Translations under genes and position numbers: made by a program
Shown here: positions 1 to 35,980 of the stretch, one piece after another
How the letters are laid out: each line of letters starts with the position of its first letter
Position numbering within the stretch: the first letter of the stretch is position 1
The notes under the pieces: generated by a model
Seen by the model: the letters and a program-made list of their open reading frames with translations, nothing else
The model's database searches: none
Told to the model about the DNA's origin: nothing
From: Gammaproteobacteria bacterium
Lineage (GTDB): Bacteria > Pseudomonadota > Gammaproteobacteria > Steroidobacterales > Steroidobacteraceae
Assembly: GCA_009692245.1 (NCBI GenBank)
Contig: SHZN01000004.1
Span: 1 to 35,980, forward strand
Reading direction: 5' to 3'
Length of the DNA stretch: 35,980 nt

Positions 1-396
1 CTCGAGCGCCGCGGCCTCCTCGATTCCAGGCGGCACCAAAGCATCGGGCTGTTCGAAGGCGAGCGCTGCGAGCAATTCCGCCTCGCGTGACGGATTGCGT
101 TCGAGCAGCGCGGCGGCGAGCGCCCATTCGTTGAGTTCGGTCGCCGTGATCAGCTGATCGGGTGGTGCGGCGAGCGCCAGCGAAGCGCCGCTGGCATGTG
201 GAATCGCGGCGACCGCAGAGTCAGGCCAGCCGAGATGTTTTTTCGCGCGCTGTACACGCGACTTTCAGGCCTTGAGGAGTGCGGCATCGGTGTCCGTCGC
301 CGCGGACTCGAGCACGGCACCGGGGCCGTCGAAGAACCGGTTGTGCCCGGTCAATCGTCGCGAGTCGGTGAACGGCGGTACCGTTGCCCCGATCAG
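1..396 (-). pseudogene. Second cyanophycin synthetase-like (CphA-like/Mur-ligase type) gene, N-terminal part, runs off left edge; disrupted
   Basis: Minus-strand frame from 396: LIGATVPPFTDSRRLTGHNRFFDGPGAVLESAATDTDAALLKA*KSRVQRAKKHLGWPDSAVAAIPHASGASLALAAPPDQLITATELNEWALAAALLERNPSREAELLAALAFEQPDALVPPGIEEAAALE. In-frame TGA at 267-265; no ATG/GTG/TTG at the expected start (CTG overlaps the cphA stop). Family call rests on position after cphA and recalled motif resemblance. Confidence 0.5.
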
Positions 397-3191
397 TCGG
401 ACGCCTCCGGCGCGTAACGGATGCCGCGTTCATCGCGGATCAACCCGTCGAGTGCCAGTGGCGCGAGACTTTCTGGAATCTGCTCGGTGACCGGCGACGA
501 AACGACGGATTCCGGCACGCGCGCCGCGGCCGGAGCCGATGTGCCTTCGGGCCGGAAGCGGATGATCTGTTTCCAGGAACGCACCAGTGCATCGGAGAAA
601 ATCAGCAACAGGTCGCCGGTCCGGCCCATGCGCAGCGCCGCGTCGATCGCTTCCTGCTCATCCGGGATCACCGAGATCGCGGATTTCTTGACGCCTGCGG
701 CGATCAGCGCCTCCGCCTGGATGCGTGGCACCTCGTCGCTCGCACGATTCCGCAGATTGTCGTCGCGGCGGCAGATGTAATGATCGAAGCGTCCGGCGAC
801 GGCCAGCGCGATCGCGCGCAAGTCCTCGTCACGCCGGTCGCCCGGTCCCGCGAGCACGACGATGCGCCTGCCCGTGACATCGAGGCGGCCGGCGAGGTCG
901 GCGAGCATGGACACCGCGTGCGCATTGTGACCGTAATCGAATAGCACCTTGAATGGGTGCTCGTCGAAAATGTTCATGCGCCCGGGGGCCTGGTAGAAGG
1001 TCGTGTCGAAGGTGCGAAGTCCCTGGCGGATCGCGTCGAGCTTGACGCCGAGCGAGAAGGCCATCGACGCAGCGAACATTGCGTTCTGTACATTGTGCGT
1101 CGCGCGTCCCTCGAGCGTCGCCGGGATCAGATGGGTCCAGACCAGCGGGATGTGGCCGCCGCGGTCATAGAGCGTGACCATCTAGCCATTGACGCCGGCT
1201 TCGAGCGCACAGGCCCGGCCGCCCGCGCGGATGTGTTCGCGCACCAGCGCATGCTGCGGATTCAGCGTGACGTAGCAAATGTATTCCGCATCGGTGTGCG
1301 CCGACATCCTGAGCACCAGCGGGTCGTCGGCATTCAGCACGGCGCAACCGGTTGCGCCCTCGACGACCACGCGCTTGATCTCGGCGAGTTGCTCCAGCGT
1401 GTCGATGCCCTTGAGGCCCAGGTGATCCGCCTGCACGTTGAGCACGGCACCGACATCCACACTCGGGACTCCCATGCCCGCGCGCAACAGGCCACCGCGC
1501 GCGGTCTCGAGCACCGCTGCATCGATGTGCGGGTCGGCCAGCACCATGCGCGCCGACACCGGGCCCGTCATGTCGCCGGAAACGGTGCGCTGCCCGTCGA
1601 TATAGACGCCATCGGTCGTCGTGAGGCCCGGCGTGTAGCCGGCCATCTTCAATATGTGGGCGAGCATGCGCGCGGTCGTGGTCTTGCCGTTGGTGCCGGT
1701 GATCGCCGCGATCGGCACGCGCGATGGCGCACCCTGCGGAAACAACATGTCGATGACGGGTGTCGCGACATCGCGCGGCGTGCCCTCGGAGGGCGCGACA
1801 TGCATGCGGAATCCAGGCGCCGCGTTGACCTCGCAGATGCCGCCGCCGATCTCGCGGTAGGAGAGGGTGATGTCCTTCGACAGGAAATCCACGCCGCCGA
1901 CGTCGAGGCCGATGGCCCTGATCGCGCGCACCGCCATGTCGCGATTGTCGGGATGGATCACGTCGGTCACGTCGGTTGCGGTGCCGCCGGTCGAAAGATT
2001 CGCGGTCGAGCGCAGGTAGACCTTTTGTCCGGCCTCTGGCACCGAGTCCGCTGTGAGCCCGGCACGCGCAAGCATCGCCTGCGCTTGTGCATCGAGCTCG
2101 AGGCGTGTCAGGACTTTTTCATGGCCGACACCGCGCCGCGAATCCTGGTTGACGATCTCCATGAGCTCGGTGACCTTGTGCCTGCCGTCACCGACCACGT
2201 GTCCGGGCGTGCGCCGCGTTGCCGCGACGAGTTCGCCATTCACGACCAGCAGCCGGTGGTCGTCGCCCTCGAGGTAGGTCTCGACGATCACCGAGCGTGA
2301 ATGCTCCCGGGCGGCCGCAAAGCCGCGCGTGACTTCTTCATCATTCATGAGCCGGATCGAGATGCCGCGGCCGTGATTGCCGTTGTAGGGCTTGGTCACG
2401 ACCGGAAAGCCGAGCCGGTTCGCCGCGCGCACGGCTTCCCGCTCGGATTGCACCAGTTCCTGGCGCGGCACCGGCAGGCCCAGCGAGCCGAGGATGCGGT
2501 TGGTTTCTTCCTTGTCGCTCGCCAGCTCGACCGCAATATGCGGCGTGCGGCCCGTGACAGTCGCCTGCAGGCGCTGCTGGTAACGGCCATGGCCCAGCTG
2601 GATCAGCGATTGGTCATTGAGCCTGAGCCACGGAATACCCCGTTTCTCGGCGGCATGCACCAATGATGCGGTCGAAGGCCCGAGCGCGCGCCGCTGCGCG
2701 TAGCGGATGTATTCGTCGCGCGCGACCGGCCAGCTCCAGTCGGCGGGCACGGTGTCCGCCGGGCGGATCGCATTGGGCAGCAGTGAGCAAAGCAGCCGCA
2801 GGGCAAGCTCGCCGGCGGCGATGCCTTCCTCGCGTTCAGCGTACTCGTATACAACTGAATAGTGCCCCGGCATGTCGAGACTGCGCGTCTTGCCGAAGCT
2901 GACGTCCTCGCCCGCGACATTCTGCAGTTCGAGCGCGACATGCTCGAGTACATGGCCGAGCCAGGTGCCGTCGTCTGCATGCATCCGGCGGATGAAGCCG
3001 CCCGGCACCTGGAAGGAACAACCGTGCTCGGCGAGGCCAGGCAGCGCCTCGACAAGGGCGTTTACGAAGGACTTGCCGAGGCGGCCGGTCGGCCAGGCCT
3101 CGAGTTCCCCGAGGTCGAGCTCGAAGCGAATAACCGGGAAGCGCGCGCAATGCGATGGCCCGACGTAGACGGAACGGTCGAGTATGCGCAT
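393..3191 (-). pseudogene. cphA: Cyanophycin synthetase CphA, interrupted by in-frame TAG at 1184-1182
   Basis: ORF 3191..1182 (ATP-grasp plus start of Mur-ligase domain, AAITGTNGKTTTARMLAHIL) and ORF 1181..393 (MVTLYDRGGHIPLVWTHLIPATLEGRATHNVQNAMFAASMA) lie in the same frame, separated only by a TAG codon. Confidence 0.88.
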
Positions 3192-3199
3192 GGGCTGCT

Positions 3200-4020
3200 T
3201 CAGCTGGTTGAGGCGCTCCGCGTGTGCAGGTTGAAGGTCGCGCCCGTAGTCAGCAGGTGCACGACGAGCCCGAGGATGCAGATCGGCTGGCCCTCGGCGG
3301 CGCTGTCAACCGACGAGAACGTGACTTTCGCGGCGTCCACGACCGTCACGCCGCCACTGCCCTCGACCTCTAGCGTCTCGTCGGGCCCGATGAATGCCGC
3401 GGTGTCCTCATCGAGTCCAATGCCGACCGCAAATGGATTGTAGGCGAGCGCCGTGATCAGCCGGCCGAGCCGGTCGCGCTGGCGGAAATGCTGGTCGATG
3501 ATGAAGCGATGCGTGAGCCCGAGGCCGGGTGCAAGTCGCACGCTGCCGGCGATCGCCGACGAACCGTCGTCGCCGAAGGCGATCATGTGCTCGGACAGGA
3601 TGCTGGCCCCTGCGCTCGTGCCGCCGACGGTCACGCCGCGTGCGTTCTGTGAGCGGATCAGCTTGGCAACCGGCGTGCCGCCCAGGAGCGTGGTCAGCCG
3701 CAGTTGGTTGCCACCCGTGAAGAAGATGCCGGTTGCCTGGGCCAGGCGTTAGAGCCGGCCCTGTTCCTGGCAATCACGCCGCGTATCGAAATCCATCACG
3801 GCGACATGTCGCGCGCCGAGGTCGCGGAACAACTGCTCGTAGCGCGGCCGGATTCATGGGCGCGGCTCGCGGTCGGGATCACGACGATGTCGGCGTCACT
3901 GCTCCCCGAGACACGCACGAAGCGTTCGAGGATGCGCGGGTCGTTTTCCTTGTTCTCGGCGCCGCCGATCGGCACGATGTAGCCGCGCGTTTCGCCGTCG
4001 GGAACTTTGCTGGGGCACAT
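3200..4020 (-). pseudogene. cphB: Cyanophycinase, disrupted by a frameshift (~3842-3850) and in-frame TAA (3751-3749)
   Basis: N-part MCPSKVPDGETRGYIVPIGGAENKENDPRILERFVRVSGSSDADIVVIPTASRAHESGR; continues one frame over as YEQLFRDLGARHVAVMDFDTRRRDCQEQGRL*RLAQATGIFFTGGNQLRLTTLLGGTPVAKLIRSQNARGVTVGGTSAGASILSEHM. S51 peptidase-type GGTSAGA motif. Confidence 0.85.
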
Positions 4021-4024
4021 GCGA

Positions 4025-4507
4025 TCAGCCGCCGAGCGCGGTCTTGATGCGCGCCGACAATGCGCCGATGTCGGTGCGGCCCTGGACCTTCGGTTTCAGG
4101 ATGCCCATGACCTTACCCATCTCCTTCATGGAGGCGGCGCCGGTGGCGGCGATAGCCTCGCGGATCAGCGCCTCGAGCTCGGCGTCGCCGAGCTGCGCGG
4201 GCAGGTATTGCCTCAGCCAGGCGATCTCGGCCGATTCTTTGGCGACCAGGTCGGCGCGATGACCGGCCTCGAACTGGGTGACCGATTCGCGGCGCTGCTT
4301 GATCATCTTGTCGATGACGGTGAGCACCTGCGCATCGTCGAGCGTGATCCGCTCATCCACTTCACGTTGCTGGATGCCCGCCTGCAGCATGCGGATGCCC
4401 GAAAGGCGATCCTTCTCGCCCGAGCGCATCGCAGCCTTCATTTCTTCGGTGATGCGGGCCTTGAGGGTCATCCCGGGATCAGCGCGTCGCGGTGCGGCTG
4501 CCGCCAT
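4025..4507 (-). CDS. yqeY: GatB/YqeY domain-containing protein
   Basis: ORF 160aa; [62 protein letters not shown]; next to rpsU. Confidence 0.9.
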
Positions 4508-4694
4508 CGCGCGTGGAGCGCTTCAGGTGCCGCTTGATCGCCGCAGCCTTCTTGCGTTTCCGTTCCTGGGTGGGCTTCTCGTAGAATTCCCGACGACGCA
4601 GTTCAGTCAGCACGCCAGCCTTTTCGCAGGCGCGCTTGAAACGGCGCAACGTGGCGTCGAAATACTCGTTCTCGCGGATACGGACACTCGGCAT
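4479..4694 (-). CDS. rpsU: 30S ribosomal protein S21
   Basis: [59 protein letters not shown]. Confidence 0.96.
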
Positions 4695-4788
4695 TCAAAC
4701 CTCGTCTGAAGGGCGACCCCCCGGAAGTGCCCCGGGGAAAGGGCCCGGAATTGTAGTGATCTGCCCCCGGAAAATCAAAAGACTAGAC

Positions 4789-5808
4789 ATGAGAGTCCTT
4801 GGCATAGAAACCTCCTGCGATGAGACCGCGGTCGCCGTCTACGACGGCGAACGTGGCCTTATGGCCAATCGTGTGTGGAGCCAGATCGAATTGCACCGAC
4901 CCCACGGCGGCGTCGTGCCCGAGCTTGCCTCGCGCGAGCACGTGGAACGGCTGCTGCCGATGATCGAGGACAGCCTTGGGGACGCCGGGATTGCTCCGCA
5001 AGCCATTGATGGGATTGCCTATACGGCGGGCCCGGGCCTGATCGGCGCGCTCCTTGTCGGGGCGACGGTCGCCCGCAGCCTCGGCTATGCCTGGGCAGTG
5101 CCGGTGGTCGGCGTACATCATCTGGAAGGCCACCTGCTGGCGCCGCAGCTCGAGCCCGGGGCGCCGGAATTCCCGTTTATCGCGCTGCTGGTCTCCGGTG
5201 GCCACACGATGCTGGTCGAGGTCGCCGGGCTCGGCCGCTACCGCATCCTGGGTGAAACACTGGACGATGCAGCAGGCGAGGCCTTCGACAAGACCGCAAA
5301 ACTGCTGGGGCTCGAATACCCGGGCGGGCCGGCGCTCGCGGCACTCGCGGAATCAGGCCGCGACGGCGTGTTCGAATTCCCGCGGCCGATGCTCGATCGT
5401 CCGGGGCTAGACTTCAGTTTCAGCGGCCTCAAGACTGCGGTCGTGGTGGCGCTGCGTGGCCGCACCCTCGATGCGCAGGCGCGGGCCGATGCCGCAAGGG
5501 GATTCGAGTCGGCGATGGTCGAGACGCTCGTTGCGAAGGCATTGAGGGCCATCCGACAGACCGGCATTGGGGCTCTCGTTGTGGCAGGCGGCGTCGGCGC
5601 GAACCGGCGCCTGCGCGCGGAACTGGCCGCCGCAGTCGTGGCGGCAGGCGGTCGCGTGCATTACCCGCGGCCCGAGTTCTGCACCGACAATGCGGCGATG
5701 ATCGCGCTCGTCGGCCATGCGCGCCTCGTCGCGGGCGAGCGCGAAGCGCTCCCGGTTCACGCGCGTGCGCGCTGGCCACTGGATGATCTGGCCGCGCCGC
5801 GGCATTGA
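4789..5808 (+). CDS. tsaD: tRNA N6-adenosine threonylcarbamoyltransferase TsaD
   Basis: [24 protein letters not shown]...HLEGHLLAP; start ATG 4789 within the longer ORF. Confidence 0.96.
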
Positions 5809-6173
5809 GAGGCAATGTGGACAAGATCTTCCTGACCGCTCTTTCGACCGAGGCCGTGATCGGGATCTTCGACTGGGAACGCGAGATCAAGCAGCGGCTC
5901 GACGTCGACCTCGAGTTGTCGCTCGATCTCGCCGCTGCGGGCAATAGCGACTCGATCCACGACACGCTCAACTACAAAGTGGTCGCGAAGCGCGTACTCG
6001 CCTTCGTCGGAGAAAGCCGGTTCCAGCTCGTTGAAACGCTGGCCGAACGCATCGCGGGCCTGCTGCTGGCGGAATTTCCAATCGCGCGGGTGCGCGTGAC
6101 CGTGCACAAGCCGGGCGCGATCCGCAATTCCAGTGACGTCGGCGTGGTCATCGAGCGCAGCCGGGATGCCTGA
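5805..6173 (+). CDS. folB: Dihydroneopterin aldolase FolB
   Basis: [33 protein letters not shown]...[23 protein letters not shown]; start possibly GTG 5817 or TTG 5805. Confidence 0.92.
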
Positions 6174-6660
6174 GGTCTATGTCGCGGCCGGCAGCAACAT
6201 CCGGCCGCGCACCCACCTGCGTGAGGCTCTTGCAGCGCTTGCCGCCGCCTGGCCGGGATTGCGCGCCTCGCGCACCTGGTCAAATGCCGCGATCGGTTTC
6301 GCGGGCGACGATTTCATCAACCTGGTCGTCGGCTTCGAAACCGACGAGCTGCTGGCGAAGGTGCTGGAGCGCCTGAAAGCGATCGAGGGGGCCAGCGGGC
6401 GTGAGCGCGGGGCGAAGAAATGGGCACCGCGCACGCTCGATCTCGACCTGCTGCTGTACGGCGACCTAGTCGGGCAATTCCCCGGCGCGACGCTGCCGCG
6501 CGTGGACCTTGCCGAACGCGCGTACGTACTTGGGCCGCTCGCCGAGCTTGCGCCGCATCACAGGCACCCGGTTCTCGGGGCGACATTTGGCGAGTTATGG
6601 AAAGCTTTCGACCGCAGCAGCCACGCGCTGCGCGAAGTCTCGCTCGACGGGGGGAATTGA
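6166..6660 (+). CDS. folK: 2-amino-4-hydroxy-6-hydroxymethyldihydropteridine diphosphokinase
   Basis: [22 protein letters not shown]...WAPRTLDLDLLLYGD; overlaps folB end. Confidence 0.95.
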   Translation: MPEVYVAAGSNIRPRTHLREALAALAAAWPGLRASRTWSNAAIGFAGDDFINLVVGFETDELLAKVLERLKAIEGASGRERGAKKWAPRTLDLDLLLYGDLVGQFPGATLPRVDLAERAYVLGPLAELAPHHRHPVLGATFGELWKAFDRSSHALREVSLDGGN

Positions 6661-6668
6661 TGCGACGG

Positions 6669-7433
6669 TCAGCGGTCCTCGCCGCCGATCAGGCGCCCGC
6701 CGTCGACCGCCAGCACCTGGCCGGTCACGAATGGAGCGTCGGTCGCAAAGAAAATCGCGGCCCTCGCCACATCGTCCGGCGAGCCGCTGCGTTTCAGCGC
6801 GGTGCGCGCCACGATGCGCCGGCGCAAATCCTCGTCGACGCCGTTCTCCGGCCACATCACGGGTCCGGGCGCGATGGCATTGACGCGGATGTCGGGGCCG
6901 AGTTCGCGCGCGAGCGATTGCGTCAGCATCACGAGCGCGGCCTTGGCCGCGCAATAGACCGCATGCCGGCCCAGCGGTCGCAGTGCGTGGATGTCGGCGA
7001 TATTGAGGATGAGTCCATTGCGCCGGCGCAGTTCGGGCGCGGCGGCCTGGGAAAGGAACAGGGGCGCGCGCAGGTTCGTGCCAATCAGGTCTTCGAACTG
7101 CGCCGGCGTGATTTTACCGACCGGCGTCGGATAGAAGGTGGAGGCGTTATTGACGAGCACGTCGAGCGCGCCAAGCGTGGCGATGACGGAGGACGGAAGT
7201 GCCTCGAGGGCCGCCAGATCGGCCAGGTCGGCGCCGAATGCCGCTGCGGACGCCGGCCGCTCCGTGTTCATCGCGGCAACCAGCCTGCCGGCCTCCGCGG
7301 CGGAGCGGTGGTAATGCACGGCGACCTTCGCGCCCTCTGCATGAAAAGCCTGCGCAATCACCGCGCCGATGCGTCGTGCGGCGCCGGTGATCAGTACAAC
7401 CTTGTCCTTGAGTGGCGGAGCGGCTGCGGGCAT
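6669..7433 (-). CDS. SDR family oxidoreductase, pteridine reductase-like
   Basis: MPAAAPPLKDKVVLITGAARRIGAVIAQAFHAEGAKVAVHYHRSAAEA...YCAAKAALVMLTQSLARELGPDIRVNAIAPGPV; ATG at 7433; convergent with folK. Confidence 0.88.
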   Translation of the reverse strand: MPAAAPPLKDKVVLITGAARRIGAVIAQAFHAEGAKVAVHYHRSAAEAGRLVAAMNTERPASAAAFGADLADLAALEALPSSVIATLGALDVLVNNASTFYPTPVGKITPAQFEDLIGTNLRAPLFLSQAAAPELRRRNGLILNIADIHALRPLGRHAVYCAAKAALVMLTQSLARELGPDIRVNAIAPGPVMWPENGVDEDLRRRIVARTALKRSGSPDDVARAAIFFATDAPFVTGQVLAVDGGRLIGGEDR

Positions 7434-7492
7434 CGCGTTCAGGTCGCTGGTGGAGCCGGGTGGCGACGATACCACGCTCAGCGCGGTGCGCG

Positions 7493-8662
7493 ATGCTGAT
7501 GCCCGATTCGCTGCCGCCCCTTTCGCCCGCCGAGGCCGCGCACAGCGAACTGGTGGCAGCACACTTGCGCTCGCTGATCGCGGCGGGCGGCGGCTGGCTG
7601 CCATTCTCGCGATTCATGGACGCGGCGCTCTATGCGCCGGGTCTCGGCTATTACATGGCGGGCCAGGCCCGTTTCGGGACCGGCGGCGATTTCGTCACGG
7701 CGCCGGAGATCTCGCCACTCTTCGCGCGCTGTCTCGCGACCCAGGTTGCCGAGATCCTGGAACGCGCGGGTGGGGGGGACCTGGTCGAGTACGGCGCAGG
7801 CAATGGCGCCCTGGCCGCCGGTCTCCTGGGGGCGCTGGCCAGGATCGATGCCTTGCCACGCCGCTATCGCATCGTCGAAATCAGCGCGCCACTTCGCGCC
7901 CAACAACAGGCGCGGATTGCGCAGCTTCCAGGACTCGCCGACCGGGTCGAGTGGCTGGACGGACCACCCGCGAAGACCTGGCAGGGCGCGGCGCTTGCGA
8001 ACGAAGTCCTCGATGCGATGCCGGTCGATCGCTTCCGCGCAGCTCACAACGGCTGTGAAGCCATCGGCGTCGTCGCCGCGGGCCAGGGGTTTGACTGGCA
8101 ATCGCGCCCTGCGGACGCGGCGCTCGCGAATGCCGTCACGGGTCTCAATATGGCGCTGCCTGACGGCTATGTATCGGAATGGCGCCCGATGTTGCCTGCC
8201 TGGATTGACACGGCGACCGCAACGCTCGGAATGGGTGCATTGCTGCTGATTGATTACGGCCTGCCGCGATCGCAGAACTACCATGCGTCGCGCGACGGCG
8301 GCAGCTTGTGCGCTTTCTACCGGCATCGGCGCGTGGACGACGTCTTTGCGCGTGTGGGCCTGCAGGACCTGACGGCCTGGGTTGATTTCACCGCAGTCGC
8401 GGAGGCAGCGACCGCGACAGGCCTTGCAGTCGCCGGCTTCGCGACCCAGGCGCATTTCCTCGCCTCGCTCGGCATCGATCGCGAACTCGCGGCCGCGCTC
8501 GAAGGCACGCATATGCGTGAGGCGCTGGCGTTGAGCCAGGGCGCCGCGATGCTGCTGCTGCCCGGCGAGATGGGCGAGCGTTTCAAAGTCATGGCGCTCA
8601 CGCGCGACATCGAGGGCACACTCACGGGCTTCAGTTTCCGCGACCTTTCGGCGAGCCTGTAG
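7493..8662 (+). CDS. SAM-dependent methyltransferase, MidA/NDUFAF7-like
   Basis: FSRFMDAALYAPGLGYYMAGQARFGTGGDFVTAPEISPLFARCLATQVAEIL...LVEYGAGNGALA; start ATG 7493 or 7499. Confidence 0.9.
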   Translation: MLMPDSLPPLSPAEAAHSELVAAHLRSLIAAGGGWLPFSRFMDAALYAPGLGYYMAGQARFGTGGDFVTAPEISPLFARCLATQVAEILERAGGGDLVEYGAGNGALAAGLLGALARIDALPRRYRIVEISAPLRAQQQARIAQLPGLADRVEWLDGPPAKTWQGAALANEVLDAMPVDRFRAAHNGCEAIGVVAAGQGFDWQSRPADAALANAVTGLNMALPDGYVSEWRPMLPAWIDTATATLGMGALLLIDYGLPRSQNYHASRDGGSLCAFYRHRRVDDVFARVGLQDLTAWVDFTAVAEAATATGLAVAGFATQAHFLASLGIDRELAAALEGTHMREALALSQGAAMLLLPGEMGERFKVMALTRDIEGTLTGFSFRDLSASL

Positions 8663-8671
8663 AGTATTGCC

Positions 8672-9472
8672 GTGGATCCTATTCATGCCATCGTGCTGGC
8701 GATCGTGCAGGGGCTTTCAGAGTTCCTGCCAATCTCGAGCTCCGGCCACCTGATCCTGCTGCCGAATGTCCTCGGCTGGCCGGACCAGGGGCTCGCCTTC
8801 GATGTCGCAATCCACGTCGGCACGCTGGTCGCCGTCATCGGCTATTTCCGCGTGCAACTGCTGCAGATGACTCGCGCCTGGTTCGCCTCACTCGCCGGCC
8901 GCGGACTGACACCCGATGGCCGCCTCGCCTGGTGTGTCGTCATCGGCACGATTCCGGTGGGATTGGTGGGATTCGCCTTCGGCGATTTCATCGAGCAGAT
9001 GCTGCGCAACCCGTTGTTTGTCGCGGCGACGCTCGCGGGCTTCGGCATATTGATGTGGATTGCCGACCGGCTTGGAGCACAACGCCGCGATGAATACACG
9101 GTCGGCTGGCGCGATGCGCTCTTGATCGGTTGCGCGCAGGCGCTTGCGCTAATGCCCGGCACATCGCGTTCGGGCGTGACCATGACCATGGCGCGGACGC
9201 TGGGACTGACACGCGTTGGCGCCGCGCGCTTTTCATTCCTGCTGGCGGTGCCGGGTATCGCGATGGCGGGCGGCTGGGAGTTGCTGAAGCTGCTGACCGG
9301 GCCGGACGACGGCGCGGACTGGCCGATGATGGGCCTGGGTATCGCCGTGTCGGCCGTAACGGGCTATCTCTGCATCCACGTGCTGCTGAAGTTCATCACG
9401 AGCATCGGCCTGCTGCCCTTTGCGCTGTACCGCCTGGCGCTTGCGGCACTGATCGTGCTGATGTTCAGCTGA
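8672..9472 (+). CDS. uppP: Undecaprenyl-diphosphate phosphatase
   Basis: MDPIHAIVLAIVQGLSEFLPISSSGHLILLPNVLGW...PGTSRSGVTMTMARTLGLTR. Confidence 0.96.
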   Translation: MDPIHAIVLAIVQGLSEFLPISSSGHLILLPNVLGWPDQGLAFDVAIHVGTLVAVIGYFRVQLLQMTRAWFASLAGRGLTPDGRLAWCVVIGTIPVGLVGFAFGDFIEQMLRNPLFVAATLAGFGILMWIADRLGAQRRDEYTVGWRDALLIGCAQALALMPGTSRSGVTMTMARTLGLTRVGAARFSFLLAVPGIAMAGGWELLKLLTGPDDGADWPMMGLGIAVSAVTGYLCIHVLLKFITSIGLLPFALYRLALAALIVLMFS

Positions 9473-9482
9473 TCTGCCTGCT

Positions 9483-10697
9483 TCAATTCATCTGGCGAAG
9501 CGCGGCCAGGCGCCTGCGGCGCAGCAGCACGCCGATCTGTTCACCGGGGAGTCCCGCGCGATCGGCATCGTCCAGCGTGGTCGCGAGTGTCAAGGCGAGC
9601 GCGCGACTCAGGCGCTCGGCCTGCGGATATGGCCGCTGGCGCCAGCCGCCGCGGCCGCGATAGTCGGCCTCGAAGGCGAGCAGCAGTTCGCGAAAACGAT
9701 CGGGCCGGCGCATCGCGTCGCAGGCCTCGAGCAGTTCGAGCAGGGTCCGCGGCCGCAATTCCATCGCGCGGTTCGCGAGGCCATGCCAGCGCGCAGCGAG
9801 TTCCGCAAGATCCCGGTAATCGCCCGGGACGCGCAGGCGCGAAGCGAGCTCGTGCAACAGCGCCACTCCGCGTTCTTCGTGACCACGGTGGGTCGGCCAT
9901 TGCGAGCGCGGCGTGCGGCCCTTGCCGAGATCATGCATCAGCGCCGCAAACCGGACGCGTGGCTCGGGCGTCAGGTCGGCGGCCGCCTGCAGCACGAGTT
10001 CCATGTGCAGGCCGGTATCGATCTCGGGATGCCACCTTGAAGGTTGCGGCACGCCATAGAGCGCGTCCAGTTCCGGGTAGATGCGTGCGAGCGCGCCGCA
10101 GTCGTGCAGGAGCTTGAGCCAGGCCTCGGGCGCGGGCTCGGCCAGCGCACGTTCGGTCTCCTGCCAGACGCGCTCGGCGACGAGTGCGTCAACCTCGCCC
10201 GATGCGACCATTGCGCGCATGCGCAGAAGTGTCTCCGCCGCGACGCTGAATCCGAGCGGCTGGAACCGCGCCAGGAAACGCGCAACGCGCAGGATGCGCA
10301 CCGGGTCCTCGTCGAACGCTTCCGAAACATGGCGCAGTACGCGAGCCTCGAGGTCGCGCTGGCCGCAGCAAGGATCGATCAGCCTGCCGTCGGCGGCGCG
10401 CGCGATCGCATTGATCGTCAGGTCGCGCCGGCGCAGATCGTCTTCGAGCGTGACATCCGGCGAGAATCGCAATTCAAAACCATGGTAACCGTGGCCGGTC
10501 TTGCGCTCGGTGCGCGCGAGCGCGTATTCCTCGTTGGTGTCCGGGTGCAGGAATACGGGAAAATCGCGTCCGACCTTCCGGTAACCGGCGTCCAGCATCG
10601 CCTGCGGCGTACTGCCGACGACTACCCAGTCGCGCTCGCGCACTGCCCGGCCGAGCAGCTCGTCACGGACCGCGCCGCCGACCAGATAGACTTCCAT
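9483..10697 (-). CDS. cca: Multifunctional CCA tRNA nucleotidyltransferase
   Basis: MEVYLVGGAVRDELLGRAVRERDWVVVGSTPQAMLDAGYRKVGRDFPVFLHPDTNEEYALARTERKTGHGYHGFE. Confidence 0.96.
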   Translation of the reverse strand: MEVYLVGGAVRDELLGRAVRERDWVVVGSTPQAMLDAGYRKVGRDFPVFLHPDTNEEYALARTERKTGHGYHGFELRFSPDVTLEDDLRRRDLTINAIARAADGRLIDPCCGQRDLEARVLRHVSEAFDEDPVRILRVARFLARFQPLGFSVAAETLLRMRAMVASGEVDALVAERVWQETERALAEPAPEAWLKLLHDCGALARIYPELDALYGVPQPSRWHPEIDTGLHMELVLQAAADLTPEPRVRFAALMHDLGKGRTPRSQWPTHRGHEERGVALLHELASRLRVPGDYRDLAELAARWHGLANRAMELRPRTLLELLEACDAMRRPDRFRELLLAFEADYRGRGGWRQRPYPQAERLSRALALTLATTLDDADRAGLPGEQIGVLLRRRRLAALRQMN

Positions 10698-10703
10698 CTC
10701 GCC

Positions 10704-11723
10704 ATGTTAACCGATGCCCAAACGCGCCTGATCGCGCGCCTCGCGCTCGCGGCAGGGGCCCTCGCGCTCTCGGGCTGCTATTACCTGCACCTGGCCGCGG
10801 GACAGATGGAAATGAACCGCCGCCGTGAGCCCATTGCCGAACTGGTCGCCCACGATGACACGGACGCGGCGCTGCGCCAAAGGCTCGACTACGTGAGCCG
10901 CGTGCGGGATTTCGCGGTCACTGAACTGGGACTGCCGGACAATGGCAGCTATCGCACTTATGCAGACCTGGGCCGGCCATTCGCGACCTGGAACCTGTTC
11001 GCGGCGCCCGAATTCTCGGTCAAGCCGCAGCACTGGTGCTTCCCGGTTGCCGGCTGCGTCGCCTACCGCGGATACTTCAAGGAAGAGCGCGCGGCCCGTG
11101 CGGCGCGGCACCTGGCGGACCGGGGCCAGGACGTCTACATTGGGCCTTCGCTTGCCTATTCGACGCTCGGGCATCTGCGCGATCCGGTACTCAATACGAT
11201 GCTTCGCTACGGTGACGCCGAACTCGCCGCGCTGATCTTCCACGAACTTGCGCACCAGGAGGCCTACGTGCCTGGTGACAGCGATTTCAACGAGGCATTC
11301 GCAACTGTCGTCGAAAACGAAGGCGCGCGCCGCTGGCTCACCCACCTCGGCCGCGACGACGAACTGACCGCCTTCAACGCGTCCAGCGGGCACGAACAGC
11401 AGCTTGCTGAACTAATGGTGGCCACCCGCGACCAATTGGCCACGATCTATGCAAGCGGCGAGCCCACCGAACAAATGCGCACCGCCAAGACCGCCGAATT
11501 GGCCCGCCTGCGCGACTCGCTGACGACACTCGGCCTCACATCCGCCGGTGACCTCAACAATGCCCGCCTCGCCGCCGTAGCCACCTACCACCGCTGCGTA
11601 CCTGCGCTTGCAGCACTGCTTGCGCAGCACAACGGTGACTTACCCGCTTTCTATTCGGCAATCCGGGCACTCGCCCACGATTCGGCAACCCGTTCCACAC
11701 TCTGCCCTGGCGACAGGCGCTGA
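10704..11723 (+). CDS. Predicted zinc aminopeptidase lipoprotein (PF10023-like)
   Basis: MLTDAQTRLIARLALAAGALALSGCYYLHLAAGQMEMNRRREPI...LIFHELAHQEAYVPGDSDFNEAFATVVENEGARRWL; lipobox LSGC and HELAH motif. Confidence 0.88.
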   Translation: MLTDAQTRLIARLALAAGALALSGCYYLHLAAGQMEMNRRREPIAELVAHDDTDAALRQRLDYVSRVRDFAVTELGLPDNGSYRTYADLGRPFATWNLFAAPEFSVKPQHWCFPVAGCVAYRGYFKEERAARAARHLADRGQDVYIGPSLAYSTLGHLRDPVLNTMLRYGDAELAALIFHELAHQEAYVPGDSDFNEAFATVVENEGARRWLTHLGRDDELTAFNASSGHEQQLAELMVATRDQLATIYASGEPTEQMRTAKTAELARLRDSLTTLGLTSAGDLNNARLAAVATYHRCVPALAALLAQHNGDLPAFYSAIRALAHDSATRSTLCPGDRR

Positions 11724-11759
11724 CCGCCAACGACTGACGCGACTCGACTTGCGACATCT

Positions 11760-11855
11760 CAGCGCTGCGAGCGAGGTGACGGGGTGTCCCCGAGCGAAGC
11801 ATAAAGTTCTGGCGGAGCGAGTGGGACACCACGTCGGATCCCGCTCGCAGCGCTG
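11760..11855. repeat. Long intergenic imperfect palindrome (element A)
   Basis: CAGCGCTGCGAGCG (11760-11773) pairs with CGCTCGCAGCGCTG (11842-11855), 14/14; GGTGTCCC (11783-11790) pairs with GGGACACC (11823-11830); loop carries CGAGCGAAGC...GGAGCGAG. Confidence 0.85.
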
Positions 11856-11885
11856 GGCACCGCCGTGCTGCGCCTGTCGCTTTGA

Positions 11886-12848
11886 TCAGCGGCTAGCGCT
11901 CTGCCGATAGCATGAATTACGCCCGGCTACACCCTGATGACCGAGATATCGCGGCAGGATTGCAGTCAAGGATTGAGGGTGAATACCGAGGCGAGCCAGG
12001 CCATTGACTGTGCAGACACTATCGACAGTCAGCGAGCGATAGTTATCGGATGAGAAGGGCTTGCCGGGTACAAAGTCGCAGATCGCTGCTTGCAATCGGG
12101 AGGACCAGTCCGGCAGCCCGGCGATCGCGCGCCGCAAGCCAAGCTCATCACGCACCAGGCAGACGATCTCACGCAGCGTGAAACGATCAGGCCCGCAGAG
12201 CTGGTAGGACTCGCCGGCCGTTGCATCATCGACGAGTGCGCGCAGGAATGCCGCGACGACATCCTCGACCCAGACCGGCGCAAATCGCGCGCCGGGGCGC
12301 GCGAGCGGAAGGCCACCCGGGATCATGCGCAGGAGCCCGGCAAACCGGTTCACGAAGTCATCGCCGGGGCCAAAAATCACCGACGGCTGAAAAATTGTCC
12401 AGCGCAGGTCCGGGCCTGATTCCTCGCGGATGATTCGTTCCGCGGCACCCTTGCTCTTCAGGTAATGGCTTGCGCCGCGATCCGCATCGGCGTTGAGTGC
12501 ACTCATCTGCAACAGGCGGCCCACGCGCTGACTGCGGCAGGCGTCGACCAGCTTGCGGGCGAGATCCGTATGGACGCGCGCGAATCCGCTGCCGTCGCGG
12601 CCTTTTTCATTGAGGATGCCGACCAGATTGATGACCGCCTGCTGGCGGTCACAGAGGATGGCGAGCTGCCTGGGATCGCGCACGTCGGCGCCGATGAGGC
12701 GCAGCGAGGGGATCACTGACAGGTGCTGTGCCCGGGCGGGGTTACGGGTCGGCACAGTGATGCGCCAACCCTCTCGCGCAAGCGCCGCGCACAGCTGCGT
12801 GCCGATAAACCCCGAACCACCCAGCACGCAGATCGATCGCGCCGCCAT
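11886..12848 (-). CDS. NAD(P)-binding epimerase-like protein, complex I NDUFA9-like family
   Basis: MAARSICVLGGSGFIGTQLCAALAREGWRITVPTRNPARAQHL...NLVGILNEKG. Confidence 0.88.
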   Translation of the reverse strand: MAARSICVLGGSGFIGTQLCAALAREGWRITVPTRNPARAQHLSVIPSLRLIGADVRDPRQLAILCDRQQAVINLVGILNEKGRDGSGFARVHTDLARKLVDACRSQRVGRLLQMSALNADADRGASHYLKSKGAAERIIREESGPDLRWTIFQPSVIFGPGDDFVNRFAGLLRMIPGGLPLARPGARFAPVWVEDVVAAFLRALVDDATAGESYQLCGPDRFTLREIVCLVRDELGLRRAIAGLPDWSSRLQAAICDFVPGKPFSSDNYRSLTVDSVCTVNGLARLGIHPQSLTAILPRYLGHQGVAGRNSCYRQSASR

Positions 12849-12883
12849 GGCGCGATTATACGTTGCGCTGTGGCGTGACCGGA

Positions 12884-14227
<1,344 letters not shown>

Positions 14228-14361
14228 TGGGCGGGACCTCGGTGATGCTGGATGTCTGACCGGAGCCGATTGCCACAAGTTCCAATGCGCGGCGCGGCCA
14301 TTTTTCCGGTGTGCGAGCGATTGTGCGCGCGGACTCCGCATGTTTTATGGTGAATTCATGC

Positions 14362-14377
14362 ATACCAGATATTGTGT
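14362..14377. promoter_or_regulatory. NrdR-box-like site (distal)
   Basis: ATACCAGATATTGTGT; 13/16 to recalled NrdR consensus ACACAATATATTGTGT. Confidence 0.4.
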
Positions 14378-14501
14378 TGCGCAAAAAATTGGTCTGGACA
14401 CCAAATGACGCGCTGGCCTATCCGAAATAGCATGAAGTGCACTTTGTAAGTCATTGAAATACAAGCGTGTTTTTATGGGTGTTTTTTGGGAAAGGAAATC
14501 C

Positions 14502-14529
14502 TTGACACCAACCGGTATGCGAAAATAAT
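14502..14529 (+). promoter_or_regulatory. Candidate sigma70 promoter for nrdJ operon
   Basis: TTGACA - 16 nt - AATAAT in a locally AT-rich intergenic segment. Confidence 0.55.
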
Positions 14530-14541
14530 TTAACAGCCCTG

Positions 14542-14557
14542 ACACAACATCTTGTGG
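14542..14557. promoter_or_regulatory. NrdR-box-like palindrome just downstream of the candidate -10
   Basis: ACACAACATCTTGTGG; 13/16 to recalled NrdR consensus. Confidence 0.5.
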
Positions 14558-14705
14558 TCGCTGGTGTGAACACGGTGGGTGTCAGCAAAAGAGTCAGGGA
14601 GCCTAACGAACTCGATGCCACGCAGCGGCGCATTGCGCCGGGCAGGCCTCGATTTCTCCGGCATTTGTACAAGACCGCTGTATTCAGGGGAGCGTCGCAG
14701 AGAAA

Positions 14706-16853
14706 ATGAGCACCGCGGTCAAGATCGAGCCGAAGGACGTGGACCAGATATCGTTTCAGGATGCTTCGCTCGACATCTGGGACCGGAAGTACCGGTTGAT
14801 TGCCAAGGACGGCTCCCCGATCGACGTCACGATGGACGACACCTGGCGTCGCGTCGCGACAGCACTCGCCGGCGTCGAGGACGAGCGCGTGCGCGAGCAA
14901 TGGAACGAGCGCTTTCTGTGGGCACTGCGCAAGGGCGCGATTCCGGCGGGCCGCATCATGTCGAATGCCGGCGCGCTCGCGCACAAGCCCGCGACCTCGA
15001 CGATCAATTGCACGGTCTCCGGCACGGTCCGCGACTCGATGGACGATATCCTGCACAAGGTCCACGAGGCGGGCCTGACGCTGAAGGCCGGTTGCGGCAT
15101 CGGCTACGAATTCTCGACGTTGCGGCCGCGCGGAGCCTATGTTTCCGGCGCCGGCGCGCATACCTCGGGCCCGATGTCGTTCATGGATATCTATGACCGC
15201 ATGTGCTTCACCGTGTCGTCGGCAGGCGGCAGGCGCGGTGCACAGATGGGCACCTTCGACGTCGGTCATCCGGATGCAGTCGACTTCATCCGCGCCAAGC
15301 GCGAGAACGGCCGGCTGCGGCAATTCAACCTGTCGCTGTTGGTGACCGACGAATTCATCGAGGCCGTGCGCAGCGATCGCGAGTGGCTGCTTGCCTTCCC
15401 GCTGCCGGCGCGCGAATACGATCCCGAGCAGCACGATCTCGAGGACCGGCACAGCTTCGTGTGGCGCGAGTGGCCCGATATCGAGGGCTACGTGACAAAC
15501 GAAGACGGCCTGGTCGCCTGCCGCGTCTACAAGACCCTGCCGGCGCGGCGCCTGTGGGACGTCATCATGACGTCCACCTACGATTTTGCCGAGCCGGGCT
15601 TCGTGTTGATCGACCGGGTCAACGAGATGAACAACAACTGGTGGTGCGAGAACATCCGCGCGACCAACCCCTGTGGCGAGCAGCCGCTGCCCCCGTACGG
15701 CTCATGCCTGCTGGGTTCGGTCAACCTGACGCGATTCGTGCGCCAGCCATTCACCGATGAGGCGAAGTTCGACTGGGACGAGTACCGCGAGGTCGTGCGC
15801 GTGTTCACGCGCATGCTCGATAATGTCGTCGAGATCAATGGCCTGCCGCTCGGCCGGCAGCGCGAGGAAATCGCGCGCAAGCGCCGCCATGGCATGGGAT
15901 TCCTGGGCCTCGGCTCGGCGATCACGATGCTTGGCATGAAATACGGCGCGCCTGAATCGGTCTCATTCACCGAGAATGTCGCGCGCGAGATGGCGATTGC
16001 CGGCTGGGAGGCGGGCGTCGCTCTCGCCCGCGAGAAGGGCCCGGCACCGATCATGAATGAGGAATTCGCGGTCACCCGGGCGATGCTGCGCCGGCGTCCG
16101 GAGATGGCCCGTGACGGCTGGAAGATCGGCGATCGCGTCCCGGGACGCGTGCTGCACGCCCGTTACAGCCGCTATATGCGCCGCCTCGCGGAAACAGCGC
16201 CGGAACTCGTCAAGGAAGTCGAGACCGTGGGTGCGCGCTTTACGCACCACTCGTCGATCGCGCCGACCGGCACGATTTCGCTGTCACTCGCGAACAATGC
16301 GTCGAATGGCATCGAGCCCTCATTTGCGCACTACTATTTCCGCAATGTGATCCGCGAAGGCAAGAAGTCGAAGGAGCGCGTCGACGTTTATTCCTTCGAG
16401 CTGCTGGCTTATCGCGAGATGGTCAATCCGCGCGCGATGCCCGGCTCGACGACGGCGGGCGAACGCCTGCCGGATTACTTCATCACCGCCGAAGACATCG
16501 GGCCGCGCGAGCACGTGGACATCCAGGCCGCGGCGCAGAAATGGGTCGATTCATCGATCTCGAAGACCGCGAATGTGCCGACCGATTTCAACTACGAGGA
16601 ATTCAAGGACATCTACCTGTACGCCCACGAAAAGGGGCTGAAGGGCTGCACGACATTCCGCTTCAATCCGGAGGCGCACCAGGGTGTGCTGGTCAAGGAG
16701 GATGACCTCCAGAACACGACCTATGTGTTCACTCTCGAGGACGGCAGCGAGATCGAGGCGAAGGGTGACCAGGAGATCGAGTACGACGGCGAGGTGCATA
16801 CCGCCGCGAACCTGTTCGATGCGCTGAAAGAAGGCTACTACGGCAGGTTCTGA
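14706..16853 (+). CDS. nrdJa: Adenosylcobalamin-dependent (class II) ribonucleoside-diphosphate reductase, catalytic subunit
   Basis: IPAGRIMSNAGALAHKPATSTINCTVSGTVRDSMDDI...NPCGEQPLPPYGSCLLGSVNLTRFV...SIAPTGTISLSLANNASNGIEPSF. Confidence 0.95.
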   Translation: MSTAVKIEPKDVDQISFQDASLDIWDRKYRLIAKDGSPIDVTMDDTWRRVATALAGVEDERVREQWNERFLWALRKGAIPAGRIMSNAGALAHKPATSTINCTVSGTVRDSMDDILHKVHEAGLTLKAGCGIGYEFSTLRPRGAYVSGAGAHTSGPMSFMDIYDRMCFTVSSAGGRRGAQMGTFDVGHPDAVDFIRAKRENGRLRQFNLSLLVTDEFIEAVRSDREWLLAFPLPAREYDPEQHDLEDRHSFVWREWPDIEGYVTNEDGLVACRVYKTLPARRLWDVIMTSTYDFAEPGFVLIDRVNEMNNNWWCENIRATNPCGEQPLPPYGSCLLGSVNLTRFVRQPFTDEAKFDWDEYREVVRVFTRMLDNVVEINGLPLGRQREEIARKRRHGMGFLGLGSAITMLGMKYGAPESVSFTENVAREMAIAGWEAGVALAREKGPAPIMNEEFAVTRAMLRRRPEMARDGWKIGDRVPGRVLHARYSRYMRRLAETAPELVKEVETVGARFTHHSSIAPTGTISLSLANNASNGIEPSFAHYYFRNVIREGKKSKERVDVYSFELLAYREMVNPRAMPGSTTAGERLPDYFITAEDIGPREHVDIQAAAQKWVDSSISKTANVPTDFNYEEFKDIYLYAHEKGLKGCTTFRFNPEAHQGVLVKEDDLQNTTYVFTLEDGSEIEAKGDQEIEYDGEVHTAANLFDALKEGYYGRF

Positions 16854-16869
16854 GGGCGGGGCAAGGATC

Positions 16870-17589
16870 ATGGACATGAGCAGAATCAAGTTCGACAAGA
16901 AGATCGTGAAGTACCGGGTGCAAAAACCCGAGCCGGACAAGGCCGCCGCGGGCCAGCTGCGCGACGGCAAGGCCCGCAAGGACGGCGGCGGCAAGGTCGT
17001 GTGGATGCACGAGAAGCTCGAGCGCCCCGAGGTGCTGATCGGCTCGACTTACAAGATCAAGACCCCGGTCTCCGACCACGCGATGTACCTGACGATCAAC
17101 GACATCATGCTGAATGAGGGCACCGAGCACGAGCATCGCCGGCCCTTCGAGATCTTCATCAACTCGAAGAATCTCGACCATTTCCAGTGGATCGTCGCGC
17201 TGACCCGCATCATCTCGGCCGTGTTCCGCAAGGGCGGCGACGTCGTATTCCTGATCGAGGAACTCAAGGCGGTCTTCGACCCGCGTGGTGGCTACTGGCA
17301 GCCCGGAGGCAAGTTCATGCCGTCGATCGTGGCCGAGATCGGTTACGTGGTCGAACGGCACCTGCAGTCCATCGGCCTGATGAAGGTGCCGGAGATGGAC
17401 GCAGCGCGCCTGCTGCTGATCGAGTCCAAGCGCCACGAATGGGAACAGCGCAATCGCCAGACGGACGCATTTGCCAAGACCAGCTACCCCGAGGGTGCGC
17501 AGCTTTGCGTGAAGTGCAATACGGCAGCGGTTGTCATGATGGACGGCTGCATGACATGCCTCGCCTGCGGCGAGTCGAAGTGCGGCTAG
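16870..17589 (+). CDS. nrdJb: Class II RNR second subunit / C-terminal TSCPD-type protein with CxxC...CxxCG motif
   Basis: MDMSRIKFDKKIVKYRVQKPEPDKAA...GSTYKIKTPVSDHAMYLTINDI...LCVKCNTAAVVMMDGCMTCLACGESKCG; directly downstream of nrdJa. Confidence 0.88.
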   Translation: MDMSRIKFDKKIVKYRVQKPEPDKAAAGQLRDGKARKDGGGKVVWMHEKLERPEVLIGSTYKIKTPVSDHAMYLTINDIMLNEGTEHEHRRPFEIFINSKNLDHFQWIVALTRIISAVFRKGGDVVFLIEELKAVFDPRGGYWQPGGKFMPSIVAEIGYVVERHLQSIGLMKVPEMDAARLLLIESKRHEWEQRNRQTDAFAKTSYPEGAQLCVKCNTAAVVMMDGCMTCLACGESKCG

Positions 17590-17667
17590 TTGGAATGATT
17601 TTGATCCACGCGCGTGCCGGGTCCCCGCCCGGCGGCACCTGACAACAGGAGCTGCGCGTGCACTCCC

Positions 17668-17692
17668 AGGCGGCCTTCGGGCCGCCTTTTTT
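17668..17692 (+). terminator. Rho-independent terminator after nrdJab
   Basis: AGGCGGCC-TTCG-GGCCGCCT followed by a T-run. Confidence 0.88.
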
Positions 17693-17714
17693 CCGGCGAC
17701 CCGGGTGCAACAGG

Positions 17715-18077
17715 ATGCGAACGCTGATATTGCTCGCGCTGGCTGCGACTGTGGCCTGCACGACGCAGCGCATTTACCCGGGGCCCGGGGCGTCGCCGGA
17801 AGCGGGCGCGATTGTGCGTGCTGATCCCGCATTCTCTGCCGGGCTGCCAGTGCAAGTGCGCTTGCGAAAGGCGGGGGACCGCAGGATTTCGCTGGGCGCG
17901 AGCGCCATCGAGCTGCCACCGGGCCGGCATGACCTGCTGGTGGATTGCCGCGTACTTGAAAGCGGCGTGACACGCCGGTTCGTGGTCGAAGCCGATCTTG
18001 AGGCTGGCCGCGAATACCGCCTCGTGGCGCGCGCATCGGCGCGAAATTGTGATGCGGTCGAATTGATCGAGCAGTGA
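17715..18077 (+). CDS. Putative small lipoprotein
   Basis: MRTLILLALAATVACTTQRIYPGPGAS: signal peptide with lipobox-like LAATVAC; ATG 17715 lies after the terminator, unlike the 17658 ORF start. Confidence 0.7.
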   Translation: MRTLILLALAATVACTTQRIYPGPGASPEAGAIVRADPAFSAGLPVQVRLRKAGDRRISLGASAIELPPGRHDLLVDCRVLESGVTRRFVVEADLEAGREYRLVARASARNCDAVELIEQ

Positions 18078-18117
18078 GGGGCGATTGTTTGCCTGCGGCG
18101 CTATACTCTCGCGCCGA

Positions 18118-18645
18118 ATGGCCCAAGTGTTGCTCAAGTCAGGATTTTTCGCGGCGCTGCTCGCGTTGCCCGCCTGCGCCGACTCGATTGCCGAGCGGGT
18201 TGCACCGGGTGGAATGCTTGTGCCGGCCGATCGCGTGATCGTGCATAAGTCCGAGCGCCGCATGGAGCTTCAACGGGATGGCCGCACGATTGCGAATTAC
18301 AAGGTCTCCCTTGGCCTCAATCCGAATGGCCACAAGCAGCGCGAGGGAGATTTCCGCACTCCGGAGGGCAGCTACCGGCTGACGCGCCGCAACACGCGCA
18401 GCGATTTTTTCCTGTCCGTGCTGGTCTCCTATCCCGAGCCCACCGATGTCGCGCTCGCGCGTCGCAACGGCTGGTCGCCCGGCGGGCTGATCATGGTGCA
18501 TGGCCTGCCGAACCTGCCGAAGTACCCGCACGATCGCTACCTGAACACCGACTGGACCGACGGCTGCATCGCGCTGTCTAATGAGGACATGCTCGATTTC
18601 TGGTTACTTACCGGATCCGGTACGCTGATCGAGATCCGGCCGTGA
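18118..18645 (+). CDS. L,D-transpeptidase (YkuD) family protein
   Basis: VIVHKSERRMELQRDGRTIANYKVSLGLNPNGHKQREGDFRTPEGSYRL...MVHGLPN...DWTDGCIALSNEDM. Confidence 0.92.
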   Translation: MAQVLLKSGFFAALLALPACADSIAERVAPGGMLVPADRVIVHKSERRMELQRDGRTIANYKVSLGLNPNGHKQREGDFRTPEGSYRLTRRNTRSDFFLSVLVSYPEPTDVALARRNGWSPGGLIMVHGLPNLPKYPHDRYLNTDWTDGCIALSNEDMLDFWLLTGSGTLIEIRP

Positions 18646-20021
18646 TTCCCACCACTCAACGCGATCTGGCAGCCGTCGTGCATGCGCGGGTGTCGCCAAA
18701 GGGCGTGCTCGAGAATCTTTCGCAGCAGGAAGTGGACAAGCTGCTGGATCGCGGACAGGTCGGCCTCTATCCGCTGTTCCGGCGCTGCGCGCTCGCGGTG
18801 CTGAATTCCGGCACGCTGATCGACGACCCGCGCCTGATATTCGACGCCTACCGCGACTTCGAACTGCGCATCATGCGCGAACCCTGGGGCATCAAGCTCG
18901 AGATGCACCACGCACCAGGCAGCGCATTTGTGGACGGCGAAATGATCCGCGGCGTCAAGGAACACCTGTTCGCCGTGCTGCGCGACATCGTGTACACGCA
19001 CAACGAGATCGTCGCGCGCTTCGACCTGCGCGACCCGGCCGGTGTGACAAATGCGATCTTCTGCATCCTGCGCAATGCGCGCGTGCTCGATCACAAGGGC
19101 CGGCCTGACCTCGTGGTCTGCTGGGGCGGGCACTCGATCCCGCGCGAGGAGTACGACTACACCAAGAAGGTCGGTTACGAACTCGGCCTGCGCGGCCTGT
19201 CGGTCTGTACCGGTTGCGGTCCGGGTGCGATGAAGGGCCCGATGAAGGGCGCGACGATCGGTCACTCGAAGCAGCGCATCCGGGACGGGCGCTATATCGG
19301 CGTCACGGAGCCGGGGATCATTGCCGCCGAGCCGCCGAATCCGATCGTCAACCAGCTGGTGATCCTGCCGGACATCGAAAAACGCCTCGAGGCATTTGTC
19401 CGCCTCGGTCACGGCATCATCGTGTTCCCGGGCGGCGCCGGCACGGCCGAGGAGATCCTCTACCTGCTCGGCATCCTGCTGGAGCCGGCCAACGCCGAGC
19501 AGAAATTGCCGCTCGTTTTCACCGGTCCTGCCGAAAGCTCGGCCTACTTCGAACTATTGGACCGCTTCATTGGACTGGTGCTCGGCCCTGAAGCACAGAA
19601 GCGCTACCGGATCATCATTGCCGACCCGCCCGAGGTCGCGCGCGAAATGCAGCGTGGTTTCGACGCCGTACGCCGCTCGCGGCGGCGCGCGGGTGACGCC
19701 TACAACTTCAACTGGCTGCTGCAGATACCGCCGCCATATCAGCAACCCTTCGAGGTCAGCCACGCGGCGATCGCAGGTCTCTCGCTCTCGATGCAGCAGC
19801 CGGTGCATGAGCGTGCCGCAAATCTGCGCCGCGCTTTTTCGGGCATCGTGGCCGGCAACGTCAAGGAGCAGGGCATCCGGCTGATCGAGGAGCAAGGGCC
19901 ATTCGTGATCCACGCGGACAAGCAGATCGCAAAGCCGCTCGACGAATTATTGCGGGCATTTGTAGCCCAAGGACGCATGAAACTGGTCGGCGAATACCGG
20001 CCTAGTTACCGTATCGCCTGA
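18642..20021 (+). CDS. ppnN: LOG-family nucleotide 5'-monophosphate nucleosidase PpnN (YgdH)
   Basis: VSPKGVLENLSQQEVDKLLD...GCGPGAMKGPMKGATIGHSKQR...VFPGGAGTAEEILYLLGILL; GTG start overlaps the upstream stop. Confidence 0.92.
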   Translation: MIPTTQRDLAAVVHARVSPKGVLENLSQQEVDKLLDRGQVGLYPLFRRCALAVLNSGTLIDDPRLIFDAYRDFELRIMREPWGIKLEMHHAPGSAFVDGEMIRGVKEHLFAVLRDIVYTHNEIVARFDLRDPAGVTNAIFCILRNARVLDHKGRPDLVVCWGGHSIPREEYDYTKKVGYELGLRGLSVCTGCGPGAMKGPMKGATIGHSKQRIRDGRYIGVTEPGIIAAEPPNPIVNQLVILPDIEKRLEAFVRLGHGIIVFPGGAGTAEEILYLLGILLEPANAEQKLPLVFTGPAESSAYFELLDRFIGLVLGPEAQKRYRIIIADPPEVAREMQRGFDAVRRSRRRAGDAYNFNWLLQIPPPYQQPFEVSHAAIAGLSLSMQQPVHERAANLRRAFSGIVAGNVKEQGIRLIEEQGPFVIHADKQIAKPLDELLRAFVAQGRMKLVGEYRPSYRIA

Positions 20022-20099
20022 ATGCGTCGTGCCGCGGGCCATTGCTGCCCGCGGCCTGTGATCCAGTTCCTGTTGCGGCCGCTGTGCCCCGCGTAACTT

Positions 20100-20369
20100 G
20101 TGTGGCATGGCGCGTCATCACGTCTCACAACTGTGACGGACATCAAGCTATCTGCCGGTGCCGGAGATGGCCGGACCGACCGTGGTGGTACGGATGTCCC
20201 GCCGCGCGTGCCGCGCCGCGGCGCCGCAGTCAGCCGCCACGGCACGATTTCGCGCGAACTGACCAAGTACTCCAACTACAAGACCTGGGCGGACAAGGTC
20301 CGCACCGCATGGCGTAAGGAAGATGGTGAAGAGCCGGTCGAGCCGGCACCCGGTAATGGCCGGCGCTGA
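20100..20369 (+). CDS. Hypothetical small protein (tentative; start uncertain)
   Basis: 89aa ORF in the ppnN-htpG gap, C-terminal RELTKYSNYKTWADKVRTAWRKEDGEEPVEPAP; no family recognised. Confidence 0.35.
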   Translation: MWHGASSRLTTVTDIKLSAGAGDGRTDRGGTDVPPRVPRRGAAVSRHGTISRELTKYSNYKTWADKVRTAWRKEDGEEPVEPAPGNGRR

Positions 20370-20576
20370 GCGCCGGGCCGCCACCAAAAATGGAAAGAAT
20401 TGCGCAGCTGTTTGACGAGCTGGACGACCTGGTCTGCGTACTGAGGCATCGTCTGGGGCTCTGGCCCGCCGCGAGCCGCACCCGCCGCGCCTGAACTGGC
20501 GCGGGCGTACCGCCCTTGCCCTTGATTCCCGCTTTCCGTGCCACCATTGACAGACTCCGATCGCCAGGAGGCGCCG

Positions 20577-22436
20577 ATGAGCGAACACGCGACCGAAACC
20601 CGGGGGTTTCAGGCCGAAGTCAGCCGTTTGATGCGGTTGATGATCCATTCGATGTACAGCCACCGCGAGATTTTCCTGCGGGAGCTGATTTCCAACGCCT
20701 CCGATGCCTGTGACCGGCGGCGATTCGCCGCGCTCGCAGATCCCTCACTCGCGGGTGGCGGCGAGGCTTACGGGATCCGCGTCGATTTCGACTCAAAGGC
20801 TCGCACGCTGACTGTGTCCGATTCGGGCATCGGCATGACCCGCGATGAGGCGGGAGAGCATCTCGGCACGATCGCGAAATCCGGCACCGCCGAGTTCTTT
20901 GCGCGCCTGACCGGCGACGAGCAGAAAGACAGCCAGCTGATCGGGCAGTTCGGCGTCGGTTTCTATTCGGTATTCATCGTTGCGGAGCGCGTTGAAGTCC
21001 GCTCGCGCCGCGCCGGGATCGAGTCTGCTGTTGCGGTCTGCTGGAGCTCGAGCGGCGAGGGCGAATACACGCTCGAGACGATCACGCGCGACGAAATCGG
21101 CACGGCAGTCACCTTGCACCTGAAGGAGGATGCCGCGGAGTTCGCCGATCCATTCCGCCTGCGCGCGCTGATCCGGCGCTATTCCGATCACATCGCATTC
21201 CCCGTGCTGCTGCGCCCGGACGGAGGCAAGGGCGAGTATGACCGCGTCAACCAGGCGCAGGCCCTGTGGACGCGCCCGCGGCAGGAACTCAGCGACGACG
21301 ACTACCGCGAGTTCTATCGCCATGTCGCGCACGACGCCGCCGAGCCGCTCGCCTGGAGTCATAACCAGGTCGAGGGCCGCCGCGAGTACACGACGCTCCT
21401 GTACATACCGGCGGCCGCGCCATTTGACCTCTACAATCGCGAGTCGCCACGCGGTCTCCGGCTGTATGTGCGGCGCGTATTCATCCTGGATGACGCCGAG
21501 CAATTCCTGCCGCTGTTCTTGCGCTTCATCAAGGGCGTCGTCGATTCGGCGGACTTGCCGCTCAATGTATCGCGCGAGCTGCTGCAGCAGGATGCCGAAG
21601 TGCTGGCAATCAAGGGCGCGATCACCCGTCGCGTGCTGGAGATGCTCGCGCGGCTCGCCAACGACGAGCCGGAGAAGTACCGGACATTCTGGAAGGAATT
21701 CGGCGGCGTGCTCAAAGAAGGCGTCATCGAGGACCCCGGCAATCGCGAGCGGATCCTGCCGTTGCTGCGATTCGCGTCGACCGTAGGCGACGGCGAACTG
21801 CATTCGCTGGCCGATTACGTGGCGCGAATGCCAGAAGGCCAGAAGCAGGTCTACTACCTGCTGGCGGACAGCGCGACAGCCGCACGCCAGAGCCCGCAGC
21901 TCGAGGGCCTGCGCGCGCGCGGCGTCGAGGTGTTGCTGCTTTCGGATCGCATCGATCCCTGGCTCGCGACCCATCTCGACGAGGTCGACGGCCGCGTGAT
22001 CAAGGACGTGGCGAGCGGCGAACTCGAGCTTGCCGGATTGCCGCCACTCACCGCTGCAGTTGCACCGGTTGACACGATGCCGGCGCTCTATGCACGCATC
22101 GCCGCGCGACTCGCGGAACGGGTGGCCGGTGTGCGTGTGAGCACGCGCCTCGCCGAATCGGCCGCCTGCCTCGTGCGCGATTCCGCCGATCCTGGGCCCC
22201 AATTGCGCCGGCTGCTGGAGGCCGCTGGCCAGAAACTACCCGAATCCCGGTCGTGGCTGGAACTGAATCCGGCGCATCCGCTGGTCGTGCGGCTTCATCT
22301 TCTGCCGGACGGCGCCGCCTTCGACTCGCTCGCGGCACTGCTCGCTGATCAGGCGCAGATTGCCGAGGGCGGCGTGCCGCCGGATCCGGCCGGATTCGTG
22401 CGCCGGCTCAATGACTGGCTGCTCGGCAAGTACTAG
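20577..22436 (+). CDS. htpG: Molecular chaperone HtpG (Hsp90)
   Basis: MSEHATETRGFQAEVSRLMRLMIHSMYSHREIFLRELISNASDACDR...SDSGIGMTRDEAGEHLGTIAKSGTAEFF. Confidence 0.96.
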   Translation: MSEHATETRGFQAEVSRLMRLMIHSMYSHREIFLRELISNASDACDRRRFAALADPSLAGGGEAYGIRVDFDSKARTLTVSDSGIGMTRDEAGEHLGTIAKSGTAEFFARLTGDEQKDSQLIGQFGVGFYSVFIVAERVEVRSRRAGIESAVAVCWSSSGEGEYTLETITRDEIGTAVTLHLKEDAAEFADPFRLRALIRRYSDHIAFPVLLRPDGGKGEYDRVNQAQALWTRPRQELSDDDYREFYRHVAHDAAEPLAWSHNQVEGRREYTTLLYIPAAAPFDLYNRESPRGLRLYVRRVFILDDAEQFLPLFLRFIKGVVDSADLPLNVSRELLQQDAEVLAIKGAITRRVLEMLARLANDEPEKYRTFWKEFGGVLKEGVIEDPGNRERILPLLRFASTVGDGELHSLADYVARMPEGQKQVYYLLADSATAARQSPQLEGLRARGVEVLLLSDRIDPWLATHLDEVDGRVIKDVASGELELAGLPPLTAAVAPVDTMPALYARIAARLAERVAGVRVSTRLAESAACLVRDSADPGPQLRRLLEAAGQKLPESRSWLELNPAHPLVVRLHLLPDGAAFDSLAALLADQAQIAEGGVPPDPAGFVRRLNDWLLGKY

Positions 22437-22477
22437 CCGGCTGCATTCGCGGACTGCTGCAAAGCTGATATCTTTAA

Positions 22478-22661
22478 GGAACCTCTGAGCTACTCCCGCA
22501 TGGGCGCGACCGTGCGCGATTTTCGTCCCTGGCAAGGAGCGAGGAGCGATGTGTATCGGGATACATGAGCGACGAGCGACACCGCCAGGGGCGAAAATCG
22601 GCCGGTCCCAGCGGGTTGCGCGCGTGCAACGCGCCTCATGCGGGAGTAGAGCAGAGGTTCC
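22478..22661. repeat. 184-bp nested palindromic, MITE-like intergenic element (element B)
   Basis: Terminal inverted repeat GGAACCTCTGAGCTACTCCCGCATG (22478-22502) vs reverse complement of CATGCGGGAGTAGAGCAGAGGTTCC (22637-22661), 23/25; inner CGATTTTCGTCCCTGGC (22517-22533) vs GCCAGGGGCGAAAATCG (22584-22600), 16/17; apical TGTAT-CGGG-ATACA. Confidence 0.88.
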
Positions 22662-22664
22662 CTC

Positions 22665-23066
22665 ATGAGCGGCAGCAAGCCGACCGAAGACGAATTGCGC
22701 GCGCGCCTGTCGCCCGAGCAGTACTACGTGACTCGGCAACGGGGCACGGAGCGCGCATTCACGGGTGAGCATTACCGCAACGAAAAAACGGGCATGTACT
22801 TGTGCGTCTGCTGCGGAGAAAATCTTTTCTCGTCCGGGGCCAAATACGATTCCGGTTCCGGCTGGCCGTCATTCTGGCAGCCGGCGGCCGGGGCGCAGGT
22901 CGAGGCGCTGAAGGACGAATCGCACGGAATGCGCCGTACCGAAGTGTGTTGCGCAAAATGTGGCGCCCACCTGGGGCATGTTTTCGACGATGGCCCGCAG
23001 CCGACCGGGCAGCGTTATTGCATCAATTCGGCCGCGCTCGATTTCAAGCCGGAGCCGTCAAAATGA
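22665..23066 (+). CDS. msrB: Peptide-methionine (R)-S-oxide reductase MsrB
   Basis: [29 protein letters not shown]...[35 protein letters not shown]. Confidence 0.96.
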
Positions 23067-23539
23067 ATGCCCAGCGGCGATTCGCACTGGTGGTGGGCGC
23101 ATTGTCCCTGTTCGGCATGCAGGCCGGTGCGCAGGAAACTCCTGCGCCGGAAGCGCCGCTGGCGGAACCCCTGGTGATCACGGACCTCCTGCTCGGGGTC
23201 GGCGATGAGGCATTGCCGGGCATGGTCTGCCTCGTGCATTACACGGGCTGGCTGTATGACGAGCATGCCAAGGATCATCGCGGCCGCAGGTTCGACAGTT
23301 CGCGCGAGCGCGGGCCGCCATTCTCGTTTCCGCTCGGTGGCGGGCACGTGATCAAGGGCTGGGATCGTGGCATCGTCGGGATGAGGATCGGCGGCCTGCG
23401 GCGCCTCTTCATTCCGCCCGCGCTCGCATACGGCGATCGCAACATCGGCAATGGCACGGTCCCGCCACACTCGACACTTCTCTTCGAAGTCGAGTTGCTC
23501 GCCGTCGAGACCGTGACCGTCACCCCGCAGGCGCAATGA
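23063..23539 (+). CDS. FKBP-type peptidyl-prolyl cis-trans isomerase (secreted)
   Basis: [24 protein letters not shown] signal peptide; VHYTGWLYD...[50 protein letters not shown]; start overlaps msrB stop. Confidence 0.93.
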
Positions 23540-23561
23540 AGGCCCGCGTTGAGCACGCGGC

Positions 23562-24215
23562 GTGACTGCACAGGCGCCGACACTTCAGAAGATCTCGATT
23601 GCCGGTTCGGCCGGGCCGATCGAAGCAATCATCGAGCGGCCGCCCGGTGCAATCACAGGGATCGTCGCCGTGTGCTGCCATCCGCACCCGCTGTACGGCG
23701 GCACGATGCAGAACAAGGTCGTGCACACGTTGGCGCGCGCGGCGCAGGACCGGGGCGTCACCAGCCTGCGCTTCAACTTCCGTGGCGTGGGCGGCAGCGG
23801 TGGCATGCATGACAAAGGCGTGGGCGAATCGGACGATGCGGCAGCGGTCGCCGACTGGTGCCGGCACGAACTGGGCGCCGGAGGCCTGTGGGCGCTCGGG
23901 TTCTCATTTGGAAGCTATGTCGCGCTTCGCCTCGCCGCGGTGCGTGAAGCGCACCTGCTGGTGACGGTCGCCCCGCCTGTGCAACGCTTCGATTTTGTGC
24001 GGCTTGAGGTTCCGCGCTGCCCATGGCTGGTCGTCCAGGGCGATGCCGACACACTTGTCAATCACGAGGCCGTGCTGGGCTGGGCCAGGGACCTGAATCC
24101 GGCGCCGCAGGTCGAAATCCTGCCGGGCGCCGAGCATTTCTTTCACGGCCGCCTGACAGTATTGCGTGCGCTGGTCGGGGAATGGCTGGGCCGGCAGCTG
24201 AAGACGGCCGGCTGA
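23562..24215 (+). CDS. Alpha/beta hydrolase family protein
   Basis: CCHPHPLYGGTMQNKVVHTLARAAQDRGVTSLRFNFRGVGGSGG...LGFSFGSYVALRLA; GTG start. Confidence 0.9.
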   Translation: MTAQAPTLQKISIAGSAGPIEAIIERPPGAITGIVAVCCHPHPLYGGTMQNKVVHTLARAAQDRGVTSLRFNFRGVGGSGGMHDKGVGESDDAAAVADWCRHELGAGGLWALGFSFGSYVALRLAAVREAHLLVTVAPPVQRFDFVRLEVPRCPWLVVQGDADTLVNHEAVLGWARDLNPAPQVEILPGAEHFFHGRLTVLRALVGEWLGRQLKTAG

Positions 24216-24222
24216 AAAACGA

Positions 24223-24245
24223 ACGGGGCGGCAGGGCCGCCCCGT
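24223..24245 (-). terminator. Hairpin terminator, likely for the HU gene
   Basis: ACGGGGCGGC-AGG-GCCGCCCCGT perfect 10-bp stem; minus strand continues TCGTTTTTC. Confidence 0.7.
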
Positions 24246-24276
24246 CAGTACCTTGAGTACAACTCGACGGCTGGCT

Positions 24277-24588
24277 TCAGCCGACCATCTCGTTGAGGTT
24301 CTTGAGGGCGCGAATACGCACCTTCTTCGAGGCCGGCTTGGCCTTGATCATCATCTTCTCGCCCGTGAAGGGGTTGACACCCTCGCGCGCCTTGGTGGCG
24401 GGCTTCTTCACGACGCGCATCTTGCAGACGCCCGGCAACGTGAACACGCCGGCGCCCTTCAGCGCTTTCTTCATCGCGCCATTCAGCGAATCGAGCACTG
24501 CGCCGACCTGCTTCTTGCTGAGATCGGTCGCGCCCGCGACCGCCGATAAGATCTGCGACTTCGTCGGAGCCGCGTTCTTCTTCGCCAT
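24277..24588 (-). CDS. HU/IHF family DNA-binding protein
   Basis: MAKKNAAPTKSQILSAVAGATDLSKKQVGAVLDSLNGAMKKALKGAGVFTLPGVCKMRVVKKPATKAREGVNPFTGEKMMIKAKPASKKVRIRALKNL. Confidence 0.93.
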   Translation of the reverse strand: MAKKNAAPTKSQILSAVAGATDLSKKQVGAVLDSLNGAMKKALKGAGVFTLPGVCKMRVVKKPATKAREGVNPFTGEKMMIKAKPASKKVRIRALKNLNEMVG

Positions 24589-24598
24589 TGAGTTGTCT

Positions 24599-24632
24599 CC
24601 TGTGGTTTTGGCACAGGCGGGAAGGTCCCGCC
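24599..24632 (-). promoter_or_regulatory. Tandem perfect hairpins in HU 5' leader, proximal one overlapping the Shine-Dalgarno
   Basis: Minus strand: GGCGGGA-CCT-TCCCGCC, then CCTGTG-CCAAAAC-CACAGG immediately followed by AG ACAACTCA ATG. Confidence 0.6.
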
Positions 24633-24737
24633 CTGATCAGTTGTCGGCGCGCACGATACCACGGAAAATCCCGTGACATAAGTGGGTTGAGAGCAATTTT
24701 GAGCAGTTTTTTACGGCTCGCCGCGTGGCAGCGATCT

Positions 24738-25214
24738 TCACTCGAGATAGAACTCGCGGGTCCATCGGGCGTTGATTTCGGGGCCGTCGGCGACGGTGCG
24801 CGCCCGTATCTCGATCGTGATCGGCTCGCGATGTCGCACCGTGACCGTCGCCAGATAAGTCGGGCCGCCAAGTTCGTTGACACGACGCCACGACAGTGCT
24901 TGTCGTTCGCCGATGAGTGTCACGGCCTCTGCATCGAGCTCGATTGCCGCGAGCCGCTCAGTGGCGGCGCCAGTTGCGGGCGCGATTGTAATAGTCAGCA
25001 GAGCTAGATTGGGCCTCTGCACAATGTCGTAACTACCCGCAATCGCTGGAGGCAGGTCGCTGGTTAGTGTCAGCGCGTAATACAGCTGGACATCGCCGGC
25101 GGTGACAGAGCCGGGGTCGGCGAATTCACGGGCCGGTGGCGGCGAGCCCGGATGGTCGCCACAGCCGCAAATTGTCAGGCAACTGAGCGCGAAGACTTGC
25201 GTGCGCAGTAACAC
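24738..25214 (-). CDS. DUF4426-like lipoprotein
   Basis: MLLRTQVFALSCLTICGCGDHPG lipoprotein signal; VQLYYALTLTSDLPPAIAGSYDIVQRPNLALLTITI. Confidence 0.75.
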   Translation of the reverse strand: MLLRTQVFALSCLTICGCGDHPGSPPPAREFADPGSVTAGDVQLYYALTLTSDLPPAIAGSYDIVQRPNLALLTITIAPATGAATERLAAIELDAEAVTLIGERQALSWRRVNELGGPTYLATVTVRHREPITIEIRARTVADGPEINARWTREFYLE

Positions 25215-25226
25215 TTCAAGAAGCCC

Positions 25227-25532
25227 TCAACCCTGGTGCTCCGGCAAGCCGGCCAGGGCCGGTGGCAGCCGGTTAACGCCCGCGATGGCCAGCAGCTTGT
25301 CGCGCGACTTTCCGCCCTGCAGCAGGCTGACCGAGGCCCGAGGCACGTCAAAAAGCCCGGCAATGAACCACCGCAGCCGCTCATTGGCCGCCTCATCCAC
25401 CGGAGCGGCCGCAATCCGGATCTTCACGCGCCCGGCCAGGACACCGCAAATGCCGTCGGCACCGGCACGTGGCTGGATGCGCACTGCGATGCGCAGGCCG
25501 TTCGTGTCGGGCATGCACCAGGGCCGTTCCAT
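25227..25532 (-). CDS. yggU: DUF167 family protein (YggU)
   Basis: LRIAVRIQPRAGADGICGVLAGRVKIRIAAAPVDEAANERLRWFIAGLFDVPRASVSLLQGGKSRDKLL; adjacent to yggT. Confidence 0.9.
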   Translation of the reverse strand: MERPWCMPDTNGLRIAVRIQPRAGADGICGVLAGRVKIRIAAAPVDEAANERLRWFIAGLFDVPRASVSLLQGGKSRDKLLAIAGVNRLPPALAGLPEHQG

Positions 25533-25535
25533 GAG

Positions 25536-26063
25536 TCAGGCGATCAGGATCAGGAGCGCCTGCAGGCCGATCAGTGCCACCAGCGGAGAGAAATCGAGGC
25601 CACCGATCAGCGGCAATACCCGGCGCAGCGGACGCAGCAACGGCTCGCAGAGCGACGAGAGCAGGCCGACGACCGGGCTGTAAGTTCCCGGCGCAATGAA
25701 TGACAGCAATGCATAGACGAAAATCAGGACCTGAAGGAGCCGGATTGTGGATATGACGAGCGAGCGCAGGCCCGCGACCACGAGCGGGACAAACGGAATC
25801 AAGGCGCCGGCCCGCAAGCGGAACATCAGCAGCGTCGCCAGGAGTTGCACTGCGACCAGGGCGACCAGCGAAGCGGTGTCCATGCGGCCTATGGGCGGCA
25901 GCACGCGTCGCAGCGGAAGCACGAGCCAGTTCGTCAGCGACAGCACGGCCTGCGACAAGGGATTGCGAAAGTCCGCACGCATCAGAGGCAGCAGGAATCG
26001 CAGCAGGAAGGCGACGACCGCGAGCGAAAGCACCGACTCGAAGATGAAAATCAGGGCATCCAT
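25536..26063 (-). CDS. yggT: YggT family membrane protein
   Basis: Hydrophobic duplicated repeat with [11 protein letters not shown] / [26 protein letters not shown]. Confidence 0.92.
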
Positions 26064-26177
26064 GGGCTACACATCCCTGGTCAAGGCCGCTCCTCGTGGG
26101 GGCGCCGCGATTGTAGTGCGCTTCGCGGCAAGCAGCGCAATAATGCGATCCGGCTGACAGTGGAGGAGTCCGTCCCG

Positions 26178-26639
26178 ATGAAACTAAACGTCAATGACCG
26201 TGAAATTGATGTCGAGGCGGCCTCCGACACGCCGCTCCTGTGGGTGCTTCGCGACCATCTCGGGATGACTGGCACAAAGTACGGTTGCGGCATGGCGCTG
26301 TGCGGCGCATGCACCGTGCACGTCGATGGCGTGGCGACGCGGTCCTGCGTACTGCCGCTCGCGGCAGTCGAGGGCAAGCGCATCGCGACGATCGAAGGCC
26401 TGTCGGCTGATCGCAGTCATCCGGTGCAGCAAGCCTGGCTCGAATTGGATGTGCCGCAATGCGGGTACTGCCAGTCAGGACAGATCATGTCGGCGGTCGC
26501 TCTGCTTGAACGCACCCTGGCGCCGACCGACGATGAGATTGACGCGGCGATGTCCGGCAATATCTGCCGCTGTGGTACCTACCCGCGCATCCGCAAGGCG
26601 ATCCACCGTGCGGCAGAACTCTCCAGCAAAGGGGAATGA
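26178..26639 (+). CDS. iorA: (2Fe-2S)-binding small subunit of molybdenum hydroxylase, isoquinoline 1-oxidoreductase alpha-like
   Basis: [30 protein letters not shown]...[19 protein letters not shown]...[21 protein letters not shown] 26178. Confidence 0.92.
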
Positions 26640-28789
26640 CCATGGACACGTACGCAACCGATCCCGGTCGGCGCGACTTCCTGAAGGTCTCGGCACTGGC
26701 CGGTGGCGGGCTGATCATCGGCCTGACGCTGCCTGGCTGCGGCAAGCGAGCGCCGGTCGCGGCTGCAGTTGGCGGCATGCCGAACGCCTGGCTCAAGATC
26801 GGCGGCGACAACCGTATCACGATATTAGTCGACCGATCTGAGATGGGGCAGGGCGTGTATACGGCGCTGCCGATGCTGCTCGCCGAGGAACTAGAGGTGC
26901 CGCTCGCGGCGATTGCAATCGAAGCGGCGCCGGCGGGCGCTGCCTATTTCAACCAGATGATCGGCGTGCAGCTCACTGGCGGGAGCACCAGCGTGCGCGA
27001 CGCCTGGACCCGGCTGCGCAAGGCGGGCGCGGCGGCGCGCGTGATGCTGATCCAGGCGGCCGCCACGGAATGGGACGTCGACGTTTCCGAATGCCACGTC
27101 GAAGGCGGGCGCGTGCTGAATGCCGATGGCGATGCCCTGACCTATGGCGAAGTTGCCGAGGCCGCATCGAAACTTCCGGTGCCGAAGGACGTGCCGCTCA
27201 AGCCGGCCGGCGAATTCAAGCTGATCGGCACGCGCGCCCGGCGCACTGACACCGCCGGCAAGGTTGACGGTTCCGCGCAGTTCGGCCTCGACGTGCAGCT
27301 GCCCGGCATGCTGTACGCGTCGCTGGCGCAGTGCCCCGTGCTCGGCGGCTCCGTGCAAAGCGTGGATTCCGCGGCTGCCGAAGCGATGTCCGGCGTGCGC
27401 CGCGTATTGACAACTGCAAGCGGCGTGGTCGTCGTGGCCGACCATTTCTGGCAGGCGCGCCAGGCCCGCGATGCGCTCAAGATCAGGTGGGACGCCGGCG
27501 CCAACGCCGTGCTCGACTCGAAGAAAGTGGCGGCAACGCTCGCGAAGGCGGCTGCATCCGGCGCCGGGCTTGCGGTGCGCAGCGACGGCGACGCGGCAGC
27601 AGCGATCAAGGGTGCGCACCAGGCCGTGCGCGCGGTCTATCGCCTGCCAATGCTGGCGCATTCGACGCTCGAGCCGATGAACTGCACGGCGGATGTTCGC
27701 GCCGACGGCTGCGACCTGCATGTCGGCACGCAGTGGCAGGACGCGGCCCAGGCCGCGGCCGCGAAGGCCGCGGGCCTCGAGCCCGCACAGGTGAACGTGC
27801 ACACGACGCTGCTCGGCGGTGGCTTCGGCCGGCGCATCGAAGTGGACTTCATACCGGCGGCGGTCGAGGCTTCGAAAGCGCTCGGCAAGCCGGTCAAGCT
27901 GATCTGGACCCGCGAAGACGACACGACGCATGACGCCTACCGCCCGCCGGCACACGACACGGTTACCGGTGCGCTCGATGCCGACGGACGGCTGGTCGCC
28001 TGGCAATTTCACATCGTCAGCCCTTCGATCACGGCCCGGGTGTTCGCCAGCCCGGACGCAGATCCGAAGGTCGCGGACGCTTTTGCGGTCGAGGCGGCGC
28101 AGAACTATCCGTATGACGTCCCCAACGTCTTGGTGACTTACCTGCGCCAGGAGATCGGCATCAAAGTCGGCTACTGGCGTTCGGTCAGCCATGCGCTCAA
28201 TTGCTTCGTCGCCGAGAGCTTCATGGACGAGCTGGCGCATGCGGCCGGCAAAGATCCATTCGAGTTCCGCCGCGCTATGCTCGACAAGCAGCCGCGCTTC
28301 AAGCGCGTGCTCGAAGCCGCCGCCGGCATGGTCGACTGGGGCAAGTCGCCGGCCGGCCGCCACCACGGCATCGCACTGATGGAGGGCTATGGCACTTACC
28401 TGGCGGAGGTGGCCGAAGTCTCGGTCACCGGCGGCGCGCTCAAGGTGCATCGCGTGGTCTGCGCGGTCGACTGCGGGCTAATGGTGAATCCCGCGATCGT
28501 CGAATCGCAGATCGAGAGCGGCATCATCTTCGGCCTGACCGCCGCGCTGTGGGGCGAGATCACGCTCGAGGGCGGCCGGGTGCGCGAGTCAAACTTCGAC
28601 AAGTACCGGCTGATGCGTCTGAACGAGGCGCCGGTCATCGAAGTCATGCTGCTCGACAGCGACGAGTCTCCGGGCGGCATCGGCGAACCGTCGACAGCGG
28701 TCGTGGCGCCGGCGGTCTGCAATGCGATCTTCGCGGCGACCGGCAAGCGCCTGCGCGAGCTACCGATCAGCCGGGCTTTCAAGATCTGA
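26636..28789 (+). CDS. iorB: Molybdopterin-binding large subunit of molybdenum hydroxylase, isoquinoline 1-oxidoreductase beta-like, Tat-exported
   Basis: [19 protein letters not shown] Tat motif; [68 protein letters not shown]. Confidence 0.92.
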
Positions 28790-28804
28790 CGGTGGACGGC
28801 GGCG

Positions 28805-29500
28805 TCAACCGCGCTCGCCGAAGAGTGCGGTGCCAATGCGAACGTGCGTCGCGCCCTCGACGATCGCGGATTCGAAATCGCTGCTCATGCCCATGGATAG
28901 CGCATCGAGCCGGTGCCCGGCGGCGTTCAGGGACTCGAGCAGGTTACGCAGTGCGCGAAACCAGTGACGCTGCCGCTCAGGATCCGTTTCCTCCGGTGGC
29001 AGGCACATCAGCCCGCGCAGCGAAATTCGCGGAAGCGATGCGATTCGTCCGGCGAGCGCCGGCAGTTCGCCGGGATCGACGCCGGCTTTCGTTGCCTCGC
29101 CGCCGAGCCGCACCTGGATGCAGACCGCGAGGGGCGCGCGTTCAGGCGGCCGTTGCTCGGACAGGCGTTCGGCGATCTTCAGTCGATCGACTGTGTGCAC
29201 CCAGTCGAACAGCTCGGCGACCGGCCGCGTCTTGTTGCTTTGCAGCGCGCCGATGAAATGCCAGGTGAGCATCCGGTCCTGAAGCGCGGCGAAGTGTTCG
29301 CGCGCCTCCTGCAGGTAATTCTCGGCGACGTCCGTCAGGCCACCGTCGACGGCCGCCACGACCCTTGCCAGTGGCTGGGACTTCGCGACGCCGACCAGCC
29401 TGAGGGCGGCCGGATCCCGGCCCGCGGCGCGGGCGGCGACTTCGATCTTTTCGCGCAAAAAGCCGAGCCTTTGAGCAGGATTCTGCGGAGTAGTTAACAT
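28805..29500 (-). CDS. yggS: YggS family pyridoxal phosphate-dependent protein
   Basis: RLVGVAKSQPLARVVAAVDGGLTDVAENYLQEAREH...WHFIGALQSNKTRPVAELFDWVHTVDRLKIAERL...LSMGMSSDFESAIVEGATHVRIGTALFGER. Confidence 0.95.
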   Translation of the reverse strand: MLTTPQNPAQRLGFLREKIEVAARAAGRDPAALRLVGVAKSQPLARVVAAVDGGLTDVAENYLQEAREHFAALQDRMLTWHFIGALQSNKTRPVAELFDWVHTVDRLKIAERLSEQRPPERAPLAVCIQVRLGGEATKAGVDPGELPALAGRIASLPRISLRGLMCLPPEETDPERQRHWFRALRNLLESLNAAGHRLDALSMGMSSDFESAIVEGATHVRIGTALFGERG

Positions 29501-29598
29501 ATTGGAGTGCGCTGGTCAGGGCTATCCTGACGCCGGCCCCGAGCTGCCAATGACTGGCCGCCGGGGTTCTCGTTCGTGCACCGAGCCAGGGAGTAGTA

Positions 29599-30660
29599 AT
29601 GGCTGTTGATATCGCCCAACTCTTGGCCTTTGCGGTCAAGAACAACGCGTCGGACCTGCACCTGTCCGCCGGCGTGCCGCCCATGATCCGCGTGGACGGC
29701 GACATCAAGCGCGTCAACATGCCGCCGCTGACGCACAAGGAAGTGCACAGCATGGTGTACGACATCATGAACGACAAGCAGCGCAAGGTGTTCGAGGAAT
29801 TCTTCGAGACCGACTTCTCGTTCGAGATCCCGAACCTGGCGCGGTTTCGCGTCAATGCCTTCAACCAGAATCGCGGCGCCGGCGCCGTATTCCGCAACAT
29901 TCCGTCGCTGATCAAGACGCTTGACGACCTGAATGCGCCGAAGGTATTCAGGGACCTGTGCATGCTGCCGCGCGGCCTGGTGCTGGTGACCGGCCCGACC
30001 GGCTCCGGCAAGTCGACGACGCTCGCTGGCATGGTCGATTACGTCAATGTCAACCGGCCCGAACACATCATCACGATCGAGGACCCGATCGAGTTCCTGC
30101 ACCAGAACCGCAAGGCAATCGTCAACCAGCGCGAAGTCGGGCTCGATACGCGCTCGTTTCCGCGGGCGCTGCGCGCAGCCATGCGCGCCGCGCCGGACGT
30201 GATCCTGATCGGCGAAATCCGTGACCGCGAGACCATGGAGGCCGCCATCACCCTGGCGGGAACCGGTCATCTGTGCATTGCGTCCCTGCATGCGAACAAC
30301 ACTGCCGAGACGCTCGACCGCATCATCAACATGTTCCCGCGCGACCAGCACACGCAGATTTTCCTCGACCTGTCGCAGTATCTTCGGGCCATCGTCTCGC
30401 AGCGTCTCGTGCGCGGCCGTAATAACAAGCGTTGCGCGGCCGTCGAGGTGATGCTGAATACGCCGCATATCCAGGACCTGATCAAGAAGGGTGATGTAAT
30501 CGGTATCAAGGAAGCGATGTTCGCGTCCAACGAGCGCGGCATCCAGAATTATGACATCGCGTTGCTGCACCTCTACAAGGAGGGGCGCATCGACATCGAG
30601 GAGGCGCTCAACAACGCCGACTCGCGCAGCAATCTCGAGACCCGCATCAACTTCGGGTAG
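29599..30660 (+). CDS. PilT/PilU family type IV pilus retraction ATPase
   Basis: NNASDLHLSAGVPPMIRVDGDIKRV; GPTGSGKSTTLAGM; PDVILIGEIRDRETMEAAITLAGTGHLCIASLHANN. Confidence 0.95.
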   Translation: MAVDIAQLLAFAVKNNASDLHLSAGVPPMIRVDGDIKRVNMPPLTHKEVHSMVYDIMNDKQRKVFEEFFETDFSFEIPNLARFRVNAFNQNRGAGAVFRNIPSLIKTLDDLNAPKVFRDLCMLPRGLVLVTGPTGSGKSTTLAGMVDYVNVNRPEHIITIEDPIEFLHQNRKAIVNQREVGLDTRSFPRALRAAMRAAPDVILIGEIRDRETMEAAITLAGTGHLCIASLHANNTAETLDRIINMFPRDQHTQIFLDLSQYLRAIVSQRLVRGRNNKRCAAVEVMLNTPHIQDLIKKGDVIGIKEAMFASNERGIQNYDIALLHLYKEGRIDIEEALNNADSRSNLETRINFG

Positions 30661-30682
30661 TCGCTGCGCGTGGGCTGCGCTT

Positions 30683-30741
30683 GGAAGGCGGCCCTCGCTC
30701 GCTCAGAAGATCGGACATTCGCTCGCCGAGGGCCGCCTTCC
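30683..30741. repeat. Intergenic hairpin (element C) 3' of the pilT/U gene
   Basis: GGAAGGCGGCCCTCG / CGAGGGCCGCCTTCC, perfect 15-bp stem; loop reverse complement contains GAGCGAATGTCCGATCTTCTGAGCGAG. Confidence 0.85.
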
Positions 30742-30790
30742 CGGCGCGCCACCCGCGCACGGACTCGGCTGCCGCCGATGTGGCTACAGG

Positions 30791-30884
30791 CCCGGCGCGC
30801 GAGGTGGCGGGATCCTCGCGAGGGAGCGAATAAAGATCGGTTGAGCGAACGAGCGAGGAATCCCGCCGGATCCCGCGCGCCGGG
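30791..30884. repeat. Intergenic long hairpin (element D) between convergent pilT/U and pyrK-like genes
   Basis: CCCGGCGCGCG (30791-30801)/CGCGCGCCGGG (30874-30884) and GGCGGGATCCTCGC (30806-30819)/GCGAGGAATCCCGCC (30853-30867); loop GGAGCGAATAAAGATCGGTTGAGCGAACGAGCGAGG. Confidence 0.85.
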
Positions 30885-30907
30885 CTCGTGCCTTGATCTC
30901 CGTAACG

Positions 30908-31798
30908 TTATTCCGTGAAGACAGTGGCCGCGTCGAATACGGGACCGTCAACGCAGATGCGTTTCATGGCGGGACCGTCGGGTGTCTGTACGAGCACCGT
31001 GCAGCCCGCGCAACCGCCCACGGCGCAGGCCATGTTCTCCTCAAGCGACACCTGGCAGGGAAGACCAAGGCTGCTGCCGAGCGCTGCAACCGCGCGCAAC
31101 ATCGCTTCCGGTCCGCAGGCGAAGAGCTCGACCTTGGCCAGATGCGCAGGCGCGAGACTCGCAAGCCAAATCCGGGCGAGATCGGTCACATGGCCCGCAT
31201 GGCAGCCAAAATAACCGGCGAGACTCGCGAGGCGGTTGGGCACACCGCAGTCTTCGAGCGACGGCATGCAGGCCGTTGCGCCGGGTGGAATTCCCGACAC
31301 GCTGATCGTCGAGGTGCCGGTGCGAAACGGAAATGGCAGCTCCGAGCCCATCAGCACGAGCGGTTTCCATCCGCCGCGATGCTCCAGAGCAAGTGTCTCG
31401 GCGAGAAACACCAGCGGCGGGATTCCGACACCCCCACCAATCATTAGCGTGCGCGGTCGTTCGGCATGCGCGGTGAATCCCCTGCCGATCGGGCCGAGAC
31501 AGGACAGCATCTCTCCGGGTCTGCGTAACGCGAGTTCCGCGAGCCCGTGCCCGACGACCTTGTAGAGTACCTCGATCCAGCCCTCGGCGGAGGAGGCCCG
31601 CATGATGGACAGCGGCCGGCGCATCGGCAGGCCGGGGCCGCAATTCAGGTGGACGAAACTGCCGGGTGTTGCGGCCGCGGCGCACTTTGGCGCGCGCAGC
31701 CTCAGGACGAACTGCTCACCTTCGTACGCTTCATGAGCGACGACATTGGCCTGCTCGAGGAAGATCGTGCTGCGGTGGGGCCTGGCCACACCGCTCAC
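30908..31798 (-). CDS. Dihydroorotate dehydrogenase electron transfer subunit (PyrK)-like FAD/[2Fe-2S] protein
   Basis: MRRPLSIMRA; GPIGRGF; LMIGGGVGIPPLVFLAETL; ENMACAVGGCAGCTVLVQ...RICVDGPVFDA. Confidence 0.85.
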   Translation of the reverse strand: MSGVARPHRSTIFLEQANVVAHEAYEGEQFVLRLRAPKCAAAATPGSFVHLNCGPGLPMRRPLSIMRASSAEGWIEVLYKVVGHGLAELALRRPGEMLSCLGPIGRGFTAHAERPRTLMIGGGVGIPPLVFLAETLALEHRGGWKPLVLMGSELPFPFRTGTSTISVSGIPPGATACMPSLEDCGVPNRLASLAGYFGCHAGHVTDLARIWLASLAPAHLAKVELFACGPEAMLRAVAALGSSLGLPCQVSLEENMACAVGGCAGCTVLVQTPDGPAMKRICVDGPVFDAATVFTE

Positions 31799-32766
31799 GG
31801 CGCGCGCCCGCGGCGGGCTTCCGCGATGTGCGCGAGCACGGCCATCCTGATCGCGACGCCATTCGCGACTTGCCTGCGCATCACCGATTGCGGACCGTCG
31901 GCGACTTCGGAGGTGATTTCGACGCCGCGATTCATCGGCCCCGGGTGCATCACGATGGCCTGCGGCTTCGCCCGCGCCAGCCGCGCGGGCGTCAATCCGT
32001 AGAGTTCATGGTAGCGATCAATGTCGGTCGGCAGCGCTTCGGCGATCCGCTCCTTCTGGATGCGCAACATCATCACGACGTCGGCGCCAGCAATGCCTTC
32101 ATCGAAGGAAGAAAAGCGCCGCGCAGCCTGGAACTCATGCAATTCCGGCATCATCTCCATGGGCGCGACCAGGCGCAGTTCGGCGACGCCAAGCGCCGTC
32201 AGCGCGCAATGGGCGGAACGCGCGACGCGAGAGTGGCGGATGTCGCCGACGATCGTGACCGTCAGGCCGCGGAAATCGCCCTTGTGCTGCTGGATCGTCA
32301 GCGCGTCGAGCAGGCCCTGGGTCGGATGCGAGATGTGCGCTTCGCCGCCGGAAATCACGCTGACCTGGTCGCCGACGTGCCGTGCGACCAACTCGACGGT
32401 GCCGGGCTGCGCGTCGCGGATCACGAATACGTCCACCTGCATGGCCTCGAGCGTGTAGATCGTGTCGATGATCGACTCGCCCTTGATGCGCGAGGACAGC
32501 ATGACGTCGAGATTGAGCACGTCCGCGCCGAGTCGGCGTGCAGCGAGCTCGAATGACGCGCGGGTGCGGGTCGAAGGCTCGGCGAAAAGGCTGGCAACAG
32601 TCCAGTTGCGAAGATTGTCGCCACGCGGCGGTAACTGGCCGGGTGGGCACTGATAATCCTGTGCCCGCTTCAGCAGTTCGCGCATCAGGCCGGAATCGAG
32701 GCCATCAAGCGTGATCAGATGGCGCAGCCGGCCGTTGGTGTCGAGTTGTGGGAGCGGCTGCGTCAT
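31795..32766 (-). CDS. pyrB: Aspartate carbamoyltransferase catalytic subunit
   Basis: VASLFAEPSTRTRASFELAARRLGADVLNLD...HPTQGLLDALTIQQHKG...MHPGPMNRGVEI; ATG 32766 overlaps ruvX stop. Confidence 0.95.
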   Translation of the reverse strand: MTQPLPQLDTNGRLRHLITLDGLDSGLMRELLKRAQDYQCPPGQLPPRGDNLRNWTVASLFAEPSTRTRASFELAARRLGADVLNLDVMLSSRIKGESIIDTIYTLEAMQVDVFVIRDAQPGTVELVARHVGDQVSVISGGEAHISHPTQGLLDALTIQQHKGDFRGLTVTIVGDIRHSRVARSAHCALTALGVAELRLVAPMEMMPELHEFQAARRFSSFDEGIAGADVVMMLRIQKERIAEALPTDIDRYHELYGLTPARLARAKPQAIVMHPGPMNRGVEITSEVADGPQSVMRRQVANGVAIRMAVLAHIAEARRGRAP

Positions 32767-33218
32767 CGGGCCGGTTCGCCGGGTTGTGCCCTCAGCCATT
32801 GCAGCAACAGGATGCGCGCGGCCTCGCGGTCCACTTCGCCGCGCCGCACCCGACGCGTCTTGCTGCCGCTGCGGCGGCGTTCGCGCAGCTCGTCCTCCGC
32901 TTCGCGCGACGAAAGTCTTTCATCCACCCGGTGGACCTCGATCCCGTACTGCTCGCCGAGCTGGTCTGCGAACTTCAATGCAGCCGTAGTAATGGCGGCG
33001 TTCGGGCCGGCCATATTATAGGGAACGCCGACCACGATCGCCGCAGGGCGCCATTCGGCGACGCAGCGACCGATCGCGTGCCAATCGGGTTCGCCGTCGA
33101 AGGCATCGATGGTCGCGAGTGCCTCTGCGGTTCCGGTCAGCGTATTGCCGACCGCGACGCCAATGCGCCGTAATCCATAGTCGAAGGAAAGCACCGTGCG
33201 CGTGGCCGGCGCAGGCAT
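32763..33218 (-). CDS. ruvX: Holliday junction resolvase-like RuvX (YqgF)
   Basis: TVLSFDYGLRRIGVAVGNTLTGTAEALATI...VHRVDERLSSREAEDELRERR. Confidence 0.95.
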   Translation of the reverse strand: MPAPATRTVLSFDYGLRRIGVAVGNTLTGTAEALATIDAFDGEPDWHAIGRCVAEWRPAAIVVGVPYNMAGPNAAITTAALKFADQLGEQYGIEVHRVDERLSSREAEDELRERRRSGSKTRRVRRGEVDREAARILLLQWLRAQPGEPAR

Positions 33219-33221
33219 CCG

Positions 33222-33788
33222 TCAGGCGCGTCCCGCCTGGAGGCTGATGCGGGACAACTCGACGCCCAGGAGCCGCGCGGCTGCGTGCCAGCGCTGCTCG
33301 AATGGCAGGTCGAAGATCAGCGATTCATCGCAGGGCACTGTCAGCCAGGCGTTCTGCAGCATTTCCTCCTCGAGCTGGCCGGCATCCCAGCCGGCATAGC
33401 CGAGTGCTACCACCGCCTGGGAGGGTCCTTCGCCACGTGCCATCGCGGCCAGCACGTCACGTGAAGTCGTCACATGCAGCGTGTCGGAAACCGGCAAGGT
33501 CGAATCCCAGTCCTGCAGGCAGGGCCGGTGGAGCACGAACCCGCGGTCATTCTGGACCGGACCGCCACGCAGCACCGGCATGTCGCGCAGGCGCAGGTCG
33601 TCGCTCGTGAGCGCGAGCTGCTCGAGGACTTCGGACATCTTCATCTCGAGCGGCCGGTTGATCACGATACCGAGCGCGCCACGATCCGTGTGCTCGCATA
33701 CGAGTGTGACGCTCTGCGAAAAATTGGGATCCGCAAGCGAGGGCATTGCGACCAGGAGCTGATTATTGAGGTAGGCGCCAGCTGCCAT
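33222..33788 (-). CDS. YqgE/AlgH family protein
   Basis: LNNQLLVAMPSLADPNFSQSVTLVCEHTDRGALGIVINRPLEMKMSEVLEQL...VLRGGPVQNDRGFVLH. Confidence 0.95.
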   Translation of the reverse strand: MAAGAYLNNQLLVAMPSLADPNFSQSVTLVCEHTDRGALGIVINRPLEMKMSEVLEQLALTSDDLRLRDMPVLRGGPVQNDRGFVLHRPCLQDWDSTLPVSDTLHVTTSRDVLAAMARGEGPSQAVVALGYAGWDAGQLEEEMLQNAWLTVPCDESLIFDLPFEQRWHAAARLLGVELSRISLQAGRA

Positions 33789-33842
33789 GACGCTAGTATC
33801 GGCTGCCGCCCGGCGGCGGTCAAAGCGCGAATGCGGGCTGAC

Positions 33843-34745
33843 TTAATGCGATTCAGCCGCGGGCACTTCGACAGCCGAGCCTGCGAGGCGACCGCCGACG
33901 AACTGCCCTTCGTAGGCGAAGCGCAGCACATCGTGGCGAATGGCCAGTTCGGCCGGAAACGCCTCGAATGGCGTCGAAAGCTTGAGGATCGCAATTGCGG
34001 CGTTGTCGAGCTCCGGATGGCCGCTGCTGCGGCGTACCCGGGCTTTGACGAGAGCGCCATTCGCCGCGAGTGCCACCTCGATGACCGGATTGCCGCTCAG
34101 GTCCCGGCGGCGGACCTCGTTCGGGAAGTGCATCGTGCCCACCTGCTCGACGCGGCGCTTCCAGGCGTCGAGATAAACCGCGACATCTGACGAGCGCGTG
34201 CTGGGCGTGACCAGCAATTCGCGCCGCTCCGTTCCCTTGAGCCCTAGTTCGGCGTCGTCGTCAAAGCCGGCCAGTGGTGATTGGTCACCTGCCAGTGAGC
34301 GCCGCGGCAGCGAGGGCAGGGACGCCGACGGGTCCTTGGCATCCGCGATGAAGCGCGGGCCGTGGTCCGAGCCGGTCAGGATGCTGGCCTCGCCACCGGC
34401 GGGGCCGCTCATCGATTGGACGCCGGCGCTGCCATCGATGTCGCCGGGCGACTCATCGGCCGCACCCGCCGAGCCAGGCTGCCGAGTCGCGTCCGCGCCA
34501 TTGCCGCTGCCCTGCTGGGTGCGCTGGGCGAGATAGCTGGCCCGTTCATTGATCGGTGCCTCGGGCAGGGTTTCCGCGACCAGCAGGACTTCGAGTGTCG
34601 GTACCGGTGAATCGTCGCGCCGCGGCGGCGCGAATGTGATGCCCAGGATGACGATCAGATGAAAGAGGCCGGCCAGGAACAGGGTGACGAACAGCCGGTC
34701 ATCGGCCGTGCCGCCACCCGGCGGCATGCCGGCGAGGCGATTCAC
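33843..34745 (-). CDS. tonB: TonB family energy transducer
   Basis: N-terminal TM segment, Ser/Gly/Pro-rich linker, C-terminal VEVALAANGALVKARVRRSSGHPELDNAAIAILKLSTPFEAFP. Confidence 0.85.
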   Translation of the reverse strand: MNRLAGMPPGGGTADDRLFVTLFLAGLFHLIVILGITFAPPRRDDSPVPTLEVLLVAETLPEAPINERASYLAQRTQQGSGNGADATRQPGSAGAADESPGDIDGSAGVQSMSGPAGGEASILTGSDHGPRFIADAKDPSASLPSLPRRSLAGDQSPLAGFDDDAELGLKGTERRELLVTPSTRSSDVAVYLDAWKRRVEQVGTMHFPNEVRRRDLSGNPVIEVALAANGALVKARVRRSSGHPELDNAAIAILKLSTPFEAFPAELAIRHDVLRFAYEGQFVGGRLAGSAVEVPAAESH

Positions 34746-35704
34746 TTGCGCGCGGCCCGGGCAAGCACGGCGTCGATCAGGCTGCCTGCGATGTCGTGGC
34801 CGTACTGCGCCTCGAGTTCACGAATGCCGGTCGGACTGGTGACATTGATTTCGGTCACGAAGCCGCCGATCACGTCGAGTCCCACGAACAGCATGCCGCG
34901 TTCGCGCATCACGGGACCGATCCGCGAGCAAAGCCAGCGGTCGCGATCGGAGAGTGCCCGGCCGATGCCCTTCGCACCGGCCGCCAGGTTTCCGCGATGA
35001 TCGGTTGCACCCGGCATCCGCGCAAGCACATGCGCCACGGGCTCGCCGTCTACCAGCAGGATGCGCGCGTCCCCGGTTTCGGCGATTTCCGGCAGGTACC
35101 GCTGGACCATGGCATAGCGCTGGCCATAGTCCGTCATGGACTCGAACACGACCCTTGCGTTCTTGTCGCCCTCCGCCAGCACAAAGATCGAGCGTCCGCC
35201 CATACCATGCAGCGGCTTGCAGACGATGCGGCCATGCTCGGCGAGGAAGGCCTGCATGCCGTCCATGTCGCGCGTGATCAGGGTCGCTGCACAGCAGTCG
35301 GGAAACCAGGCCGTATAGGCCTTCTCGTTCATGTCGCGCAGGCCCTGCGGGCGGTTCACGACCAGCACACCCTCAACCTCCGCGCGTTCCAGCAGATAGG
35401 TCGTGTAGACGTATTCCAGGTCGAATGGCGGGTCCTTGCGCATCAGCACGGCTTCGATTTCGGCGAGCGGCCGTACCACGGGCTCCCCCGCGCGGTACCA
35501 GCCCTTGCCGTCCCCGACGATCTCCAGCGGCCGCAGCCGGGCGATGGCGCGTCCGTCGCGTACCCAGAGATCGGATTGTCCGAAATACCACGTCGCGCAG
35601 CCGCGCCTGGCGGCCGCAGTGAGCATCGCGATCGTCGAATCCTTGGCTGGCTTGATGGTTTCCAGAGGATCCATCAGCACTGCAAGGCTGGGGCGGTCTC
35701 GCAT
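34742..35704 (-). CDS. gshB: Glutathione synthase
   Basis: LAVLMDPLETIKPAKDSTIAMLTAAARRG...VLMRKDPPFDLEYVYTTYLLE...VCKPLHGMGGRSIF...VTSPTGIRELEAQYG. Confidence 0.95.
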   Translation of the reverse strand: MRDRPSLAVLMDPLETIKPAKDSTIAMLTAAARRGCATWYFGQSDLWVRDGRAIARLRPLEIVGDGKGWYRAGEPVVRPLAEIEAVLMRKDPPFDLEYVYTTYLLERAEVEGVLVVNRPQGLRDMNEKAYTAWFPDCCAATLITRDMDGMQAFLAEHGRIVCKPLHGMGGRSIFVLAEGDKNARVVFESMTDYGQRYAMVQRYLPEIAETGDARILLVDGEPVAHVLARMPGATDHRGNLAAGAKGIGRALSDRDRWLCSRIGPVMRERGMLFVGLDVIGGFVTEINVTSPTGIRELEAQYGHDIAGSLIDAVLARAARK

Positions 35705-35838
35705 CAGGACGGCTCCGGCCGATTGACGGGAATGTGACGCGGATACTGCAGGTTAGGGGGGCTTGTCATAGTACACCTGTCATTGGTCCCGACTGCCCGG
35801 CCGGACCGGGATCCGCCGTGGCAGGGGGTAGACCTGGC

Positions 35839-35980
35839 CTGACCTGAAATTCCTGGTCCAGTTTCTGATCATGTAAATTCATCATGAACAGGAGACTGGG
35901 ACATGGCGCAGAGAAAATACTCCTCCGAGGAGATCATCCACAAGCTGCGCGAGGCGGATGTGCTGCTCGGCCAGGGCAAG
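35839..35980 (+). mobile_element. Left end of IS3-type insertion sequence (right part outside window; exact boundary uncertain)
   Basis: Transposase OrfA N-terminus begins at 35903 shortly downstream of TGACCTGAAATTCCTGGTCCA; boundary is a guess from the position of the ORF. Confidence 0.5.
35903..35980 (+). CDS. IS3-family transposase OrfA, N-terminal fragment at window edge
   Basis: MAQRKYSSEEIIHKLREADVLLGQGK (26 codons to edge), characteristic of IS3-family OrfA. Confidence 0.85.
   Translation, partial: MAQRKYSSEEIIHKLREADVLLGQGK

Follow-up and report, generated by a model that had tools for sequence, protein, structure and literature searches.

A dispersed palindromic element, best classed as an IS5-type MITE, probably forms the msrB leader and seems to bring its own Shine-Dalgarno sequence in Steroidobacteraceae

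The 184-bp palindrome between htpG and msrB in the window (the whole stretch of 35,980 nt of Steroidobacteraceae DNA analysed in this study) is an inserted copy of a mobile repeat, the arms of which covary, and its right arm carries an AGAGG motif just before the msrB start codon. The explanation that we favour, and that we consider probable, is that an IS5-type MITE was inserted here and became the leader of msrB with a new Shine-Dalgarno (SD) sequence, and that the second hairpin of the element was lost later.

The features of the region are listed in Table 1. The terminal arms, inner stem and apical hairpin described in the initial annotation were all recovered: the 25-nt terminal arms pair at 23 of 25 positions, the two mismatches being A.G and G.A, and the inner stem (22517-22533/22584-22600) pairs at 16 of 17 positions, with a G.U as the sole mismatch. 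The element ends at 22661 and is followed by CTC and the msrB ATG, i.e., it stops 3 bp before the gene as had been proposed, and near the msrB start no SD-like sequence was found besides the AGAGG inside the repeat arm. The predicted minimum free energy of the 184-bp RNA is -132.7 kcal/mol vs. -89.4 +/- 5.0 kcal/mol for shuffled sequences (z -8.6; 0 of 200 shuffles as good). In this predicted fold the SD is paired, as the initial annotation had supposed, and opening the AGAGG would cost ca. 17 kcal/mol in the full fold and ca. 12 kcal/mol when folding starts from the predicted transcription start. The palindrome had no match in Rfam, neither at gathering score nor at E values up to 5.

Table 1. 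Features of the htpG-msrB region (positions are those of the window).
Feature	Position	Strand	Basis or remark
htpG, upstream gene	20577..22436	+	NF003555, 720.9 bits; stop 41 nt before element
Probable extended -10 of msrB, TG A TATCTT	22466..22474	+	block TGnTATC(T/G)TT conserved in 5 congeners
Left flank TAA (G062: TAG), apparent remnant of YTAR target (CTTTAA / CTTTAG)	22475..22477	+	flank comparison
Putative IS5-type MITE copy, 184-bp derivative of 269-bp unit with hairpin 2 deleted	22478..22661	+	orthologous copy in G062 is 269 bp, same site
Left terminal inverted repeat GGAACCTCTGAGCTACTCCCGCATG, partner of SD arm	22478..22502	+	23/25 complementary to 22637-22661
Hairpin 1, 17-bp stem plus tandem G.A internal loops	22517..22600	+	fold; conserved across family
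Apical stem TGTGTATC/GATACATG	22550-22567	+	within hairpin 1
Scar of lost hairpin 2, GTTGCGCGCGTGCAACGCGCC	22615..22635	+	alignment with the G062 ortholog, ca. 85 bp longer here
Right terminal inverted repeat CATGCGGGAGTAGAGCAGAGGTTCC	22637..22661	+	compensatory changes vs. left arm in other copies
AGAGG, putative msrB Shine-Dalgarno inside right arm	22653..22657	+	7 nt before ATG; sequence
msrB	22665..23066	+	TIGR00357, 184.1 bits
FKBP-type peptidyl-prolyl isomerase	23063..23539	+	start overlaps msrB stop (ATGA)

The gene downstream of the element is under purifying selection with the element in place (msrB dN/dS 0.13 vs. the sister genome G062); the product of the next gene matches the FKBP models NF008150 and NF008602 partially and under cut-off. 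The transcription start of msrB is predicted at ca. 22481, inside the left arm. No -35 box was matched to the extended -10, the consensus scan gave no full sigma-70 promoter, and the scans of the region for intrinsic terminators and sigma-70 promoters returned nothing convincing. The conserved -10 block precedes the msrB start in the 5 congeners, and other genera possess TATAAT-like boxes just before the msrB ATG, which suggests that the msrB message of these relatives is leaderless or very short-leadered. Since the element lies between the -10 box and the ATG and the gene of the relatives looks leaderless, the element is probably the 5' leader of msrB here. Across the family (loci L100-L125) an ATAAT-like box often occurs 6-10 nt before the msrB ATG, downstream of htpG.

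The htpG-msrB site holds a 269-bp copy in G062 and is empty in the congeners G076, G087 and G046. Compared with the copy in G062, ca. 85 bp, comprising hairpin 2, have been deleted from the window copy at short inverted repeats. On the right side of the msrB copy no target duplicate can be recognised (CTC here, TTG in G062). The MITE-like insertion proposed in the initial annotation is thus borne out by the empty sites, and it is further backed by the additional copies in G062 and by the IS5-like ends and the CTAG/YTAR target discussed below. The element is short and non-coding (184 or 269 bp), has 23-25 of 25 paired terminal positions, and occurs as several dispersed copies with filled and empty sites.

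Copies were found well beyond this locus. The genome to which the window belongs, a draft of 1.62 Mb that is 76% complete and to which the counts refer, contains one full copy, a solo end (C41:8736) and, between parE and parC, the remnant of an end; solo ends of the GGAACCTCTGAGCTACTCCCGCATG type thus occur elsewhere in it. At the parE-parC locus (L231, at the edge of contig C41) the solo left end CTAGGGAACCTCCGA abuts the parC ATG and G062 has a full copy; judged from these sequences, the insertion is common to both genomes and has been lost almost entirely from the genome of the window. G062 itself has ca. 20 copies, most of exactly 269 bp, and the terminal-repeat pattern has 42 matches there vs. 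one for a control pattern. A covariance model detected the family in 17 of 150 Steroidobacteraceae genomes, distributed over 6 of 25 genera. In the full unit, the terminal inverted repeats enclose two hairpins joined by a GGYCCCNNNGGGTT linker: hairpin 1, which has tandem G.A internal loops, and hairpin 2, an inverted relative of hairpin 1, the covariance model matching both on opposite strands. One interior is combined with three types of terminal repeats (GGAACCTCTGATT, GGAAGCTCTGCACAGG and GGGCCTGTTNACACT); the two-hairpin interior was seen under these three types at, e.g., L016, L029, L170 and L195. Shortened copies of 50, 110 and 165-177 bp and solo ends occur elsewhere, indicating that erosion from within is the usual fate of the element.

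Several related arrangements were encountered. One locus in G062 (L096, C75) has GGAACCTCTGATTGACC ends around an unrelated 115-bp interior. The hairpin-1 core, GAGGAGCGA and TGAGCGACGAG on either side of the stem, occurs in otherwise different palindromes in Alphaproteobacteria MAGs and Panacagrimonas (L054, L066, L069, L059). At L028 (G062, C133) and L034 the element lies between two stretches that are near-identical when one of them is inverted, with the same gene end on both sides; this is either a real inverted duplication or an assembly fold-back. The phage and plasmid collections and a pattern scan of viral contigs contained no full element; the only match in these scans, of 58 nt, was to the hairpin and lay on a Paraburkholderia plasmid.

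The ends and the target point to the IS5 family. CTAG adjoins many of the copies, at one end or at both, and frequently supplies a TAG stop codon; in the window CTAG is rare (14 occurrences vs. 115 expected). The tetranucleotide is present on both sides at L028, L086, L009, L016, L029, L032, L169 and L170, i.e., as a YTAR/CTAG duplication, and IS5 is known to duplicate YTAR (PMC10359306). The congener G098 contains an IS5-family insertion sequence (NF033581, 331 bits) with the ends GGAAACTCTGAAGAACC / GGAAGGTCTGATTAACC, flanked by CTAA/TTAG. These ends are identical to the element end GGAACCTCTGATTAACC of G037 at 14 and 15 of 17 positions and match the elements of G062 and the window at 11-13 of 17. 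An insertion sequence with exactly matching ends was not found in G062 and G017, and DDE_Tnp_1 was absent from G062; because the high-copy genomes yielded no such sequence, the candidate mobiliser is derived from the one insertion sequence of the congener. MITEPsy1/ISPsy2 of Pseudomonas syringae offers a close parallel in that it inserts at CTAG or YTAA with a 4-nt duplication, has no coding capacity, and has CCTCTGA in its terminal repeat (GTATCCTCTGAAAAAGCC / GGAAGGTCTGAAAAAGCC), although MITEPsy1 is 100 bp long, has a different interior and no reported SD role for its ends (PMC3189936), whereas the family described here has a two-hairpin interior and ca. 20 copies in one genome. From the IS5-like ends, the CTAG/YTAR target, the insertion sequence of G098 and the likeness to MITEPsy1, an IS5-type MITE appears to be the best class for the element.

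Other dispersed palindromes share some of its traits. The Correia/NEMIS elements of Neisseria are also dispersed palindromic MITEs with a long terminal duplex and internally deleted variants that are co-transcribed with their neighbours, but they have other terminal repeats and another host and are known for RNase III cleavage and promoter effects. ERIC/IRU sequences of enterobacteria are intergenic imperfect palindromes, co-transcribed in operons and with an orientation-dependent effect on the neighbouring message; unlike the present family, they lack IS5-like ends and act on the upstream mRNA via RNase E. REPINs, i.e., REP doublets associated with RAYT, likewise contain two inverted hairpin units per element in which compensatory changes are common, but the msrB family has IS5-like terminal repeats at CTAG. 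An association with REPIN/RAYT (Y1_Tnp) was not supported, a Y1 transposase being absent from the window's own genome and from six carriers (G130, G099, G108, G024, G063 and G106); the core hairpin was not found near the Y1_Tnp genes examined. The literature, covered incompletely, contained no report of this repeat family nor of a MITE that supplies an SD, and the words "ribosome" and "Shine-Dalgarno" are absent from a 2024 review of MITEs.

Read outward, each end of the element gives GAGGTTCC. The genus contains 17 distinct GGAACC-type insertions, and in eight of them the start codon of a long ORF follows at a distance of 2-5 nt; these ORFs are msrB, parC, rplR, aceE, hslU and a paaE-like, a cyanophycinase-like and a nuclease-like gene (the last three names rest solely on inspection of the translations). 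In the start-adjacent copies the GAGG of the arm is kept 6-9 nt before the start and constitutes a canonical SD, except in the hslV-hslU copy, where hslU keeps its native GGAG. Copies in G062 sit between parE and parC, between rplF and rplR, and before aceE, and for parC and rplR the GGAGG or AGAGG of the element is the only canonical SD. The empty aceE site reads GGGAGTAGCGCTG-ATG, with a native GGGAG 8-9 nt before the ATG; the empty rplR site reads TAAGGCC-ATG, and at the empty parC site the stop and start lie within 1-3 nt. A near-complete deletion between rplF and rplR in G087 left exactly TCGGAGGTTCC before the rplR start (0 of 5000 shuffles), a weaker remnant, GCCGAGGTTTCC, precedes aceE in G098 (88 of 5000 shuffles), and solo ends in other genomes retain the SD as well. 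The AGAGG of msrB, spaced 7 nt from the start, fits a purine-rich complement of the anti-SD at 5-9 nt. Its position and the empty sites of the relatives agree with the proposal of the initial annotation that the insertion placed a new SD before msrB. The supply of an SD is very likely genuine and a general trait of the family, and we infer that this SD functions in translation.

The conservation of the motif should, however, be interpreted with care. GAGG is present in every copy, also in copies away from any start codon. Its conservation therefore does not speak for selection on translation, and the SD is best interpreted as a side effect of the end that the transposase binds. Moreover, since the element inserts at stop codons in tight operons, start codons near the operon copies are partly expected. 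The outward GAGGTTCC ends together with a CTAG/YTAR target that is often a TAG stop would explain why insertions are tolerated even before essential genes.

The pairing of the arms has been maintained. Compensatory changes occur in 47 of 98 consensus pairs, including most pairs of the terminal repeats, and at the fixed msrB locus two arm pairs differ on both sides between the window and G062 (T-A to G-C at position 9, C-G to G-C at position 19). Divergence of the element is 8.6% vs. 18.1% at fourfold sites (p 0.005), about half the rate. These double changes and this slow divergence, together with the fully paired SD, would suit a structural switch in which the leader hides the msrB SD until heat, oxidation or a protein opens it, thus regulating msrB and the FKBP gene. 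Such a switch nevertheless seems unlikely to us. The non-standard pairs comprise 32 G.U and 27 A.C cells with no strand preference, a pattern that would arise if pairing were maintained in the DNA or through arm-arm correction; copies between convergent genes pair equally well; and RNA thermometers are typically less stable than this stem. The same paired SD also precedes the unrelated essential genes rplR, parC and aceE in G062, so strong translational repression by the fold is unlikely unless ribosomes or RNase III open the stem. The structural control of msrB and FKBP put forward in the initial annotation is, as a tight off-switch, therefore disfavoured, and a regulatory role of the fold at msrB would not be the most economical interpretation. 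The orientation bias in the genus (hairpin 1 first relative to the downstream gene in 8 of 8 cases) was set aside as a sign of RNA function because copies in genus g17 are mostly reversed and the element is quasi-symmetric. Termination of htpG transcription is a highly improbable role for the strong hairpins: the two weak terminator-like matches both use a TTTT inside the stem, no U-run follows the main hairpin, and termination by the copies inside the rplF-rplR and parE-parC operons would be lethal.

The near parity of G.U and A.C and the occurrence of GAGG whatever the context would also be accounted for by a selfish DNA palindrome, the arms of which are matched via the transposase or hairpin-templated correction and the SD of which is coincidental and without translational effect; copies between convergent genes and 50-bp end-to-end remnants fit this explanation as well. 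We consider it improbable, since start codons lie 2-5 nt from the end at 8 of 17 sites (ca. 4% by chance, a rough assumption rather than a measured background), the insertions at msrB, aceE and L031 adjoin a start although no stop codon lies at their opposite end, the deletion remnant keeps exactly the SD, and no SD other than that of the element precedes parC and rplR in G062. A third candidate is a processing or stability element comparable to Correia/NEMIS, in which cutting of the outer duplex would separate the htpG and msrB messages. The terminal duplex of 25 bp is near-perfect, and Correia elements are cut by RNase III at their terminal repeats (PMC10969869, PMC2229807), although those repeats differ from the present ones. 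By this analogy such processing is quite possible, if short of probable, and, as cutting would free the SD, it is compatible with the favoured MITE explanation.

According to that explanation, the MITE, a non-autonomous element, would have been inserted between the -10 box and the start codon of msrB in the common ancestor with G062, the lineage of the window losing hairpin 2 afterwards. The insertion would have replaced a near-absent leader by a structured one of ca. 184 nt ending in AGAGG-N7-ATG, which may act as the new msrB SD; similarly, a copy between two genes would keep the upstream stop and provide the downstream gene with a canonical SD. The SD would be used after opening of the outer stem. 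In most folded transcripts opening is predicted to cost 17-20 kcal/mol; covering of the initial 13 nt of the left arm, or a cut in the stem, lowers this to 2-6 kcal/mol, so that in these models the SD could plausibly be released by RNase III or by a ribosome that terminates. For the operon copies the opener may be a ribosome that finishes at the stop codon next to the element; msrB has no such adjoining stop, and RNase III cutting the long stem seems more likely there. The aceE copy of G062, which has no upstream gene to couple to, is predicted to open its SD for 9 kcal/mol. At this locus (L040, between the divergent pyrC and aceE) the left-arm pairing opposite the SD is lost and the SD is intact. 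We regard as doubtful a further proposal, that of a mobile bridge for translational coupling, in which the fold would hold the upstream stop beside the downstream start and a ribosome at the stop would cover the left arm and free the SD ca. 260 nt downstream. If true, the element could insert inside essential operons with coupled translation preserved or re-created.

An insertion between the translation signal and the start of an essential gene should be lethal, yet members of this family are repeatedly found there, and the element carries a replacement SD at the right spacing. It thus seems, on present sequence comparisons, to arrive at an intergenic site with a translation signal of its own, and a leaderless-looking msrB was probably converted into an SD-led gene by the insertion. 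The natural and datable set of insertions provides a way to ask how mobile elements rewrite translation initiation.
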